Shown here: in pieces, positions 1 to 64,000 of the stretch
Layout: each line of letters begins with the position of its first letter
Position numbering within the stretch: position 1 is the first letter of the stretch
From: Streptomyces ferrugineus
GTDB taxonomy: Bacteria > Actinomycetota > Actinomycetes > Streptomycetales > Streptomycetaceae
NCBI RefSeq assembly: GCF_015160855.1
Contig: NZ_CP063373.1
Coordinates: forward strand, 3,038,001 to 3,102,000
DNA: 64,000 nucleotides
Reading direction: 5' to 3'
The notes under the pieces: generated by a model
Databases searched by the model: none
Seen by the model: only the letters and a program-made list of their open reading frames with translations
Told to the model about the DNA's origin: nothing
Program-made: the position numbers and the translations under genes

Positions 1-1
1 G

Positions 2-319
2 GAGCACTGCCTGGCCTGTCTCGAACCGCTCGACGCTTCGAACGGCGTGAAGATGGAGCTGGTGGCCCTGCTCAACGGCGTCGTGACGACGTACACCGCG
101 AACGAGATCGCCACCGCCGAGCGCACCCGCTCCGTCCCCTGGTCCGAGGAGGAGGAGAACGCGGTCCGCATGGCCTACCTGGGCAGCCAGGTCGCCACCG
201 GCAGGTATCCGCGACTGGCGGCGGCCTTCATGGAGGGCAGTGAGCCGGTCGATCTGGAGGCGGTGTTCCGGCGGGCGCTGGAACGGGTGCTGGACGCCTT
301 CGACCCGAGCCCGCGTTAG
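2..319 (+). CDS. TetR/AcrR regulator, C-terminal fragment (cut by window edge)
   Basis: The open frame enters from the left edge and ends at TAG 317-319, leaving 105 residues. No DNA-binding helix-turn-helix is present in the visible part. The helical segment with the tract YPRLAAAFMEG, followed by an ending of the VFRRALERVLDAF type, is typical of the ligand-binding C-terminal domain of TetR repressors of drug-efflux type. The stop overlaps the stop of the convergent gene by two bases. Its target and ligand cannot be judged from this fragment. Confidence 0.75.
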   Translation, partial: EHCLACLEPLDASNGVKMELVALLNGVVTTYTANEIATAERTRSVPWSEEEENAVRMAYLGSQVATGRYPRLAAAFMEGSEPVDLEAVFRRALERVLDAFDPSPR

Positions 320-1458
320 ATCAACGCGAGCTGTCCCTCCGGGCCCTCCTCGTGCCCGTCCAGCACCGACGCCGGTCCGCGGGCCGGCTCCGGGACCGGC
401 AGGACTCCGGCCTCGCGGAGGTCGGTCGCGGTGACGGAGGACGTCAACTCCGGGTCGAGCGGCTGGAGTTCCGCCAGCAGGGCCAGGACCGTGATCAGCT
501 CCAGCAGTTCCGATGTCCAGGCCTGTGGCCAGGTCGCCGGGCGGATCGCCGCCAGGGTGCCCGGCTCGGGCTCCATGACGCGGGCCGTGAACCACTGCTC
601 CAGGACCTTCACGCCGGCCACCTCGAAGTCCCAGGCCGCCGGCGGTACCGGTGAGATACGTCCCTCGCCCAGCAGCAGCGCCTCCTCCTCGCGGTCGTAC
701 TCGAGGGTCAGCGGGCGGGAGGGGAGCGGCGCGCGGACGTACGGGCGGCGCCCGCCGGGCAGCTTCGGGCGGTCACCGTCGCGGCGCATCAGCCACAGGA
801 CGCGCCGGCCCGACTCCACGCCGCGGGCCCACAGCTCGGGGTCGCCGGTGAGGGGCACGGTGAGGTCGGGGCGCACGGCCGCCAGCGTCCAGGCGAGGAC
901 GTCCACCGGCTCGACCGGTCCGCCGAGCCGGTCCCTCAGGTGCTCCAGGAGGCCCGGCGCCAGATTGGGTTCCGTGCCGCCCGGGCGGCGGTACAGCGGG
1001 CGGACGCGGCCCGGGCGGAGCAGCGGGAGGAGCGAGGTCGCCAGCAGGCCGGACTCCGGGGTCTCCAGGACGAAGATCTGCCGCTCGTCCGCCACCCGCC
1101 ACAGCTCGGGGCGGGCCGCGTCGATCAGACGGTGGTCGGGGATCAGCCACTGTTCATCGAAGGGCGCGTGCAGGACGCGCACCGGATCCGGGCAGGGGCC
1201 CGAGGCGCGGACCAGCTTCTGAGTGCCGGTGGAATGGCCGGGCAGCTGTCCGACCGCCGAGTGCAGCGTGCGGGAGCGCGTCGGCTCCAGCAGGGCCTCC
1301 CGGTCCGGGCCCTCGGCCTTCACGAAGGCGTCCCAGCGGGCCTTCAGGGACGCCGCGTCGGGTCCCGTCGGCCACCCCCGGCCGAGCCGCGGCGGTGCGA
1401 CGGACCACGGCATGAGGTCCGCCAGCGGCGGAGCGTCGTCGTGCGTCACGCTGGGCAT
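316..1458 (-). CDS. Type ISP restriction-modification-like C-terminal domain protein
   Basis: A 380-aa protein. Its opening (THDDAPPLADLMPWSVAP) and internal blocks (VLHAPFDEQWLIPDHRLID, YRRPGGTEPNLAPGLLE, PKLPGGRRPYVRAPLP, WPQAWTSELLELITVLALL) match what I remember of stand-alone Streptomyces proteins annotated with the LlaBIII-type ISP specificity/C-terminal domain. No methyltransferase motif and no helicase or nuclease motif is visible, so a restriction function is doubtful. I chose ATG 1458 because an AGG lies 7 nt upstream. A GTG at 1479 in the same frame is the alternative and would leave 5 bp to the upstream gntR-type gene, with which it probably forms one transcript. Its true role is unknown. 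Confidence 0.7.
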   Translation of the reverse strand: MPSVTHDDAPPLADLMPWSVAPPRLGRGWPTGPDAASLKARWDAFVKAEGPDREALLEPTRSRTLHSAVGQLPGHSTGTQKLVRASGPCPDPVRVLHAPFDEQWLIPDHRLIDAARPELWRVADERQIFVLETPESGLLATSLLPLLRPGRVRPLYRRPGGTEPNLAPGLLEHLRDRLGGPVEPVDVLAWTLAAVRPDLTVPLTGDPELWARGVESGRRVLWLMRRDGDRPKLPGGRRPYVRAPLPSRPLTLEYDREEEALLLGEGRISPVPPAAWDFEVAGVKVLEQWFTARVMEPEPGTLAAIRPATWPQAWTSELLELITVLALLAELQPLDPELTSSVTATDLREAGVLPVPEPARGPASVLDGHEEGPEGQLALI

Positions 1459-1484
1459 CGTAAAGCCTGGCTCCGACACGGGGG

Positions 1485-2234
1485 TCAGGTGGCGTCCAAC
1501 GTCACCGTGAAGGAGAAGCGGTCGCCGCGGTAGTGGATGACCGCCGCGTCCAGCACCCGGCCGTCGGTGTCGTACGTGACGCCCGTGTAGTGCAGGATCG
1601 GGCTCAGCAACGGGACTTGGAGCAGCTTCGCCGTCTCCGGATCGGCCAGCCTCGCCTCCACCGTGTCCGTGATGCGGCTGATGTCCGCCCCGAGGGCGTC
1701 CCGCAGGACCTTCGTCATCGGCCAGCGGACCAGGTCGCCCAGATCGATGCGCGCGGCCAGTTCGGGGCGGACGTAGTTGCGGGCGTGGTTGGTGGGCTCG
1801 CCCGTCTTCTCGTCGCTGCGCAGACGGTGAAACGTCGCCACCTCGTCGAGGTCGGGGAAGTGCTCGGCGAGTTCGGGCGGTACCGGTGCCCGGCCGTGGT
1901 CCAGCAGCTCGGTCGCCATCCCGGACTGCTGGGCCACGATCGCGTCCACCGAGCCGAGCAGCCGCACGGGGGCGGCCCGGCGGGCGTCCGGCTCGATGAA
2001 CGTGCCGCGTCTGCGGTGGCGGGTGATCAGGCCCTCGTCCTCCAGTTCCTTCAGCGCCTGCCGCATGGTCAGCACGCTCACGCCGTAGTGCTCCGCCAAC
2101 TGCTCCTCGGTGGGCAGCCGCAGCGGGTCCTGCGGGCGACGGCCCAGTATCGAGGCGCGCAGCGACTGCGACACCTGGTACCAGAGCGGCAGCTTGCGGT
2201 TCAGGACGATCGAGTCCGGGGCGAAGGAGGTCAC
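1485..2234 (-). CDS. GntR family transcriptional regulator (HutC/UTRA type)
   Basis: A 249-aa regulator. The N-terminal winged helix (about residues 12-80) shows the GntR pattern: PLWYQVSQSLRASI, then LPTEEQLAEHYGVS, VLTMRQALKELEDEGLI and a GTFI wing. The remaining ~165 residues fit a UTRA effector-binding domain (FHRLRSDEKTGEPTNHARNYV, ending in VIHYRGDRFSFTVTL). It lies 5 bp upstream of the ISP-like gene. Homogentisate dioxygenase is the next upstream gene on the same strand, separated by the inverted-repeat element at 2270-2446. Control of tyrosine breakdown is a reasonable guess from position only. Confidence 0.88.
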   Translation of the reverse strand: MTSFAPDSIVLNRKLPLWYQVSQSLRASILGRRPQDPLRLPTEEQLAEHYGVSVLTMRQALKELEDEGLITRHRRRGTFIEPDARRAAPVRLLGSVDAIVAQQSGMATELLDHGRAPVPPELAEHFPDLDEVATFHRLRSDEKTGEPTNHARNYVRPELAARIDLGDLVRWPMTKVLRDALGADISRITDTVEARLADPETAKLLQVPLLSPILHYTGVTYDTDGRVLDAAVIHYRGDRFSFTVTLDAT

Positions 2235-2269
2235 GGGGCCATCCGTACCGGTAGGGGATCTTTACTGCA

Positions 2270-2446
2270 AGGGCCTGTTCTGAGTTCCCCGTCGTCCGCG
2301 CAGAGCGCGGGCGCAGCGGCGGTCGGTGCGTGCCCTCGGCGTGCGGCGTCGCAGGTCATGTGGCGGAGCCACCTGTCCTGTGGCGCCGTGCGCCGAGGGT
2401 GCGTGCCGGGCGTCGGGGCGCAGGCGGGGAACTCAGAACAGGCCCT
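2270..2446. repeat. 177-bp inverted-repeat element (MITE-like) at the 3' end of hmgA
   Basis: The ends 2270-2291 and 2425-2446 are perfect 22-bp inverted repeats of each other, starting AGGGCCTGTTCTGAG. The interior is also imperfectly palindromic: GTGCCCTCGGCG near 2330 answers CGCCGAGGGTGC near 2392, and a small TGGC-GGA-GCCA hairpin sits at the centre. The whole element can therefore fold into one long stem. The right arm supplies the hmgA stop codon (2445-2447). No transposase frame is present and I found no convincing target-site duplication. It could be a MITE or a large bidirectional terminator. Confidence 0.75.
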
Positions 2447-3755
2447 AGGGGCGGAAGTGGCGCTCCATGCCTTGCCAGACGTCGTCGTAGCGCCGTTGCA
2501 GATGGTCGGCGCCCGCCGCCTGTGGGGTCAGCGTCACCGGCCAGCGGGTTTCGAACATGAATGCCAGACCGTCGTCGATCTTCTGCGGCCTCAGTTCGGC
2601 GGCGCTCGCCCTGTCGAACGTCTCCCGGTCCGGGCCGTGCGCCGACATCATGTTGTGCAGCGAGCCGCCGCCGGGCACGAAGCCCTCCGCCTTGGCGTCG
2701 TAGGCGCCCTCGATGAGGCCCATGTACTCGCTCATCACGTTCCGGTGGAAGTACGGCGGCCGGAAGGTGTCCTCGCCCACCAGCCAGCGCGGCGCGAAGA
2801 CCACGAAGTCGACGCCGGCCAGCCCGGGAGTGTCCGACGGGGACGTCAGCACCGTGAAGATCGACGGGTCGGGGTGGTCGTAGGAGATGGTGCCGATCAC
2901 ATTGAAACGGCGCAGATCGTAGGTGTACGGCACATGGTTGCCGTGCCAGGCGACCACGTCGAGAGGTGTGTGGTCGTAGGTGGCCGTCCAGAGGTTGCCG
3001 CAGAACTTGTTCACCACCTCCACCGGGCCCTCGACGTCCTCGTACGCGGCGACCGGCGCCATGAAGTCCCGGGCGTTCGCGAGGCCGTTGGCGCCGATCG
3101 GGCCCAGGTCGGGGAGCTGGAAGGGCGCCCCATAGTTCTCGCACACATAACCTCGGGCCACTTCGTCCAGCAGCTCCACACGGAAGCGCACCCCACGTGG
3201 AATCAGTGCCACCTGTGCCGGCTCCACATGCAGCAGCCCGAACTCCGTGCGCAACAGCAGCCCGCCGCGCTCCGGGACGATCAGCAGTTCGCCGTCGGCG
3301 TCGCTGAAGACGCGGTCCATCGAGGAGTTGGCGTGATAAAGGTGCACGGCCATGCCGGTGCGCTGGGTCGCGTCGCCGTTGCCGCCCAGGGTCCACAGGC
3401 CGGCGAGGAAGTCGGTGCCGGGCGCGGGCTCGGGCAGCGGGTCCCAGCGCAGGCGGTTCGGGTCCGGCACGGAGTCCGTGAAGGGCGCCGTACGGATCGC
3501 GCCGTTGTCGGTGCGCGTGAACGCCGGGTGGGCTGCCGACGGGCGGATGCGGTACAGCCACGAGCGGCGGTTGTGCGCCCTCGGCTCGGTGAACGCCGTA
3601 CCGCTCAGCTGCTCGGCGTAGAGGCCCAGCGGGGCGCGCTGGGGCGAGTTGCGGCCCTCCGGAAGGGCGCCCGGCACCGCCTCCGAGCTGTGCTCGTTGC
3701 CGAAACCGGAGAGGTAGGTCAGCCCTTCCGCGGTCTTCCGCGCGTCCCCGCTCAT
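2445..3755 (-). CDS. hmgA: Homogentisate 1,2-dioxygenase
   Basis: A 436-aa enzyme of normal family length. It opens the aromatic ring of homogentisate to maleylacetoacetate in tyrosine/phenylalanine catabolism and acts in the cytosol. The non-haem iron ligands are visible as H337 and E343 in the [11 protein letters not shown] block and H367 in [15 protein letters not shown], with the same 6- and 30-residue spacing as the human enzyme. ATG 3755 is preferred because AAGGGAG lies 5 nt upstream. A GTG two codons earlier (3761) is possible. The gene stands alone; maleylacetoacetate isomerase and fumarylacetoacetase are not adjacent. A palindrome just upstream suggests repressor control. Confidence 0.97.
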
Positions 3756-3778
3756 GATCACTCCCTTGGGATCTGATT

Positions 3779-3796
3779 CCTATGGTTCACCATAGG
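3779..3796. promoter_or_regulatory. Perfect palindrome upstream of hmgA, likely operator
   Basis: CCTATGG-TTCA-CCATAGG is a perfect 7-bp inverted repeat with a 4-nt centre. It sits 24-41 bp before the chosen hmgA start codon, where a repressor would block the promoter or early transcript. It is AT-richer than its surroundings. No other copy was noticed in the window. The cognate regulator is unknown; the GntR gene at 1485-2234 is the closest candidate. Confidence 0.6.
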
Positions 3797-3915
3797 ATTG
3801 CGATTTCCCGGGCGCAAGGGATCCGCCGGTCCTCCTCTGGGGGTACGACGAGAACCGGACGCCAACCCGACTCAAGGGGGATTCGGCTGTCGGACCGGTG
3901 TTCTACTCTCCGGGC

Positions 3916-4536
3916 ATGTCGTGGACGCGGACCCTTCTCGCCGCGCTCGCGGTCTGTGTCCTGCTGCTGACCGGATCCGCGGGCTGCGGCTCCGGCGATG
4001 CCCGGGACCCGGGGGAGAACGGCGTCCCGCCCTCCCCGGTGGGCAAGGTCCTCGACGACACCGACGACGACGGGCGGCACTATCGCGAGGTGGGCGAGGA
4101 CGACGCTCCCGAGGTCGCCATAGAGGTGCAGCCGGACGCGGACGGCGGCGCGCGGGGAGGCTGGGACGTACGGCTGACGGTGCGCGACTTCCGCTTCTCG
4201 CCCGCCGGCGCCGAGCCGCGTGCCGTCGCCGGGCGCGGGGTCGCCCGCCTCTTCGTGGACGGCCGCCCCGTCGCCGAACTGCGCACCCCCGACCACCGCC
4301 TCCCGGCCGACCTCCTCCCGCGCGGAACCCACCAGGTCACCGTCCGGCTGTACGCGGACGACGGCACGGTGTGGGCGGTGGACGGCGACCCCGTCGAGAG
4401 CACCGCCGACGTCACGGCATCGGAGGCGGAGACGACCGCGACGCCGACGGCGTCCCCCGCGGCGCTGAGCGCGTCGAGCACTCGTTTCCGTACTGGGGGT
4501 CGATGTTCACCGGACCGAGCCGGAAAGGCATCATGA
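3916..4536 (+). CDS. Secreted lipoprotein of unknown function
   Basis: A 206-aa protein starting at ATG 3916. A short basic start (MSWTRT) and a hydrophobic stretch end in the lipobox GSAGC, so residue C23 would be lipidated and the protein anchored outside the membrane. The mature part is acidic, then forms a compact domain with VRLTVRDFRFSP, LFVDGRPVAELRTP and GTHQVTVRLYADDG, which looks like an immunoglobulin-like beta-sandwich. It ends in a Thr/Ser/Ala-rich tail. The stop overlaps the start of the tetR gene (ATGA at 4533-4536), indicating translational coupling. Confidence 0.75.
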   Translation: MSWTRTLLAALAVCVLLLTGSAGCGSGDARDPGENGVPPSPVGKVLDDTDDDGRHYREVGEDDAPEVAIEVQPDADGGARGGWDVRLTVRDFRFSPAGAEPRAVAGRGVARLFVDGRPVAELRTPDHRLPADLLPRGTHQVTVRLYADDGTVWAVDGDPVESTADVTASEAETTATPTASPAALSASSTRFRTGGRCSPDRAGKAS

Positions 4537-5147
4537 AGACCGTGCCCCATCCAGCAACGCTACGCCGGGCGCCCGTGCAGCGCCGCAGCGCCGAACGGCT
4601 CACCAGGATCCTCGACGCCTGTGCCGACCTCCTCGACGAGGTCGGCTACGACGACCTGAGCACGCGGGCCGTCGCCCAGCGGGCAGGCGTCCCCATCGGC
4701 TCCGTCTACCGCTTCTTCGGCAACAAGCGGCAGATGGCCGACGCCCTCGCCCAGCGCAATCTGGAGCGCTACACCGCCCGTGTCACCGAGCGCCTCGAGG
4801 AGACCGGCGAGAGCGGCTGGCGGGGGGCGATGGACGCCGTGCTCGAGGAGTACATCGCCATGAAGCGCACCGCGCCCGGCTTCTCCCTCGTCGACTTCGG
4901 CAACCAGATCCCGGTCGGCACCCGCGTCGAGCCCAACCATCGCGTCGCCGACCGCCTCACCGACCTGCTCTCCGGCTATCTCGACCGGGAACCGGACGAC
5001 GATCTGCGCCGCATCTTCCTGGTCGCCGTCGAGACCGCCGACACCCTGGTCCACCTGGCCTTCCGGGTGTCTCCCGAGGGCGACGAGCGGATCCTGGAGG
5101 AGGCGCGGGAGATGCTGCGGGCGTATCTGGCGCGGGTGCTGGACTGA
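4533..5147 (+). CDS. TetR family transcriptional regulator
   Basis: A 204-aa repressor. The DNA-binding helices are clear at about residues 22-66: ILDACADLLDEVGYDDLST, VAQRAGVPIGSVYRFFGNK, ADALAQRNLERY. The C-terminal ligand domain has no recognisable specificity. Its start overlaps the lipoprotein stop by four bases, so the two are co-translated. A perfect TetR-like palindrome lies about 300 bp downstream (5443-5460), just before the molybdopterin oxidoreductase, and this protein is a candidate to bind it. Confidence 0.9.
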   Translation: MKTVPHPATLRRAPVQRRSAERLTRILDACADLLDEVGYDDLSTRAVAQRAGVPIGSVYRFFGNKRQMADALAQRNLERYTARVTERLEETGESGWRGAMDAVLEEYIAMKRTAPGFSLVDFGNQIPVGTRVEPNHRVADRLTDLLSGYLDREPDDDLRRIFLVAVETADTLVHLAFRVSPEGDERILEEAREMLRAYLARVLD

Positions 5148-5508
5148 CGAGGCCGCGCCGCCGACGCCGGATGGACGGACTGCGGGGCCCTGGCGTGAGG
5201 ACTGTGCGTGCTGGCGGCCTCGGGCGTGCCGGCGGCGCGGGCGGACCCAGGGGCGGCGGTTGCGTGCGGGCCTGACGCCGGGCGCAGGCGGAATCGAGGC
5301 GCGTGCCCCACGGTGGCTGCGGGCGGCGCGGCCGTGCCGGCTCGGCAGCCGTGCGCGGTCACAGCGCTCCTGCGCCCCGGTGGCCGCACGGCCGACGGCG
5401 CGCGAATTTCCGACCTCACCCCCGGAAGGGACTCCCCGTTGTGCATACCGGTCGGTATGCTCAGCTCGAGTCAGCGCGTCATTGCCGCCGCCACCTCGGG
5501 AGGAACCC
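5148..5508. other. Intergenic stretch of 361 bp before the molybdopterin oxidoreductase
   Basis: No gene with convincing codon structure is seen here. The open frames are extensions of neighbours or shadows. The only clear element is the palindrome at 5443-5460. Confidence 0.5.
5443..5460. promoter_or_regulatory. TetR-type operator before the molybdopterin oxidoreductase
   Basis: GCATACCG-GT-CGGTATGC is a perfect 8+8 palindrome about 50 bp before the GTG start at 5509. The half-site CATACCG is shared with sites at 16531, 31297 and 40237 in this window, but this copy is the only fully symmetric one. TetR family repressors commonly bind such sites. The co-oriented tetR gene ending at 5147 is the nearest candidate. 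Confidence 0.6.
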
Positions 5509-7746
5509 GTGTCCCGCACCGCACTGCGCATCTGCCCCCTGTGCGAGGCCACCTGCGGCCTGACGCTCACCATCGAGGGGACCAAGGTCACCGGTGCCCG
5601 CGGGGACCGCGACGACGTGTTCAGCCAGGGGTTCATCTGCCCCAAGGGCGCCTCCTTCGGTGCCGTCGACGGCGACCCCGACCGGCTGCGCACCCCCCTC
5701 GTGCGCGAGGACGGCGAGCTGCGCGAGGCCAGCTGGGAGGAGGCCTTCGACGCGATCGCCGCCGGTGTCCGGCCGGTCGTCGAGCGGTACGGGCCGAACG
5801 CGGTGGGCGTCGTGCTGGGCAACCCCAACGTGCACACCGTGGCCGGTGCGCTGTACCCGCCGGTCCTGATCGCCGGCCTGCGCACCCGCAGCGTCTTCAC
5901 CGCCTCCACGGTCGACCAGATGCCCAAACACGTCTCCAGCGGACTGCTCTACGGTGACGCCCTCGCGATCCCGGTGCCGGACCTCGATCACACCGACCAC
6001 CTCCTGCTGATCGGCGCCAACCCCCTGGAGTCCAACGGCAGCCTGTGCACCGCCCCCGACTTCCCCGGCAAGCTCAAGGCGCTCAAGGCCCGCGGCGGCA
6101 CCCTCACCGTCATCGACCCGCGTCGCACCCGCACCGCCAAGCTCGCCGACCGGCATCTCGCGATCCGGCCCGGCACGGACGCCCTGCTCCTCGCGGCGAT
6201 GGCACACGTCCTCTTCGAGGAGGGCCTCGTGGACCCGGGCGAGCTGACCCCGCATCTCCAGGGGCTCGACGAACTGCCCGACGCGGTACGGGACTTCACC
6301 CCCGAAGCCGTCGCCGACGCCTGCGACGTGGCCGCCGCCACCATCCGCACCCTCGCCCGCGAGCTCGCCGCCGCCCCCACCGCCGCCGTCTACGGCCGCA
6401 TCGGGAGCTGCACCGTCCCGCACGGCACGCTCGCCAGCTGGCTCGTCGACGTCCTCAACATCCTCACCGGCAACCTCGACCGCCCCGGCGGCGCCCTCTT
6501 CCCGCAGGCCGCCACCGACAAGACGCCCCGCCCCGCCGGGCCCGGCCACGGCTTCGCGCTCGGGCGCTGGCGCTCGCGGGTGAGCGAACACCCCGAGGCC
6601 AAGGGCGAGTTGCCGCTCTCCGCGCTCGCCGAGGAGATCGACACCGCGACCGAGGAGGGCGAGCCGATCCGGGCGCTCATCGCGGTCGCCGCCAACCCCG
6701 TGCTGTCGGCGCCCGACGGCGACCGGCTCGACAAGGCCCTCGGCTCGCTCGACTTCATGGTCAGCGTCGACCCGTACCTCAACGAGACCTCGCGCCACGC
6801 CCACGTCGTGCTGCCGCCGCCCCCGCCCTCGCAGAGCCCGCACCACGACTTCGCCTTCAACACCCTCGCCGTGCGCAACCAGGTCCGCTACACCCGCCCC
6901 GCCGTCCCGCTGGAGCCGGGCCGCATGGCCGAGTCCGAGATCCTGGCCCGGCTGATCCTGGCCGCCACCGGCATGCACGGCGCCGACCCGTCCGCGGTCG
7001 ACGACCTGGTCATCGGCCAGACGCTCGGCAAGGCCGTCATGGAGCCGCACTCTCCCGTCCACGGGCGCGACCCCCAGGAACTCGCGGCCCGGCTCACCGG
7101 CGACAGCGGCCCCGAGCGCCGGCTCGACATGATGCTGCGCCTGGGCCCCTACGGCGACGGCTTCGGCGTACGACCGGACGGGCTGACCCTCGAGAAGCTG
7201 CTCGCGCATCCGCACGGCATCGACCTCGGGCCGCTGAGGTCCCGGCTGCCCCAGCCGCTGAAGACCGTCAGCGGCAGGGTCGAGCTGCTGCCGCGGCCCA
7301 TCGCCGACGATCTGCCCCGGCTGCGGGAGGCCCTGAGGCGCCGCCCCGACGGTCTGGTCCTCGTCGGCCGCCGCCATCTGCGCTCCAACAACAGCTGGAT
7401 GCACAACGTGCCCGCCCTCACCGGCGGCACCAACCGCTGCACCCTGCACATCCACCCCGAGGACGCCGAGCGGCTCGGCGTCAGCGACGGGGCGCCCGTG
7501 CGGGTCAAGGGCGCGGGGGGAGAGGTCACCGCCCCCGCGGAGGTCACCGACGCGGTGCGTCCGGGCGTCGTCAGCCTGCCGCACGGCTGGGGGCACGACC
7601 GGCCCGGCACCCGGCTGAGCCACGCCTCCCGCGCCCCCGGAGTCAACGTCAACCAGCTCCTCGACGGCACCCTGCTCGACCCGCTGTCGGGCAACGCGGT
7701 CCTCAACGGCGTACCGGTGAAACTGGTCATCGGATCAGCGCTGTGA
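5509..7746 (+). CDS. Molybdopterin-dependent oxidoreductase (FeS-containing, formate dehydrogenase/nitrate reductase superfamily)
   Basis: A 745-aa protein from GTG 5509 (AGGA 5 nt upstream). The N-terminal CPLCEATCGL...GFICPKG motif gives four cysteines for a 4Fe-4S cluster. The molybdopterin domain follows, with LLIGANPLESNG, IDPRRTRTAKLAD and ILTGNLDRPGGALFP. The C-terminal dinucleotide-binding domain carries LVGRRHLRSNNSWMHNVPAL and VSLPHGWGHD. There is no twin-arginine leader, so it is probably cytosolic. Electron partners are not adjacent. The substrate is unknown; related Streptomyces enzymes are annotated only by family. Confidence 0.9.
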   Translation: MSRTALRICPLCEATCGLTLTIEGTKVTGARGDRDDVFSQGFICPKGASFGAVDGDPDRLRTPLVREDGELREASWEEAFDAIAAGVRPVVERYGPNAVGVVLGNPNVHTVAGALYPPVLIAGLRTRSVFTASTVDQMPKHVSSGLLYGDALAIPVPDLDHTDHLLLIGANPLESNGSLCTAPDFPGKLKALKARGGTLTVIDPRRTRTAKLADRHLAIRPGTDALLLAAMAHVLFEEGLVDPGELTPHLQGLDELPDAVRDFTPEAVADACDVAAATIRTLARELAAAPTAAVYGRIGSCTVPHGTLASWLVDVLNILTGNLDRPGGALFPQAATDKTPRPAGPGHGFALGRWRSRVSEHPEAKGELPLSALAEEIDTATEEGEPIRALIAVAANPVLSAPDGDRLDKALGSLDFMVSVDPYLNETSRHAHVVLPPPPPSQSPHHDFAFNTLAVRNQVRYTRPAVPLEPGRMAESEILARLILAATGMHGADPSAVDDLVIGQTLGKAVMEPHSPVHGRDPQELAARLTGDSGPERRLDMMLRLGPYGDGFGVRPDGLTLEKLLAHPHGIDLGPLRSRLPQPLKTVSGRVELLPRPIADDLPRLREALRRRPDGLVLVGRRHLRSNNSWMHNVPALTGGTNRCTLHIHPEDAERLGVSDGAPVRVKGAGGEVTAPAEVTDAVRPGVVSLPHGWGHDRPGTRLSHASRAPGVNVNQLLDGTLLDPLSGNAVLNGVPVKLVIGSAL

Positions 7747-7790
7747 GCAGTGCAAAGCTGTGACCAGCAGTTTTGCGCTTATTGCTCGCA

Positions 7791-7835
7791 CGTCAACGTC
7801 TTGTTAACGCCGTTTGACGGGACCTAACGTCAACG
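7791..7835. promoter_or_regulatory. Cluster of TCAACG-like repeats upstream of the citrate transporter
   Basis: CGTCAACG occurs at 7791-7798 and again at 7828-7835. Between them lie GTTAACG and CGTTTGACGG (an inverted CGTCAA). This spacing of direct and inverted half-sites 50-95 bp before the transporter start looks like an activator- or repressor-binding region. The regulator is unknown. Confidence 0.35.
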
Positions 7836-7886
7836 CACCGCCGGCCCTGGTGGGGTCGTTCAAGGGCGAACGTTAGGTATCCACTC

Positions 7887-9293
7887 ATGCTGACCATCCT
7901 TGGCTTCGCCATGATCGCGACCTTCCTGGTCCTGATCATGATGAAGAAGATGTCGCCGATCGCGGCGCTCGTGCTGATTCCGGCACTGTTCTGCGTGTTC
8001 GTCGGAAAGGGCGCCAAGCTCGGCGACTACGTCATCGACGGCGTCACCAGCCTCGCCCCCACCGCGGCGATGCTCATGTTCGCGATCGTCTACTTCGGAG
8101 TGATGATCGACGTCGGCCTCTTCGACCCGATCGTCCGAGGCATCCTGAAGTTCTGCAAGGCCGACCCGATGCGGATCGTCGTCGGCACGGCGATCCTCGC
8201 CGCGATCGTCTCCCTCGACGGCGACGGCTCCACCACCTTCATGATCACCGTCTCGGCGATGTACCCGCTGTACAAGCGCCTGAAGATGAGCCTGGTCGTG
8301 ATGACCGGTGTCGCCGCCATGGCCAACGGCGTGATGAACACCCTGCCGTGGGGCGGCCCGACCGCCCGTGCCGCCACCGCGCTCAAGCTCGACGCCAGCG
8401 ACATCTTCGTCCCGATGATCCCGGCTCTGCTCGTCGGCCTGCTGGGCGTCTTCGTCCTGTCGTACTTCCTCGGTCTGCGCGAGCGCAGGCGCCTGGGTGT
8501 GCTCACGCTGGACGAGGCCCTGGTGGAGGAGAAGGAGACCGAGACGGTCCTGGTGGGCGCCGGTTCCGGCGACGGCGACTCCGGCAAGCGCAAGGCCACC
8601 GGCGGCGCCGGCTCCGGTACCGACGCCGAGGACGAGGAGGAGGACGAGCGCTTCCAGGCCCTCGACCCGAACCGGCCCACCCTGCGCCCCAAGCTCTACT
8701 GGTTCAACGCGCTGCTCACGGTCGCCCTGCTCACCGCCATGATCATGGAGTGGCTGCCGATCCCGGTGCTGTTCCTGCTCGGCGCCGCGCTCGCGCTCAC
8801 CGTGAACTTCCCGCACATCCCCGACCAGAAGGCCCGCCTCGCCGCCCACGCCGACAACGTCCTGAACGTCTCCGGCATGGTCTTCGCCGCCGCCGTCTTC
8901 ACCGGCGTCCTCCAGGGCACCGGCATGGTCGACCACATGGCCAGGTGGATGGTGGACGTCATCCCCGAGGCCATGGGCCCGCACATGGCCCTGGTCACCG
9001 GTCTGCTGAGCCTTCCGCTCACCTACTTCATGTCCAACGACGGCTTCTACTTCGGCGTCCTGCCGGTCCTCGCCGAGGCGGGCGCGGCGCACGGCGTCAC
9101 CCCGCTGGAGATGGCCCGCGCCTCCCTGGTCGGCCAGCCGCTGCACATGTCGAGCCCGCTCGTCCCGGCCGTGTACGTCCTGGTCGGCATGGCCAAGGTG
9201 GAGTTCGGCGACCACACCAGGTTCGTGGTGAAGTGGGCCGCGCTCACCTGTCTGGTGATCCTCGCCGCGGGCATCCTCTTCGGCATCATCTGA
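7887..9293 (+). CDS. CitMHS family citrate-metal:proton symporter
   Basis: A 468-aa integral membrane protein. About 11-12 hydrophobic segments are arranged in two halves. Between them (about residues 195-265) is a charged cytoplasmic loop rich in Glu, Asp and Gly. Family-typical tracts are SLDGDGSTTFMITVSAMYP, NTLPWGGPTARAA and TYFMSNDGFYFGVLPVLAE. CitMHS proteins take up citrate complexed with Mg2+ or Ca2+. No citrate two-component system is adjacent. The ribosome site is weak. An MFS gene follows 48 bp downstream. Confidence 0.92.
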   Translation: MLTILGFAMIATFLVLIMMKKMSPIAALVLIPALFCVFVGKGAKLGDYVIDGVTSLAPTAAMLMFAIVYFGVMIDVGLFDPIVRGILKFCKADPMRIVVGTAILAAIVSLDGDGSTTFMITVSAMYPLYKRLKMSLVVMTGVAAMANGVMNTLPWGGPTARAATALKLDASDIFVPMIPALLVGLLGVFVLSYFLGLRERRRLGVLTLDEALVEEKETETVLVGAGSGDGDSGKRKATGGAGSGTDAEDEEEDERFQALDPNRPTLRPKLYWFNALLTVALLTAMIMEWLPIPVLFLLGAALALTVNFPHIPDQKARLAAHADNVLNVSGMVFAAAVFTGVLQGTGMVDHMARWMVDVIPEAMGPHMALVTGLLSLPLTYFMSNDGFYFGVLPVLAEAGAAHGVTPLEMARASLVGQPLHMSSPLVPAVYVLVGMAKVEFGDHTRFVVKWAALTCLVILAAGILFGII

Positions 9294-9341
9294 GGCAGCG
9301 GAATCGTCCGCGCCACAAGCACCGTTCAGGAGGACTCGTCC

Positions 9342-10580
9342 ATGGCGCCCGCTGGGAACCGCGGCTGGCTGCTCCGCCTCGTCATCGCCTTCAGCTTCGC
9401 GCAGGGGGCGGTGTCGATGGCGCGGCCCGCCGTGTCCTACCGGGCCCTCGCGCTGGGCGCCGACGAGCGGGCGATCGGCGTGATCGCCGGGGTCTACGCC
9501 CTGCTTCCGCTGTTCGTCGCCGTCCCGCTCGGCCGCCGCACCGACCACGGCCGCTGTGCTCCGCTGCTGCCGGTCGGCGTCGTCCTCATCTCCGGCGGTT
9601 GCGCGCTGAGCGGCCTCGCGAACTCCCTGTGGGCGATGGCCGTCTGGAGCGGGGTGATGGGCCTGGGCCACCTCTGCTTCGTCATCGGCGCCCAGTCGCT
9701 GGTCGCCCGCCAGTCCGCCCCGCACGAACAGGACCGCAACTTCGGCCACTTCACCATCGGCGCCTCCCTCGGCCAGCTCGTCGGCCCGATCGCGGCGGGC
9801 GGCCTGATCGGCGGCCGGGACATGGCGGGCAGCAGCGCACTGGCCCTGCTGGTGGCCGGCGCGGGCGGCGCGGCGGCGCTCACCTCGCTGTGGCGCATAG
9901 AGAGCCGTACGACGGCCAGGTCCCGTCAAGAGCGGGGCGCACGCGTCCCCGTCCAGCGCATACTGCGCACCCGCGGCGTGCCCGCCGGCATCTTCATCAG
10001 CCTCGCGGTGCTGTCCGCGACCGACATCCTCACCGCCTATCTCCCGGTGGTCGGCGAACACCGCGGCATCGCGCCGACCGTGATCGGCCTCCTGCTGAGC
10101 CTGCGCGCCGCGGCCACCATCGCGTGCCGCCTGGTCCTGACGCCCCTGCTGCGGCTGCTCGGCCGCACCCTGCTGCTGACGGTGACCTGTCTGCTGGCCG
10201 CCCTGCTGTGCGCGGGCATCGCGCTGCAGGTGCCGGTGTGGGCGCTCGCCGTGATGCTGGCGGCGCTCGGGTTCTGCCTCGGCGTCGGCCAGCCGCTGTC
10301 CATGACGACGGTCGTCCAGGCGGCCCCCGACGGCGCCCGCTCCACCGCCCTCGCCCTGCGGCTGACCGGCAACCGGCTCGGCCAGGTCGCCGCGCCGGCG
10401 TCGGCGGGCCTGGTCGCGGGCCTCGCGGGGGTGGCCGCGCCGTTCGTGATGCTGGGCGCGCTGTTGCTGCTGTCGGCGGGCACGGCGCTGCGGGCGCCGA
10501 AGGGCCCGGCGGGGGAGCCGGGCCAGACCGGTGCGCCACGCGGGGGCAGGGCGATCTTGCGGCGAAAGAGTGGTATCTGA
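9342..10580 (+). CDS. MFS transporter
   Basis: A 412-aa, 12-helix major facilitator. The loop between helices 2 and 3 has the family signature PLGRRTDHGRCAP. AGGAGG lies 8 nt before ATG 9342. It follows the CitMHS gene closely and is probably co-transcribed. The substrate is not evident. The layout (antiporter-like, no binding domain) suits efflux of a small organic molecule. Confidence 0.88.
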   Translation: MAPAGNRGWLLRLVIAFSFAQGAVSMARPAVSYRALALGADERAIGVIAGVYALLPLFVAVPLGRRTDHGRCAPLLPVGVVLISGGCALSGLANSLWAMAVWSGVMGLGHLCFVIGAQSLVARQSAPHEQDRNFGHFTIGASLGQLVGPIAAGGLIGGRDMAGSSALALLVAGAGGAAALTSLWRIESRTTARSRQERGARVPVQRILRTRGVPAGIFISLAVLSATDILTAYLPVVGEHRGIAPTVIGLLLSLRAAATIACRLVLTPLLRLLGRTLLLTVTCLLAALLCAGIALQVPVWALAVMLAALGFCLGVGQPLSMTTVVQAAPDGARSTALALRLTGNRLGQVAAPASAGLVAGLAGVAAPFVMLGALLLLSAGTALRAPKGPAGEPGQTGAPRGGRAILRRKSGI

Positions 10581-10628
10581 TGGGCCATTGGGCGCTGCGC
10601 CCACGATTCGGCGGGCGCATGTGAAAGA

Positions 10629-10669
10629 GAGTCAGACGAAGAGCGATTTGTACGAAAATCGTCTGACTC
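10629..10669 (+). promoter_or_regulatory. Inverted repeat directly upstream of the secreted-protein RBS
   Basis: GAGTCAGACGA (10629-10639) and TCGTCTGACTC (10659-10669) are perfect 11-bp inverted repeats. The loop itself can pair (CGATTT with AAAATCG). The right arm abuts the GGAGG ribosome site (10670-10674) of the gene at 10681. In RNA this would place a strong hairpin against the ribosome site; in DNA it could be an operator. It is notably AT-rich for this genome. Confidence 0.6.
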
Positions 10670-10680
10670 GGAGGATTCGC

Positions 10681-11286
10681 ATGCCCACCACGCCTCTTCC
10701 ACGCCGCGCCGCGCGCCTCGCCGCCGTCGCGGCGCTCACCGCCGCGCTGACTCCGATCTCCGGAACGCCGACGGCGGGAGCCGCGCCGATGGCCCCCGGC
10801 GACAACGGCACCCTCAAGGTCCACACGGCACCGTGGGACGGGGTCGCGCGCACGCCGTACGGGGACGCGATCGACGAGCCGAGGGTCTGCCGGTTCTACC
10901 TCGACGCGGCCAACTTCGAGACCGTCACGGCCGTCACCTGGAACATCGCGACCCAGCCCCCGGTGCCGGGCGGAGCCACGCTGCGCGGGACCCTCAACCT
11001 CGCGGGCGGCGTCGGCCACACCGAGGACCTGAACCTGCCGGACGGCCAGTACCGGCTGACGTGGACGTTCCCGGGCATGACGGGCGCCGAGCGGCAGAAG
11101 GACTTCACGGTCGACTGCCGGGCCTCGATGTCGACGCCCACCCCGCAGGGCGGTCCGCCGGCCGGTGGCGGTGGCATCGCCCGTGGTGAGGCCTTCACCA
11201 CGGTCGCCGGCGCGGGCGTCGTGGGTCTGGCCGCGGTGGGCGGGGTGATGTGGTTCCGGCTCCGTCGCCGGTCGCATGGCGCGTAG
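10681..11286 (+). CDS. Secreted protein with C-terminal membrane anchor, partner of the sortase
   Basis: A 201-aa protein. A signal peptide (about residues 1-35, ending TAGAAP) precedes an extracellular domain with two cysteines (CRFYLD and FTVDC), a Pro/Gly-rich linker and a C-terminal helix (about 165-190). The basic tail RLRRRSHGA completes a sorting-signal-like end, but no LPxTG-type pentapeptide is seen before the helix. The last 11 bp overlap the class F sortase gene, so the two are co-translated and likely act together at the cell surface. GGAGG is placed well for ATG 10681. Confidence 0.8.
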   Translation: MPTTPLPRRAARLAAVAALTAALTPISGTPTAGAAPMAPGDNGTLKVHTAPWDGVARTPYGDAIDEPRVCRFYLDAANFETVTAVTWNIATQPPVPGGATLRGTLNLAGGVGHTEDLNLPDGQYRLTWTFPGMTGAERQKDFTVDCRASMSTPTPQGGPPAGGGGIARGEAFTTVAGAGVVGLAAVGGVMWFRLRRRSHGA

Positions 11287-12154
11287 AAGGCGGCGCAGGC
11301 CCTGGTACCGCAGGCGCGCCTACCGCCTGGCGAGGACGGCCGTACTGGCCGTCTCGCTGGTGGTGGTCGGCGTCCGGTGCAACCACGCGGCGCCCGGAGC
11401 CGGTACGGCCGCTCCGGGCTCCGCGGAGGCCTCCGAGGTCCGAGCCGCCGGCACCGGATCCGGTGCCGGCGGGGCGGGCGCCGACTCCCGCCCCGGCACG
11501 GGCGCACCGCCGGCCGACGCGCCCGAGACGACCCCCGCACCCCCCGCGACTCCCGGCGGCACGGCCGGGACCACCGCCCCGGCGAGCACCCCCGCCCCAC
11601 CCTCACCGTCCCCGTCGCCCCAACCCGCCCGCACCGGCAAGGCCGCCAAGCGCCCCGGCGGCCCCCGCCCGCTGCCCCGCTCCCGGGCGACCCGCCTCGT
11701 CGTCCCCTACGTCAGCATCGACGCCCCGGTGACCGACCTGCGCCTCGACAGCGAGCGGCGCCTGCCCGCGCCCCCGGAGGACGAGCCCAACCTGGTCGGC
11801 TGGTTCGCGGACGGGCCCTCTCCCGGTGAGCCGGGCACGGCCATCGCCGTGGGGCACCTCGACACCGACACCGGCCCCGCCGTCTTCGGCGGCCTCGGCG
11901 AACTCAAGCGCGGCAAGCGCATCGAGGTCCGGCGCGCCGACGGACGGACCGCCGTCTACTCGGTCGACGCCATCAAGACGTACGAGAAGGACAAGTTCCC
12001 CAACCGCGAGGTGTACGGCGCCCGGTCCCGTCCGGAGCTGCGGCTGATCACCTGTGGCGGCAACTACAACCGCAAGACCGGCTACACGGGCAACGTCGTC
12101 GTCTACGCCCATCTCACCGCGACCCGTGAGCCGAAGGGCGCCGGCCGTCGCTGA
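11276..12154 (+). CDS. Class F sortase
   Basis: A 292-aa protein. The very basic N-terminus (MARRRRRRPWYRRR) and a signal anchor (about 18-34) are followed by a low-complexity Ala/Pro/Thr/Gly spacer to about residue 135. The sortase fold then carries the catalytic triad H194 (VGHLDT), C260 (LITCGG) and R266 (NYNRKTGY). Class F sortases are membrane enzymes that transfer or trim surface proteins in actinobacteria. The start lies inside the preceding secreted-protein gene. No other sortase substrate is adjacent. Confidence 0.92.
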   Translation: MARRRRRRPWYRRRAYRLARTAVLAVSLVVVGVRCNHAAPGAGTAAPGSAEASEVRAAGTGSGAGGAGADSRPGTGAPPADAPETTPAPPATPGGTAGTTAPASTPAPPSPSPSPQPARTGKAAKRPGGPRPLPRSRATRLVVPYVSIDAPVTDLRLDSERRLPAPPEDEPNLVGWFADGPSPGEPGTAIAVGHLDTDTGPAVFGGLGELKRGKRIEVRRADGRTAVYSVDAIKTYEKDKFPNREVYGARSRPELRLITCGGNYNRKTGYTGNVVVYAHLTATREPKGAGRR

Positions 12155-12388
12155 ATCCGGCCGTCCGTTTGTCCGCCTCATGGACACCGGTGCCCGATTC
12201 GGCCCGATCCCTTCCCTCGGCCGCACACATTCCGTTAACTTCCGTGACTCACACGCCCCGTGCGACCCGCGCGAGGCGTTCGACCGCGGAGCACCGGGAT
12301 CCGTCCGGCGGACGCGCGTGCCGGACCCTGCGTACCCGGCATGCCGGACGGGCCACGGCGCCTGAATGACCCCCCGGGGGCATCCGTC

Positions 12389-13726
12389 ATGACACGCGCC
12401 ATCTCCCTGCACGACGTGAGCAAGTCCTACACCCGAGGAACCCGTGTCGTGGACCGGCTCTCGCTGGACATCGAGCCCGGCGAGTTCCTCGTCCTCCTCG
12501 GGCCCTCCGGCTGCGGCAAGTCCACCGTGCTCAGAATGATCGCCGGCCTGGAGGAGATCGACGAGGGCGAACTGCTGCTGGACGGCGAGTACGCCAACGA
12601 CCTGATGCCCGCCGACCGGCGCATCGCGATGGTCTTCCAGAACTTCGCCCTCTACCCGAACATGACCAGCCGCGACAACATCGGCTTCCCGCTGCGCATC
12701 GAGGCACCCGGCGAGGACCCGCGCCCGCGCGTGGACACCACCGCCCGCATGCTGGGCATCGAGGACCTCCTCGACCGATTCCCCGCCCAGCTCTCCGGCG
12801 GCGAACGCCAGCGCGTCGCCATGGGCCGGGCCATCGCCCGCCACCCCACCGCGTTCCTGATGGACGAGCCGCTGTCCAACCTCGACGCCAAGCTCCGGGG
12901 CCACCTGCGCGCCGAGATCTCCGCCCTCACCCGCGAACTGGGCGTCACCACGGTCTACGTCACCCATGACCAGGCCGAGGCGATGTCCCTCGGCGACCGG
13001 GTGGCCGTCCTGCGCGGCGGCGTCCTCCAGCAGGTCGGCGCGCCCCGCACGGTCTACGCGCTGCCCGCCAACGTCTTCGTCGCCGCCTTCATCGGGATCC
13101 CGCGCATCAACCTGCTGCGCGGTCTCGTACGCGCCCCGCTCGACGGCGCGATGACCATCAGCCTCGGCAAGCAGTACCTCCGGCTGCCCGAACCCCTGTG
13201 CCTGGACCACCAGTTGCTGCGGGTGCAGCAGGGGCGCGAGGTCATCGTGGGCCTGCGCTCGGAGGCGGTCCGCATCGCCGAGCCCGCCGCCGCCCGGCCC
13301 GGCGAGGTGCACATCACCGGCCTGGTCGAGCATGTGGAGTTCCAGGGCCACGAGGTCCTCGTCCACTTCAACACCGGCTCCCGGCCCGCCGTCGTACCCG
13401 ACCTGGAGGCCCCGCGCCCCGTCCCGCCGGTGCGGCGCCGCCGCCGTGACCCCGGCACGGTCCTCGACCGGCTCCGCACCCGCGCGGGCACCCTGCGCGC
13501 CGGGCCGGTGGTGACGCTGGAGCACCCGGCCGACCCCGACCCCGACCCGGCACCGCCCGACGGCCGCCTCCCCGGCGACCTCATCGTCCGCACCACGCCC
13601 GACATCGACCTCCGGCACGGCATGCAGGTCCCCCTGCTCGTCGACATCGCCCACCTGTACGTCTTCGACCAGCACGGGGAACGCATCTGCCCGGCGCCGG
13701 ACCGGCTGCCGGATCTGGAGGAGTGA
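12389..13726 (+). CDS. ABC transporter ATP-binding protein, MalK/UgpC type, without adjacent permeases
   Basis: A 445-aa ATPase. Walker A GPSGCGKST is at residues 38-46, the signature LSGGERQR and Walker B FLMDEP follow, and the switch histidine is in VTHDQAEA. The C-terminal half (from about 245) fits a TOBE/OB regulatory region as in sugar-import ATPases, but is interrupted by a basic and Pro/Asp-rich insert (RRRRRDPG; DPDPDPAPP). ATG 12389 is chosen because the family start aligns there. No solute-binding protein or permease is nearby, so it may energise importers encoded elsewhere, as MsiK does. Confidence 0.88.
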   Translation: MTRAISLHDVSKSYTRGTRVVDRLSLDIEPGEFLVLLGPSGCGKSTVLRMIAGLEEIDEGELLLDGEYANDLMPADRRIAMVFQNFALYPNMTSRDNIGFPLRIEAPGEDPRPRVDTTARMLGIEDLLDRFPAQLSGGERQRVAMGRAIARHPTAFLMDEPLSNLDAKLRGHLRAEISALTRELGVTTVYVTHDQAEAMSLGDRVAVLRGGVLQQVGAPRTVYALPANVFVAAFIGIPRINLLRGLVRAPLDGAMTISLGKQYLRLPEPLCLDHQLLRVQQGREVIVGLRSEAVRIAEPAAARPGEVHITGLVEHVEFQGHEVLVHFNTGSRPAVVPDLEAPRPVPPVRRRRRDPGTVLDRLRTRAGTLRAGPVVTLEHPADPDPDPAPPDGRLPGDLIVRTTPDIDLRHGMQVPLLVDIAHLYVFDQHGERICPAPDRLPDLEE

Positions 13727-13756
13727 CGGACGCTTCGCCGGGAGTGCCGCGATGGG

Positions 13757-13840
13757 CTGTCGAGCGTCTGCGGGTTCGTCGTGGCTGGTCGCGCCCACGC
13801 GGCGGAGCCGCAGATCGATACAGTCCCGCGCCCCTGAGGC
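13757..13840. repeat. Intergenic repeat resembling a dispersed Streptomyces sequence
   Basis: The tract around TCGTGGCTGGTCGCGCCCA and CGCGCCCCTGAGGCGC matches, from memory, a short sequence scattered in intergenic regions of many Streptomyces genomes. It lies in the 262-bp gap between the ABC ATPase and the aldehyde dehydrogenase, and nothing else is seen in that gap. Confirmation needs a genome-wide search. Confidence 0.45.
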
Positions 13841-13988
13841 GCTGCCGAACCGTCGGCCAGGACATGAGGGCGGACGACCGGGTATGGGGCGGCGTCTGAT
13901 GTCATGGGGGTGGCGTCTGGTGCGCAAAAACTATCGCCGCTAGTTTGTGTGTCGGACGACGAGACGGCCCCGCCCCGGAGGAAGCGTG

Positions 13989-15377
13989 ATGAAGGCACAC
14001 GACGGCATGTACATCGACGGCGCCTGGCGCCCCGCCGCGGGCCGGGATGTGATCGAGGTGGTGAACCCGGCCGACGAGCAGGTCATCGGCCGCGTCCCGG
14101 CCGGCACCGCGGCCGACGTCGACACCGCCGTACGCGCCGCCCGCACCGCCCTCCCGGGCTGGGCCGCGACCCCGCCCGCCGACCGGGCCGCGCGGCTGGC
14201 CGCCCTCCGGGACGTGCTGGTGGCCCGCAAGGACGAGATCGCCGAGACGGTCACCGCCGAGCTCGGCTCGCCGCTGAAGTTCTCCGAGGGGGTGCACGCG
14301 GGCGTGCCGATCGCGGTCTCGGGCTCGTACGCCGAACTGGCGGCGACCTGCTCCTTCGAGGAGAAGGCCGGCAACTCCACCGTGTACCTCGAGCCCATCG
14401 GCGTGGTCGGCGCGATCACGCCCTGGAACTACCCGCTCCACCAGATCGTCGCCAAGGTCGCCCCGGCGCTCGCGGCCGGCTGCACGGTCGTACTGAAGCC
14501 CGCCGAGGACACCCCGCTGGTCGCCCAGCTCTTCGCCGAGGCGGTCCACGAGGCCGGCCTCCCCGCGGGCGTCTTCAACCTGGTCACCGGCCGCGGACCG
14601 GTCGCGGGCCAGGCGCTCGCCGAGCACCCGGGCGTCGACCTGGTCTCCTTCACCGGCTCCACGGCCGTCGGCCGGCAGATCGGCGCGGTGGCCGGCGCGG
14701 CCGTCAAGAAGGTCGCCCTGGAGCTGGGTGGCAAGTCCGCCAACGTCATCCTGCCGAGCGCCGACCTGGCCAAGGCGGTCAACGTCGGCGTCGCCAACGT
14801 CATGTCCAACTCGGGCCAGACGTGCAGCGCCTGGACGCGGATGCTGGTCCACCGCGACCAGTACGACGAGGCCGTGGAGCTGGCGGCGGCCGCCGCCGCG
14901 AAGTACGGCGAGCGCATCGGACCGGTGGTCAGCGCCAAGCAGCAGGCGCGGGTGCTCGGCTACATCGAGAAGGGCGTCGCCGAGGGCGCCCGGCTGGTCG
15001 CGGGCGGCACCGAACCGCCGCGCGAGCGGGGCTACTTCGTCAGCCCGACCGTCTTCGCCGACGTGACCCCCGAGATGACCATCGCGCAGGAGGAGATCTT
15101 CGGGCCGGTCCTGTCGATCCTGAAGTACGAGGACGAGGAGGACGCCCTGCGCATCGCCAACGGCACCGTCTACGGCCTCGCGGGCGCGGTCTGGGCGGGC
15201 GACGAGGCGGAGGCGGTGGCCTTCGCGCGCCGTATGGACACCGGGCAGGTCGACATCAACGGCGGCCGCTTCAACCCGCTGGCCCCCTTCGGCGGCTACA
15301 AGCAGTCGGGCGTCGGTCGTGAGCTCGGCTCGCACGGCCTGACCGAGTACCTCCAGACCAAGTCCCTCCAGTTCTGA
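13989..15377 (+). CDS. NAD(P)-dependent aldehyde dehydrogenase
   Basis: A 462-aa enzyme of the ALDH superfamily oxidising an aldehyde to its acid. The N-terminal Rossmann part has GAITPWNYPLHQI and FTGSTAVGRQI. Catalytic E245 lies in LELGGKS and the nucleophile C279 in SGQTCSAW. GGAGGAAG lies just upstream of ATG 13989. It is followed after 11 bp by an alcohol dehydrogenase, so the pair probably oxidises one alcohol in two steps. The substrate is unknown. Confidence 0.94.
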   Translation: MKAHDGMYIDGAWRPAAGRDVIEVVNPADEQVIGRVPAGTAADVDTAVRAARTALPGWAATPPADRAARLAALRDVLVARKDEIAETVTAELGSPLKFSEGVHAGVPIAVSGSYAELAATCSFEEKAGNSTVYLEPIGVVGAITPWNYPLHQIVAKVAPALAAGCTVVLKPAEDTPLVAQLFAEAVHEAGLPAGVFNLVTGRGPVAGQALAEHPGVDLVSFTGSTAVGRQIGAVAGAAVKKVALELGGKSANVILPSADLAKAVNVGVANVMSNSGQTCSAWTRMLVHRDQYDEAVELAAAAAAKYGERIGPVVSAKQQARVLGYIEKGVAEGARLVAGGTEPPRERGYFVSPTVFADVTPEMTIAQEEIFGPVLSILKYEDEEDALRIANGTVYGLAGAVWAGDEAEAVAFARRMDTGQVDINGGRFNPLAPFGGYKQSGVGRELGSHGLTEYLQTKSLQF

Positions 15378-15388
15378 GGAGCCCGCAC

Positions 15389-16468
15389 GTGGTTCGCGCT
15401 GCTGTCCTGACCGCCGTGGGCGCCCCGCTGGAGGTCACCGACGTCGAACTCCCCGACCCCGGCCCCGGCCAGGTCCGCGTCCGCCTCGCCGCCGCCGGCG
15501 TCTGCCATTCCGATCTGTCCCTGTCCGACGGCACCATGCGCGTCCCCGTCCCCGCGGTCCTGGGGCACGAGGGGGCGGGCACGGTGGTGGCCGTGGGGGA
15601 GGGGGTCGGCCAGGTCGCGCCGGGCGACGGCGTCGTCCTCAACTGGGCGCCGTCGTGCGGCAGTTGCCATGCCTGCGGACTCGGCGAGGTCTGGCTGTGC
15701 GCCAACGCCCTGAACGGCGCCGCCGACGTCTACGCCCGCACCGCGGCGGGCACCGACCTGCACCCCGGCCTGAACGTCGCCGCGTTCGCCGAGGAGACGG
15801 TCGTCCCGGCGTCCTGTGTGCTGCCGCTCCCGGACGGCGTCCCGCTCACCGACGCCGCCCTGCTGGGCTGCGCCGTCCTCACCGGCTACGGCGCCGTGCA
15901 CCACTCGGCGCGGGTCCGCGCGGGGGAGACGGTCGCGGTGTTCGGCGTCGGCGGCGTCGGTCTGGCCGCCCTGCAGTCGGCCCGGATCGCGGGCGCGGCG
16001 AAGATCGTCGCCGTCGACGTCTCCCCGGAGAAGGAGGAGCTGGCACGGGCGGCCGGCGCCACCGACTATGTGATCGCCTCCGACAACACCGCCCGCGAGA
16101 TCCGCGGCCTGACCGGCAGGCAGGGCGTGGACGTGGCCGTCGAGTGCGTGGGCCGCGCGACGACGATCCGCACGGCCTGGGACTCCACCCGGCGCGGCGG
16201 ACGCACCACGGTCGTCGGCATCGGCGGCAAGGACCAGCAGGTCACCTTCAACGCCCTGGAGATCTTCCACTGGGGCCGTACCCTCGCCGGCTGCGTCTAC
16301 GGCAACACCGACCCGGCGCGGGACGTGCCGGTCCTCGCCGAGCACGTACGGGCGGGCCGCCTGGACCTGGGCGCACTGGTGACGGAACGGATCGCGCTGG
16401 AGGGGATTCCGGCGGCGTTCGAGAACATGCTCGCGGGGAAGGGCGGCAGGGCACTGGTGGTGTTCTGA
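15389..16468 (+). CDS. Zinc-dependent alcohol dehydrogenase
   Basis: A 359-aa medium-chain dehydrogenase/reductase from GTG 15389 (GAGGAG upstream). Catalytic zinc ligands are C39 (CHSD), H60 and E61 (GHEGAG). The structural zinc site is C90, C93, C96 and C104. The cofactor motif FGVGGVGLAAL precedes an acidic VAVDVS, which suggests NAD. It is coupled to the upstream aldehyde dehydrogenase and probably makes that enzyme's aldehyde substrate. The overall form resembles class III-like or mycothiol/NAD alcohol dehydrogenases. Confidence 0.93.
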   Translation: MVRAAVLTAVGAPLEVTDVELPDPGPGQVRVRLAAAGVCHSDLSLSDGTMRVPVPAVLGHEGAGTVVAVGEGVGQVAPGDGVVLNWAPSCGSCHACGLGEVWLCANALNGAADVYARTAAGTDLHPGLNVAAFAEETVVPASCVLPLPDGVPLTDAALLGCAVLTGYGAVHHSARVRAGETVAVFGVGGVGLAALQSARIAGAAKIVAVDVSPEKEELARAAGATDYVIASDNTAREIRGLTGRQGVDVAVECVGRATTIRTAWDSTRRGGRTTVVGIGGKDQQVTFNALEIFHWGRTLAGCVYGNTDPARDVPVLAEHVRAGRLDLGALVTERIALEGIPAAFENMLAGKGGRALVVF

Positions 16469-16524
16469 GGTTCTGGTGTCGCCCGGGGCGCTCGGATGCC
16501 CCGGGCAATCTTCCCGTACAACCG

Positions 16525-16553
16525 TTGACGACATACCGTCCGGTCAGTACGTT
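16525..16553 (+). promoter_or_regulatory. Promoter with TetR-type operator before the MHS transporter
   Basis: TTGACG (16525-16530) and TACGTT (16548-16553) are separated by 17 bp and fit a housekeeping promoter. The spacer is an operator-like ACATACCGTCCGGTCAG (16531-16547). The same arrangement, with the operator filling the -35/-10 spacer, recurs at 40237. Repressor occupancy would exclude RNA polymerase directly. Confidence 0.6.
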
Positions 16554-16594
16554 CGCCGCCAACGTCCCCACCGCACCCATCGGAGTGTGCACGC

Positions 16595-17917
16595 ATGGAC
16601 ATGGCCCCCTCCGCTCACCCCGTCGCCACCACCGCCGCCCCCGCGGTCAACCGGCGTCGCGTAGCCACAGCGGCAGCGCTCGCGTCAGCCGTCGAGTGGT
16701 ACGACTACTTCGTCTTCGGCATCGCCGCCGCCCTCGTTCTCGGCGACCTGTACTTCCCGGCGGGCAGCCCCACCGCCGGAGTGCTGGCCTCCTTCGCCAC
16801 CTTCGCGGTCGGCTTCCTCGCCCGCCCCCTCGGCGGCATCGTCGCCGGTCAACTCGGTGACAAGCGGGGCCGCAAGCCGATGCTGGTCCTCGCCCTCACC
16901 CTCATGGGCCTGGCCACCACCGGCATCGGCCTGCTCCCGACGTACGAGACGATCGGCGTCGCCGCCCCGATCCTGCTGGTCACCTTCCGGGTGCTGCAGG
17001 GCATCGCCGTCGGAGCCCAGTGGGGCGGCGCGATGCTGATGGCCACCGAGTACGCCCCGGAGGGCAAGCGCGGCATCTACGGCAGCTTCGTGCAACTCGG
17101 CGTCCCCATCGGCGTGGTGACCGCCAACACCGTGTTCCTGCTGGCCGGAGCGTTCACGACCGACGCCGAGTTCGCGGCCTGGGCCTGGCGCGTGCCGTTC
17201 CTCGTCGGCCTGTTCGTGCTCGTGCTCGCCTGGTACATCCACACGCGCGTCGAGGAGACCCCCGAATTCCGGGAGGCGGAGAAGAAGCTCGCCGAGAAGG
17301 AGAAGTCCGAGCAGTCCTCGCCGCTGCGCACGATCCTGAAGGGCCACCTCGGCACGGTCCTCCTCGCCGGCGGCTCCTTCGCCGTGAACACCGCGACCTT
17401 CTACATCATCATCACCGGCGTGCTCGACTACACGACCCGCGAACTCGGCATGAAGAAGAGCGCCGTCCTCACGGTCTCGCTGTGCATCAGCCTCACCCAG
17501 CTGGTGCTGATCCCGGCCGCCGCGGCGCTGTCCGACAAGATCGGCCGCATCCGCATCTACGCCATCGGCGCGACCGGTATCGGCCTGTGGGCCGTACCGC
17601 TGTTCCTGCTGATCGACACCGGCTCGCTGCTGTGGCTGGCGGTCGGCACCTTCGTCGCGAGCTGCTTCCTCAGCATCATGTACGGCCCCCAGGCGGCCCT
17701 GTTCGCCGAGCTGTTCACGCCCGAGATGCGCTACACGGGCGCCTCCCTCGGCTACCAGATCGCGGCCGTGCTCGGCGGCGGCCTCGCGCCGTTCATCATG
17801 GTGCTGCTGCTGGAGGCCGCCGGCACCTCGATGGCGGTTTCGGGCTACATCATCGTCCTCGCGGTCGTCGCCCTGCTGTCCATCAAGGTCCTGGCGGACC
17901 GGGCGCGTTCACGCTGA
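16595..17917 (+). CDS. MFS metabolite:proton symporter (MHS family, ShiA/ProP-like)
   Basis: A 440-aa, 12-helix transporter. MHS-type signatures are ASAVEWYDYFVFG at the start of helix 1, RPLGGIVAGQLGDKRGRKP in the helix 2-3 loop, and GAQWGGAMLMATEYAPEGKRG. This family imports organic acids, betaines or osmolytes with protons. It has its own promoter with an operator. It ends nine bases into the convergent DMT gene. Confidence 0.92.
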   Translation: MDMAPSAHPVATTAAPAVNRRRVATAAALASAVEWYDYFVFGIAAALVLGDLYFPAGSPTAGVLASFATFAVGFLARPLGGIVAGQLGDKRGRKPMLVLALTLMGLATTGIGLLPTYETIGVAAPILLVTFRVLQGIAVGAQWGGAMLMATEYAPEGKRGIYGSFVQLGVPIGVVTANTVFLLAGAFTTDAEFAAWAWRVPFLVGLFVLVLAWYIHTRVEETPEFREAEKKLAEKEKSEQSSPLRTILKGHLGTVLLAGGSFAVNTATFYIIITGVLDYTTRELGMKKSAVLTVSLCISLTQLVLIPAAAALSDKIGRIRIYAIGATGIGLWAVPLFLLIDTGSLLWLAVGTFVASCFLSIMYGPQAALFAELFTPEMRYTGASLGYQIAAVLGGGLAPFIMVLLLEAAGTSMAVSGYIIVLAVVALLSIKVLADRARSR

Positions 17918-18868
17918 CTCGCGGGTCTGCTCGGGTCGCGGCGCGCTCGCCACGACCCGGGCGGACCCCGTCCGGGACCGCGACACGGCGACCCCGGCCA
18001 GACACAGCGCCCCGCCCGCCAGCGTGAGCAGTCCCGGCACCTCGCCCAGCGCCAGCCACGACATCAGCACGACCAGCGCGGGCACCGCGTACGTCGTCGC
18101 GCCCATGCGGCTGGCGGTCGTACGGGCCAGGGCGTAGGCCCACGTCGTGAAGGCGAGCGCCAGCGAGAAGACGCCCAGGTAGACCATGTTGAGGGTGGCG
18201 GACAGGGAGGCCTCGGCCACATCGCCGATCAGCTGCCCGGCGAAGGGCAGGCACAGGACCGCGCCGACGAGGCACCCGTACGTCGTCACCTGCAGCGCGC
18301 TCGCGTGGCCGAGGGCCGGCTTCTGCGCCACGACGCCGCCCGCGTACCCGACCGCGGCGAGCAGGCACAGCACCACCCCGAGCACCGAGGACCCGCCCTC
18401 GCCCGACATCGACAGACCCACGGTCACCGCACCGGCGAACGACACCGCCATCCCCGCCAGCAGCCGCGGCGGCATCGGGTCACCGAGCAGCCGGGCGCCC
18501 AGCAGCGCGATCAGGATGGGCCCGATGTTCACGACGAGCGCCGCCGTACCGGCGTCCACCTGCTGCTCGCCCCAGTTCAGCACGACGCTGTAGAAGCCGA
18601 ACCACAGCAGACCCGATATCGCGATGCCCGGCCAGGCCGCGCGGGGCGGCGGTCCCTCCCGCCGGACCAGGCAGATGCCGCCCAGCACCAGGGAGCCGAC
18701 GAGCAGGCGCCCCAGCGCGAGCGCGCCCGGCGAGTACTGCGCACCCGCGCTGCGGATCGAGACGAAGGCGGAGGCCCAGAGGACGACGGTGACGGTGGCG
18801 GCTGCGGCGGCGAGCAGTTCGGTGCGGCGGGTGGAGGGGGTGTGCGGGGAGTGCGGGGAGTGCATCAT
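17909..18868 (-). CDS. EamA/DMT family transporter
   Basis: A 319-aa protein with ten predicted transmembrane helices in two EamA repeats (about residues 18-145 and 160-300). Tracts such as LWASAFVSIRSAG and ALVVNIGPILIALLGARLLGD are typical, and the second repeat contains TTYAVPALVVLMSWLALGE. It probably exports an amino acid or related metabolite. The initiation codon may be the second ATG (18865). It overlaps the 3' end of the MHS gene tail to tail. Confidence 0.88.
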   Translation of the reverse strand: MMHSPHSPHTPSTRRTELLAAAAATVTVVLWASAFVSIRSAGAQYSPGALALGRLLVGSLVLGGICLVRREGPPPRAAWPGIAISGLLWFGFYSVVLNWGEQQVDAGTAALVVNIGPILIALLGARLLGDPMPPRLLAGMAVSFAGAVTVGLSMSGEGGSSVLGVVLCLLAAVGYAGGVVAQKPALGHASALQVTTYGCLVGAVLCLPFAGQLIGDVAEASLSATLNMVYLGVFSLALAFTTWAYALARTTASRMGATTYAVPALVVLMSWLALGEVPGLLTLAGGALCLAGVAVSRSRTGSARVVASAPRPEQTRESA

Positions 18869-18951
18869 GCTCCAGAGGCTAGGGAGGCAGGGGTTCGGAA
18901 GCTCGCGGATTTCGGACGGGTCGTTGGCCGTCTGCGGGTGTGTGAGGGCGC

Positions 18952-19662
18952 TCAGCGCAGGGCTGCCTCATCGATGCCCAACAGCTCGGACAGGGCCCGC
19001 TCCCCCGACGGAGTCACCTTCACCGCCCGCTCCGACCCGATCCGTACACACCACCCCGCGTCCAGCGCATGCCGGCACAGGGCCGCCCCCGCGACCCCGG
19101 CCAGATGGGGGCGGCGTTCCGTCCAGTCGAGGCAGGCGCGGGCCAGCGGACGGCGGCCGTCCCGGTCGAGGGAGATACCGGCGGTGTCGAACCAGCCGAG
19201 CCCCGCATCCGTCAGGGCGAACCCGGTGTCCTGCCGCAGCAGCCCGCGCGAGGTCAGTGCGTCGGTGACCGCGATGCCGAGCCGCCCGGCGAGGTGGTCG
19301 TAGCAGGTGCGCCCCCGTGCCATGGCGGACCCCGCACTGGACTCCCGCAGACTCCGGGGCCGTCGTACCGTCCCCGGAGACACCTGCGCGACCAGGTCCT
19401 CCACCAACTGGGCCACCCGCGCGTCGGCCAGCCGCACATACCGGTGCCGCCCCTGCCGCTCCTCGGCGAGCAGGCCGCCCGCGACGAGCTTGCCCAGATG
19501 CTCGCTGAGCGTCGACGCCGCGACCCCGGCATGCCGCGCCAGCTCACCGGCGGTCCAGGCCCGTCCGTCGAGCAGCGCCAGCAGACAGGCGGCCCGGGTC
19601 TCGTCGGCGATCAGCGCGGCGAGCCGGGCCAGCCGAGGTGCCTGTGGATCCCTGGTGGTCAT
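18952..19662 (-). CDS. ArsR-type winged-helix transcriptional regulator
   Basis: A 236-aa regulator. The ArsR-like winged helix (about residues 10-85) reads ALIADETRAACLLALLDGRAWTAG in part, then HAGVAASTLSEHLGKLVAGGL and a RHRYVRLAD wing. The C-terminal half is an uncharacterised helical domain with GRTCYDHLAGRLG, seen in a set of longer actinobacterial ArsR proteins. No metal-binding CxC motif of classical ArsR is present. ATG 19662 with GGGG upstream is preferred over ATG 19674. Confidence 0.85.
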   Translation of the reverse strand: MTTRDPQAPRLARLAALIADETRAACLLALLDGRAWTAGELARHAGVAASTLSEHLGKLVAGGLLAEERQGRHRYVRLADARVAQLVEDLVAQVSPGTVRRPRSLRESSAGSAMARGRTCYDHLAGRLGIAVTDALTSRGLLRQDTGFALTDAGLGWFDTAGISLDRDGRRPLARACLDWTERRPHLAGVAGAALCRHALDAGWCVRIGSERAVKVTPSGERALSELLGIDEAALR

Positions 19663-19709
19663 GCGCCCCAGCATGCGGCACGGACACTTCGGCGGCCGCC
19701 GAAACGTGG

Positions 19710-20351
19710 CTAGCCGGCCCGCCCGACCTGCTCGTACTGCCGGGCCAGCCCGTCCAGCAGTGCCGCGAGGCCCGTCTCGAAGGCCCGCTCGTCGATCTTC
19801 TCCTGCTGGTCGGCGAGGAGGTGGGCCTGGCCGAGGTGCGGGTAGTCGGCGGGGTCGTAGGCGCTCGCGTCGTCCACGAAGCCGCCGGCGAAGGAGCCGA
19901 GTGCCGAGCCCATGATGAAGTACCGCATCAGGGCACCGATGGAGGTGGCCTGGGCCGCCGGCCAGCCCGCCTCGACCATCGCGCCGTAGACGGCGTCGGC
20001 GAGCCGCAGCGCGGCTGGGCGACGGCCGGGGCCGCGGGCGAGCACGGGGACGATGTTGGGGTGGTCGCGCAGGGCCGCCCGGTACGAGACGGCCCAGTCG
20101 TGCAGCGCGGTCCGCCAGTCCCGGACGTCCTCGAACATCGACAGGTCGACCTGCGCGCTCACCGAGTCGGCGACCGCCTCCAGGATCTCGTCCTTCGTGC
20201 GGAAGTGGTTGTAGAGGGACGGCCCGCTCACCCCCAGCTCGGCGGCGAGCCGGCGGGTGGAGACGGCCGACAGGCCCTCCGCGTCCACGAGTTGGCGAGC
20301 CGTCTCGACGATCCGGTCGTAGCTGAGAAGGGGCTTGCGCGGTCGGGCCAT
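19710..20351 (-). CDS. TetR family transcriptional regulator
   Basis: A 213-aa repressor. The helix-turn-helix is at about residues 12-55: TARQLVDAEGLSAVSTRRLA, ELGVSGPSLYNHFRTKDE. The C-terminal domain has a TetR tetracycline-repressor-like helical pattern (MRYFIMGSALGSFAGGF). It is divergent from the acyl-CoA dehydrogenase at 20456, and the ~105-bp intergenic region holds a TAGCA-G-TGCTA palindrome. Repression of itself and the dehydrogenase is the likely role. Confidence 0.9.
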   Translation of the reverse strand: MARPRKPLLSYDRIVETARQLVDAEGLSAVSTRRLAAELGVSGPSLYNHFRTKDEILEAVADSVSAQVDLSMFEDVRDWRTALHDWAVSYRAALRDHPNIVPVLARGPGRRPAALRLADAVYGAMVEAGWPAAQATSIGALMRYFIMGSALGSFAGGFVDDASAYDPADYPHLGQAHLLADQQEKIDERAFETGLAALLDGLARQYEQVGRAG

Positions 20352-20382
20352 GGCGCACATAGTAGGGCTGCCAAGTGGAAAC

Positions 20383-20393
20383 TAGCAGTGCTA
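20383..20393. promoter_or_regulatory. Operator-like palindrome between tetR and acyl-CoA dehydrogenase
   Basis: TAGCA-G-TGCTA is an exact 5+5 palindrome in an unusually AT-rich spot (AAACTAG...CTAATTTAAA). It lies about 32 bp from the tetR start and 63 bp from the dehydrogenase start, so one bound repressor could control both directions. Confidence 0.55.
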
Positions 20394-20455
20394 ATTTAAA
20401 TGTACGGCTTTCAATGGACGGCCGTCCGCGTCCACCGACTGTGGGGTGACTCCGC

Positions 20456-21607
20456 ATGAACCTGGAGCTCAGCGAGGAGCAGACCGCCGTCCGCCGGCTC
20501 GCCCGGGACTTCGTGGAGCGCGAGATCGCCCCGAACGTCGTCGAGTGGGACCGTGCGGAGGACGTGGACCGTTCGATCGTCAAGAAGCTCGGCGAGGTCG
20601 GCTTCCTGGGCCTGACCATCGACGAGGAGTACGGCGGCTCGGGCGGCGACCACCTCGCGTACTGCCTGGTCACGGAGGAGCTGGGACGCGGTGACTCCTC
20701 GGTGCGCGGCATCGTGTCGGTCTCCCTCGGCCTGGTCGCCAAGACCATCGCCGCACGGGGGAGCGAGGAGCAGAAGAGGCGCTGGCTGCCCGGGCTCACC
20801 TCCGGCGAGCTGGTCGGCTGCTTCGGCCTCACCGAGCCGGGCACCGGCTCCGACGCCGGCCACCTCACCACGCGGGCGGTGCGCGAAGGCGACGCGTACG
20901 TCATCAACGGCACCAAGATGTTCATCACGAACGGCACCTGGGCCGACGTCGTCCTGCTCTTCGCCCGCTCCACCGACGCGCCCGGCCACAAGGGCGTCTC
21001 CGCCTTCCTGGTCCCCACCGACACCCCCGGCCTGACCCGGCGCACCATCCACGGCAAGCTCGGCCTGCGCGGCCAGGCCACCGCCGAGCTGGTCCTGGAG
21101 GATGTACGGGTGCCCGCGACGGCCATGCTGGGCGAGGAGGGCAAGGGCTTCTCGGTCGCGATGTCGGCCCTGGCCAAGGGGCGGATGTCGGTCGCCGCGG
21201 GCTGTGTCGGCATAGCCCAGGCCGCGCTGGACGCGGCCGTCCGTTATGCCGGTGAGCGCGAGCAGTTCGGCAAGCCGATCGCGGGGCACCAGCTCGTCCA
21301 GGAGCTGATCAGCGACATCGCCGTCGACGTGGACGCGGCCCGGCTGCTGACCTGGCGGGTCGCCGACCTGATCGACCGCGGGCAGCCCTTCGCCGTCGAG
21401 TCCTCCAAGGCCAAGCTGTTCGCCTCGGAGGCCGCCGTGCGCGCCGCCAACAACGCTCTCCAGGTCTTCGGCGGCTACGGCTACATCGACGAGTACCCGG
21501 CGGGCAAGCTGCTGCGCGACGCCCGGGTGATGACCCTCTACGAGGGCACGAGCCAGATCCAGAAGCTGGTCATCGGGCGGGCGCTGACGGGGGTCTCGGC
21601 GTTCTGA
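20456..21607 (+). CDS. Acyl-CoA dehydrogenase
   Basis: A 383-aa flavoenzyme, normal length for the family. It makes the 2,3-double bond in an acyl-CoA. Visible signatures are CFGLTEPGTGSDAG and KMFITNGTWADV in the FAD-binding region. The catalytic glutamate is E363 in TLYEGTSQIQ near the C-terminus. Short- or branched-chain specificity is likely from the general pattern but not proven. It is divergent from a tetR gene. A small YiaA/B-type membrane protein follows 60 bp downstream. Confidence 0.95.
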   Translation: MNLELSEEQTAVRRLARDFVEREIAPNVVEWDRAEDVDRSIVKKLGEVGFLGLTIDEEYGGSGGDHLAYCLVTEELGRGDSSVRGIVSVSLGLVAKTIAARGSEEQKRRWLPGLTSGELVGCFGLTEPGTGSDAGHLTTRAVREGDAYVINGTKMFITNGTWADVVLLFARSTDAPGHKGVSAFLVPTDTPGLTRRTIHGKLGLRGQATAELVLEDVRVPATAMLGEEGKGFSVAMSALAKGRMSVAAGCVGIAQAALDAAVRYAGEREQFGKPIAGHQLVQELISDIAVDVDAARLLTWRVADLIDRGQPFAVESSKAKLFASEAAVRAANNALQVFGGYGYIDEYPAGKLLRDARVMTLYEGTSQIQKLVIGRALTGVSAF

Positions 21608-21667
21608 GTAGCCGTCTGAGTACTTCAGCGGATGTGTCCGGGGCCACAACGGCCGACCCTGTTCCCC

Positions 21668-21955
21668 ATGAGTGACACACCGGTCAAACAGCAGAGCACG
21701 GCGGCCTTCTACGGACAGTCCGTGGCCTCCTTCGCGGTCGCCATGGCCGCCACCGGCATCGGCATCTACCAGCTGAACGCCGACGCCTGGGTGCGCGGAT
21801 TCCTCGCGATCGCCGTCCTCTACCTGGTGACGTCGGCGTTCACCCTGGCCAAGGTCATCCGGGACCGCCAGGAGGCCGGGCAGATCGTGAGCCGGGTGGA
21901 CCAGGCCCGGCTGGAGAAGCTGCTCGCGGAGCACGACCCCTTCGAGAAGGTCTGA
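21668..21955 (+). CDS. YiaA/YiaB family small inner-membrane protein
   Basis: A 95-aa protein starting at ATG 21668. Two closely spaced hydrophobic segments (about residues 14-33 and 38-58) match the two-helix YiaA/B pattern: FYGQSVASFAVAMAATGIGI, then GFLAIAVLYLVTSAFTLAKV. A soluble charged tail follows. The function of the family is unknown. The stop-codon region is duplicated once in tandem (21941-21985). Confidence 0.85.
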   Translation: MSDTPVKQQSTAAFYGQSVASFAVAMAATGIGIYQLNADAWVRGFLAIAVLYLVTSAFTLAKVIRDRQEAGQIVSRVDQARLEKLLAEHDPFEKV

Positions 21956-21985
21956 CCCTCCGATTCGAGAAGGCCTGACCCTCCG
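21941..21985 (+). repeat. 23-bp tandem duplication spanning a stop codon
   Basis: TTCGAGAAGGTCTGACCCTC at 21941 recurs at 21964 with one change (T to C in the seventh-last position of the quoted stretch). The unit contains the last codons and TGA stop of the YiaA/B gene. It is a recent local duplication that leaves the protein unchanged because the first stop is kept. Confidence 0.85.
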
Positions 21986-22004
21986 GATGGCCCCGAACGC
22001 CCAC

Positions 22005-22022
22005 GCTAAGCGCCCGCTCAGC
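22005..22022. promoter_or_regulatory. Operator-like palindrome upstream of tetR (22070)
   Basis: GCTAAGCG-CC-CGCTCAGC is an 8+8 palindrome with one mismatch, 48 bp before the tetR start. It shares the core CTAAGC...GCTYAG with the site at 23220-23235 before the maoC gene. This points to autoregulation and co-regulation by the same TetR. Confidence 0.6.
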
Positions 22023-22069
22023 TTCAGCGGTATGGTGGTTCCTCTGTCAGCGAGAGGGGCGAGTGAGCG

Positions 22070-22693
22070 ATGAGTGCGGCGGAGGAGACGGCCGGCGGCG
22101 AGACGTCGGGGTGGGGTGAGGTCACGCCCGACGCGGCCCGGCGGCTGCTGATCGCCGCCGTGGAGGCCTTCGCCGAGCGCGGCTACCACGCCACGACGAC
22201 CCGTGACATCGCGGGCCGCGCCGGCATGAGCCCGGCCGCGCTCTACATCCACTACAAGACCAAGGAAGAGCTGCTCCACCGCATCAGCCGGATCGGCCAC
22301 GAGAAGGCGCTGGAGATCCTGCAGACGGCGGCCCGGCGCGAGGGCACGGCGGCCGAGCGGCTCGCGGACGCCGTCAGCTCCTTCGTCCGGTGGCACGCCG
22401 GGGGGCGCACCACCGCGCGGGTCGTGCAGTACGAGCTCGACTCGCTCGGCCCGGACGCCCGTGCCGAGATCCTCGAACTGCGCCGGCAGGTCGACGCCGA
22501 GGTGCGCGGGGTCATCGAGGACGGCGTGGCGGCCGGTGAGTTCGACGTGCTGGACGTGAAGGGCACGACCCTCGCCGTGCTGTCGCTCTGCATCGACGTG
22601 GCCCGCTGGTTCAACGTCGATGGTCCCTGGACCCCGGACGAGGTCGGCGCGCTGTACGCCGACCTCGTGCTGCGGATGGTCGGCGCGAAGTAG
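22070..22693 (+). CDS. TetR family transcriptional regulator (acyl-CoA/steroid-type)
   Basis: A 207-aa repressor. The helix-turn-helix at about residues 26-70 reads LIAAVEAFAERGYHATTTRD, AGRAGMSPAALYIHYKTKEE. The C-terminal region (VVQYELDSLGPDARAEI; CIDVARWFN) resembles KstR2-like and FadR-like actinobacterial TetRs that bind acyl-CoAs. It is convergent with a MaoC dehydratase gene. The matching operators before both genes make it the probable repressor of that gene. Confidence 0.9.
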   Translation: MSAAEETAGGETSGWGEVTPDAARRLLIAAVEAFAERGYHATTTRDIAGRAGMSPAALYIHYKTKEELLHRISRIGHEKALEILQTAARREGTAAERLADAVSSFVRWHAGGRTTARVVQYELDSLGPDARAEILELRRQVDAEVRGVIEDGVAAGEFDVLDVKGTTLAVLSLCIDVARWFNVDGPWTPDEVGALYADLVLRMVGAK

Positions 22694-22717
22694 CGCCGGC
22701 CGCCCTGCCGAAGGCGG

Positions 22718-23179
22718 CTACAGGTAGTACCGCGAGACGGACTCGGCGACGCACACGGGCTTGTCCCCGCCCTCGCGCTCCACGGTGAAGGCGACGCTGA
22801 CCTGGACACCGCCCGTCACGTCCTCGACGGCGGTGATGGCGGCGGTGGCGCGCAGCCGTGAGCCGACAGGCACCGGGGCGGGGAAACGCACCTTGTTCGT
22901 CCCGTAGTTGACGCCCATCTTCACGCCCTCGACCTTGATGAGCTGAGGGCCGAAGAGCGGCAGCAGGGAGAGCGTGAGGTACCCGTGGGCGATGGTGGTC
23001 CCGAAGGGCCCGGTGGCGGCCTTCTCCGGGTCGACATGGATCCACTGGTGGTCGCCGGTGGCCTCCGCGAACAGATCGATCCGCTTCTGGTCGACCTCCA
23101 GCCAGTCGGTGTACCCCAACTGCTCACCCACCGCCGACTTCAGGTCGTCGGCGGAGGTGAAGATCCTCGGCTCTGCCAT
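22718..23179 (-). CDS. MaoC family (R)-hydratase / dehydratase
   Basis: A 153-aa hotdog-fold protein. The hydratase motif is clear: FAEATGDHQWIHVDPEKA supplies the catalytic Asp and His, followed by GPFGTTIAHGYLTLSLLP. Such enzymes hydrate enoyl-CoAs or dehydrate 3-hydroxyacyl-CoAs. ATG 23179 is chosen because the family begins there. An upstream GTG/ATG would place the operator inside the gene. It has its own palindromic operator at 23220-23235. Confidence 0.93.
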   Translation of the reverse strand: MAEPRIFTSADDLKSAVGEQLGYTDWLEVDQKRIDLFAEATGDHQWIHVDPEKAATGPFGTTIAHGYLTLSLLPLFGPQLIKVEGVKMGVNYGTNKVRFPAPVPVGSRLRATAAITAVEDVTGGVQVSVAFTVEREGGDKPVCVAESVSRYYL

Positions 23180-23219
23180 GTCCCGGCCTCCCACGTCACG
23201 TATCCCGGAGAAGTTATCT

Positions 23220-23235
23220 CTAAGCAACTGCTTAG
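23220..23235. promoter_or_regulatory. Perfect operator palindrome upstream of maoC-type gene
   Basis: CTAAGCA-AC-TGCTTAG is a perfect 7+7 palindrome 41-56 bp before the hydratase start, in an AT-rich stretch. It has the same core as the site upstream of tetR 22070. It also resembles, from memory, the TAAGCA...TGCTTA-type operators of lipid-catabolism TetRs in actinobacteria. Confidence 0.65.
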
Positions 23236-23300
23236 CATGCTAGGGAGCGGAGCCCGTGTCAACGGACCGGGGCCAGGGCGCGGTAGGTAGGGTTTGAGGG

Positions 23301-23783
23301 ATGCCCCAGATCCCCGAGAAGATCCACGAGCTCACGGTCGGCCAGCTCTCCGCCCGTAGCGGCGCCGCCGTGTCCGCCCTGCACTTCTACGAGTCCAAGG
23401 GCCTGATAAGCAGTCGCCGCACGACGGGCAACCAGCGGCGCTACTCCCGCGACATGCTGCGCCGGGTGGCCTTCGTACGGGCCGCCCAGCGCGTCGGCAT
23501 CCCGCTCGCCACGATCCGCGAGGCGCTGGCCGAACTCCCCGAGGAGCGGACGCCGACACGTGACGACTGGGCCCGCCTCTCCGAGCGGTGGCGCTCGGAG
23601 CTGGACGAGCGCATCTCCCAGCTCAACCGGCTGCGGGACCATCTGACCGACTGCATCGGATGCGGATGCCTGTCCCTGAGCAGTTGTGTGCTGTCGAACC
23701 CGGACGACGCGTTCGGCGAGCGCGGCACGGGTTCGAGGCTGATGGTCGAGCGGTCGAAACGGGAGCCCGGCGGCCGCTCGTGA
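23301..23783 (+). CDS. soxR: Redox-sensing MerR family activator SoxR
   Basis: A 160-aa regulator. The MerR helix-turn-helix ([20 protein letters not shown], residues 11-30) and dimerisation helix are followed by the 2Fe-2S cluster motif C118-x2-C121-x-C123-x5-C129 that defines SoxR. In Streptomyces, SoxR senses redox-active pigments such as actinorhodin rather than general superoxide stress. No soxS gene is adjacent and no target gene is obvious in this window. It starts at ATG 23301, about 65 bp from the maoC operator. Confidence 0.97.
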
Positions 23784-23798
23784 CGACCGGGTGAGCCG

Positions 23799-24018
23799 CT
23801 ACTCGCACTCGGTCCCGCCCTTGCGGGTCAGATACGCCGGACTCACCGCCTTCGCGATCGCCCGACCGCCGACCACGGCGCTGTAGCGCTCCACGGCAGG
23901 CCTGATCACCACGCCCTCACGCAGATGCAGCTCCCGCCCGGACACGGTCTCCCGCCCGCTCGCGACCTCCAGCACCCGCTCGATGTCGTATGGCCCGTCG
24001 AACAGCCGTGGTACCAGG
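23799..24018 (-). pseudogene. 3' remnant of an RNA ligase-like gene
   Basis: Reading leftward from about 24018, an open frame gives ELPLVPRLFDGPYDIERVLE, then SGRELHLREGVVIRPAVER and KAVSPAYLTRKGGTEC before TAG at 23799. This is the kind of C-terminus found in ATP-dependent RNA ligases (REGVVVRP and YLLRKGGTE motifs). No start codon with a ribosome site and no nucleotidyltransferase lysine motif is present, because the BKACE gene ends only ~40 bp upstream. The N-terminal two thirds have been deleted. Confidence 0.6.
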
Positions 24019-24058
24019 GGCAGTTCCCCCCGTCGCGATCTTCGCTCAAGCGCCCTGT

Positions 24059-24787
24059 CTACGACCGCCGCTGGACCGCCCCGTGCTGAACCAGCCCCTC
24101 CGTCACCAACTGTGCGTTGGACAGGGCCCGTTCACCGCCCGGCAGGACCAGCGTGTCCTCCAGGCCGATCCGCGTCGCAAGGCCCAGCCGCCCCGCCAGC
24201 CGCAGCACCGGCCACGCACCCCCGTCCTCGCCGTGCAGCAGCACCGGGCGGCCGAACGCCGGGCCCAGGTCGGCGAGCAGCGCATGCGCGCTCTCCTCGG
24301 CCGTCTCCGGGGCGGTGTCCGTCACCTCCGCCAGCACACGCAGCACCCTCGGCCCCAGTGGCGAGGCGGCGAACCGCGTCGCCCCCTCGGTTCCGGACCA
24401 GATGCCCGCCTCCACGGCCACGCCCCGCTCCAGCAGGGCCGCCGCCAGCTCCTCGGCGCCCGGTTCGTGCCAGTTGACCGAGGCGTGGTCCGGTAGCACC
24501 GTCCAACTGCGGACACGCGCCAGCGCCGCCTCGGGATCCGGCTCCGCCCACGCGCCCGTCGTCACTCCCACCGGCACCGACACCCTGGCCCGTATCGCCT
24601 CCAGGGTCGGCGCGAGCACGCGCGGCGAGAGACTGTCCTGCCCGCAGGGCGTCTTGGGGTGGACATGGATGTCGGTGGCCCCGGCCGCGACGGCCTCGGC
24701 CGCGGACTCGGCCAGCGCCTCGGGCGAGAGCGGCACCACCGCACCGTCACCCGCTCCCCGGGGCCCGTTCAGACACACCTGGATCAT
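24059..24787 (-). CDS. 3-keto-5-aminohexanoate cleavage-type enzyme (BKACE family)
   Basis: A 242-aa TIM-barrel enzyme that cleaves beta-keto acids with acetyl-CoA. Family features are the start IQVCLNGPRG, the metal-binding HVHPKTPCG (HxH), and the later VNWHEPGAEEL, VEAGIWSG and LLHGEDGGAW blocks ending with IGLEDTL. At 242 residues it is shorter than the typical ~270-310-aa member, as are other actinobacterial members of this type. ATG 24787 is the family start. Substrate is unknown. Confidence 0.87.
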   Translation of the reverse strand: MIQVCLNGPRGAGDGAVVPLSPEALAESAAEAVAAGATDIHVHPKTPCGQDSLSPRVLAPTLEAIRARVSVPVGVTTGAWAEPDPEAALARVRSWTVLPDHASVNWHEPGAEELAAALLERGVAVEAGIWSGTEGATRFAASPLGPRVLRVLAEVTDTAPETAEESAHALLADLGPAFGRPVLLHGEDGGAWPVLRLAGRLGLATRIGLEDTLVLPGGERALSNAQLVTEGLVQHGAVQRRS

Positions 24788-24889
24788 GTCTCGATGGTGC
24801 CAGTCACCACTGACAACGGCCCACGACGGAAGGCCGGCAAGGAGGGACCGGCAAGGGGGGTGCGGCATCCCCGGCGCACCCCCGTCGTA

Positions 24890-25495
24890 CTAGGCGGACA
24901 CGAGCAGCCGCCGACCGCGCCTGGCCGTGGCCAGGGCCTCCGGTGTGAGAACCGGGCGCGGAACCACGATTCCGCACTCCGTGCAGACCGGGCCCGACGA
25001 CGGTTCATGGGCCAGGTCGTACTTCCAGATCAGCCGCTCCCCGCCACACACCGGGCACTCCGAGCCCGGTTCGCGCTCCAGCGCTGAGATCAGTCGGCGC
25101 AGCACCTCGGCCAGGGGTTCATGCGGGTGGACCCGGGGGTTGTCGCACCAGGCGACTCCGAAACCGCCCCAGGTCAGCCGGTGCCAGTCGTCCACGCTGC
25201 CCGGCCTGCGCAGTCCGTCGTGCTTCTCCCTCTTGCGTCGCTCGGCGAACTCGACCTCATAGGCCAGCCAGACCGAACGCGCCTCTTCCAGCTCGTCCAA
25301 CGCGGCCACGAGCCGCGCAGGATCGGGGGACCGGTCCTCCGGACCGAACCCTGCCCGGGAGCACAAGTGGTCCCAGGTCGCCCTGTGCCCGTATGGGGCG
25401 AATCGCTCAAGGCACTTGCGCAGCGAGTAGCGCCGCAGTGCCAGATCGCACCTCGGGTCGCGCACCTGTCTCGCCAGACTCCGGAAACCGGCCAT
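24890..25495 (-). CDS. Hypothetical protein with C-terminal zinc ribbon
   Basis: A 201-aa protein I do not recognise as a named family. The N-terminal two thirds are basic and helical (about residues 1-130), with DELEEARSVWLAYEVEFAER and a VAWCDNPRVHPHEP tract. The end holds a four-cysteine zinc ribbon: CPVCGG, then CTECGI about 24 residues later. This combination suggests a nucleic-acid-binding or structural role. It stands alone, 100 bp upstream of the BKACE gene on the same strand. Confidence 0.65.
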   Translation of the reverse strand: MAGFRSLARQVRDPRCDLALRRYSLRKCLERFAPYGHRATWDHLCSRAGFGPEDRSPDPARLVAALDELEEARSVWLAYEVEFAERRKREKHDGLRRPGSVDDWHRLTWGGFGVAWCDNPRVHPHEPLAEVLRRLISALEREPGSECPVCGGERLIWKYDLAHEPSSGPVCTECGIVVPRPVLTPEALATARRGRRLLVSA

Positions 25496-25727
25496 CGCCC
25501 TGCACCTCCGTCACACCTGCACCTGTACTTCGGTCACTTCGGCGTCGCCGCACGGACTTCGCACGACGTTGACGAATAGACGTATCGACATGCGATTCGG
25601 CTCCATCCGATTTCCGATGACCTTTCACAGCCGGTCCTGACGACTTCAAAAAGTGACGCATGTTCATCTTCAATCCCGGGGATACCGCCGGTAACATCCC
25701 GGCTCAGCCTCGTCGGTAGGAGCGGCC

Positions 25728-28526
25728 ATGCCATGGCGTACCCCACGCAACGCCCTCGTCAGACTGAGAACTCCCGGCACGATCCCCGGGTTCCTGAAGA
25801 CCGCATCGATATGCGCGCTGATTGCCGGTCTTTTGTCGCCTCTTTCCCCAGCCGTCACCGCGACCCAGGCCGCTGCAGCCGAGGTCACGGCATGGAACGA
25901 CCACTGCGGCAACCAGTGTTCCGAGATCCTGCCGCCGGGCCAGAACGGCAACGCCACCCTCGCCCAGATCCTGCTCAACCAGGCCTTCGGCGCCATGCCC
26001 GAGCACGCCTCCGACCAGCTCGGCCCTTACGCGAACCTGGCCACCGGCTACTCCGGCCTCACCAACGCGACGATCAACAACTTCTTCAACGACGCCTCGT
26101 TCGGCGTCCCCTCCGATCAGGTCGCCTCCACCGTCAAGCCCGCCGGGCGCGGCGATGTGACGATCGTCCGTGACAAGAAGACGGGTGTGCCGCACATCAC
26201 CGGTACCACCCGATACGGCACGGAGTTCGGCGCGGGCTATGCCGCCGCCCAGGACCGGCTGTGGCTGATGGACGTCTTCCGGCACGTCGGACGCGGCCGG
26301 CTCACCTCCTTCGCGGGCGGCGCGCCCTCCAACCAGGGCCTCGAACAGCAGTTCTGGCGCCACGCGCCGTACACCGAGGCCGATCTCCAGGCCCAGATCG
26401 ACAACGCCGTCGCCACCAACGGCGAGCGCGGCCGGCTCGCCCTCGACGACGCCAAGGCCTATCTCGACGGCATCAACGCCTATATCGACGCCTCCGACAG
26501 CGGCCGCTACTTCCCCGGCGAGTACGTCCTGACCGGCCACAAGGACTCCATCACCAACGCCGGCACGATCGAGCACTTCAAGCTGACCGACCTGGTCGCG
26601 CTCGGCTCCGTCATCGGCGCCCTGTTCGGCTCCGGAGGCGGCGGCGAGGTCAACAACGCCATCTCGCTGCTGGCCGCGCAGGAGAAGTACGGCGTGGCGA
26701 AGGGCACCGAGGTCTGGGAGTCGTTCCGCGAACGCAACGACCCCGAGGCGGTCGTCACCGTCCACGACAAGAGCTTCCCGTACGCCACCCGCCCCGACGA
26801 CCCGCAGGGCGAGGCCCTGCCCGACGCCGGCTCGGTGAGCGAGGAACAGCTCGTGTACGACCGTACCGGCAGCGCGGCCGGCGCCGCCGCGACCGGCGCC
26901 TCCACCGCGGCCGCCGAGACCGCCATGAGCTCGGCCAAGCGGGGCATGTCCAACGCCCTCGTGGTCGGCGGCGAGCACACCGCCAGCGGCCACCCGGTCG
27001 CCGTCTTCGGCCCGCAGACCGGCTACTTCGCGCCCCAGCTCCTGCTGCTCCAGGAGATCCAGGGCCCGGGCATCAGCGCCCGCGGCGCCTCCTTCGCCGG
27101 CCTGAGCATGTACGTCGAGCTCGGCCGCGGCCAGGACTACTCGTGGAGCGCCACGACCTCCGGCCAGGACATCATCGACACCTACGCCGTCGAACTGTGC
27201 CAGGACGACTACCACTACCTGTACCGCGGCACCTGCACGCCGATGGAGAAGGTCGAGCAGAAGAACGCCTGGAAGCCGACGACGGCCGACAACACCCCCG
27301 AGGGCTCGTACACGATGCGGGTCTGGCGCACGAAGTACGGTCCGATCACGCACCGCGCCACCGTCGGCGGCAAGAAGGTCGCCTACACCACCCTGCGCTC
27401 CTCCTTCATGCACGAGGCGGACTCGATCATCGGCTTCCAGATGCTGAACGACCCCGACTTCGTCAAGGGCCCGCAGGACTTCCAGAAGGCGGTGCAGCAC
27501 ATCAACTACACCTTCAACTGGTTCTACGCCGACTCCGAGCACACCGCGTACTACAACAGCGGTGACAACCCGGTGCGGGCGAGCGGCGTCGACGCGGAGT
27601 TCCCGGTCTGGGCGCGGTCGGCGTACGAGTGGCGGGGCTGGGACCCGGCGACGAACACGGCGGACTACACCCCGCCGTCGGCCCACCCCAACTCCATCGA
27701 CCAGGACTACTACATCTCCTGGAACAACAAGCAGGCCAAGGACTACACGACCGCTCCCTGGGGCGACGGCTCGGTCCACCGCGGCAACCTGCTGGAGAAC
27801 CGGGTGAAGAAGCTGGTCGCCGCGGGCGGCGTGACCCGGGCCTCGCTGGTGAAGGCGATGGCCGAGGCGGGCCTCGCCGACCTGCGGGCGGAGGACGTGC
27901 TGCCGGACCTGCTGAAGGTCGTCAACAGCTCGCCGGTGACCGACCCCACGGCCGCCGCCGCGGTGAGCAAGCTCCAGACATGGCTGTCGGCGGGCGGCAG
28001 GCGCACCGAGACGTCGGCCGGTTCGAAGAAGTACGCCGACGCCGACGCGATCCGCATCCTGGACGCGTGGTGGCCCCTGCTGGTGAAGGCCCAGTTCGAG
28101 CCGGGCCTCGGCAGCGAGCTGTACGCCGCCATGACGAACAACCTGCCCATCGACGAGTCCCCGTCGGCCGGGCACGGCCCGACCGGATCGCACGCCGGAA
28201 GCTCCTTCCAGTACGGCTGGTGGTCTTACGTCGACAAGGACATCCGGGCCGTGCTCGGTGAGCCGGTGCAGGGTCCGCTGGCCCAGAAGTACTGCGGCGA
28301 CGGCAGCCTCGGCGCCTGCCGGGACATCCTGATCAGCACCCTGAAGGAGGCCGCCGGCAAGACCGCGGCCCAGGTCTACCCCGGCGACGACCAGTGCTCG
28401 GCGGGCGACCAGTGGTGCGCCGACTCGATCGTCCAGCGCACGCTGGGCGGCATCAAGCACGGCAAGATCAGCTGGCAGAACCGTCCGACGTATCAGCAGG
28501 TCGTGGAGTTCACCTCACACAGGTGA
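25728..28526 (+). CDS. Secreted penicillin/acyl-homoserine-lactone acylase family protein (Ntn hydrolase)
   Basis: A 932-aa precursor, full length for this family. A signal peptide (about residues 1-50, ending TQAAAAE) is followed by an alpha chain containing VRDKKTGVPHITG and AGYAAAQDRLWLMD. The beta chain nucleophile is probably S408 in RGMSNALVVGGEHTASGHP; the residue before the Ser is Met, where Gly is common. Self-cleavage would release a two-chain extracellular amidase, which may cleave acyl-homoserine lactones, penicillins or cyclic lipopeptides. A good ribosome site (GGAG) precedes ATG 25728. Confidence 0.93.
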   Translation: MPWRTPRNALVRLRTPGTIPGFLKTASICALIAGLLSPLSPAVTATQAAAAEVTAWNDHCGNQCSEILPPGQNGNATLAQILLNQAFGAMPEHASDQLGPYANLATGYSGLTNATINNFFNDASFGVPSDQVASTVKPAGRGDVTIVRDKKTGVPHITGTTRYGTEFGAGYAAAQDRLWLMDVFRHVGRGRLTSFAGGAPSNQGLEQQFWRHAPYTEADLQAQIDNAVATNGERGRLALDDAKAYLDGINAYIDASDSGRYFPGEYVLTGHKDSITNAGTIEHFKLTDLVALGSVIGALFGSGGGGEVNNAISLLAAQEKYGVAKGTEVWESFRERNDPEAVVTVHDKSFPYATRPDDPQGEALPDAGSVSEEQLVYDRTGSAAGAAATGASTAAAETAMSSAKRGMSNALVVGGEHTASGHPVAVFGPQTGYFAPQLLLLQEIQGPGISARGASFAGLSMYVELGRGQDYSWSATTSGQDIIDTYAVELCQDDYHYLYRGTCTPMEKVEQKNAWKPTTADNTPEGSYTMRVWRTKYGPITHRATVGGKKVAYTTLRSSFMHEADSIIGFQMLNDPDFVKGPQDFQKAVQHINYTFNWFYADSEHTAYYNSGDNPVRASGVDAEFPVWARSAYEWRGWDPATNTADYTPPSAHPNSIDQDYYISWNNKQAKDYTTAPWGDGSVHRGNLLENRVKKLVAAGGVTRASLVKAMAEAGLADLRAEDVLPDLLKVVNSSPVTDPTAAAAVSKLQTWLSAGGRRTETSAGSKKYADADAIRILDAWWPLLVKAQFEPGLGSELYAAMTNNLPIDESPSAGHGPTGSHAGSSFQYGWWSYVDKDIRAVLGEPVQGPLAQKYCGDGSLGACRDILISTLKEAAGKTAAQVYPGDDQCSAGDQWCADSIVQRTLGGIKHGKISWQNRPTYQQVVEFTSHR

Positions 28527-28548
28527 CGTGGAGTTCACCTCACACAGG
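28502..28548 (+). repeat. 25-bp tandem duplication spanning the acylase stop codon
   Basis: CGTGGAGTTCACCTCACACA at 28502 is repeated exactly at 28527, with the first stop codon TGA (28524-28526) between the copies. The second copy is non-coding. Like the repeat at 21941, it is a local duplication at a gene end. Confidence 0.9.
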
Positions 28549-28563
28549 CGCTGGTGAGCGGCC

Positions 28564-28594
28564 GGCGGCGGGTCAGTGGACACGGCCCGCCGCC
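28564..28594. terminator. Possible bidirectional terminator between convergent genes
   Basis: GGCGGCGGG and CCCGCCGCC form a perfect 9-bp stem with a 13-nt loop. It lies after the acylase stop and overlaps the end of the convergent hydrolase gene. No T tract follows. Confidence 0.4.
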
Positions 28595-29892
28595 AGCACC
28601 ACCTGCGCCAGCTCCCGGTGCACGATGTCGCTGTGCGCCCCGGCCGGCGGCCCGCCCCGCCTGACGACCGCCGCCGCGTCCACGTTCACGCACCCCGACG
28701 CCGGCAGCTTCGCCTGCAGCGCTTCGGCCAGCTCGTAGGACTTCGTCCCCGGCACCGCCTGCACCCCGTCGTGCCCCATCGCACCCCACTTGGCACCCAG
28801 CATCCGCCCGACGTCCGGCGCCGCGATCCCGCGCGCGTCCCCCGCCATGCGGGAGGCCAGCGGGTACATCGTGGACAGGGCCGAGTCGTGCCGCGAGTAG
28901 CAGCACACCAGCGGCCCGTCGACACGGTTGTGCTGGCCCTCCAGCACACCGCCCGCCCGGGCGTCGTGCGGCAGCCGGGACGCGAACGCGTAGTGCGAGA
29001 AGGCCCCTTGGAGCAGCGTCACGGACTTCACCGTTCGCACCCCCTTCGGCAGCCCGCGCAACGCGAACGACACCAGCCGCGCGCCGAAGCTGTGCCCGAC
29101 CAGATGCACCCGCACCTCGGGCGCCCGCGTGGCCAGTTGCCCCACCACCCGCCCAAGCCCGCGCTCACCGACCGTCCCCGCGCGCCGCTTCATCGCGTAG
29201 TACGTCGCCTGCCGCAGCAACTCGTGCGCACCCTCCCACGGGTTCGGCAACGAGAACGACGCCGCCGTGCCGTCCGGCGCCTCCAGATGTGCCAGCGCCC
29301 GCGCGAACTCCACGCACACCGCCGCGGTCGAGCCGGTGAAGATGTCCGGCGAGTCCTGCGGCACCCCCTCGCACAGCGTGTCCGCCGCGAACAGCGCCTG
29401 CGGCCCCGGCGGCACCACGTCCACCAGCATCCGCACCAGCCGCCCGAACTCCTCCAGCTCGGCCTCCTCACGCGGCTGCTGGTCCAGCAGTCGCGCGATC
29501 TGGTCGATCACGGTCGCCCGCCCCGGGAACGTCTCCAGCAGCGCGTGCCGCGTGTCCTTGTCGAGCACCGGCCTGCGCGGCATCTCGGCCGCCACGGCAC
29601 GCGGGAAGTCCGGAATCGGCTCGTCCGAGAACCGCATCGAGGGCCAGACCACACCCGCGAACCCGACCTTCGCCCGCGGCACGAGCCGCGGGATCGGCGC
29701 GAAGAAGCCGTCGTAGAGCCGCGTGGCCCCCGAGCGGTCGCTGTTCCAGCCGTGCGCGAAGACGATCAGATCACGGACGTGCTGCCGCATCACCCCGGCC
29801 AGCAGCCGGTCCCGCCTCCCGGCGTCCGGGTCCCCGTCCGCGTCGAAGGTCAGCTCCCAGTAGGGAGTCACGCTCACTGCCGGATCCGCCAT
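28573..29892 (-). CDS. Alpha/beta hydrolase
   Basis: A 439-aa cytosolic-looking protein without a signal peptide. An early strand-loop DLIVFAHGWNSDRS and the nucleophile elbow GHSFG (S268, in HLVGHSFGARLVS) identify the fold. The remaining triad residues are likely in the YSRHDSALS and HSDIVH tracts near the C-terminus. Similar Streptomyces proteins are annotated as serine-threonine protein kinase-neighbouring or uncharacterised hydrolases; substrate is unknown. ATG 29892 is selected because the conserved N-terminus MADPAVSVTPYWEL begins there. Confidence 0.82.
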   Translation of the reverse strand: MADPAVSVTPYWELTFDADGDPDAGRRDRLLAGVMRQHVRDLIVFAHGWNSDRSGATRLYDGFFAPIPRLVPRAKVGFAGVVWPSMRFSDEPIPDFPRAVAAEMPRRPVLDKDTRHALLETFPGRATVIDQIARLLDQQPREEAELEEFGRLVRMLVDVVPPGPQALFAADTLCEGVPQDSPDIFTGSTAAVCVEFARALAHLEAPDGTAASFSLPNPWEGAHELLRQATYYAMKRRAGTVGERGLGRVVGQLATRAPEVRVHLVGHSFGARLVSFALRGLPKGVRTVKSVTLLQGAFSHYAFASRLPHDARAGGVLEGQHNRVDGPLVCCYSRHDSALSTMYPLASRMAGDARGIAAPDVGRMLGAKWGAMGHDGVQAVPGTKSYELAEALQAKLPASGCVNVDAAAVVRRGGPPAGAHSDIVHRELAQVVLAAGRVH

Positions 29893-29988
29893 CACAGGCC
29901 CCCTCGTCCCCCGAAGTGGTGCGATACGGGCGCATCGTCCTGCTACCGGGCGGGAAAGGCCATACGTCGTCACCCATCCGTGGGGCGT

Positions 29989-31224
29989 TCATGTGTACAG
30001 CAGGTACTCCCCGCGCAGCCGCCGGAACGCCGCCAGCTCCCGCCGCCAGCCCGCCACGACCTCGTCGGTGCTCGCGCCCGCGTCGATCATCGTGCGCACC
30101 CGGGTGGAGCCGGTGAGCTTGTCGATCCAGTGGTCGGGGCGCCAGGCGAAGCCGCTCCAGACCTTCTTGGCGGTCACGAGCAGGGCGATTGCGGTGCGCA
30201 CGGGGTCGTACGCGGCCCGGTCGTGCACATGGACCTGCACGCCGCCGATGGTCCTGCCCTGGAACTTCGAGAACGTGGGCGCGAAGTACGCCTCCCTGAA
30301 GTGCACGCCGGGGAGGGCGAGTTCGCCCGCAGCCTCGGCCCAATGCCGGTCGATGCCCTCGGCGCCGAGCAGTTCGAAGGGGCGGGTGGTGCCGCGGCCC
30401 TCGGAGAGGTTGGTGCCCTCGAAGAGACAGGTGCCCGAGTAGACGAGGGCCGTCTGGGGGGTGGGCATGTTCGGGCTCGGCGGCACCCAGGGCAGGCCCG
30501 AGGCGTCGTAGAAGTCGGAGCGCCGCCAGCCCGTCATCCGTACGGTCTCCAGGGGGACCGGGGTGGTGAGGAACTCCCCGTTGAACAGCCGTGCCAGCTC
30601 GGCGACCGTCATCCCGTGTGCCTGGGAGATGGGCTGCCGGCCGACGAAGCTGGCGAACTCCTTGTGCAGCACCGGGCCTTGGGCCGCTCGTCCGGTCACC
30701 GGGTTCGGCCGGTCCAGGACGACGAAGCGCTTGCCGGCGAGCTGGGCCGACTCCATGCAGTCGTAGAGGGTCCAGATGTAGGTGTAGAAGCGGGCACCGA
30801 CGTCCTGGATGTCGAAGACGATCGTGTCGACGCCGGAGGCGGTGAAGATGTCGGCCAAGGGCCGGCCGCTCTTGAGGTAGGTGTCGTAGACGGGGAGGCC
30901 GGTCGCCGGGTCGTCGTAGCGGCCTTCCGAGCCGCCCGCCTGGGCGGTGCCGCGGAAGCCGTGTTCGGGGCCGAACACGGCGGTCAGGTTCACACGGCCG
31001 TCGGTGTGCATGACGTCGACGATGTGGCGGACGTCCCTGGTGACGCCGGTGGGGTTGGTGACGATGCCGACCTTCTGGCCTTCGAGGACCGAGTAGCCGT
31101 CGGCCGCGAGCCGCTCGAAGCCGGTTCGCAGCCGTCTGTGGCGCTCGGCTGCCGTCGCGGTGGAAGGTAGGGAGGCTGCTGCTGCCGTTGTCGCTGCGAG
31201 GAGAGCTCGTCTGGATAGGCGCAT
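29989..31224 (-). CDS. NamZ-type exo-beta-N-acetylmuramidase (DUF1343), Tat-exported
   Basis: A 411-aa protein. A twin-arginine-like leader (RLSRRALLAATTAAAASLPS) is followed by the DUF1343 domain across the rest. Typical blocks are VGIVTNPTGVTRDVRH, FGPEHGFRG, GVDTIVFDIQDVGARFYTYI, VLDRPNPVTG and PSPNMPTPQTALVYSGTCLFEGTN. NamZ enzymes remove terminal MurNAc from peptidoglycan fragments, so a role in cell-wall recycling outside the membrane is expected. ATG 31224 places the RR in a normal Tat position; 31233 is the alternative. Confidence 0.92.
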   Translation of the reverse strand: MRLSRRALLAATTAAAASLPSTATAAERHRRLRTGFERLAADGYSVLEGQKVGIVTNPTGVTRDVRHIVDVMHTDGRVNLTAVFGPEHGFRGTAQAGGSEGRYDDPATGLPVYDTYLKSGRPLADIFTASGVDTIVFDIQDVGARFYTYIWTLYDCMESAQLAGKRFVVLDRPNPVTGRAAQGPVLHKEFASFVGRQPISQAHGMTVAELARLFNGEFLTTPVPLETVRMTGWRRSDFYDASGLPWVPPSPNMPTPQTALVYSGTCLFEGTNLSEGRGTTRPFELLGAEGIDRHWAEAAGELALPGVHFREAYFAPTFSKFQGRTIGGVQVHVHDRAAYDPVRTAIALLVTAKKVWSGFAWRPDHWIDKLTGSTRVRTMIDAGASTDEVVAGWRRELAAFRRLRGEYLLYT

Positions 31225-31296
31225 GGGGGGCACGGTATGCGCTCCCGCAGGTTGTGGGGAGGGGGCGGGTGGGCGCCGCAGCCGCCCTTCCCAGGA

Positions 31297-31314
31297 ACAT
31301 ACCGACCGGTTAGT
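31297..31314 (+). promoter_or_regulatory. TetR-type operator before the SDR-ligase-tetR operon
   Basis: ACATACCGACCGGTTAGT is a near-palindrome about 38 bp before the SDR start at 31352. It closely matches sites at 16531 (ACATACCGTCCGGTCAGT) and 40237. The third gene of this operon encodes a TetR protein, the best candidate to bind here and at 40237. Confidence 0.65.
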
Positions 31315-31351
31315 CTGGTCATCGCGAGAGAGCCGTAGCCGAAGGAGACCG

Positions 31352-32125
31352 ATGGTGGAAGCCGTTCAGGGTGCCGGAGTCGTCGTGACCGGGGCTGGGG
31401 GTGGCATCGGCGCGGCCCTTGCCCGTCGGTTCGCCGCGGAAGGGGCCCGGGTCGTCGTCAACGACCTGGATGCCGCGAAGGCGAAGGCGGTGGCCGCCGA
31501 GATCGGTGGCCTCGCGGTGCCGGGCGACGCCTCCTCGATCGTCTCCGCAGCCCGGGACGCGCTCGACGGCACCGTCGACGTCTACTGCGCCAACGCCGGC
31601 GTCGCCTTCGGCGGCGAGGAGCCCGGGCAGCCGCTCGACGAGAGGGTCTGGGCGGCGTCCTGGGACGTCAATGTCATGGCCCATGTGCGTGCCGCCAACG
31701 AACTGCTGCCGGGCTGGCTGGAGCGGGGCAGCGGACGGTTCGTCTCCACCGTCTCCGCCGCCGGGCTGCTCACCATGATCGGTGCCGCGCCCTACGCCGT
31801 CACCAAGCACGGGGCGTACGCCTTCGCCGAGTATCTGTCGCTGACGTACCGCCATCGCGGGATCAAGGTCCACGCCATCTGTCCGCAGGGCGTGCGCACC
31901 GACATGCTCGACGCCACCGGCAGCGCGGGGGACCTGGTGCTCAAGCCCACCGCCATCGCGCCGGAGGACGTGGCCGACGCGCTGTTCAAGGGGATGGCTG
32001 AGGACCGCTTCCTGATCCTGCCGCATCCCGAGGTGGCCGCGTACTACCAGGCGCGGGCCGGCGAGCCCGACCGCTGGCTGAGCAATATGAACCACCTCCA
32101 GCAGAAGTGGGAGGCGGCCCGGTGA
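31352..32125 (+). CDS. Short-chain dehydrogenase/reductase
   Basis: A 257-aa SDR. The cofactor motif TGAGGGIG is at residues 13-20, followed by an ND pair (VVNDLDA) that favours NAD(H). The active site has Ser in STVSAAG and YxxxK in YAVTKHG. GGAG precedes ATG 31352. It is the first gene of an operon with an acyl-CoA ligase and a tetR, so a fatty acid, branched acid or terpenoid intermediate is a likely substrate. Confidence 0.92.
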   Translation: MVEAVQGAGVVVTGAGGGIGAALARRFAAEGARVVVNDLDAAKAKAVAAEIGGLAVPGDASSIVSAARDALDGTVDVYCANAGVAFGGEEPGQPLDERVWAASWDVNVMAHVRAANELLPGWLERGSGRFVSTVSAAGLLTMIGAAPYAVTKHGAYAFAEYLSLTYRHRGIKVHAICPQGVRTDMLDATGSAGDLVLKPTAIAPEDVADALFKGMAEDRFLILPHPEVAAYYQARAGEPDRWLSNMNHLQQKWEAAR

Positions 32126-33786
32126 CCGGCTCCCGGTATGCGGCCAAGCCCTGGCTGGCCCGGCTCACGGACGCCCAGCGCGCCCCCATAGACCCCGCCG
32201 ACTCCCTCGTGCACGCCCTGCGCCGGGCCGCCGCCGAGACCCCGGAGCGGGTCTTCCTCGCCTACTTCGACGGTCGCCTCACCTACCGCGAGGTCGACGA
32301 ACTCAGCGACTCCGTCGCCGGGCACCTCGTCGCGCGCGGCCTGGAGCGGGGCGAGCGGGTGGCGGTCCTGCTGCAGAACTCGCCCCACTTCGTGCTCGCC
32401 ATGCTCGGCGCGTGGAAGGCCGGGGCGGTCGTGGTGCCCGTCAACCCGATGTACAAGTCGGGGGAGGTCACCCACGTCCTGCGGGACGGCGAAGTGGCCG
32501 CGCTGATCTGCTCCGACCGGGCCTGGGAGTCGTATCTGCGCGAGACGGCCGCAGAGTCGCCGGTGCGGATCGTGCTCACCGGGTGCGAGCTGGATTTCCA
32601 GACCCGCGGCGACGCGCGTGTGCTGACCTTCGAGCGACTGGCGCAGGCCGAGGACGCCGACGACCTGGCCGCCGTCGCCCGCGCCGGACACAAGGCGCCC
32701 GACGGCCGCGACCCCGGCCCGGCCGACATCGCGCTGATCAGCTACACCTCGGGCACCAGCGGCACCCCCAAGGGCGCCACCAACACACACGGCAACATCA
32801 TGTACAACGCCGAGCGGCAGCGCACCGGCCTGGAGCTGCCCGAGGCGCCCGTCTACTTCGCGATGGCGCCGCTGTTCCACATCACCGGCATGGTGTGCCA
32901 GCTCGGTGCCTGCCTCAACAGCGCGGGCCGGCTCGTGCTGGCGTACCGCTTCGAGGCGGGCGTGGTGCTCGACGCCTTCGCGGAGCACGGGCCGCACTAC
33001 ACCGTCGGCCCCTCGACGGCCTTCATGGCGCTGGCCGCCCACCCGGACGTCCGCCGGGAGCACTTCGCGTCCTTCGTGAACATCTCCTCGGGCGGCGCCC
33101 CGCTGCCCCCGGCCCTGGTGGAGAAGTTCCGGGCCGGCTTCGGGCCCTACATCCGCAACGGCTACGGCCTCACCGAGTGCACCGCCCCCTGCGCCTCCGT
33201 CCCGCCCGCCCTGGAGGCCCCCGTCGACCCCGGCTCAGGGACCCTCGCCGTGGGCGTGCCGGGCCCCGAGACGGTCGTACGCATCATCGACGACCAGGGC
33301 CAGGAGGTGCCGTTCGGCGAGCAGGGCGAGATCGTCGTACGGGGCCCGCAGGTCGTCCCCGGCTACTGGCGGCGGCCCGACGCCACCGCCGAGACCTTCC
33401 CCGGCGGCGAGCTGCGCACCGGCGACATCGGCTTCATGGACGCCGACGGCTGGCTGTACGTCGTCGACCGCAAGAAGGACATGATCAACGCGTCCGGCTT
33501 CAAGGTGTGGCCGCGCGAGGTCGAGGACGTGCTCTACACGCACCCGGCGGTGCGCGAGGCCGCCGTCGTCGGGGTGCCCGACGGGTACCGCGGGGAGACC
33601 GTCAAGGCGTACATCAGCCTCCGTCCGGGTGCCGAAGCCGACCCCGACGCACTCGCCGCGTACTGCAAGGAGAGACTGGCCGCCTACAAATATCCGCGGC
33701 AGGTGGAGATCCTGCCCGACTTGCCCAAGACCGCAAGTGGGAAGATCCTCCGTCGGGAACTGCGTTCCCGTGAGCACGACGGCTAG
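32122..33786 (+). CDS. Acyl-CoA ligase (AMP-forming, FadD-like)
   Basis: A 554-aa ANL-superfamily enzyme starting at GTG 32122, which overlaps the SDR stop (GTGA). The phosphate-binding loop SYTSGTSGTPKG, the motif NGYGLTECTAP, the hinge LYVVDRKKDMINASGFKVWP and the C-terminal lysine in PKTASGKILRRELR are all present. It activates a carboxylic acid through an acyl-AMP to the CoA thioester. Translational coupling with the SDR and the downstream tetR points to catabolism of one acid. Confidence 0.94.
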   Translation: MTGSRYAAKPWLARLTDAQRAPIDPADSLVHALRRAAAETPERVFLAYFDGRLTYREVDELSDSVAGHLVARGLERGERVAVLLQNSPHFVLAMLGAWKAGAVVVPVNPMYKSGEVTHVLRDGEVAALICSDRAWESYLRETAAESPVRIVLTGCELDFQTRGDARVLTFERLAQAEDADDLAAVARAGHKAPDGRDPGPADIALISYTSGTSGTPKGATNTHGNIMYNAERQRTGLELPEAPVYFAMAPLFHITGMVCQLGACLNSAGRLVLAYRFEAGVVLDAFAEHGPHYTVGPSTAFMALAAHPDVRREHFASFVNISSGGAPLPPALVEKFRAGFGPYIRNGYGLTECTAPCASVPPALEAPVDPGSGTLAVGVPGPETVVRIIDDQGQEVPFGEQGEIVVRGPQVVPGYWRRPDATAETFPGGELRTGDIGFMDADGWLYVVDRKKDMINASGFKVWPREVEDVLYTHPAVREAAVVGVPDGYRGETVKAYISLRPGAEADPDALAAYCKERLAAYKYPRQVEILPDLPKTASGKILRRELRSREHDG

Positions 33787-33825
33787 ACAGCAGGCACAGA
33801 CCTCGGAAGGGCAGGTGGCGGGACA

Positions 33826-34419
33826 GTGGCCAGGACGACGGACGGAGACGGCACGCCCGTCCCGCAGCGGCTGCTCGCCGCCGCCACCCGGCTCTTCGCC
33901 GAGCAGGGCTACGACCGCACCTCGGTGCAGGAGATCGTCGAGGCGGCCGGCGTCACCAAGGGAGCGCTGTACCACTACTTCGGCTCCAAGGACGACCTGC
34001 TGCACGAGGTGTACGCGCGGGTGCTGCGCGTGCAGCAGGAGCGCCTCGACGCCTTCGCGGGCGCCGACGAGCCGGTCGAGAAGCGGCTGCGGGCCGCGGC
34101 GGCGGACGTCGTGGTGACGACCATCGAGAACCTCGACGACGCGATGATCTTCTTCCGCTCGATGCACCATCTGAGCCCGGAGAAGAACAAGCAGGTGCGC
34201 GCCGAGCGCCGGCGCTACCACGAACGCTTCCGCGCGCTCATCGAGGAGGGCCAGGAGGCGGGCGTCTTCTCCAAGGCGACCCCGGCCGACCTGGTCGTGG
34301 ACTACCACTTCGGGTCGGTCCACCACCTGTCGACCTGGTACCGGCCCGACGGTCCGATGAGCCCGCAGGAGGTCGCCGACCATCTCGCCGACCTGCTGCT
34401 GCGGGCGCTGCGACCCTAG
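33826..34419 (+). CDS. TetR family transcriptional regulator of acyl metabolism
   Basis: A 197-aa repressor from GTG 33826. The N-terminal helix-turn-helix is textbook: LLAAATRLFAEQGYDRTSVQ, AAGVTKGALYHYFGSKDDLL. The C-terminal domain carries HLSPEKNKQVRAERRRYHE, as in TetRs linked to fatty-acid oxidation genes. It is the last gene of the SDR-ligase operon. It probably binds the ACATACCG-type sites before this operon and before the phosphotransferase-acyl-CoA dehydrogenase operon at 37.9-40.2 kb. Confidence 0.9.
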   Translation: MARTTDGDGTPVPQRLLAAATRLFAEQGYDRTSVQEIVEAAGVTKGALYHYFGSKDDLLHEVYARVLRVQQERLDAFAGADEPVEKRLRAAAADVVVTTIENLDDAMIFFRSMHHLSPEKNKQVRAERRRYHERFRALIEEGQEAGVFSKATPADLVVDYHFGSVHHLSTWYRPDGPMSPQEVADHLADLLLRALRP

Positions 34420-34434
34420 GGCCCTGAGCGACCG

Positions 34435-35130
34435 CTACGGCTCGGGCGGTGCGGGGCCCAGCCCGGCCCCCCGGGCCCAGGCCGCGGCCTCCGAGCGGTC
34501 CGCCACGCCGAGCTTGGCCAGCACCGCGGACATGTGGTTGCTGACCGTCTTCGGGGACAGGCCGAGGCGGACGGCGACCGCGGAGTTGGGATGCCCCTCG
34601 GCGATCAGCACGAGGACGTCCCGCTCCCGCGGAGTGAGCGCCGGACACGGATCGGGCTGGGGCAGCGGACGGCTGAGCTGACCGAGCACCCGGCGGGCCA
34701 CCCCGGGTCCGAAGATCGCCTCCCCGGCGGCGACCGCCCTGATCGCCCGCACGATCTCGTCCTGTCCGGCGCCCTTGAGGACATATCCGCGAGCCCCCGC
34801 GCGCATCGCCGCGAACACCGAGTCGTCCTCCTCGACCATGGTGAGCATCAGCACGGCCACCGAGGGCGCCACCCGGCCGATCTCCCGGGTCGCCTCGATC
34901 CCGTTGAGACCGGGCATCCGGATGTCCATCACCACCACCTGCGGGCGCAGCGTCACCGCCTCCCGCACCGCCTCCCGCCCGCTCGCCGCCACGCCGACGA
35001 CCCGTACCGGCGGCGACCCGTCGCGCACGGACTCCAGCAGCGCGGCCAGCCCGGTACGCACCACCGGGTGATCGTCGGCGAGCACGACGCGCAGCGCGCC
35101 GTCCGCGTCGTCCGCATCGTCCTTCTTCAT
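34435..35130 (-). CDS. NarL/LuxR-type response regulator
   Basis: A 231-aa regulator. The receiver domain (about residues 13-135) has the acidic pair DD (19-20), phospho-acceptor D69 in VVMDIRMPGLNG, and K in YVLKGAG. The LuxR helix-turn-helix occupies about residues 168-225 (LTPRERDVLVLIAEGHPNSA; LGLSPKTVSNHMSAVLAKLG). Its start overlaps the histidine-kinase stop (ATGA), so it is the cognate partner. The signal is unknown. Confidence 0.95.
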   Translation of the reverse strand: MKKDDADDADGALRVVLADDHPVVRTGLAALLESVRDGSPPVRVVGVAASGREAVREAVTLRPQVVVMDIRMPGLNGIEATREIGRVAPSVAVLMLTMVEEDDSVFAAMRAGARGYVLKGAGQDEIVRAIRAVAAGEAIFGPGVARRVLGQLSRPLPQPDPCPALTPRERDVLVLIAEGHPNSAVAVRLGLSPKTVSNHMSAVLAKLGVADRSEAAAWARGAGLGPAPPEP

Positions 35131-37130
35131 GCCGTCCCTCCCAGGGGCAGCCGCGCCTTCACCCGTCCCCGCCCCGCCACACAGCTTCCGCCGAGCTCGG
35201 CGGCCCGCTCCTGCATCGACGTGATGCCCACACCGGGCCGCCACGGTGTCTCCTCGTCCACCGGTGTCCCGTCGTCGCACACCTCCAGGCACAGCCCGTC
35301 GCCGATCTCGATGCGCAGGTCCACCCGCGAGGCGCGGGCGTGCCGGGCCGCGTTGGTGAGGGCCTCGGTCGCGATCCGGTACGCGGCGACCTCCACGGCG
35401 GCGGGCAGCGCCGGCAGCCGGTCCGGTGCCCGCACCCGTATCTGCAGCGGGGTGCCGTCGGCACGCCAGGACAGCCGGGCGGCCCGCGCCCGCAGGGCGC
35501 CGAGCAGGCCGAGCTGGTCGAGGTCCGGCGGCCGCAGCCCGTCGACCAGCCGCCGTACCTCCGCGACCGCACCCCCGATCTCCGCCCGCAGCTCGGTGAG
35601 CAGCCCGGCCGCCCGCTCCTGGTCGAACGCGAGCAGATTGCGCACCGCGTCCGCCTGGAACGCGGCCCCGGCCAGCGTCGGCCCGAGCCCGTCGTGCAGA
35701 TCCCGGCGGATCCGGCGCCGCTCCTCCTCACGCGCGGCGACGATCCGCTCCCGGGAGTGCTGCAGCTGCCGGGACAGATCGGTGGCGTGCAGCGCGGCCG
35801 CCAGCGGTACGGCGAGCAGCTCCAGGACGGCCAGGTCGGCCGGCGCCGGCTGCTGCTCGCCGGGGCGCAGCCCGACCACCAGCTCGCCGACCGTCCGGCC
35901 GTCGTAGTCCAGCGGCACGGTGTGCGTGGGACCGTCCGGGACACCCCAACTCCCGCACCCCGCCCCCGTCTTCGACGCCACGCGCGCATACGGCAGCCGC
36001 AGCGCCTCGCCCACCGCCTCCGGCACCGCGCCGATCCCGGTCCCGGCCAGCCGTTCGCCGATCCGCGAGACCGCACGCACCGGGTCGTGCCGGTCGCCGT
36101 ACAGGGTCCGGTCCACCGTGCGCTGCAGCAGCCGGCGGGCCGGCTCGAAGCCCAGGGCGAGGGCGACGGTGACCATGGCGGGGCCGAGCAGTTCGGGCCG
36201 CGGGTCGAGAAGCCACTGCAGGAACGTGACGAGGCCGGCGTACGCGGCGACCAAGCCGACCGTCATCGCCCCGTACAGCAGGCTGCGGGAGACGACGACA
36301 CGGATGTCGAGCAGTTCGTGGCGGACCACGGCGATCACGATGGCGACCGGCAGGAACAGCGTGCAGCACGACGTGTAGACCGGCGGGAACCCGAAGAGCT
36401 GCAGCAGCACGCTCAGCGCCAGCGGCATCATCCCGGCGATCAGCCACAGCAGCCGGCGCCGGTCCTGCTCCGTACCGCGCCGATAGCGCAGGCACATCAC
36501 GGTGAACACGGCCGCCAGCACGAGGCAGGCCTTGACGGTCTCGAATTCCCGCAGGACGGGCATCCAGCCGCCCGGCACCGGCAGATACGCCGGCTGGGCC
36601 GCGGTGCCGTGGAACAGCCCCCAGTCGTCCCGCCCCCAGATGGCCAGGTCGACGGGCATGGACACCACCTGGGCCAGCAGCGCCCAGCGCAGGCGACGGT
36701 CGGGCAGCCGTCCGTCGGGAAACAGGAAGAACATGAGCACGAACGCCGTCGAGGCGCCGGCGATCCACGTGTGCCGTCCGATGGTGGTCAGCGCGCTCAG
36801 CGACTCCGGGGACCAGCCCGCCCGCAGCCCCTCGGCCGCCAGCCCGATCGACAGTCCGGTGAACGCGTGGCCCAGTCCGTAGGCGACCAGCAGCCACCCG
36901 ATGGGGTTGCGCGGCCGGTGCAGCGCGATCACCGTGCCGCACACCGGGTAGGCGAAGCCGACCGCCAGGTCGATGACCATGTCGTAGCGGAACAGGTCCC
37001 GCGCCGGGACCCCCGCCGTCGCCAACGCCCAGCTCCCCGCGGTCACCTGGGCCAGCGCCAGCCCCAGCAGGGCGTACGTCGCCGCCGTGCGCAGCCGGGT
37101 CCGCCCGTGCCGGTCCTCCATGCGCGCCAT
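35127..37130 (-). CDS. Membrane sensor histidine kinase (HisKA_3 type)
   Basis: A 667-aa kinase. The N-terminal half holds about eight to nine hydrophobic segments (residues ~15-330) and no large extracellular loop, suggesting a membrane-embedded signal. A GAF-like region (about 345-460) follows. The phosphorylated histidine is H479 in RRDLHDGLGP, and the ATPase domain has ALTNAARHA and the GVGITSM glycine box. The start may be ATG 37121 instead of 37130. It is co-translated with the response regulator. Confidence 0.93.
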   Translation of the reverse strand: MARMEDRHGRTRLRTAATYALLGLALAQVTAGSWALATAGVPARDLFRYDMVIDLAVGFAYPVCGTVIALHRPRNPIGWLLVAYGLGHAFTGLSIGLAAEGLRAGWSPESLSALTTIGRHTWIAGASTAFVLMFFLFPDGRLPDRRLRWALLAQVVSMPVDLAIWGRDDWGLFHGTAAQPAYLPVPGGWMPVLREFETVKACLVLAAVFTVMCLRYRRGTEQDRRRLLWLIAGMMPLALSVLLQLFGFPPVYTSCCTLFLPVAIVIAVVRHELLDIRVVVSRSLLYGAMTVGLVAAYAGLVTFLQWLLDPRPELLGPAMVTVALALGFEPARRLLQRTVDRTLYGDRHDPVRAVSRIGERLAGTGIGAVPEAVGEALRLPYARVASKTGAGCGSWGVPDGPTHTVPLDYDGRTVGELVVGLRPGEQQPAPADLAVLELLAVPLAAALHATDLSRQLQHSRERIVAAREEERRRIRRDLHDGLGPTLAGAAFQADAVRNLLAFDQERAAGLLTELRAEIGGAVAEVRRLVDGLRPPDLDQLGLLGALRARAARLSWRADGTPLQIRVRAPDRLPALPAAVEVAAYRIATEALTNAARHARASRVDLRIEIGDGLCLEVCDDGTPVDEETPWRPGVGITSMQERAAELGGSCVAGRGRVKARLPLGGTA

Positions 37131-37297
37131 CGTCCCGGTGCGGTCGCCCGGGTGTCATGGGAACGGCTCCCGGTTCATCCGGGAGAGGTTCCGGGGCCCG
37201 CCCGGCGGATCCCTCTCAACTCCCGGGCCCCGTCGGCGCGATGCTCATGGCAACCGGCGGGCGGAGGAGCCGCCGGCCTGGAACTCGGGGGTGGAAC

Positions 37298-37873
37298 ATG
37301 CTTTCAGCGAATCGGCGTCTGGTGGGCCTCGCCATGGCGTCCGCGGTCGTGCTCGGCGGCGCGGCGGCCGTGCCCGCGGCGGCGGAGGGCGGCGCGGCCG
37401 AGGCCCGCGCGCGATACTGCCGGATCTCGGTCGACAACGCGTACATCTACAAGCGCTGGAGCGAACTCGGCGGCAGCGACGGCTTCCTGGGCTGCCCGCG
37501 CACCGGCACCAAGAACGTCACCGTCAACGGCGTGTGGAAGGGGCAGCGGCAGTACTTCGAGAACGGCAACATCACCCGGTCGTACTACCAGGGACGCAGG
37601 ATGGTCATCGCGGCGTGGGAGCGCGACGGCCACGCCTTCTTCAACTGGGGCACGACGAGCCCGCGCTTCTACGACACCTTCGTCGTCCGCTACACCAGCC
37701 CCGCCGAGACGCAGGGTCGGCTGCGCCAGGTCGGCAGGGGAACGTCCGGCGGGATGTGGGTCAAGAAGCGCACGACCGGCGACTACACGTTCCGTGTCAA
37801 GGGCTGCTACAGGACCGCGCAGGGCCTGAGGTGCCCGCAGGGCTGGACGCTGACGGCGACCACGCGCAACTGA
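37298..37873 (+). CDS. Secreted LGFP-repeat-like protein
   Basis: A 191-aa protein with a signal peptide (about residues 1-29, ending AAVPAAAEG). The mature part contains one LGFP-like unit, IYKRWSELGGSDGFLGCPRT followed by an aromatic strand (RQYFENGNI), a repeat found in mycolata and Streptomyces cell-wall-associated proteins. The C-terminal half (FVVRYTSPAETQG...CYRTAQGLRCPQGW) has two cysteines likely forming a disulfide. It stands alone with a strong terminator after it. Cell-envelope binding is a guess. Confidence 0.75.
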   Translation: MLSANRRLVGLAMASAVVLGGAAAVPAAAEGGAAEARARYCRISVDNAYIYKRWSELGGSDGFLGCPRTGTKNVTVNGVWKGQRQYFENGNITRSYYQGRRMVIAAWERDGHAFFNWGTTSPRFYDTFVVRYTSPAETQGRLRQVGRGTSGGMWVKKRTTGDYTFRVKGCYRTAQGLRCPQGWTLTATTRN

Positions 37874-37894
37874 CCGGCACCACTCGGGGGAGCG

Positions 37895-37928
37895 GGGCCG
37901 GTGCGGGCGTACTCGCCCGCACCGGCCC
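37895..37928. terminator. Bidirectional terminator between convergent genes
   Basis: GGGCCGGTGCGGGCG and its exact complement form a 15-bp stem with the loop TACT. It lies between the stop of the secreted protein (37873) and the end of the acyl-CoA dehydrogenase (37939), and can serve both. Confidence 0.8.
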
Positions 37929-37938
37929 TCGCGCCGCC

Positions 37939-39153
37939 CTACAGGTACTTCTTCAACTCCCGTCGCGCCAGCGACCGCTGGTGCACCTCGTCCGGTCCGT
38001 CGGCGATCATCAGGGTCCGCGCCCCGGCGTACAGCTCGGCCAGCGGGAAGTCCTGGCTGACCCCGCCCGCGCCGTGCAACTGGATCGCCCGGTCGATGAT
38101 GTCGACGACGGCACGCGGCGTGGCGATCTTGATGGACTGGATCTCGGTGTGGGCGCCCTTGTTGCCGACCGTGTCCATCAGCCAGGCGGTCTTGAGGACC
38201 AGCAGCCGCAGTTGCTCGACGGTGACGCGCGCGTCGGCGATCCAGTTGTGCACCACGCCCTGCTGGGCCAGCGCCTTGCCGAAGGCCTGACGCGACACCG
38301 CCCGCCTGCACATCAGCTCGATCGCCCGCTCGGCCATGCCGATCAGCCGCATGCAGTGGTGGATCCGGCCGGGGCCGAGCCGGGCCTGGGCGATGGCGAA
38401 GCCGCCGCCCTCCTCGCCGATCAGGTTGGACACCGGCACGCGCGCGTGGTCGAAGACCACCTCGGCGTGACCGCCGTGGTAGTGGTCCTCGTAGCCGAAG
38501 ACCCGCATGGCGCGCTCGACCGTGACGCCCGGGGTGTCGCGGGGGACCAGGACCATGGACTGCTGACGGCGGATGTCCTCGCCGCCCGGGTCCGTCTTGC
38601 CCATCACGATGAAGATCCCGCAGTCCGGGTTCATCGCCCCGGAGATGTACCACTTGCGGCCGGTGATGACGTACTCGTCGCCCTCCCGCTCGATCAGCGT
38701 GGTGATGTTGGTGGCGTCCGAGGAGGCCACCTCCGGCTCGGTCATCGCGAAGGCCGAGCGGATCTCGCCGGCCAGCAGCGGCTCCAGCCACTGCTTCTTC
38801 TGCTGCCCGTCGCCGAACTGCGCCAGCACCTCCATGTTCCCGGTGTCCGGGGCCGCGCAGTTCAGCGCGGTCGGCGCCAACTGCGGGGAGCGGCCGGTGA
38901 TCTCGGCGAGCGGGGCGTACTGGAGGTTGGTGAGCCCCGCGCCGTGCTCGGCGTCGGGGAGGAAGAGGTTCCACAGGCCCTGCCTGCGCGCCTCGGCCTT
39001 CAGCTCCTCGACCACGGCAGGCGTGTCCCACGGGGACGCCAGCGCGGCCCGCTGCTCCTCCGCGACCGCCTCGGCCGGATAGACGTACTCGTCCATGAAG
39101 GCCAGCAGCCTGGCGCGCAGTTCCTCGGTGCGTGCGTCGAACGCGAAGTCCAT
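37939..39153 (-). CDS. Acyl-CoA dehydrogenase (FadE-like, 404 aa)
   Basis: A 404-aa flavoenzyme of the larger actinobacterial/ACAD10-11-like type. Signatures are FAMTEPEVASSDATNI, ITGRKWYISGAMNPDCG and the C-terminal IADGPDEVHQRSLARRELKKY. The usual catalytic glutamate segment is replaced by this GPDEVH pattern, as in other members. It starts 6 bp after the stop of the phosphotransferase gene, so the two are one operon. This gene pair resembles the two parts of eukaryotic ACAD10/ACAD11 (kinase plus dehydrogenase). Confidence 0.94.
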   Translation of the reverse strand: MDFAFDARTEELRARLLAFMDEYVYPAEAVAEEQRAALASPWDTPAVVEELKAEARRQGLWNLFLPDAEHGAGLTNLQYAPLAEITGRSPQLAPTALNCAAPDTGNMEVLAQFGDGQQKKQWLEPLLAGEIRSAFAMTEPEVASSDATNITTLIEREGDEYVITGRKWYISGAMNPDCGIFIVMGKTDPGGEDIRRQQSMVLVPRDTPGVTVERAMRVFGYEDHYHGGHAEVVFDHARVPVSNLIGEEGGGFAIAQARLGPGRIHHCMRLIGMAERAIELMCRRAVSRQAFGKALAQQGVVHNWIADARVTVEQLRLLVLKTAWLMDTVGNKGAHTEIQSIKIATPRAVVDIIDRAIQLHGAGGVSQDFPLAELYAGARTLMIADGPDEVHQRSLARRELKKYL

Positions 39154-39159
39154 GTCCCG

Positions 39160-40194
39160 TCAGCCTTCCTGGATGCCTTCTCGAAGAGTGGTCAGGCCGT
39201 GCTCGATGAAGACGGGGACCAGGTCGCCGATGCGGTCGAAGCCGCGGCCGACGGTCTGGCCCAGCGTGTAGCGGTAGTGGATGCCCTCCAGGATCACGGC
39301 GAGCTTGAACCAGGCGAACGCCGTGTACCAGGAGACCGCGGTGACGTCGCGCCCGGAGCGTTCGGCGTACCGCCGGATCAGCTCGGCGGGTGCGGGATGC
39401 CCCGGCGCCTCGGCGGTCGTGGAGACCGGCGAGTCCGCCATGCCCAGCGGCATGCTGTACATCACCAGCAGGCCCAGGTCGGTGAGCGGATCGCCGAGCG
39501 TGGACATCTCCCAGTCCAGGATCGCCTTGATCCGGTCGTCGTCACCGATCAGGACGTTGTCGAGCCGGTAGTCGCCGTGCACGACGGCGGGCGCGGGGGA
39601 GGTGGGCAGCCGCCGCCCGAGCGTCGCGTGCAGCTCGTCGATGCCGGCCAGCTCGCGGTTGCGGGAGGCGTCCAGCTGCTTGCCCCAGCGGCGCAGCTGC
39701 CGGTCCAGGAAGCCCTCGGGGCGGCCGAAGTCCGCCAGACCCACCGACGCCGGGTCCACCGCGTGCAGTTCGACGAGAGTGTCCACCAGCGACAGCACCG
39801 CGTCCCGGGTGCGCGCCGGGCCGAGCGGGGCGAGCTGGTCGGCGGTGCGGTACGGGGTGCCCTCGACGAACTCCATGACGTAGAACTGAGCCCCGAGCAC
39901 CTCCTCGTCCTCGCACAGCAGCACCGGCCGCGGCACCGGCACGTCCGTCGGGTACAGCGCGCTGATCACCCGGTGCTCGCGCTTCATGTCGTGCGCCGTG
40001 GCGAGGACATGGCCGAGCGGAGGCCGCCGTACGACCCACTTGGAGGTGCCGTCGGTGACCGCGTAGGTGAGGTTCGACCGTCCGCCCTCGATCAGCCGGC
40101 CGGTCAGCGGACCGTGCGCCAGACCGGGCCGCTCGCGCTCGAGCAGGCCGTGCAGCCGGTCGAGATCGAGTCCGGGCGGATGGTCGGGGGTCAT
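39160..40194 (-). CDS. Aminoglycoside-phosphotransferase-fold kinase (ACAD10/11-type)
   Basis: A 344-aa APH-fold kinase. The catalytic loop VVHGDYRLDNVL and the metal-binding ILDWEMSTLGDPLTDLG are clear, as is the N-terminal SNLTYAVTDGTSKWVVRRPP. Kinases of this type phosphorylate 4-hydroxyacyl-CoAs or related hydroxyacids before beta-oxidation, inferred from the ACAD10/11 family. TAGGAG precedes ATG 40194. It leads the operon with the acyl-CoA dehydrogenase and has a TetR-type operator at 40237-40254. Confidence 0.92.
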   Translation of the reverse strand: MTPDHPPGLDLDRLHGLLERERPGLAHGPLTGRLIEGGRSNLTYAVTDGTSKWVVRRPPLGHVLATAHDMKREHRVISALYPTDVPVPRPVLLCEDEEVLGAQFYVMEFVEGTPYRTADQLAPLGPARTRDAVLSLVDTLVELHAVDPASVGLADFGRPEGFLDRQLRRWGKQLDASRNRELAGIDELHATLGRRLPTSPAPAVVHGDYRLDNVLIGDDDRIKAILDWEMSTLGDPLTDLGLLVMYSMPLGMADSPVSTTAEAPGHPAPAELIRRYAERSGRDVTAVSWYTAFAWFKLAVILEGIHYRYTLGQTVGRGFDRIGDLVPVFIEHGLTTLREGIQEG

Positions 40195-40236
40195 ACGGCG
40201 CTCCTAAGGACAGGTGAACGAGACCTGACTCATGAT

Positions 40237-40254
40237 GCCGACCAGTCGGTATGT
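40237..40254 (-). promoter_or_regulatory. TetR-type operator inside the promoter of the phosphotransferase-dehydrogenase operon
   Basis: On the minus strand ACATACCGACTGGTCGGC lies about 43 bp before the start codon. It directly follows a TGGACG that could be the -35 box, and a -10-like CATCAT follows 17 bp later. The layout is the same as at 16525-16553. The site matches the operator before the SDR-ligase-tetR operon at 31297. Confidence 0.65.
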
Positions 40255-40295
40255 CGTCCAGTGGGGAAGCCGAACGTGATCAGGGCCACCATAGG

Positions 40296-40333
40296 CCGAC
40301 AGCTCCCCGGGTGAAGCGCCGGGGAGCTGTCGG
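40296..40333. terminator. Strong hairpin terminator between the His-rich gene and the operon promoter
   Basis: CCGACAGCTCCCCGG and CCGGGGAGCTGTCGG form a perfect 15-bp stem with an 8-nt loop. It lies downstream of the His-rich gene on the minus strand. A T tract is lacking, which is common in Streptomyces. Confidence 0.75.
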
Positions 40334-40361
40334 TGGTGCCTTCTCGGCCAGTGGGCCGGGC

Positions 40362-40658
40362 TCAGTGGTCGTCCCAGTGGCCCTCGTGCGGGGCGTGCCG
40401 GTGGCCGTCGTGGAGGTAGTCGACGTGGTCGCCGTGCAGGACGCTCTCGTGTCCGCAGCCGGCGCCGTGCTGATGGGTGTGGCCCTCGTGTGCGACGTGC
40501 CCGTCCGCCTCGCACTCGTCCCAGTGGCCGGCGTGCTCGCGGTGCAGATGGCCGTCGTGCGCGTAGTCGGTGTGGTCGCCGTGCGGCACCGCGGTGTGGC
40601 CGCAGTCGGGGCCGTGGGTGTGCGTGTGGGAGGGGTGTTCCGTGTGAAGGGTGGTCAT
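40362..40658 (-). CDS. Small histidine-rich protein of two tandem repeats, putative metal binder
   Basis: A 98-aa protein in which roughly one residue in four is His. Two units of about 36 residues follow each other, each reading roughly HxHGxxCGH, then HGDHxDYxHDGHxHxxHxGHWD. The units are separated by a short acidic link (ECEADGHVAHEG). Cysteines occur in each CGH. There is no signal peptide or membrane segment. Zinc, nickel or copper storage in the cytosol is plausible. ATG 40658 begins the conserved part. It is divergent from the quinone oxidoreductase gene. Confidence 0.8.
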   Translation of the reverse strand: MTTLHTEHPSHTHTHGPDCGHTAVPHGDHTDYAHDGHLHREHAGHWDECEADGHVAHEGHTHQHGAGCGHESVLHGDHVDYLHDGHRHAPHEGHWDDH

Positions 40659-40771
40659 GCTGCTCGCCTTCGGAAGTGCGGGTTCGTGACGTCGCACAGG
40701 CTGCCACGCGAACGCCGCATATCGGGTCATTCGGCTTGCGTGGCGCCGCGTCGGCCCGGAGGGTCGAACCC

Positions 40772-41749
40772 ATGAAGGGCATCAGCTACTCACGCTACGG
40801 CGGGCCCGAGACGCTCGCATACGGAGATGTGCGCGACCCGCGGGTGGGCCCGGACTCGGTCCTGGTCAAGGTGCGGGCGGCGGCGGTCAACCCGGTGGAC
40901 TGGAAGTGCCGCGAGGGCCATATGGACCGGCTGCTGGAGCCGGTCTTCCCGGTGGTCCCGGGCTGGGACGTCGCCGGTGTGGTGGTCCAGCCGGGCGTGT
41001 CCGTCACGGAGTTCGCGGTCGGCGACGAGGTCATCGGGTACGTGCGCGAGGACGTCCTGTCCCACGGCACCTTCGCCGAGTACGTCGCCGCCCCCGTGCG
41101 CACCCTGGCGCGCAAGCCCCGCAACCTCACCTGGGAGCAGGCGGCCGGACTGCCGCTGGTGGGGCTGACGGCGTATCAGGTGCTGACCAGGGTCCTCCGG
41201 GTCGAGCGGGGCGAGACGGTCCTGGTGCACGCCGCGGCGGGCGGGGTCGGCTCGATCGCCGTCCAGCTCGCCCGCCATCTGGGCGCGCGGGTGATCGGCA
41301 CGGCGAGCGAGCACAACCACGACTTCGTGCGCGACCTGGGCGGTGAGCCCGTGGAGTACGGCGACGGCCTGACGGAACGGGTGCGCGGGCTGGTGCCCGA
41401 CGGCGTGAACGCGGCGTTCGACACGGTCGGCGGCGATGCGCTGAAGGTCTCCGCCAATCTGCTGGCCCCCGAGGGCCGCCTGGTGTCGATCGCCGACCCG
41501 GACGTCTTCGACTACGGCGGCCGCTACTACTTCGTCCGCCCCGACGCGGAGGACCTGCTGCGGCTGTCGGAGCTGGCGGAGCAGGGGGTGGTGACGGTGC
41601 ATGTCTCGCAGACGTTCCCGCTGGACCGGACGGCCGACGCCCACCGCCTGAACCAGGAGGGCCGCACGCGCGGCAAGATCGTGGTGACCGTGGACTGGGA
41701 GACGGAGGAGGCGCTGGCGCCGGAGGGGTTGTGGCAGGGCACGGAGTAG
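40772..41749 (+). CDS. NADP-dependent quinone oxidoreductase-like protein (MDR family)
   Basis: A 325-aa medium-chain reductase without zinc ligands. The N-terminal substrate domain has AAAVNPVDWKCREG and GWDVAGVV. The cofactor-binding region shows VLVHAAAGGVGSIAVQLARH and FDTVGGD. Such enzymes reduce quinones or enones with NADPH. ATG 40772 has GGAGGG at a workable distance. It is divergent from the His-rich gene and followed by the degenerate repeats at 41780-41996. Confidence 0.92.
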   Translation: MKGISYSRYGGPETLAYGDVRDPRVGPDSVLVKVRAAAVNPVDWKCREGHMDRLLEPVFPVVPGWDVAGVVVQPGVSVTEFAVGDEVIGYVREDVLSHGTFAEYVAAPVRTLARKPRNLTWEQAAGLPLVGLTAYQVLTRVLRVERGETVLVHAAAGGVGSIAVQLARHLGARVIGTASEHNHDFVRDLGGEPVEYGDGLTERVRGLVPDGVNAAFDTVGGDALKVSANLLAPEGRLVSIADPDVFDYGGRYYFVRPDAEDLLRLSELAEQGVVTVHVSQTFPLDRTADAHRLNQEGRTRGKIVVTVDWETEEALAPEGLWQGTE

Positions 41750-41779
41750 CGGAGGGCGCGCTGCCAGCCCCGCCTGCCT

Positions 41780-41996
41780 TCAGAAGAGGAGTGTGGCGCC
41801 GCATGGTGCTCTGTGGGTTCGGTGGTGGGTGAGGGTTCGGTGCTCGCGGCAGCTCTGTCCGCTCTCAGAAGAGCAGCGCGGCGGCGCACGGAGCTGGCGC
41901 TGCTGTGAGCGGGATCGTGGCTGTCGGATGAGGCGGGGCAGGGGCGGTGTTCGGTGGTGGGTGAAGGGCTGGCGCTCGCGGCAGCCTCGCCCGCTC
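41780..41996 (-). repeat. Two degenerate tandem copies of the 3' end of the adjacent DUF202 gene
   Basis: The sequence beginning TCAGAAGAG (the stop and last codons of the DUF202 gene, seen in plus orientation at 41997) recurs at 41865 and 41780. Copy spacing is 132 and 85 bp. All copies share GAAGAGnAGnGnGGCGnCGCA. The two outer copies also share GTTCGGTGGTGGGTGA and GCTCGCGGCAGC, and the GGATCGTGG tract of the gene is kept in the middle copy. The copies have no intact frame, so they are decaying duplications filling this 247-bp gap. Confidence 0.75.
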
Positions 41997-42314
41997 TCAG
42001 AAGAGCAGCGTGGCGCCGCACACCGCCAGTGCCACCGTGACCAGGATCGTGGTCGTCGCATGGCGTGGGGCCAGCGCCGGCGGTTCGGGCGACGCGGCGA
42101 GGGCGCGGATCCGGTGGTGGGCGAGGGTGAGGAAGGCCAGCCACAGGACGCAGGACAGGGCGCCGGCCAGGATCCCGGTCGCCGAGACGCCGCCGTGCAG
42201 CGCGGTCTTCATGGCGAGTACGGCGACCACGGTGCCGGACAGGGTCGTACGGCGCCACGCGAGGCGCGTTCGCTCGGGCTGGAGCCCCGGGTCCCGCACC
42301 GGCTCGGCGCTCAT
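41997..42314 (-). CDS. DUF202 family small membrane protein
   Basis: A 105-aa protein with three predicted helices. The DUF202 pattern is visible in the N-terminal QPERTRLAWRRTTLSGTVVA, followed by hydrophobic segments around residues 20-40, 45-65 and 85-104. It ends almost within the last helix. Its start overlaps the stop of the paired DUF202 gene (ATGA), so they form one operon and perhaps a heteromeric membrane complex. Function unknown. Its 3' end has been duplicated downstream. Confidence 0.85.
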   Translation of the reverse strand: MSAEPVRDPGLQPERTRLAWRRTTLSGTVVAVLAMKTALHGGVSATGILAGALSCVLWLAFLTLAHHRIRALAASPEPPALAPRHATTTILVTVALAVCGATLLF

Positions 42315-42703
42315 CCCTCCCACCCGACGAGCACGACGACGACCATCGCGAGGGCCACCACCGCGACCACCAGGCTCAGCAGCGCGGGGAACCGTGACAC
42401 CGGCAGGTCCTCGCCCCGCCGCATCGCCCGCTCGCAGCGCACCCAGTGATTCACCGCGCGCAGCGAGCACAGCACGCCCGCCGCGAGCAGCGCCAGCGCG
42501 AGCCCGACCCGCCAGCCCCAGCGCAGGTCCGGCAGGAACTGGTCGACCGCGAAGCCGCCGCCGATCAGGGCGAGGGCGGTGCGCAGCCAGGCCAGGAAGG
42601 TGCGCTCGTTGGCCAGTGAGAACCGGTAGTCGGGGGTGCCGCCCTCCTGCCGGACCTCCTGCGGCGCGAACCACAGCCGGACGTTTCGCACGAACTCGCT
42701 CAC
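42311..42703 (-). CDS. YidH/DUF202 family membrane protein
   Basis: A 130-aa protein of the YidH subtype. The N-terminal RFSLANERTFLAWLRTALAL motif defines the family and is followed by three helices (about residues 40-60, 66-84, 108-127). It lies upstream of, and overlapping, the second DUF202 gene. The role of this widespread pair is unknown. Confidence 0.9.
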   Translation of the reverse strand: MSEFVRNVRLWFAPQEVRQEGGTPDYRFSLANERTFLAWLRTALALIGGGFAVDQFLPDLRWGWRVGLALALLAAGVLCSLRAVNHWVRCERAMRRGEDLPVSRFPALLSLVVAVVALAMVVVVLVGWEG

Positions 42704-42713
42704 GTGTCCGACC

Positions 42714-43259
42714 CTATCCGGGCCGTCCCGCGGGGGCGTCGCCGGCTCCGCCCGCCCGATGGGCCCTGAGGCGCTCGAACGCCGCCAGCCCGTCCGGCAC
42801 CCACGCCCACTCGGCCAGCCGCCGCCGCAGCTCGGCCTCGGGCAGGAAGTCGTACCAGGCGACCTCCTCCACCTGAGGGCTCACCGGCAGCTCGCAGCGC
42901 ACCTCGTACACCGCCGACCACCAGGTCCGCCCGGCGCCGTCGTCGTAGAGGAACTTGAACAGATACCCCGGCCGCGGCAGGCCGCTCACCCCGAGCTCCT
43001 CCTCGGCCTCGCGCAGGGCGGCGTCGTCGTACGACTCGCCCGCGCCGACCACCCCGCCGACGAACATGTCGTACCGCGAGGGGAACACCAGCTTGGTGGC
43101 GGTGCGGCGATGCACGAAGAGCCGCCCCTGTGCGTCCCGCGCCTCGATGAAGACACAGCGGTGGCGCAGCCCCTTGGCGTAGGCCTCGCCGCGCGGGGAC
43201 CGTCCGACGACCCGGTCGTTCTCGTCGACGATGTCGAGGATCTCGTCAGCAGAACTCAT
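42714..43259 (-). CDS. Nudix hydrolase
   Basis: A 181-aa protein. The Nudix box G-x5-E-x7-REAEEELG is intact (GAGESYDDAALREAEEELGV), giving the metal-dependent pyrophosphatase centre. The N-terminus (EILDIVDENDRVVGRSPRGE; HRCVFIEARDAQGRLFVHRR) matches the YfcD/IDI-like group. The substrate is probably a nucleotide sugar or isoprenoid-like diphosphate, unproven. ATG 43259 is preferred over 43271. It ends 10 bp before the YidH-type gene start. Confidence 0.93.
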   Translation of the reverse strand: MSSADEILDIVDENDRVVGRSPRGEAYAKGLRHRCVFIEARDAQGRLFVHRRTATKLVFPSRYDMFVGGVVGAGESYDDAALREAEEELGVSGLPRPGYLFKFLYDDGAGRTWWSAVYEVRCELPVSPQVEEVAWYDFLPEAELRRRLAEWAWVPDGLAAFERLRAHRAGGAGDAPAGRPG

Positions 43260-43292
43260 GGGGCCATCCAAGCAGGGCGGCCCGGGTCCAGG

Positions 43293-44189
43293 TCAGGGCG
43301 TCTGGAGGGCGGGCGCAGGCCGCCGCGGCTGGGTCGCGCCGCACGGCATCGCCGAGTGCGTGCCGAGCATGATGATGCCCACCACGATGCCGGTGAGGCC
43401 GGCCGCCTCCCAGGCCAGGGCGCCCGCGTCGGTGCGCAGCCGGTCGCCGAGGAAGCCGACGCCGCAAAGGATGCCGGCCAGCGGCTGGGCGGCGGTCAGG
43501 GCGGGCAGGGACATGCGCAGGGACGCCGTCTCGAAGGCGCTCTGGACCAGGATCAGCCCGGTGAGACCGAGCGCCACCACGGCATACGGCTGCCAGCCGG
43601 TCAGGACCTCCATGATGCCGCCCTCGGCGAACCGCTGCCCGGTCACCCGCGTCAGGGCGTCCTGCACGCCGTAGAGGAGGCCGGCGGCGGTCGCCAGCAG
43701 CGCCGGACCCGAGCTGAGCCGGGAGCGCTTGGCGTATGCCGTGAGCAGCAGGGCCACTCCGATCATGACGCCGATGATCAGCCAGTGCCGGAGCGGGTCG
43801 TCGGTCGCCGTTCCCCCGCGTGGCTGGCCGGCGACGATGAACGCCGTCACACCGCCCGCGAGCAGTGCGAGGCCGATCCAGCCCTGGCGGCCCAGCGGCT
43901 GCTTGGTCTGGCGTCGGGAGAGCATCAGCGCGAACAGCAGGTTCGTCGCGAGCAGGGGTTCCACCAGGGAGATCTCGCCCTGGCCCAGCGCCATCGCACC
44001 CAGCGCCATACCGACCACCATCAGGCCGATGCCGCCGAGCCAGCGCGGCACCTTCATCAGGTCGAGCAGGATCCGCGGCGAGAGGAAGTCGCTCAGCGGC
44101 GCCTTCTGGGCCGCGTTCTGCTGGAGGACGAAGCCGAAGCCCAGACAGCACGCAGCGGTCACGGCGAGTATCAGAATCTGGAGCGACAC
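43293..44189 (-). CDS. DMT-superfamily membrane protein (EamA-like)
   Basis: A 298-aa protein with nine to ten helices. GTG 44189 (GAGG 9 nt upstream) is chosen because it places the first helix (LILAVTAACCLGFGFVLQQN) at the N-terminus; the longer frame adds a non-hydrophobic start. The pattern LVEPLLATNLLFALMLSRR and AAQPLAGILCGVGFLGDRL is typical of magnesium-transporter-NIPA-like/DMT proteins. The substrate is unknown. Confidence 0.85.
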   Translation of the reverse strand: MSLQILILAVTAACCLGFGFVLQQNAAQKAPLSDFLSPRILLDLMKVPRWLGGIGLMVVGMALGAMALGQGEISLVEPLLATNLLFALMLSRRQTKQPLGRQGWIGLALLAGGVTAFIVAGQPRGGTATDDPLRHWLIIGVMIGVALLLTAYAKRSRLSSGPALLATAAGLLYGVQDALTRVTGQRFAEGGIMEVLTGWQPYAVVALGLTGLILVQSAFETASLRMSLPALTAAQPLAGILCGVGFLGDRLRTDAGALAWEAAGLTGIVVGIIMLGTHSAMPCGATQPRRPAPALQTP

Positions 44190-44453
44190 GCTGCGTACCT
44201 CGAATCCTGCCGGGCGGACGGGATGCGTAAGGGCCGACTGTAGCGGCCCCGAGCCCGGCGTGCGCGTCCTGCAATCCTGCGGGGCGCAGGACGAGGATGC
44301 CATGACGTACGCCACACAGTCCGAATAAATCCGGCATTGCGGACAGCCCGTATGTCACAACTGCCCCATCGGTAACGGGACTTGACGCGTGTAACGACTC
44401 GACGGCCCTTGACGCGAACCCTTGGCTGAGGGTTTGCTGCGAGTGATCGTTCG

Positions 44454-45443
44454 ATGACTGTCCACAATGTGCTCACAACAGGACCCAAAACGGTGTCCCC
44501 ACCTCCGCCACCCCTCGGCCGTGGTCGCAAGCGCGCCGCCCACGCCTTCGACGAGGCCCTCGACGACGCCGAGCTCGCCGCCGCCCGCGCCGCTCTGGCC
44601 CAGGGCCGCTGGCAGACCGCCCGCTCGCTGCTCGCCCGCACCGGCGACGACTGGGACCGCCGGGGGCACCGCGTCACCGTCCTCGCCCAGGAGCCGCACT
44701 GCGCCCCCTGGACCCGTGACTGGCTGCTCGCCGAGCCCGACTCCGCCGACGCCGCCGTCCTGCTCGCCCTCGCCCAGGTCCGGCGGGCCTTACGCGGCAA
44801 GGAGAAACCGGTCCGCGCCCGCGAGTCCTGCCACGCCGCCGCCGAGCTCGCACCCGCCGACCCCACCCCCTGGCTCGGCCTGCTCATGCTGGAGTGCGCC
44901 CTGGGCGCCGAACCCGAGGTGCGCCGCCTGTTCGCCGAGGTCCGCGCCCGCTACCCCGACCACCACCACGCCCACCATCTGATGGCCGCCCGGCTCGCCG
45001 AGCACCGGTCCGGCACCGGTGTCGACCCGCTGCACGAGGTGTACGACTTCGCCAACGCGGCCGCCGAGCGGGCCCCCGCCGACTCCCCGCTGGCCATCCT
45101 CCCGGTCGTCGCCCACGCCGAGCGCTACCGCGTCCTCGCGGCGGCGGGCCACGAACCCCGGGACGCCACCGCCTCCGGGCACTGGACCGGCCGCCGGGCC
45201 CGGCAGGTGATGCGGGCCGCCTTCGACTGGTGGCTGGAGTGGGAGCAGGAGGGCCATCCGCGCCGCCTGATCGACCTGAACTTCCTCGCCCACGCCAAGG
45301 TCTGCGAAGGCCGCGGCGCCGAGGCCGCCGCCCTGTTCCACCGCATCGGCGAACACGCCACCCCGTCCCCGTGGTCGTACCCGGACCGCGACCCGTACCC
45401 CGCCTTCCGCGCCGCACGCGACACCGCGCTCGGCACGGCGTAA
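44454..45443 (+). CDS. Hypothetical helical-repeat (TPR-like) protein
   Basis: A 329-aa soluble protein I do not recognise by name. After a Pro-rich start, the sequence is a series of short helices rich in Ala, Leu and Arg (AAARAALAQGRWQTARSLLA; AVLLALAQVRRALRGKEKPV) with aromatic WLxxL positions. This suggests TPR- or SEL1-like helical repeats. Coding bias is good over its whole length. The 264 bp before it contain two CTTGACGCG direct repeats, possibly promoter elements. The start has no clear ribosome site. Confidence 0.7.
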   Translation: MTVHNVLTTGPKTVSPPPPPLGRGRKRAAHAFDEALDDAELAAARAALAQGRWQTARSLLARTGDDWDRRGHRVTVLAQEPHCAPWTRDWLLAEPDSADAAVLLALAQVRRALRGKEKPVRARESCHAAAELAPADPTPWLGLLMLECALGAEPEVRRLFAEVRARYPDHHHAHHLMAARLAEHRSGTGVDPLHEVYDFANAAAERAPADSPLAILPVVAHAERYRVLAAAGHEPRDATASGHWTGRRARQVMRAAFDWWLEWEQEGHPRRLIDLNFLAHAKVCEGRGAEAAALFHRIGEHATPSPWSYPDRDPYPAFRAARDTALGTA

Positions 45444-45480
45444 CGCCCCCCAACCGCAGTCGACCCAAGGACGGTCCCCG

Positions 45481-47028
45481 ATGACCACGGGCAGTTCCAG
45501 CACCAGCAGAGCCACCGCGGACGGCGGCGGCATCAGTACGTTCAAGGGGCAGGACCGCGCCCTGCGCGCCGACCGGCTGGGCACCACGGGCCTGCTGCTG
45601 TCCGTGCTCGCCGCCACCGCGCCCCTCATGGTCGTCGCGGGTGTCATGCCCACGACCTTCGGGGTGATGGGCATCCTCGGCCAGCCGCTGCTCTTCGTGA
45701 TCCTCGGCCTGGTCCTCGCCCTCTTCAGCGTCGGGTACGCCGAGATGAGCCGGCACGTGCACAACGCCGGCGCCTTCTACGCCTACATCTCCCGCGGCCT
45801 CGGCGGCACGGCCGGCGCCGGCGCCGCGATGGTCGCGCTCGTCGCCTACAACTCCCTCCAGGTCGGCATCTACGGCATCTTCGGCTTCGAGGTCTCCGGA
45901 CTGTTCGCCACCTACCTGGAGATGGACGTCGCCTGGTGGATACCGGCCATGCTCGCCGCCCTCGTGGTCGGCGCGCTCGGCTGGCTGAAGATCGACCTCA
46001 ACGCGCGTGTGCTCGGGGTGCTGCTGCTCATCGAGGTGATCCTCGTCGTCATCTTCGACGTGGCCGCCCTCGGCAGCCCCGGCCCGGAGGGCCTGTCCCT
46101 GCACGCCTTCAACCCGGACACGCTCACCGGCGCCGGCTTCGGCACCGCGCTGTGCTTCTCCGTCGCCGCGTTCCTCGGCTTCGAGCAGGCCCCCGTCTAC
46201 GCCGAGGAGACCAGCCGCCCGCACGTCCTGGTGCCCCGGGTGATGTTCCTGGCCATCGGCGGCATCGCGGTGTTCTACACGATCACCTGCTGGGCGTACA
46301 CCGTCGCCGCCGGGCCGTCGGCCATCGTCGGCACCGCCGAGAAGCAGAGCGCGGGCCTGCTGTTCTTCCTCACCACCGACCTGCTCGGCGAGACCTTCAC
46401 CGACGTCCTGCACGTGCTGTTCGTGACCGGCATGTTCGCGGCGATGCTCAGCTTCCACAACGTCGTCGCGCGCTACGCCTTCGCCATGGGCCGCGAGGGA
46501 CTGCTGCCGTCCGCCTTCGGCCGCACCAGCGGCGCCAGCGGCGCCCCCGGCACCGGATCGCTGCTGCAGACCGTGGTCGCCCTCGTCGTCGTCGCCGCCT
46601 TCGCGCTCGCCGACGACAAGCCGACCGGCGACCCGACCGCACCGGTCCTGCACCTGTTCACCTGGATGGGCAGCCTCGGCGCGCTGGGCGTCGCCGCGCT
46701 GATGGCCGCCGCGTCGATCTCGGTCATCGCCTTCTTCGTCCGCCGCGGGGCCGCGGCCACCCAGTTCTGGCGGCTGGCCGCCTCCGGGCTCTCGGTCGTC
46801 GCGCTGGTCTTCATCGTCGTCTACACCGTCAAGGACTTCGACGTGCTGATCGGCGCGGGCCCCGACTCGTCCCTGAGCTGGGCGCTGCCCGCCGTCATCG
46901 CCCTCGCCCTGGTCGTCGGCCTGGTCCAGGGCCTGCTGCTGCGCTCCCGCGCCCCCGAGCGGCACGCCCGCATCGGGCTCGGCAACGAGGCGTTCCAGCT
47001 GGAGAAGGCGGCGGCGGATCAGTCGTAG
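45481..47028 (+). CDS. APC family amino acid permease
   Basis: A 515-aa, 12-helix transporter of the amino acid-polyamine-organocation superfamily. The first helix is preceded by DRLGTTGLLLSVLAATAPLMVVAG, and FGTALCFSVAAFLGFEQAPVYAEE contains the conserved helix-6 FxGFE-like motif. An amino acid or amine is the likely substrate. A cytosolic tail of about 25 residues follows the last helix. It starts 37 bp after the helical-repeat gene, so the two may share a transcript. Confidence 0.92.
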   Translation: MTTGSSSTSRATADGGGISTFKGQDRALRADRLGTTGLLLSVLAATAPLMVVAGVMPTTFGVMGILGQPLLFVILGLVLALFSVGYAEMSRHVHNAGAFYAYISRGLGGTAGAGAAMVALVAYNSLQVGIYGIFGFEVSGLFATYLEMDVAWWIPAMLAALVVGALGWLKIDLNARVLGVLLLIEVILVVIFDVAALGSPGPEGLSLHAFNPDTLTGAGFGTALCFSVAAFLGFEQAPVYAEETSRPHVLVPRVMFLAIGGIAVFYTITCWAYTVAAGPSAIVGTAEKQSAGLLFFLTTDLLGETFTDVLHVLFVTGMFAAMLSFHNVVARYAFAMGREGLLPSAFGRTSGASGAPGTGSLLQTVVALVVVAAFALADDKPTGDPTAPVLHLFTWMGSLGALGVAALMAAASISVIAFFVRRGAAATQFWRLAASGLSVVALVFIVVYTVKDFDVLIGAGPDSSLSWALPAVIALALVVGLVQGLLLRSRAPERHARIGLGNEAFQLEKAAADQS

Positions 47029-47078
47029 CGCGGGACCGCTCATGAGAGCCGCGCAAGAAGTGATTACGGAACCCTGAC

Positions 47079-47120
47079 GAGCACCCGCGATCCCTGGTCC
47101 GCCCGGGGTCGCGGGTGTTC
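47079..47120 (+). terminator. Hairpin terminator after the permease
   Basis: A 16-bp stem, GAGCACCCGCGATCCC against GGGGTCGCGGGTGTTC, contains two G-U pairs and a 10-nt loop. It sits 50 bp after the permease stop and just before the next gene's GTG. Confidence 0.7.
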
Positions 47121-47130
47121 GAATGAGCGG

Positions 47131-47880
47131 GTGAACCCCGAAGAACCCGAGAACGAGGGCGAAGGTCGCGGCGAGGAGAAGGGCAAGCCGATCGGCCGCC
47201 GTGTCCTGCTCGGCACCCTCGGCCTGGGCGCCCTCGGCGTGGTCACCGCGCCCACCCTGCAACGCGGACTGGAGTCGTTCCTCGCGAGCGCCTCCGACAA
47301 GGACCCCACCGGCCTGACCGAGCTGCTGCCCAACGGTGGCGGCTTCCGCTACTACTCGGTGGTCTCCTCCGTCCCCCGCAAGAACGCCGCCACCTACCGC
47401 CTCAAGATCGACGGCCTGGTGGACAGCCCCAGGACCTACACGCTGGCCGACCTGCGCGCCCTGCCGCAGACCCGGATCGTGCGCGACGTCCAGTGCGTCA
47501 CCGGGTGGCGGGTGCCCAGCACGCCGTTCGAGGGGGTCCGCCTGTCCGAACTGCTCGACGCCGCGGGGGTGCGCGAGGGCGCCGGCGCGGTGCGCTTCAC
47601 CTGCTTCGACGGCGCGTACAGCGAGAGCCTCACCCTCGACCAGGCCCGCCGCGCGGACGTCCTGGTCGCCCTGCGGATGCAGGACAAGGACCTGGGCCAC
47701 TCCCACGGCGGCCCGGTCCGCCTCTATGTGGCCCCCATGTACTTCTACAAGTCGGCCAAGTGGCTCTCCGGCATCACCGTCACCGAGGACGTGCAGCCGG
47801 GCTACTGGGAGGAGCGGGGCTACGACGTCGACGCCTGGGTCGGCCGCTCCAACGGACGCGACGACAAGCCCACGAGTTGA
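47131..47880 (+). CDS. Tat-exported molybdopterin oxidoreductase (sulfite oxidase / MsrP-like)
   Basis: A 249-aa protein from GTG 47131. An acidic N-terminus precedes a twin-arginine leader (IGRRVLLGTLGLGALGVVTA). The single Oxidoreductase_molyb domain follows, with the molybdenum-ligand cysteine C122 in VRDVQCVTGWRVP and the tract GGPVRLYVAPMYFYKSAKWL. With the adjacent cytochrome b-type gene it resembles the MsrP-MsrQ (YedY-YedZ) pair, in which methionine sulfoxide repair outside the membrane draws electrons from a haem membrane protein. Substrate is inferred only. Confidence 0.9.
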   Translation: MNPEEPENEGEGRGEEKGKPIGRRVLLGTLGLGALGVVTAPTLQRGLESFLASASDKDPTGLTELLPNGGGFRYYSVVSSVPRKNAATYRLKIDGLVDSPRTYTLADLRALPQTRIVRDVQCVTGWRVPSTPFEGVRLSELLDAAGVREGAGAVRFTCFDGAYSESLTLDQARRADVLVALRMQDKDLGHSHGGPVRLYVAPMYFYKSAKWLSGITVTEDVQPGYWEERGYDVDAWVGRSNGRDDKPTS

Positions 47881-47882
47881 CG

Positions 47883-48506
47883 ATGAGCCTACGAGTCGAC
47901 ACCCCCGGCCCGACCACCGGCGTCCGCCGCTTCGGCCCGACCACCCGCTGGGTGCACCGCACGACGGCCACGCTGATGGGCGTGTGCGTGGTGACGGCGG
48001 CCTGTCTCTACGTCCCGCAGCTCGCCGAACTCGTCGGCCGCCGCGAGTTGGTCGTCCGCGTCCACGAATGGGCCGGACTGGCCCTGCCCGTGCCCGTCCT
48101 GGCCGGCCTGGCCTCCCGGCTGTTCCGCGCCGACCTCGGCTTCCTCAACCGCTTCGGCCCGCACGACCGCGTCTGGCTGCGTGCCGCCCTGCACCGCGAC
48201 AAGCGGCGCTCATCCCGACCCGCGGGCAAGTTCAACGCCGGGCAGAAGATCTACGCGGCCTGGATCGCCGGCGCCACGCTGGTGATGCTCGGCACCGGCC
48301 TCATCATGTGGTTCACCCATCTCACGCCTCTCCAGTGGCGCACCAGCGCGACCTTCGTCCACGACTGGCTGGCCCTCACCATCGGCATCGTCCTCGCCGG
48401 CCACATCGGCATGGCCCTGGGCGATCCGGAGGCCCGCCGGGGCATGCGCACCGGGATGGTCAGCCGTGAGTGGGCCGAGCGGGAGCATCGGTTGTGGCGA
48501 CACTGA
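47883..48506 (+). CDS. Cytochrome b561-type membrane haem protein
   Basis: A 207-aa protein with four predicted helices. Conserved histidines suit haem ligation: H25 (TRWVHRTTA), H61 (VRVHEWAG), H159 (FVHDWLAL) and H172 (AGHIGMAL). The pattern matches the cytochrome b/b6 domain of formate-dehydrogenase gamma and YedZ-like partners. It starts 2 bp after the molybdoenzyme stop and very likely passes electrons to it. A long open frame of the opposite gene runs into its 3' part. Confidence 0.88.
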   Translation: MSLRVDTPGPTTGVRRFGPTTRWVHRTTATLMGVCVVTAACLYVPQLAELVGRRELVVRVHEWAGLALPVPVLAGLASRLFRADLGFLNRFGPHDRVWLRAALHRDKRRSSRPAGKFNAGQKIYAAWIAGATLVMLGTGLIMWFTHLTPLQWRTSATFVHDWLALTIGIVLAGHIGMALGDPEARRGMRTGMVSREWAEREHRLWRH

Positions 48507-49577
48507 CACGGCGAGGGTGACGGGTTCCGGCTGCGGTGGCGATTCCGCGGCGCCGGGGGTCCCCGTGCTCGGGTCAGGGACCACGTCGGCGGCCGCGACC
48601 GTGAAGGCGCCGGGCAGCCGCACCTCGGTGCCGGCGTACCGTACGGCGACGTCGGCGGGGCCCGGCTCCAGTGCCGGTACGGCCACGGACAGCACCACCG
48701 TGCCGCCCGGCTCCGGCCGCAGCACGGGCACCCCGGGCACCTGCAGCCCACCGATGCTCACGGCCGCGCCCCGCAGCAGCTCGGCAGGGTCGAAGTGGAC
48801 GTCCGTCAGCTCGATCCCGATCACCTCACCGGGCTCGGCCGCACCGTCGCCGCCCGTGTCCACCCCGGCGATCCGGTAGCCGCACGCCGGGGCACCGCTC
48901 GTCGAGGGCTTCAGCCGCACGGTGGCGCCGGGATGCCGCCGGTGGAAGTCGAGCAGCCCGCCCAGCACGTCGTACGCGGCACGCCCCTTGCAGGAGCCGG
49001 CCCGGTCCGCCGCCGCGGCATGCTCTCGGGCCGCCTCCTCCCAGCCGCCGCCCTCGCCCTGTACGGCCAGACAGGCGGTGGCCAGGCCGCGCAGCAGCGC
49101 CCAGTCGCCGTCGGCCGGCGTCCGGGGGATGACGTTCAGCGCGCTCCGGCACTCGGCGGGGTCGCGCAGCAGGTCGTACACGCTCGCCGGGTCGGGGGTG
49201 CTGTCGGCGTCCGGTGAGTCGGGGCCGGGCGGGAGCCACTCGGGGACTTCGAGGAGCTTGTGGGTCACGGAGGGGCTGGGGGAGGGGCTCGCGGGCGCGC
49301 TCGTCGTGCCGCGGCCCTCGGCGGCGCTCGGCGTGCCCGTGAGGGCGGGTGCGCCGATGTGCCCGTCGGGCTGTGGCCGTACCGGAGGGGCGACGCCGCT
49401 CGGCAGGCCGGAGGGGAGGCCGGGGGGACCGGTTGTGGGGCCGGCGGTCACGGTGGTGTCGCCGCGGCCCCTGCCGTCCGCCGGACCACCCCCGTCACCG
49501 GTGAAGGCCACGGTGGCCACCGCCACCGCCCCTACGACGAACAGCCCCGAGATACGCATCCCGAGGGAAACCGCCAT
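48210..49577 (-). CDS. Secreted hypothetical protein, open frame overlaps the cytochrome gene
   Basis: A 455-aa frame. The N-terminus has a hydrophobic leader (ISGLFVVGAVAVATVAF) then a Gly/Pro/Thr-rich linker to about residue 110. The central part (DPASVYDLLRDPAECRSALN to about residue 345) has paired cysteines and a beta-rich domain with YRIAGVDTGGDG. The last ~100 residues are antisense to the cytochrome gene and look non-coding (Glu/Gly/Asp-rich shadow). The natural end is probably near 48500; a lost stop or frameshift is likely. Function unknown. Confidence 0.6.
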   Translation of the reverse strand: MAVSLGMRISGLFVVGAVAVATVAFTGDGGGPADGRGRGDTTVTAGPTTGPPGLPSGLPSGVAPPVRPQPDGHIGAPALTGTPSAAEGRGTTSAPASPSPSPSVTHKLLEVPEWLPPGPDSPDADSTPDPASVYDLLRDPAECRSALNVIPRTPADGDWALLRGLATACLAVQGEGGGWEEAAREHAAAADRAGSCKGRAAYDVLGGLLDFHRRHPGATVRLKPSTSGAPACGYRIAGVDTGGDGAAEPGEVIGIELTDVHFDPAELLRGAAVSIGGLQVPGVPVLRPEPGGTVVLSVAVPALEPGPADVAVRYAGTEVRLPGAFTVAAADVVPDPSTGTPGAAESPPQPEPVTLAVSVSPQPMLPLGPLTADHPGAHAPAGLRIAQGHADVAGEDDADGEGQPVVDEGRAGAPLERREMGEPHDEAGAEHHQRGAGDPGRVDLLPGVELARGSG

Positions 49578-49711
49578 GACGCCCCCCGTTGTTCGTGCCC
49601 CCGGGCTGTGACAGCCTCCGGGGTCACCTCATCATCGGGCCGAACACGTCCCTGGGGAAGCCGCTCCGGGTGATCGCCGATGCGAGTTGCGACACTCGGC
49701 ACGGCGGACGT

Positions 49712-50737
49712 TCAGCCTCCGAAGTCCAGCAGCACCTTGCACGACCGGCTCCGGTCGGCCGCCAGCGCGAACGCCGACTCGGCCTCCCGCACCGGCAGCA
49801 CCGCGCTGACCAGCCCGTCGAACGACGGCTCGGCGGCGAGCAGTTCCAGCGCCGCGTCGAACTCGGCGTCGAAGCGGAACGCCCCGCGCAGCTCGATCTC
49901 CCGGCTCACCACGAGGTTGCCCGCGAACGGACTGTGCCCCGGCGGCAGCATCCCGAGCTGCACCACGACGCCGCCGCGCCGCACCAGCCGCAGACAGCTG
50001 TCAAGGCCGGCCGCCACCCCCGACGCCTCGATCGCCACGTCCACCTCCGAGGGCCACCCGGCGTCGTCCGGATGATCCGCCCGTACGACGGTGTCGGCGC
50101 CGGCGATCCGCGCGTACCCGAGGGCCGTCGGCAGCAGGTCCGTCACCGTCACCCGCGCGGCTCCCGCGGCCCGCACCGCCGCGACGACCAGACAGCCGAT
50201 GGGCCCGGCACCGGTGACCAGGACGTGCCTGCCCGCCACCGCCCCGGCCCGGCGCACCGCGTGCAGTGCCACGGACAGCGGCTCGGCGAGCGCCGCCCGC
50301 CGCAGGCCGAGGCCGTCCGGGAGCGGCCGCAACTGCCTGGCCGGCACCGCCACTCGGGCCGCGAACCCGCCCTGCACGTGTGGAAACCGCGCCGCACTGC
50401 CGAGATAGCGGGTGTCCCGGCACACATGGCGCCGCCCGTCCGCGCACTCCGGGCAGCCGTCGCAGGGGGTGGCGGGGTGCACGGCGACGGCCGTACCGGC
50501 GAGGGGACCCGAGGCCCCGTCGCCGTACGCCACGACCGTCCCGACGACCTCGTGCCCGAGCAGCATCGGCTCCCGCAGCCGGAAGTCGCCGACCCCGCCG
50601 TGCCGCCAGTAGTGCAGATCGGAGCCGCAGACCCCGCCGTAGCGCACGGCCACCAGCGCCTGTCCGGGGCCGGGCTGCGGCGCCGGCAGTTCCTCGACCC
50701 GCAGGTCGCCCTGACCGTGGATCACACAACCGAGCAT
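49712..50737 (-). CDS. idnD: Zinc alcohol dehydrogenase, L-idonate 5-dehydrogenase type
   Basis: A 341-aa MDR enzyme. Catalytic zinc ligands are C37 (GVCGSDLHYW), H62 and E63 (GHEVVG); a four-cysteine structural site is in CDGCPECADGRRHVC. The cofactor motif VTGAGPIGCLVVAA follows. The GSDLHYWRHGGVGDF tract is typical of L-idonate 5-dehydrogenase, which makes 5-ketogluconate. It is the last gene of the gluconate operon, 14 bp after the SDR that would reduce 5-ketogluconate to gluconate. Confidence 0.9.
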   Translation of the reverse strand: MLGCVIHGQGDLRVEELPAPQPGPGQALVAVRYGGVCGSDLHYWRHGGVGDFRLREPMLLGHEVVGTVVAYGDGASGPLAGTAVAVHPATPCDGCPECADGRRHVCRDTRYLGSAARFPHVQGGFAARVAVPARQLRPLPDGLGLRRAALAEPLSVALHAVRRAGAVAGRHVLVTGAGPIGCLVVAAVRAAGAARVTVTDLLPTALGYARIAGADTVVRADHPDDAGWPSEVDVAIEASGVAAGLDSCLRLVRRGGVVVQLGMLPPGHSPFAGNLVVSREIELRGAFRFDAEFDAALELLAAEPSFDGLVSAVLPVREAESAFALAADRSRSCKVLLDFGG

Positions 50738-50751
50738 GTCCGAGGCCTCCT

Positions 50752-51513
50752 TCACAGCACGCTGGTCATGCCGCCGTCGACATACAGCACCTGTCCGCCG
50801 ACGAAGTCCGCGGCCGGCGAGGCGAGGAACAGCAGCCCGCCCACCAGGTCCTCGGTACGGCCCCAGCGGCCGGCCGGGGTGCGGCGGCGCACCCACGCGC
50901 TGAACTCCTCGTCCCGGACCAGGGGCTCGGTCAGCTCGGTCTCGATGTAGCCGGGGCCGAGGCCGTTGACCTGGACGCCGTACGGGCCCCAGTCGGCGCA
51001 CATGCCCTTGGTGAGCATCTTCAGCGCGCCCTTGGTGGCGGCGTAGGGCGCGATGCCCGGGCGGACCACCTCGCTCTGCAGCGAGCAGATGTTGACGATC
51101 TTCCCGTGGCCGCGTTCCGTCATCCGCCGGGCGGCCTCCCGGCCGACCAGGAACGCGCTGGTGAGGTTGGTGTCCAGGATGCGGTGCCAGTCCGCGTCGG
51201 CGAACTCCAGCAGGGGTGCGCGCAGTTGCATCCCCGCGTTGTTGACCAGGATGTCGAGCGGGCCCACCCGCTCCTCGACGTCCGCGATCCCGGCGGCCAC
51301 CGAGTGGCCGTCGGTGACGTCGAACACGGCCGTGTGGACGTCGCCGGGCAGTTCCCCGGCGGCCTTGGCGAGGCGTTCGCGGTCGCGCCCGTTGAGGACC
51401 ACCGTGCAGCCGGCCTCGGCCAGGCCGCGGGCGAGCGCCAGGCCGATGCCCCGGCTGGAGCCGGTGACCAGGGCGGTGCGGCCGCCGATGTCGAAGAGGG
51501 GGTGAGCCGTCAT
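50752..51513 (-). CDS. Gluconate 5-dehydrogenase-like SDR
   Basis: A 253-aa short-chain dehydrogenase. The cofactor motif TGSSRGIG is at residues 17-24, NNAG follows, and the active site has YAATKGALK. The protein closely follows the Gno/IdnO pattern (LFDIGGRTALVTGSSRGIGL; LNGRDRERLAKAAGEL). It interconverts D-gluconate and 5-ketogluconate. Its position between gntP and idnD supports this. Confidence 0.92.
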   Translation of the reverse strand: MTAHPLFDIGGRTALVTGSSRGIGLALARGLAEAGCTVVLNGRDRERLAKAAGELPGDVHTAVFDVTDGHSVAAGIADVEERVGPLDILVNNAGMQLRAPLLEFADADWHRILDTNLTSAFLVGREAARRMTERGHGKIVNICSLQSEVVRPGIAPYAATKGALKMLTKGMCADWGPYGVQVNGLGPGYIETELTEPLVRDEEFSAWVRRRTPAGRWGRTEDLVGGLLFLASPAADFVGGQVLYVDGGMTSVL

Positions 51514-51540
51514 CGTCGTATCCCTGAAGGTGTCGTAGCG

Positions 51541-52938
51541 CTAAATGATCAGCGAGAGCAGCAGGACCACACCACCGGCGACCACCGAGATGATCGTCTC
51601 CATGACGGACCAGGTCTTGATGGTCTGGCCGACGCTCAGGCCGAAGTACTCCTTCACCATCCAGAACCCCGCGTCGTTGACATGGCTGAAGAACAGCGAG
51701 CCGGCGCCGATGGCCAGGACGAGCAGGGCCGCGTGGGTCGTCGACATGTCGGCCGCGAGCGGGGCGACCAGACCGGCCGCGGAGACCGTGGCCACCGTCG
51801 CCGAACCCGTCGCCAGCCGGATCGCCACCGCGATCAGCCAGGCCAGCAGCAGCGCCGGGATCGACCAGTCCTCGGAGATGTCGAGGACCATCTGGCCCAC
51901 GCCCGTGTCGATCAGCGTCTGCTTGAAGCCGCCGCCCGCGCCGACGATCAGCAGGATGCCCGCGATGGGCGCGAGGCTCTTCTCGACCAGCGGCGAGATG
52001 CGCCGCTTGCCGAACCCGGCGGGCCTGAGCAGGGTGAAGATGCCGACGAGGACGGAGGCGAGCAGGGCGATCAGCGGGGAGCCGACGACGTCGAAGACCC
52101 GCTGGACGGTGTTCTCGGGGTCGTCGATCACGATGTCGACCAGCGCCTTGGAGAGCATCAGGGCGACGGGCAGGAGGATGGTGGCCAGCGTCGCGCCGAA
52201 GCCGGGACGCCTGTCCAGGTCCTCGGACGCGCGCTGTGGGATCATGCGTTCGGGAGCCGGGACGTCCACCCAGCGGGCCGCGTACCGGGAGAACACCGGG
52301 CCGGCGATGATCACGGTCGGTATGGCGACTAGGACGCCGAGCGCCAGCGTGACCCCGAGGTTGGCGTCCACCGCGTCGATCGCGACGAGCGGGCCGGGGT
52401 GCGGCGGAACCAGGCCGTGCATCACGGACAGGCCGGCGAGGGCGGGTATGCCGATGCGCATCAGCGAGTAGTTGCCGCGCTTGGCGACCATCAGCACGAC
52501 CGGGATCAGCAGCACGACGCCGACCTCGAAGAACAGCGGCAGGCCGATCACCGAGGCGATCAGCACCATCGCCCACGGCATCGAACGGCCGCCGGCCCTG
52601 GCGAGGATGGTGTCGACGATCTGGTCGGCGCCGCCGGAGTCGGCGAGCATCTTGCCGAGGATCGCGCCGAGCGCGATCAGCACGCCCACACCGGCGACCG
52701 TGGAGCCGAGCCCGGTGGTGAAGCTGGTGATGACCTTGTCGAGCGGCGCCCCGGCGATGGCGCCGAGCGCCAGCGAGCCGAGGGTCAGCGACAAAAAGGC
52801 GTGGAGCTTGAACTGGGTGATGAGCAGCACGATGACGGCGATGCCCGCCAGGACGGCGATGCCCAGTTGGGCGTGGCCGGCCGAGGTGATGGGCTCGACG
52901 GTGTCCGCTGCCAGCATCTCGACGCTGAGTCTGGTCAC
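51541..52938 (-). CDS. gntP: Gluconate:H+ symporter, GntP family
   Basis: A 465-aa membrane protein with 12-14 helices. GntP signatures include GSTVAGVGVLIALGAILGKML, DSGGADQIVDTI, GLPLFFEVGVVLLIPVV and LVPPHPGPLVAIDAV. GTG 52938 is preferred, with AAGGGAA upstream. It is 44 bp downstream of gntK in the same operon and imports the gluconate that GntK phosphorylates. Confidence 0.95.
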   Translation of the reverse strand: MTRLSVEMLAADTVEPITSAGHAQLGIAVLAGIAVIVLLITQFKLHAFLSLTLGSLALGAIAGAPLDKVITSFTTGLGSTVAGVGVLIALGAILGKMLADSGGADQIVDTILARAGGRSMPWAMVLIASVIGLPLFFEVGVVLLIPVVLMVAKRGNYSLMRIGIPALAGLSVMHGLVPPHPGPLVAIDAVDANLGVTLALGVLVAIPTVIIAGPVFSRYAARWVDVPAPERMIPQRASEDLDRRPGFGATLATILLPVALMLSKALVDIVIDDPENTVQRVFDVVGSPLIALLASVLVGIFTLLRPAGFGKRRISPLVEKSLAPIAGILLIVGAGGGFKQTLIDTGVGQMVLDISEDWSIPALLLAWLIAVAIRLATGSATVATVSAAGLVAPLAADMSTTHAALLVLAIGAGSLFFSHVNDAGFWMVKEYFGLSVGQTIKTWSVMETIISVVAGGVVLLLSLII

Positions 52939-52982
52939 GGGGTTCCCTTGCAGGTACGGGGAGGACGGGGAGAGGGGTGGGG

Positions 52983-53501
52983 TCAAGCGGTCGGCTCGGG
53001 GAGCGTCGTCAGGGCCGACATGGCCCGTTCGGCGATCTCCTCGGGGCTGCCCGACACGTCCACGACGACTCCGGCCTCGTCCGCCTGGAGCGGCTGGAGC
53101 GTGGCGAACTGGGAGTCGAGCAGCGCGGTCGGCATGAAATGCCCCTGCCGGTGCGACATCCGGTCCTCGATGACCGCGCGGTCCCCCGCGAGGTGCACGA
53201 ACACCAGGCCCGGCGCGGCGGCCCGCAGCCGGTCACGGTACGACCGCTTCAGCGCCGAGCAGCTGACCACCCCGCCCAGCCCGGCCCGTCCGTGCGCCCA
53301 GGTGCCGATGGCGTCCAGCCAGGGCCACCTGTCGTCGTCGTCGAGCGGGGTGCCGGCCGACATCTTGGCGATGTTGGCCGGCGGGTGGAAGTCGTCGCCC
53401 TCGGCGTAGGGGACGCCGAGCCGGGCCGCGAGCAGGGGACCGATGGTGGTCTTTCCGGTGCCCGCTACGCCCATGACCACGACGACATGGGGGGTACTCA
53501 T
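52983..53501 (-). CDS. gntK: Gluconokinase
   Basis: A 172-aa kinase of normal length. The P-loop GVAGTGKTT is at residues 11-19, followed by EGDDFHPPANIAKMSAGTPL and RWPWLDAIGTW, the gluconate-binding segments. SCSALKRSYRDRLR and GHFMPTALLDSQFATLQPL complete the family pattern. It converts gluconate to 6-phosphogluconate for the pentose phosphate pathway. It is first in the operon and divergent from gntR. Confidence 0.97.
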   Translation of the reverse strand: MSTPHVVVVMGVAGTGKTTIGPLLAARLGVPYAEGDDFHPPANIAKMSAGTPLDDDDRWPWLDAIGTWAHGRAGLGGVVSCSALKRSYRDRLRAAAPGLVFVHLAGDRAVIEDRMSHRQGHFMPTALLDSQFATLQPLQADEAGVVVDVSGSPEEIAERAMSALTTLPEPTA

Positions 53502-53523
53502 CGCTGCCTCACTGTCTGCTGTC

Positions 53524-53550
53524 TGTCGTCGACACGTGATGTCGACGACA
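53524..53550. promoter_or_regulatory. Perfect 11-bp inverted repeat before gntK
   Basis: TGTCGTCGACA-CGTGA-TGTCGACGACA lies 23-49 bp before the gntK start. As DNA it is a strong operator candidate; as RNA it would form a hairpin in the gntK leader. Confidence 0.6.
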
Positions 53551-53587
53551 CTGAAACCCATTAGGTACGACGAATTCAAGAGTCCGT

Positions 53588-53599
53588 GACTTATAAGTC
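53588..53599. promoter_or_regulatory. GACTTATAAGTC palindrome between gntR and gntK
   Basis: A perfect 12-bp palindrome flanked by an outer AGTC...GACT pair (AGTCCGTGACTTATAAGTCT and following GACT). It is centred in the divergent gntR/gntK region in an AT-rich tract, the expected place for an FCD-type GntR operator acting on both promoters. Confidence 0.6.
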
Positions 53600-53639
53600 T
53601 GACTTTTTGAGATCGTGATCCACCGCGTACGCTGAGTAC

Positions 53640-54341
53640 ATGACCACTCCGGGCCGGGGTCTGCACGGCCATGTACTGGAAACCCTCGGCCCCGCGATCA
53701 CCGCCGGCGAGTACCCGCCCGGCAGCGTGCTGCGCACCGACGAACTGGCGCAGCGCTTCGACGTGTCCCGCTCGGTGATGCGCGAGGCGGTCCGCGTCCT
53801 GGAGTCCATGCACCTGGTGGAGTCCCGTCGCCGGGTGGGCGTGACGGTCCGTCCGAAGGCCGAGTGGAACGTCTACGACCCCCAGGTCATCCGCTGGCGC
53901 CTGGCCGGCGCCGACCGTCCCGGGCAGCTGCGCTCGCTCACGGTCCTGCGCTCGGCGATCGAACCGGTGGCCGCCGGCCTGGCGGCGAAGCACGCCACCG
54001 CCGACCAGTGCGCCGAACTCACCGAGTGCGCCCTGGGGATGGTCGCCCACTCACGCGGCCACCAGCTGGAGGGCTACCTCGTCCACGACATCGCCTTCCA
54101 CCGCGTCATCCTCAACGCCTCCGGCAACGAGATGTTCGCGCGCCTGGGCGACGTGGTCGCCGAGGTCCTCGCGGGCCGCACCCACCACGAGGTCATGTTC
54201 GAGGACCCCGACCCGGCGGCGGTCACCCTGCACGTCCAGGTCGCCGAGGCGGTCCGCGCCGGCGACGCGGTACGGGCGGAGCACCTGACCCGCGAGATCA
54301 CGGTCGGGGCGCTTCAGGAACTGGACATCCTGGCGCCGTAG
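53640..54341 (+). CDS. gntR: GntR family regulator of gluconate utilisation (FCD type)
   Basis: A 233-aa regulator. The winged helix (about residues 8-75) reads VLETLGPAITAGEYPPGSVL, ELAQRFDVSRSVMREAVRVL. The FadR C-terminal (FCD) domain follows, with metal-binding histidines likely in H145 (YLVHDIAFHRVIL) and nearby. It is divergent from gntK-gntP. A -10-like TACGCT lies 6 bp before the ATG, so the mRNA may be leaderless, common in Streptomyces. It probably represses the gluconate operon until gluconate or 6-phosphogluconate binds. Confidence 0.93.
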   Translation: MTTPGRGLHGHVLETLGPAITAGEYPPGSVLRTDELAQRFDVSRSVMREAVRVLESMHLVESRRRVGVTVRPKAEWNVYDPQVIRWRLAGADRPGQLRSLTVLRSAIEPVAAGLAAKHATADQCAELTECALGMVAHSRGHQLEGYLVHDIAFHRVILNASGNEMFARLGDVVAEVLAGRTHHEVMFEDPDPAAVTLHVQVAEAVRAGDAVRAEHLTREITVGALQELDILAP

Positions 54342-54349
54342 CTCCCCCG

Positions 54350-54724
54350 CTAGCTCAGAAACTCCCCGTCGACATACACCCAGGCCCCGTCGACCCGCTC
54401 GAACCGGCTCCGCTCATGCAGCGACCCGCCCCGGAAGGACGCCCGGAACGTCACCGTCCCCGTGGCGTGGAACGCCGAACCGTCCGTCGTCCCCAGGATC
54501 TCCAGCCCGGTCCACCGCATCCCCGGATCGAGCTCCAGCCGCGCCGGCCGCGTCCGCGGATGCCAGGTACGCAGCAGATACCCCACCTCGCCCATCACGA
54601 ACGCGCTGTACCGCGACCGCATCAACGCCTCGGCGGTGGGCGCGGCGCAGGCACCGGCGTGATAGCGCCCGCAGCACCCGTCGTACGACTCGGGCAGCCC
54701 GCACGGGCAGGAACGCGTCGTCAT
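54350..54724 (-). CDS. YchJ family protein
   Basis: A 124-aa protein. The N-terminal CPCGLPESYDGCCGRYHAG is the zinc-binding SEC-C-like motif, followed by AEALMRSRYSAFVMGEVGYL and the NTF2-like domain (VTFRASFRGGSLHERSRFER) of the YchJ family. The family function is unknown. It starts about 13 bp after the M1 peptidase stop on the same strand, so it may be co-transcribed with it, although it lies outside the usual poly-amino-acid theme. Confidence 0.93.
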   Translation of the reverse strand: MTTRSCPCGLPESYDGCCGRYHAGACAAPTAEALMRSRYSAFVMGEVGYLLRTWHPRTRPARLELDPGMRWTGLEILGTTDGSAFHATGTVTFRASFRGGSLHERSRFERVDGAWVYVDGEFLS

Positions 54725-54737
54725 GGCGGCCATTGTG

Positions 54738-56171
54738 CTAGCCCGCCGCCCGCGTCCGCGCCCCCGGCAGCGGTGGCAGTGCCGTGCCGTGTACCCACGC
54801 CTGGAGCAGCTCGTCCACCGGCTCGGTGGCGAAGCGGGCCACGTGTGCGGCGAAGGCGGCCGTCGTCACCGACCCGCCCCGGTGCAGCTGGGCCCAGCCG
54901 CGCAGCATGCGGAAGAAGGCGATGTCGCCCAGCGCGCAGCGCACCGCGTGCAGGACGAGGCCGCCGCGTTCGTAGAGCCGGTCGTCGAACATCGACTTGC
55001 GGCCCGGATCCCCCAGCCGCAGATCCTGCGGCTGCGACGCCAGCAACCGGTGTGCGGCGGCGGCGAGTTGCTGTGCGGTACGGCCGCCCGAGCGCTCCGA
55101 CCACAGCCACTCCGCGTACTTCGCGAACCCCTCGTTCAGCCAGATGTGCCGCCAGTCCGCGATCGACACGCTGTTGCCGAACCACTGGTGCGCCAGCTCG
55201 TGCGCCACCAGCCGCTCCGAACCCCGCGCCCCGTCCACGTGGTTGGCGCCGAACAGCGACAGCCCCTGTGCCTCGACGGGCACATCGAGCTCCTCCTCGG
55301 TCACCACGACCGCGTACTCGTCGAACGGGTACGGCCCGAACAGCTCCTGGAAGACCTCCATCATCTGCGGCTGGCGCGCGAAGTCCCGGGAGAACTCCGG
55401 CAGCAGATGTGCCGGGATGTGCCCGTGCTGCGGCACCCCGCCCAGGCCCGGGTCGCCCAGCAGCACCGCCTGGTACTTGCCGATCGACAGGCCGACCAGA
55501 TAGCTGGACGTCGGCGCCGACTGCTCGTACACCCAGGTCGTCGTCGACGCCTTGGTCGTCCGGGTCAGCAGGCGCCCGCCCGCCACCACCGCGTACGCCG
55601 ACGGGGTGGTGACCGAGATCTGGTACGACGCCTTGTCGGCCGGCCGGTCGTTGCACGGGTACCACGACGGCGCCCCGATCGGCTGGCTCGCCACCAGCGC
55701 CCCGTCCTCCAGTTCCTCCCAACCGAGCCCGCCCCAGGGGCTGTTCACCGGCTTGGGGTTGCCCGACCAGTGCACCTCCACCGTGAAGGCCGCCCCGGCG
55801 CGGACCGGCTTGGCCGGGCGGACGCGCAGCCTGCCGCCGCGGTGCGTGTAGTGCGGCTGCCGGCCGTCGACCCGGACCCGCCCGATCCGGAAGCCCGCCA
55901 GGTTCAGCACGAACTCGGTCAGCGGCGCCCGCCCCGCGATGGCGTTGATGCGGGCCGTCCCCGACAGCCGGTTCGGGCCCGGGCGGTAGTCCAGCGCCAG
56001 CTCGTACCGGTGCACCCGGTACCGGGGGTCGCCGTGCTCCGGGAAGTACGGGTCCGCGCCCGCCGCCTGCTGAACTGCCACCGCTGTCTGTGCTCCCTGC
56101 GCCTTACCGCTGCCACTGAAGTGCCGGCCCACCGCCTCCGGCCCCGAGTGGGCCGCGCTCAGGGACGCCAT
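54738..56171 (-). CDS. M1 family metallopeptidase, coupled to the Pls-like synthetase
   Basis: A 477-aa zinc aminopeptidase-type protein. The zinc site is intact: H324, E325 and H328 in VAHELAHQWFG, and E347 in WLNEGFAKYAEW. The usual GAMEN N-terminus-binding motif is altered to PVEAQ, keeping the Glu (E300). No clear signal peptide is present. Its ATG lies inside the last codons of the synthetase gene, so translation is coupled. From memory, poly-epsilon-lysine-degrading enzymes of Streptomyces are Zn aminopeptidases. Trimming of, or self-protection against, the synthetase product is therefore a reasonable inference. Confidence 0.9.
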   Translation of the reverse strand: MASLSAAHSGPEAVGRHFSGSGKAQGAQTAVAVQQAAGADPYFPEHGDPRYRVHRYELALDYRPGPNRLSGTARINAIAGRAPLTEFVLNLAGFRIGRVRVDGRQPHYTHRGGRLRVRPAKPVRAGAAFTVEVHWSGNPKPVNSPWGGLGWEELEDGALVASQPIGAPSWYPCNDRPADKASYQISVTTPSAYAVVAGGRLLTRTTKASTTTWVYEQSAPTSSYLVGLSIGKYQAVLLGDPGLGGVPQHGHIPAHLLPEFSRDFARQPQMMEVFQELFGPYPFDEYAVVVTEEELDVPVEAQGLSLFGANHVDGARGSERLVAHELAHQWFGNSVSIADWRHIWLNEGFAKYAEWLWSERSGGRTAQQLAAAAHRLLASQPQDLRLGDPGRKSMFDDRLYERGGLVLHAVRCALGDIAFFRMLRGWAQLHRGGSVTTAAFAAHVARFATEPVDELLQAWVHGTALPPLPGARTRAAG

Positions 56172-59100
56172 GCCTCGATCGGATTGCCGAGCCAACGGGT
56201 GTCGTCGGGGACCGACTCCGCCGCCATGACGAGCGACGCGGGACCCAGCGTCGTACGGGCCCCGATCGCGCTGCCGGGCAGGACGATCCCGCCAGGACCC
56301 AGCGTCGCGCCCTCACGGAGGACCACAGTATCCGTCCGCAAGATCCGGTCGTGGAAGAGGTGCGTCTGGAGCACACAGCCCCGGTTCACCGTGGCCGCGT
56401 CCTGAAGGGTCACCAGATCCGTCTCCGGCAGCCAGTAGCTCTCGACCCACACACCCTTGCCGATGCGCGCGCCGAGCCCTCGAAGCCACGCCGTCATCAC
56501 CGGCGTACCCGGCACCGAACCGGCCAACCACGGCACCGCGAGCACCTCGACGAAGGTGTCGGCCAGCTCGTTGCGCCACACGAAGGAGGACCACAGCGGA
56601 TGCTCACCGCTGTGATGCCGCCCCACCAGCAGCCACTTCGCCACGATCGACACCAGCCCGGCGGCGGCACCCGCCGCGAGCAGCACAAGACCCGACAGCA
56701 GCGGCGCCCAGACCCCCAGCGCACACAGCGCGGCGATCGTCAGTACCGCGAGCCCCGCCGAGCAGAACACCGGCACGATCCGGCACAGCTCCACCAGACC
56801 GCGCGCCCACAGCAGCCGGGCCGGCGGCTCGTACGTCCGGCTCTGGTCGCCGTCGGCCGCGGCGCGCGGCAGCTTCACCGGCGGCAGCCCCAGGTACGAG
56901 GTGCCCTTCTTGGCCTTCTTCGGCGTCGCCGACAGCACCCCGACCAGCCCGCCGTCCGGCACCGAACGCCCCGGCGCGGTCATCCCCGAGTTCCCGAGGA
57001 AGGCCCGCCGCCCGATCTGAGCCCGCCCGATCCGCATCCAGCCACCGCCGAGCTCGTACGGCGCGGTCAGCGTGTCGTCGGCCAGGAACGCGCCCTCGCC
57101 GACCGTGGTCAGGCTCGGCAGCGCCAGCACCGTCGACACCTCGGCGCCGCGCCCGACGCGCATCCCGAGCAGCCGCAGCCACACCGGCGTGACCAGCCCG
57201 GCGTACAGCGGGAACAGGGTGTCGCGCGAGCGGTCCATCAGCTGGGTGACGGTCCAGGCCTGCCAGCCGACCCGGCTGTGCGTGGGATGGGTGCCCTCCC
57301 GCAGGCCCAGGCTCAGCAGCCGTACGGCGATCAGGATCAGCAGCGCGTACGCCGCCCCGAAGGTGAGCGTCGCCGGCACGAGGGCCAGCGCGGCGCCCGT
57401 CAGTGGCGCGTCCGGCGTGAAGAACACCAGGGCCACGAGGAACGCGGCGGCGCCCGCCAGCACCGGCAGCGCACTCAGCGCGAAGCCCGTCAGGCCGTAC
57501 ATCACCCGCCAGTACGTGCCCCGCCGCGGCCGCTCCTTGGGCCAGTTGCGCTTGGCCTTGCCCAGCTTCACGGCGGGCGCGCCCGCCCACCGCTGACCGG
57601 TGGGAACCTGCCCGGTGACCGCCGAACCCGGCGCCACCTCGGCCCGCTTGCCCACCCGGGCACCCGGGAAGAGCATGCTGCGCGTGCCGACGACGGCATG
57701 CGCGCCCACCTTCACGGTGCCGATCTCGAGCCGGTCCCCGTCCAGCCAGTACCCGGACAGATCGACCTCGGACTCGACCGCCGCCCCGCGCCCCAGCTTG
57801 AGCAGCCCGGTGACCGGCGGCAACGAGTGCAGGTCGGCCTCGGGCCCGACCTTGGCGCCCAGCGCCCGCGCGTACCGCTCCAGCCAGGCCCCGGTCAGCG
57901 AGGTCGCCCCGGTGAACTCGGCCAGCCGCTCGGCGGTCCACAGCCGCAGATGGACGCCGCCACCGCGCGGGTAGCGGCCGGGCTTCACGCCCCCGAGCAG
58001 CAGCCGCGCACCCCCGGCGGCCAGCGCGAGCCGCCCCGGCGGGCTGAACAGCACCACGGCCCCGACCGCGAGCAGCCACCAGGGCGCCGTCGGCAGCCAC
58101 CCGTAGGCGGGCAGCAGATTCCCGAGCGCGGCCAGCACGACCGTCCAGCGCAGACCGAGCAGCGTGAACAGCGGAGCGAGAAGCAGCAGCTGGACAAGCT
58201 GCGCCCGCCGGGGCACCGGCGTGACGACACGCTCCGCCCCGTCGTCCTGCGCGGACTCCTCAAGCCGCCGGGCCAGCTTGCGCAGCACCGGCTGCTGATA
58301 GATGTCCAGCACGGCCGCGCTCGGATACCGGGTCCGCAGCCGCGTCGTCAGCTGCGCCGCGGCGAGGCTGCCGCCGCCGATCGCGAAGAAGTCGTCGCTG
58401 GCTCCCGTGACCGGGATGCCCAGCACCTCGGTCCACTGCTCGGCGAGCCAGGCCTCGGTGCCGTACAACTGCTCGGCACGCCCACCCGTCTCGACGCCCT
58501 CCAGGGGCCAGGGCAGGGCCGCGCGGTCCACCTTGCCGCTCGTACGGGTCGGCAGATCGTCGACCGGCGCCAGCAGCGGCACCAGCGCGGCGGGCAGCTC
58601 CGCCCGCAGCTTCTCCACCGCCACCGCCTGGTCCCAGCCGTCCTGGGTGACGACGTACCCGACGAGGAGCTGGTTGCCGCTGCGAGCGGTCCGCACCGCG
58701 GCGGCCGCACCGGCCACGCCGGGCAGCGCCTGCAACGCGGCATCCACCTCACCGAGCTCGATCCGCCGCCCGCCGAGCTTGATCTGCTCGTCGGCCCGCC
58801 CGAGGAAGACAAGACCCTCCGGCTCCGCCTTGACGAGGTCACCACTGCGGTACGCCCGCTCCCAGCCCAGCGACTGGAGCGGCGCGTACTTCTCCGCGTC
58901 CTTCTCGGCGTCGAGATACCGGGCGAGACCCACCCCGCCGATCACCAACTGCCCGCTCGCCCCCATCGGCACCGGCTCCCCGGCCTCGTCGACGACGGCC
59001 AGCTCCCAGCCGTTCAGCGGCAGCCCGATCCGGATCGGCTCCTCGCCGCTCATCAGCGACGCACACGCCACGACGGTCGCCTCGGTCGGCCCGTACGTGT

Positions 59101-60013
59101 TCCAGACCTCGCGCCCCTCGGTCACCAGCCGCTGCGCCAGCTCGGGCGGGCAGGCCTCACCGCCGAAGATCAGCAGCCGTACGTCATTGAGGGTCTCCGG
59201 CTCCCAGAGCGCGGCCAGCGTGGGCACGGTCGACACGACCGTGATCTCCTGCTCGACCAGCCACGGCCCGAGATCGGCGCCGCTCCTGACCTGCGAGCGC
59301 GGCACCGGCACCAGACAGGCGCCGTACCGCCAGGCCAGCCACATCTCCTCGCAGGACGCGTCGAACGCCACCGAAAGACCCGCCATCACCCGGTCCCCGG
59401 GCCCGATCGGCTCCTCGGTGAGGAACAGCGCGGCCTCGGCGTCCACGAACGCGGCGGCGCTGCGGTGCGAGACGGCGACGCCCTTCGGCCTGCCCGTCGA
59501 CCCGGAGGTGAAGATGATCCAGGCGTCGTGCTCGACGCCCGGGCGCGCGGCGGCGACGTCACCGCGCGAGTACACGGTCAGCTCGTGCCCGGCCCCGACG
59601 ACGGCCCGTACGTCCGCCTCCCCGAACACCAGCTCGGCCCGCTCGTCCGGGTCCTCGGCGTCCACGGGGACATAGGCGGCACCGGCCGCGAGCACGGCCA
59701 GGATCGCGATGTACAGGTCATTGGTGCCGGACGGCACCCGCACGCCGACCCGGTCGCCGCGCCCGACCCCGGCCGCGGCGAGCGCCCGCCGCAGCCGCTC
59801 CACCTCGACGGCCAGCGCCCGGTAGGTCAGGCTGCTCGTGCCGTCGTCCAGCGCCGGCTCGTCCGGGTAGGACCGCACCGACGCGTCGAAGATGTCGACC
59901 AGCGTGCGGGGGGAGGCCGCCGGACCTCCGGAGAAACGTGCCCTGTCGCCGAACTTCTCGCGGATCTCTTCGTCGAGCAGGCCGAGAGCATCGCTCTCGT
60001 GGATCGCTGCCAT
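56159..60013 (-). CDS. Pls/PosA-type membrane non-ribosomal peptide synthetase
   Basis: A 1284-aa protein. The adenylation domain (about residues 35-500) has FTSGSTGRPKG (168-178), YRSGDLV and K494 (SGKVDR). The carrier domain follows, with the phosphopantetheine Ser S549 in FFAIGGGSLAA. From about 604 there are three pairs of transmembrane helices, each followed by a left-handed beta-helix domain. This is the A-T-(TM-C)x3 layout of epsilon-poly-L-lysine synthetase; no condensation HHxxxDG or thioesterase is present. Pocket residues read D218 A219 E222 S261 I282 G284 T306 V314 V315 K494. It probably makes an isopeptide-linked basic poly-amino acid. ATG 60013 fits the family start. Confidence 0.92.
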   Translation of the reverse strand: MAAIHESDALGLLDEEIREKFGDRARFSGGPAASPRTLVDIFDASVRSYPDEPALDDGTSSLTYRALAVEVERLRRALAAAGVGRGDRVGVRVPSGTNDLYIAILAVLAAGAAYVPVDAEDPDERAELVFGEADVRAVVGAGHELTVYSRGDVAAARPGVEHDAWIIFTSGSTGRPKGVAVSHRSAAAFVDAEAALFLTEEPIGPGDRVMAGLSVAFDASCEEMWLAWRYGACLVPVPRSQVRSGADLGPWLVEQEITVVSTVPTLAALWEPETLNDVRLLIFGGEACPPELAQRLVTEGREVWNTYGPTEATVVACASLMSGEEPIRIGLPLNGWELAVVDEAGEPVPMGASGQLVIGGVGLARYLDAEKDAEKYAPLQSLGWERAYRSGDLVKAEPEGLVFLGRADEQIKLGGRRIELGEVDAALQALPGVAGAAAAVRTARSGNQLLVGYVVTQDGWDQAVAVEKLRAELPAALVPLLAPVDDLPTRTSGKVDRAALPWPLEGVETGGRAEQLYGTEAWLAEQWTEVLGIPVTGASDDFFAIGGGSLAAAQLTTRLRTRYPSAAVLDIYQQPVLRKLARRLEESAQDDGAERVVTPVPRRAQLVQLLLLAPLFTLLGLRWTVVLAALGNLLPAYGWLPTAPWWLLAVGAVVLFSPPGRLALAAGGARLLLGGVKPGRYPRGGGVHLRLWTAERLAEFTGATSLTGAWLERYARALGAKVGPEADLHSLPPVTGLLKLGRGAAVESEVDLSGYWLDGDRLEIGTVKVGAHAVVGTRSMLFPGARVGKRAEVAPGSAVTGQVPTGQRWAGAPAVKLGKAKRNWPKERPRRGTYWRVMYGLTGFALSALPVLAGAAAFLVALVFFTPDAPLTGAALALVPATLTFGAAYALLILIAVRLLSLGLREGTHPTHSRVGWQAWTVTQLMDRSRDTLFPLYAGLVTPVWLRLLGMRVGRGAEVSTVLALPSLTTVGEGAFLADDTLTAPYELGGGWMRIGRAQIGRRAFLGNSGMTAPGRSVPDGGLVGVLSATPKKAKKGTSYLGLPPVKLPRAAADGDQSRTYEPPARLLWARGLVELCRIVPVFCSAGLAVLTIAALCALGVWAPLLSGLVLLAAGAAAGLVSIVAKWLLVGRHHSGEHPLWSSFVWRNELADTFVEVLAVPWLAGSVPGTPVMTAWLRGLGARIGKGVWVESYWLPETDLVTLQDAATVNRGCVLQTHLFHDRILRTDTVVLREGATLGPGGIVLPGSAIGARTTLGPASLVMAAESVPDDTRWLGNPIEAWRP

Positions 60014-60361
60014 CCGGTCCTCGCGTCTCGATCCCGGATGCCTCCGGGGCGCTGGCGGGCCCGCAGGTCTGCCTGGGGTTGTCCGGCTCCAGCTCCGTAA
60101 CAAGCCGGAAATTTTAGTACGACGCTAGGTTCGGGGCCGTGGTTCGGCCACTTGGGACGGCTGTCCAGGGCTTGTGGAGCCCGGCAGACGGGCGCTGACC
60201 TGGTGATCTTCTCTGGACGAGACTTACCCCACACAGTGTGTGACGGGGCGGTGGACACAGCGTCCGGATGGCCCATTCCGAGGTGCCGGAGCCCCTGGGT
60301 TCGGCGGGAATGGACTCGAACCGCGGGTGGCCGCGGGCGGTGTTCCGATGCCGGAGGACGG
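60014..60361. other. Divergent intergenic region of 348 bp before the synthetase
   Basis: No gene is supported here. The region must hold the synthetase promoter on the minus strand; an AT-rich AAATTTTAGTAC tract lies around 60107-60122. A CACACA-G-TGTGTG palindrome at 60230-60242 precedes the divergent membrane-protein gene. Confidence 0.45.
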
Positions 60362-61627
60362 ATGCCGAACCCACTACAGGGCGGTCGTACGGGCAGGGTC
60401 CTGCGCCGTACCGCGTCGGCGGTTCTGATCGTCCTCGCCTGCGTCCTGGTCCCGGTCACCGTGATCACGGTGTGGGTGCACGACATCGCCCTCGACACCG
60501 ACCGCTACGTCAGGACCATGGAGCCGCTCGCCTCCGACCCCGCCATCGAGGACGCCGTGCACGACCGGCTCGTCGACGCGGTGGACGTGCGCGTCAACGG
60601 CGAGCAGGTGACCGCCGACATCGCGGCCTGGCTCCAGTCGCAGGGCCTGCCGCCCCGCGCCGCCGCGGCGGTCAAGGCGCTCGCCCCCCAGCTGGACGCG
60701 GCCGCGCACGCCGCCGCGGACCGGGTGGCGACCCGCTTCGTCGAGAGCGACCGCTTCGAGCAGCTGTGGACCACGGCCAACCGCACCGCCCACTCGGCCG
60801 TGGTGCACGCCCTGACCGGCAAGGGACGCGGGGCGATCGACGTCGAGGAGGGCACGGTGACCCTCGACGTCGGAACCGCCGTGGAGGGGGTCCGACAGGA
60901 TCTGGTGGACGCCGGTCTGCGGCCGGCGTCCAGGATCCCGGACGTCGAGAAGCGGGTGGTCCTGTTCAAGTCCGACGAACTCGACCAGTTCCAGGACGCG
61001 GCGCACGCGCTGGACCTGGCGGGCTACTGGATGCCGGTGATCACCGTGCTGCTCGGCGCGGCGGGCGTCGCGCTGGCCCACCGACGCCGCCGCGCACTGG
61101 CGAAGGCGGCCCTGGGCGCGGCCCTCGGCTGTCTGATCGTCGCCATCGGGCTGGTCGTCGCCCGCCGCTACTACCTCGACCACCTGCCGCGGACCGTCCT
61201 GTCCGAGCCGGCGGCGGCCGCGGTCTTCGACACCCTGCTGCGCTTCCTGCGGGTCACACTGCGCACCGTGATCGTGCTCGGCGTGGTCGTCGCCCTCGGC
61301 GCCTACCTCGTCGGCCCCGGGCGCCTGCCGCGCGCCGTGCGCGGCCGGGCCGAGCGGGGCGCCGACGCCACCGCCCGGTGGGCCGGCTCCCGCGGCATCA
61401 CCACCGGACCGGCCGGGACGTGGACGGCGGCCCACCGGGGCGCGCTCACGGCCGGCGTCCTGCTGCTGATCACCGTGCTGTTCGCACTGTGGAACAACCC
61501 CACGCCCGCGACGGTCCTGGTGCTGGTGATCATCCTGCTGGCGGCACTGGCGGTGATCGCCCTGCTCGCGGCCGACGGCCGCAGCAGGCCCCCGGCGACC
61601 CCGGAAAAGCAAGAAACCCCTGGTTGA
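60362..61627 (+). CDS. Integral membrane protein of unknown function
   Basis: A 421-aa protein with GGAGGA before ATG 60362. One N-terminal helix (about 16-38) is followed by a ~200-residue extracytoplasmic domain (DTDRYVRTMEPLASDPAIED; AHSAVVHALTGKG). Helices then lie at about 225-245, 250-272, 300-325 and 365-405, in two tight pairs. It resembles a family of actinobacterial membrane proteins of unknown role. The stop codon lies inside the tRNA-Leu terminator. Confidence 0.75.
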   Translation: MPNPLQGGRTGRVLRRTASAVLIVLACVLVPVTVITVWVHDIALDTDRYVRTMEPLASDPAIEDAVHDRLVDAVDVRVNGEQVTADIAAWLQSQGLPPRAAAAVKALAPQLDAAAHAAADRVATRFVESDRFEQLWTTANRTAHSAVVHALTGKGRGAIDVEEGTVTLDVGTAVEGVRQDLVDAGLRPASRIPDVEKRVVLFKSDELDQFQDAAHALDLAGYWMPVITVLLGAAGVALAHRRRRALAKAALGAALGCLIVAIGLVVARRYYLDHLPRTVLSEPAAAAVFDTLLRFLRVTLRTVIVLGVVVALGAYLVGPGRLPRAVRGRAERGADATARWAGSRGITTGPAGTWTAAHRGALTAGVLLLITVLFALWNNPTPATVLVLVIILLAALAVIALLAADGRSRPPATPEKQETPG

Positions 61628-61637
61628 CAGGGGTTTC
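61613..61637 (-). terminator. Rho-independent terminator of tRNA-Leu
   Basis: GAAACCCCTG-(5 nt)-CAGGGGTTTC is a perfect 10-bp stem. On the minus strand it is followed by TTGCTTTT, giving the T-rich tail that suits the tRNA gene. It overlaps the stop codon of the convergent membrane-protein gene. Confidence 0.85.
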
Positions 61638-61640
61638 AGC

Positions 61641-61728
61641 TGGTGTCCGAGGGGGGACTTGAACCCCCACGCCCGATAAAGGGCACTAGCACCTCAAGCT
61701 AGCGCGTCTGCCATTCCGCCACCCGGAC
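61641..61728 (-). tRNA. tRNA-Leu (anticodon GAG)
   Basis: An 88-nt class II tRNA with CCA encoded. The acceptor stem is GTCCGGG against CTCGGAC, with one G-U pair. The D arm GGTGGCGGAATGGC, the anticodon stem-loop GCTAGCTTGAGGTGCTAG with GAG, a long variable arm (TGCCCTTTATCGGGCG) and the T arm with GTTCAAGTC are all recognisable. It reads CUC and CUU codons. Confidence 0.97.
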
Positions 61729-61915
61729 AAGGTGTCTGTCGTGCGGGGTTTCCCCGCGGCGACAGAGAAAACATTACCAGGCTTTCGAGGGGCCCCGATC
61801 ACCCCCCGTCGCGACGTGAACGGCGTGTGACGGCTCGTGGCCGCTCTTGGGCCGGACCGTGGTCGGGGGGAGGATGAGGGGGCACACCAGCATCGACCGC
61901 GCGGAGGGAAGCAGC

Positions 61916-63241
61916 GTGAGCGAGACGGACACGGCCAGGGGCGTCACCGGCGAGGACGAGGTCGTGGACCTCTGCCGCGAGCTGATCCAGATCGACACCA
62001 GCAACTACGGAGACCACTCGGGTCCCGGCGAGCGGGCGGCGGCCGAGTACGTCGCCGAGAAGCTCGCCGAGGTGGGCCTCGAACCGCGGATCTTCGAGTC
62101 GCACCCCGGGCGCGCCTCCACGGTGGCCCGCATCGAGGGCGAGGACCCCTCCAGGCCGGCGCTGCTCATCCACGGCCACACCGACGTCGTACCGGCCAAC
62201 GCCGACGACTGGACCCACCACCCCTTCTCCGGCGAGGTCGCGGACGGGTGCGTGTGGGGGCGCGGGGCCGTCGACATGAAGGACATGGACGCGATGACCC
62301 TGGCGGTCGTACGCGACCGGCTGCGCAGCGGCCGCAGGCCCCCGCGCGACATCGTGCTCGCGTTCCTCGCCGACGAGGAGGCCGGCGGCAAGTTCGGCGC
62401 CCGGTTCCTCGTCGACAAGCACCCCGAACTCTTCGAGGGCGTCACCGAGGCGATCAGCGAGGTGGGCGGGTTCTCGTTCACCGTGAGCGAGCAGCGGCGG
62501 CTCTATCTGATCCAGACGGCCGAGAAGGGCATGCACTGGATGAAGCTGACCGTGGCCGGTACGGCGGGCCACGGGTCGATGATCCACCGGGACAACGCGA
62601 TCACCGAGCTGTCGGAGGCGGTCGCGCGGCTCGGCCGGCACAGGTTCCCGGTACGGGTCACCAAGACCACCCGGGCCTTCCTCGACGAACTCGGCGACGC
62701 CCTCGGCACCGAGCTGGACCCGGAGAACATGGAGGGCACCCTCGCCAGGCTCGGCGGCATCGCCAAGCTGATCGGCGCGACCCTCAGCAACACGGCCAAC
62801 CCCACCCAGCTCGGCGCCGGCTACAAGGTCAACGTCATCCCGGGCGAGGCCACCGCCCATGTCGACGGCCGGTTCCTGCCCGGGTTCGAGGAGGAGTTCC
62901 TCGCCGACCTCGACAAGATCCTCGGGCCCAAGGTCAGGCGCGAGGACGTGCACGCCGACAAGGCCGTCGAGACCAGCTTCGACGGGGCGCTGGTGGACGC
63001 CATGCAGTCCGCGCTGGTCGCCGAGGACCCGGCCGCGAAGGCCGTCCCCTACATGCTCTCCGGCGGCACGGACGCCAAGTCCTTCGACGACCTGGGCATC
63101 CGGGGATTCGGCTTCGCCCCGCTGAAGCTGCCGCCGGAGCTGGACTTCGCCGGAATGTTCCACGGCGTCGACGAGCGGGTACCGGTGGACGGGCTGCGAT
63201 TCGGCGTGCGGGTGCTCGACCGTTTCATCGACGCGTCCTGA
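61916..63241 (+). CDS. M20 family zinc peptidase/deacylase
   Basis: A 441-aa enzyme from GTG 61916, with GGAGGGAA upstream. Metal-binding and catalytic motifs are in order: HGHTDVVPA (His and Asp), GRGAVDMKD (bridging Asp), ADEEAGG (catalytic and ligand Glu), and near the C-terminus LSGGTDAKSF and MFHGVDERV (His). A lid/dimerisation domain with GTAGHGSM lies between. It may act on dipeptides, acylated amino acids or carboxypeptidase-like substrates. No signal peptide is present. Confidence 0.94.
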   Translation: MSETDTARGVTGEDEVVDLCRELIQIDTSNYGDHSGPGERAAAEYVAEKLAEVGLEPRIFESHPGRASTVARIEGEDPSRPALLIHGHTDVVPANADDWTHHPFSGEVADGCVWGRGAVDMKDMDAMTLAVVRDRLRSGRRPPRDIVLAFLADEEAGGKFGARFLVDKHPELFEGVTEAISEVGGFSFTVSEQRRLYLIQTAEKGMHWMKLTVAGTAGHGSMIHRDNAITELSEAVARLGRHRFPVRVTKTTRAFLDELGDALGTELDPENMEGTLARLGGIAKLIGATLSNTANPTQLGAGYKVNVIPGEATAHVDGRFLPGFEEEFLADLDKILGPKVRREDVHADKAVETSFDGALVDAMQSALVAEDPAAKAVPYMLSGGTDAKSFDDLGIRGFGFAPLKLPPELDFAGMFHGVDERVPVDGLRFGVRVLDRFIDAS

Positions 63242-63354
63242 ACCGGCCTACTCAAACGACCCTCCTGTAATCGTCCAGTTGTACTGGGCGTGGCTGGGGA
63301 GGGTGAACGCGCTCATAGGGTCGTAGCCCTATTAGTTCCTCCTCGTTACAGGTG

Positions 63355-63380
63355 ATGCGATCAGCTACTTGTGATCGCAT
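63355..63380. promoter_or_regulatory. Inverted repeat upstream of chpH
   Basis: ATGCGATCA-(8 nt)-TGATCGCAT is a perfect 9-bp inverted repeat ending 18 bp before the chpH start codon, just before the AAGGAGGA ribosome site. It may be an operator or a leader hairpin. Confidence 0.5.
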
Positions 63381-63398
63381 TGCCAACAAGGAGGAACA

Positions 63399-63632
63399 AT
63401 GATCAAGAAGGTCGTCGCTGCTGCGGCTGCCACCGGTGGGCTGGTTCTCGCGGGCGCGGGCCTGGCCGTTGCCGACTCCGGTGCCCAGGGTGCCGCGGTG
63501 CACTCCCCGGGCATCCTGTCCGGCAACGTCGTTCAGGCGCCGATTCACGTCCCCGTGAACGTCTGCGGCAACACGGTCTCCGTGGTCGGTCTGCTGAACC
63601 CCGCCTTCGGCAACACCTGCATCAACAAGTGA
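63399..63632 (+). CDS. chpH: Short chaplin ChpH
   Basis: A 77-aa secreted amyloid-forming surface protein. A signal peptide (about residues 1-25, ending GLAVAD) precedes the chaplin domain (about 33-77) with the conserved pattern SGNVVQAPIHVPVNVCGNTV and C56/C74, which form a disulfide. Short chaplins assemble on aerial hyphae and spores and lower surface tension. It has the typical AAGGAGGA site and is followed by a strong terminator. The adjacent gene is the long chaplin. Confidence 0.96.
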   Translation: MIKKVVAAAAATGGLVLAGAGLAVADSGAQGAAVHSPGILSGNVVQAPIHVPVNVCGNTVSVVGLLNPAFGNTCINK

Positions 63633-63668
63633 CGTTGTGCCTCGCCCCATGACCAAGGGGCTGAGCCC

Positions 63669-63707
63669 GTCGGCCCCGGAGCGCGTGCCATGCGCTCCGG
63701 GGCCGAC
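63669..63707 (+). terminator. Strong terminator between chpH and chpC
   Basis: GTCGGCCCCGGAGCGC pairs perfectly with GCGCTCCGGGGCCGAC over 16 bp with a 7-nt loop, followed by CGGCCTTTTC with a short T run. It separates transcription of the two chaplin genes. Confidence 0.9.
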
Positions 63708-63720
63708 CGGCCTTTTCGGA

Positions 63721-63742
63721 ACGTCGGTCGAATATCCGACGT
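63721..63742. promoter_or_regulatory. Inverted repeat upstream of chpC
   Basis: ACGTCGG-(8 nt)-CCGACGT is a perfect 7-bp inverted repeat with an AT-rich centre, about 40-60 bp before the chpC start. It is flanked by two TTTCGGAAC direct repeats (near 63714 and 63748). A regulatory role is possible. Confidence 0.4.
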
Positions 63743-63780
63743 CGTCCTTTCGGAACAAGGTCGAAGGCAGGTAATCAGCA

Positions 63781-64000
63781 ATGCGACAGGTCACCCGCAA
63801 GGGCCTGATGACCGTGGCGGCCGCGACCGGAGTCATCGCCGCCGCGGGCGGCACGGCCCACGCGACCGGCGCGGGAGCGGACGGCTCCAGTTCGAACTCG
63901 CCCGGCGTGCTGTCGGGCAACACGGTGCAGGCGCCGGTACACGTGCCGGTCAACGTCTGCGGCAACACCGTCAACGTCGTCGGGGTGCTCAACCCGGCGA
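63781..64000 (+). CDS. chpC: Chaplin ChpC-type (long chaplin), N-terminal part only
   Basis: The first 73 residues are visible before the window ends. A signal peptide (about 1-29, ending GTAHAT) is followed by the first chaplin domain, SGNTVQAPVHVPVNVCGNTV with C60. The location directly after chpH and the divergent N-terminus suggest the long, two-domain, sortase-anchored ChpC, but the LAxTG signal lies outside the window. A short chaplin cannot be excluded. Confidence 0.9.
   Translation, partial: MRQVTRKGLMTVAAATGVIAAAGGTAHATGAGADGSSSNSPGVLSGNTVQAPVHVPVNVCGNTVNVVGVLNPA

Follow-up and report, generated by a model that had tools for sequence, protein, structure and literature searches.

The closest described system is the pls-pldII gene pair of Streptomyces albulus, in which the synthetase of the antimicrobial polymer epsilon-poly-L-lysine (ε-PL) has the domain order A-T-(TM pair + C)x3 and a lysine pocket, and its gene overlaps a downstream gene for an M1 peptidase. 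The same layout is found at the locus analysed here, which lies in a 64,000-nt stretch of Streptomyces ferrugineus DNA (hereafter the window). Outside the genus, a Pls from Corynebacterium variabile, 51% identical to Streptomyces Pls, is reported to make ε-PL when expressed in S. coelicolor, and the same report describes no detectable ε-PL in culture of C. variabile itself (PMC8117764). Within Streptomyces, 730 clusters are reported as matched to ε-PL (PMC11734326). The pls-pldII pair and its frequency in the genus are already in print, and the finding as first reported is ordinary. As a Pls locus, that of the window joins hundreds already recorded in the genus. One difference emerged, however: the coupled peptidase of the window branch apparently lacks the export signal of the albulus type.

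The locus was compared with 80 genome loci, taken as the top scorers among at least 592 and hence biased towards the branch of the window; further samples drawn evenly from the genus and the phylum were added. The count of 92 of 246 in the even genus sample is a lower bound, obtained with six candidates scored per genome at an E limit of 1e-120, and G132, which has a window-type peptidase, was missed in it. Among the 83 weaker matches of that sample, window-type status was judged by identity (46-49% to locus L010, the stand-in for S. albulus), and 20 of these matches were examined as loci L147-L166.

The synthetase open reading frame spans 56159..60103 on the minus strand and has an ATG at 60013, giving a protein of 1284 aa (56159..60013). 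The codon-position GC of the gene (0.75/0.53/0.93) follows the same pattern as in the other clear genes that were measured. The preliminary description had proposed a Pls-like synthetase, and the protein is indeed of the Pls/PosA type, with 841 bits against the cut-off of 423 for NCBIfam TIGR02353 over residues 607-1279. Also in line with that description, there is one adenylation domain (residues ~26-501, 58511..59938, minus strand; match to 7wew_A over residues 26-505) and one carrier domain (residues ~515-591, 58241..58471, minus strand; PP-binding, 36.8 bits, residues 522-584). The carrier serine, Ser549, is the expected phosphopantetheine site and is kept in all 84 sequences compared (the window and 83 loci). 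Because the Pfam scan yielded just AMP-binding, AMP-binding_C, PP-binding and a Hexapep match slightly below cut-off, the synthetase has no condensation or thioesterase domain detectable by Pfam.

The fold of the C-terminal part (residues 607-1284, 56162..58195, minus strand) was assessed by profiles and hydropathy, and in this way the observed architecture agrees with the three TM-pair/hexapeptide-type units previously suggested. The soluble segments 668-838, 908-1070 and 1134-1284, corresponding to hexapeptide-like domains C1-C3, match each other with probabilities of 97.8, 98.8 and 97.1% in profile-profile alignment, against 0.6-11.3% for the carrier domain as a control. They alternate with hydrophobic segments at residues ~603-630, 647-665, 840-871, 874-905 and 1072-1131; the last run has room for two helices, so that the TM segments can be read as three pairs. 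The second segment is weak, a reservation on this reading: its mean hydropathy over the 84 sequences stays below 1.5, with values of at least 1.6 in 23 sequences and at least 1.2 in 80. The same scan also flags residues 99-120, a false positive within the adenylation domain.

All ten residues of the adenylation pocket, DAESIGTVVK, are those of 7wew (the 7wew pocket being read by eye from the alignment), and this lysine-type pocket recurs in each of the 83 loci compared with the window. The chain 7wew_A, named ε-PL synthase by its depositors, is 66.5% identical to the adenylation domain of the window protein, and the corresponding domain of the L010 Pls is 89.7% identical to 7wew. Since the pocket equals that of a solved ε-PL synthase, lysine is strongly predicted as the monomer and ε-PL is the likely product. 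The product had previously been described as unknown, which no longer holds for the monomer. Use of another diamino acid (ornithine, diaminobutyrate, diaminopropionate or beta-lysine), giving another cationic polymer, appears very improbable. The choice of lysine is supported by the adenylation pocket only, full-length identity to the annotated ε-PL synthase of L010 is only 55%, and other Pls/PosA members are reported to use different substrates (PMC10522769). Against such a switch stand the identity of the whole pocket and the pls-peptidase operon, a gene context described as unlike that of the other three synthetases (PMC8117764). In addition, the genome holds no match to lysine 2,3-aminomutase, which argues against a beta-lysine polymer; together with the lysine-type pocket, this led us to reject that candidate.

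Directly downstream of pls, and overlapping it by 13 bp, lies a gene for an M1 zinc peptidase of 477 aa (54738..56171, minus strand; Pfam Peptidase_M1, 94.8 bits), as the open reading frame coordinates, Pfam and an intact zinc-site motif (HELAH-x18-E) confirm for a pairing already noticed in the preliminary description. The pairing is conserved: an M1 gene follows pls in 82 of the 83 loci, in 24 of 25 evenly drawn genomes of the same genus (gene places compared by eye) and in 7/7 loci from other families, and the HExxH-x18-E motif is present in all 82 coupled peptidases. The M1 family is large, with eight matches in this genome including the window gene, and the peptidase might therefore be a general aminopeptidase that follows pls incidentally. 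This is hardly credible given how consistently the pairing is kept; moreover, a single branch of the tree (100/99) parts 44 Pls-coupled peptidases from four paralogues of the same genome, and PldII is reported to degrade ε-PL (PMC8117764, PMC9223678).

The locus was originally delimited as 54350..60013. The part holding the synthetase and M1 genes stands, and the start at 54350 takes in a gene that had gone unmentioned, for a YchJ-like protein (54350..54733, minus strand) starting 4 bp past the M1 stop. Because a YchJ-like gene is matched in only 26 of the 83 related loci, at varying distances, we did not count it as part of the system, and it probably lies outside it. A larger cluster was rejected as well, the recognised neighbours having no evident part in polymer making. 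These neighbours are a GntR regulator, a gluconokinase, a GntP permease, an alcohol-dehydrogenase-like protein and an M20 peptidase, alongside an open reading frame of unknown family. A scan for promoters and terminators returned none of either and is uninformative in this high-GC DNA.

The coupled peptidases fall into two types by their N-termini, as called by hydropathy and an RR rule rather than by a trained predictor; the RR rule cannot tell Tat from Sec and is also tripped by three of the four paralogues of the same genome. By these calls, a twin-arginine-like export signal is present in 11/11 albulus-type Streptomyces peptidases, whereas none was found in 81 named loci of the window branch, in 20 loci from further genomes of the genus or in seven loci from other families. 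The best N-terminal 12-residue hydropathy mean is 0.48 for the window peptidase and at most 1.47 among 81 non-albulus-type relatives, against 1.53-2.43 in the 11 of the albulus type. The hydropathy part of the rule flagged L183. An earlier, looser scan flagged the window-branch peptidases L073 and L089, both about 38 residues in; these flags sit in the conserved protein body and are not signals. A literature search on PldII and an export signal gave no mention of PldII among the matches listed.

PldII has been reported to sit on the outside of the membrane (PMC9223678), and the four M1 paralogues of similar size in the same genome all have a hydrophobic N-terminus and look exported. The window peptidase might therefore be exported like PldII by a route invisible in its N-terminus, in which case the locus would function in just the same way as the S. 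albulus pls-pldII pair. This is a minority possibility, disfavoured by the missing hydrophobic stretch in the window peptidase and its relatives. Going by the N-terminal sequence rule, the peptidase gives no sign of being exported. Its probable place of action is the cytosol, where it would meet polymer that has stayed in the cell or returned to it. The earlier term "trimming peptidase" consequently needs care.

Judged by its sequence and by analogy, this is very probably a functional ε-PL locus of the pls-peptidase type already described. In it, the adenylation domain would activate L-lysine with ATP and load it onto Ser549 of the carrier domain, and the three membrane-anchored hexapeptide-like domains would then join lysines singly through bonds from alpha-carboxyl to epsilon-amino groups. 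The translationally coupled M1 peptidase would hydrolyse the polymer and, if cytosolic, could serve in self-protection, length control or lysine recovery. Polymerisation and ε-PL hydrolysis are taken here from characterised relatives. A bolder and rather doubtful reading is that Streptomyces has two separate polylysine systems, one of the albulus type with an exported peptidase acting on a secreted antibiotic, and a commoner window type with a cytosolic peptidase. The window-type polymer would then be made for or controlled in the cell interior as a reversible polycation, e.g. bound to polyphosphate or DNA, and not primarily be an antibiotic. One genome carries both pairs, which fits non-redundant roles.

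Among known systems, PosA, the delta-poly-L-ornithine synthetase, is named in the same NCBIfam family and is described as having the same overall architecture; its second pocket position is methionine, whereas the window has alanine, in keeping with the reported pattern of alanine in Pls, methionine in PosA and phenylalanine in PDAP/PDAB synthetases (PMC10522769). The coryneform Pls belongs to a different genus and was compared through its published description (PMC8117764). The best PDB matches of the window peptidase, the zinc metalloprotease 6a8z / 6iff (216 bits, residues 16-470), are a chain of 474 aa with the same catalytic motif, and we know of no link between them and a Pls. With respect to S. 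albulus, represented by L010, the window synthetase is 55.3% identical and the peptidase 47%. The two genes overlap by 13 bp in the window as against a reported 4 bp in S. albulus (PMC4361855), and the window peptidase lacks the twin-arginine-like signal of albulus-type peptidases. Should this last difference prove genuine, the function attributed to S. albulus PldII might not extend to the commoner Streptomyces pls type, and polymer handling inside the cell becomes testable in such strains.

The synthetase and peptidase genes lie on the minus strand of a 9.96-Mb genome assembled as a single contig with 100% completeness. The ORF for the Pls-type synthetase (1284 aa; 56159-60013, -) is overlapped by 13 bp by the gene for the M1 peptidase (477 aa; 54738-56171, -), and a YchJ-like gene (PF17775; 54350-54733, -) starts 4 bp after the M1 stop; it is because the latter gene was taken in that the preliminary description began the locus at 54350. 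In loci L033, L035, L047 and L055, too, the M1 match is followed after 6-11 bases by a YchJ-like match, which lies farther away in 22 others. Upstream of pls, a divergent ORF (60152-61627, +) matched no Pfam or NCBIfam family, and its codon-position GC suggests coding on that strand.

The Pfam search identified AMP-binding, AMP-binding_C and PP-binding domains in the synthetase, together with Hexapep just below cut-off; neither a condensation nor a thioesterase domain was detected. The carrier serine is in place, and the NCBIfam Pls/PosA family TIGR02353 matched with 841 bits (cut-off 423), this being the single Pls-family protein over cut-off in the genome. The synthetase with one adenylation and one carrier domain, lacking condensation and thioesterase domains and overlapped by an M1 gene, was correctly described from the DNA. 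Hydropathy gave TM runs at about 603-630, 647-665, 840-871 and 874-905 plus an extended run, 1072-1131; together these can be read as three pairs, in a scan that has false positives (it also flags 99-120 within the adenylation domain). Segment 647-665 is weak, that is, absent at 1.5 from the mean of 84 sequences, and in single sequences it reaches at least 1.6 in 23 of 84 and at least 1.2 in 80 of 84. The three soluble segments, C1 (668-838), C2 (908-1070) and C3 (1134-1284), are mutually related by hhalign (C1/C2 97.8%, C1/C3 98.8% and C2/C3 97.1% probability), the carrier domain used as control giving only 0.6-11.3%. By these sequence methods only (hydropathy and hhalign), the three TM/hexapeptide units of the preliminary description appear to be present, and the layout is that given for Pls in PMC8117764.

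The best match among solved structures was the adenylation domain 7wew_A of an epsilon-poly-L-lysine synthase, presumably that of S. albulus (656 bits, residues 26-505, 66.5% identical). The ten pocket positions, placed by gramicidin-synthetase numbering, are D218, A219, E222, S261, I282, G284, T306, V314, V315 and K494; they are identical in all 84 sequences (the window and 83 further loci), and 7wew has the same ten letters in its alignment with the window protein, as read by eye. Lysine 2,3-aminomutase gave no match in the window genome (0/1), with matches in 9 of 14 control genomes. According to PMC10522769, the second pocket position matters for chain length and is alanine in Pls, and PMC8117764 reports epsilon-PL made by a Pls 51% identical to the Streptomyces enzyme. 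Taken together, these points make lysine the likely monomer. By analogy with relatives, the C-terminal domains would join monomers iteratively by isopeptide bonds, and the coupled peptidase would cleave epsilon-PL.

Among the 120 best relatives listed, the top ones, with 95-96% identity, came from Streptomyces and in many cases from S. chartreusis; by this kinship the host belongs to Streptomyces. A genome-collection scan returned at least 592 relatives; in the 83 loci made up of the best 80 of these and three annotated plasmid loci, an M1 gene adjoins pls in 82, the sole exception being Rhodococcus opacus pROB01, and HExxH-x18-E is kept in all 82 peptidases. Of 61 genomes drawn evenly from the genus, 26 had a full-length match of at least 931 bits, which divide into an upper tier (22 at 1225-1293 bits, window included) and a lower one (four at 931-962), with an adjacent M1 match, places being compared by eye, in 24 of the 25 genomes other than the window's own (missing in G166). 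TIGR02353 was over cut-off in 85 of 121 genomes family-wide. Of 246 genomes drawn evenly from the phylum, 12 had a match at E 1e-200; five belong to the window's genus, and in each of the other seven pls adjoins an M1 match. Epsilon-poly-L-lysine (730) is among the most recurrent known Streptomyces clusters in PMC11734326, and PMC10749237 reports that S. justiciae WPN32 has this cluster with 100% similarity; the Pls of another S. justiciae strain (L055) is 92.6% identical to that of the window.

Further relatives were also encountered. Two Pls-family proteins without an adenylation domain, L096:1387-4536 (-) and L114:856-3753 (+), from Streptomycetaceae genomes G080 and G013, consist of a carrier domain and the TIGR02353 C-terminus (806-886 bits). 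Each adjoins a gene whose translation resembles, by eye, a condensation-adenylation NRPS, and no M1 gene lies within the fetched stretches. Frames of 812-1002 aa in the family-wide and genus scans may be of the same kind. Synthetases of the Pls/PosA type that share 57-60% identity with that of the window are encoded on plasmids of R. opacus, Mycobacterium avium and M. intracellulare. Besides an albulus-type pls, genome G325 has two more Pls-family matches (C68:27877-29829 and 40701-42611), which score about 370 bits and are 11 kb apart.

The branch here called albulus-type is that of L010 (Streptomyces sp. NBC_01454), which carries an annotated epsilon-poly-L-lysine synthase with an A domain 89.7% identical to 7wew; the gene for its M1 peptidase overlaps that of the synthase by 4 bp. 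Taken from the annotated start, this peptidase shows CSRRALIRG and a hydrophobic stretch in its N-terminal region. It had matches at E 1e-120 in at least 92 of 246 genus genomes, 10 at 62-82% identity (albulus-type) and 83 at 46-49%, which was taken as window-type, G257 having both. In 11 of 11 albulus-type peptidases (the 10 and L010) there is an RR motif with a hydrophobic stretch after it. This combination was found in none of 81 loci of the 83-locus set (the 82 bearing M1, less L010), none of 20 further genus loci (L147-L166, with the window's own copy, L150), none of seven loci (L169-L175) that represent different families within the class and none of L134-L136 and L177. When the first 70 residues were scanned, L073 and L089 were flagged, in each case at a place within the conserved protein body and not in a signal. 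As a control, the N-terminus is hydrophobic in all four similarly sized M1 paralogues from the window's genome (L179-L182); because three of them also trip the RR rule, the rule cannot tell Tat from Sec. Among three large own-genome M1 proteins, L184 and L185 were unflagged and L183 was flagged, though probably in a stretch that precedes its true start.

A tree of 48 chosen peptidases (26 window-type, 11 albulus-type, seven other and the four paralogues) places the albulus type in one clade (100/100) and splits off the paralogues (100/99). With the paralogues as outside group, signal loss in the window's branch is the shorter reading, but their rows are long, and the branch that gathers the peptidases without a signal has no star (92/98). 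Both lineages coexist in the Streptomyces genome G257 (L177, L186, L176, L193), each with its own M1 type, an upper-tier pls (1260 bits) standing beside a signal-less peptidase on contig C24 and a lower-kind pls (886 bits) beside a signal-bearing one on C2. The window's peptidase, which has no visible export signal, would act in the cytosol, where its substrate would be polymer that has not yet been exported or has entered the cell.

The reading as a Pls-type synthetase with a coupled M1 peptidase is right, though the system is already published. PMC4361855 describes pls and pldII as an operon with a 4-bp overlap; in PMC9223678, PldII is translationally coupled to pls and sited on the membrane exterior, and its repression gave longer polymer and lower self-tolerance; PMC8117764 reports the same operon in Corynebacterium. 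These papers therefore already cover the architecture, the pairing and the likely product. What may be new, as judged by sequence rules applied to the N-termini, is only that the peptidase has no signal in the commoner Streptomyces branch.
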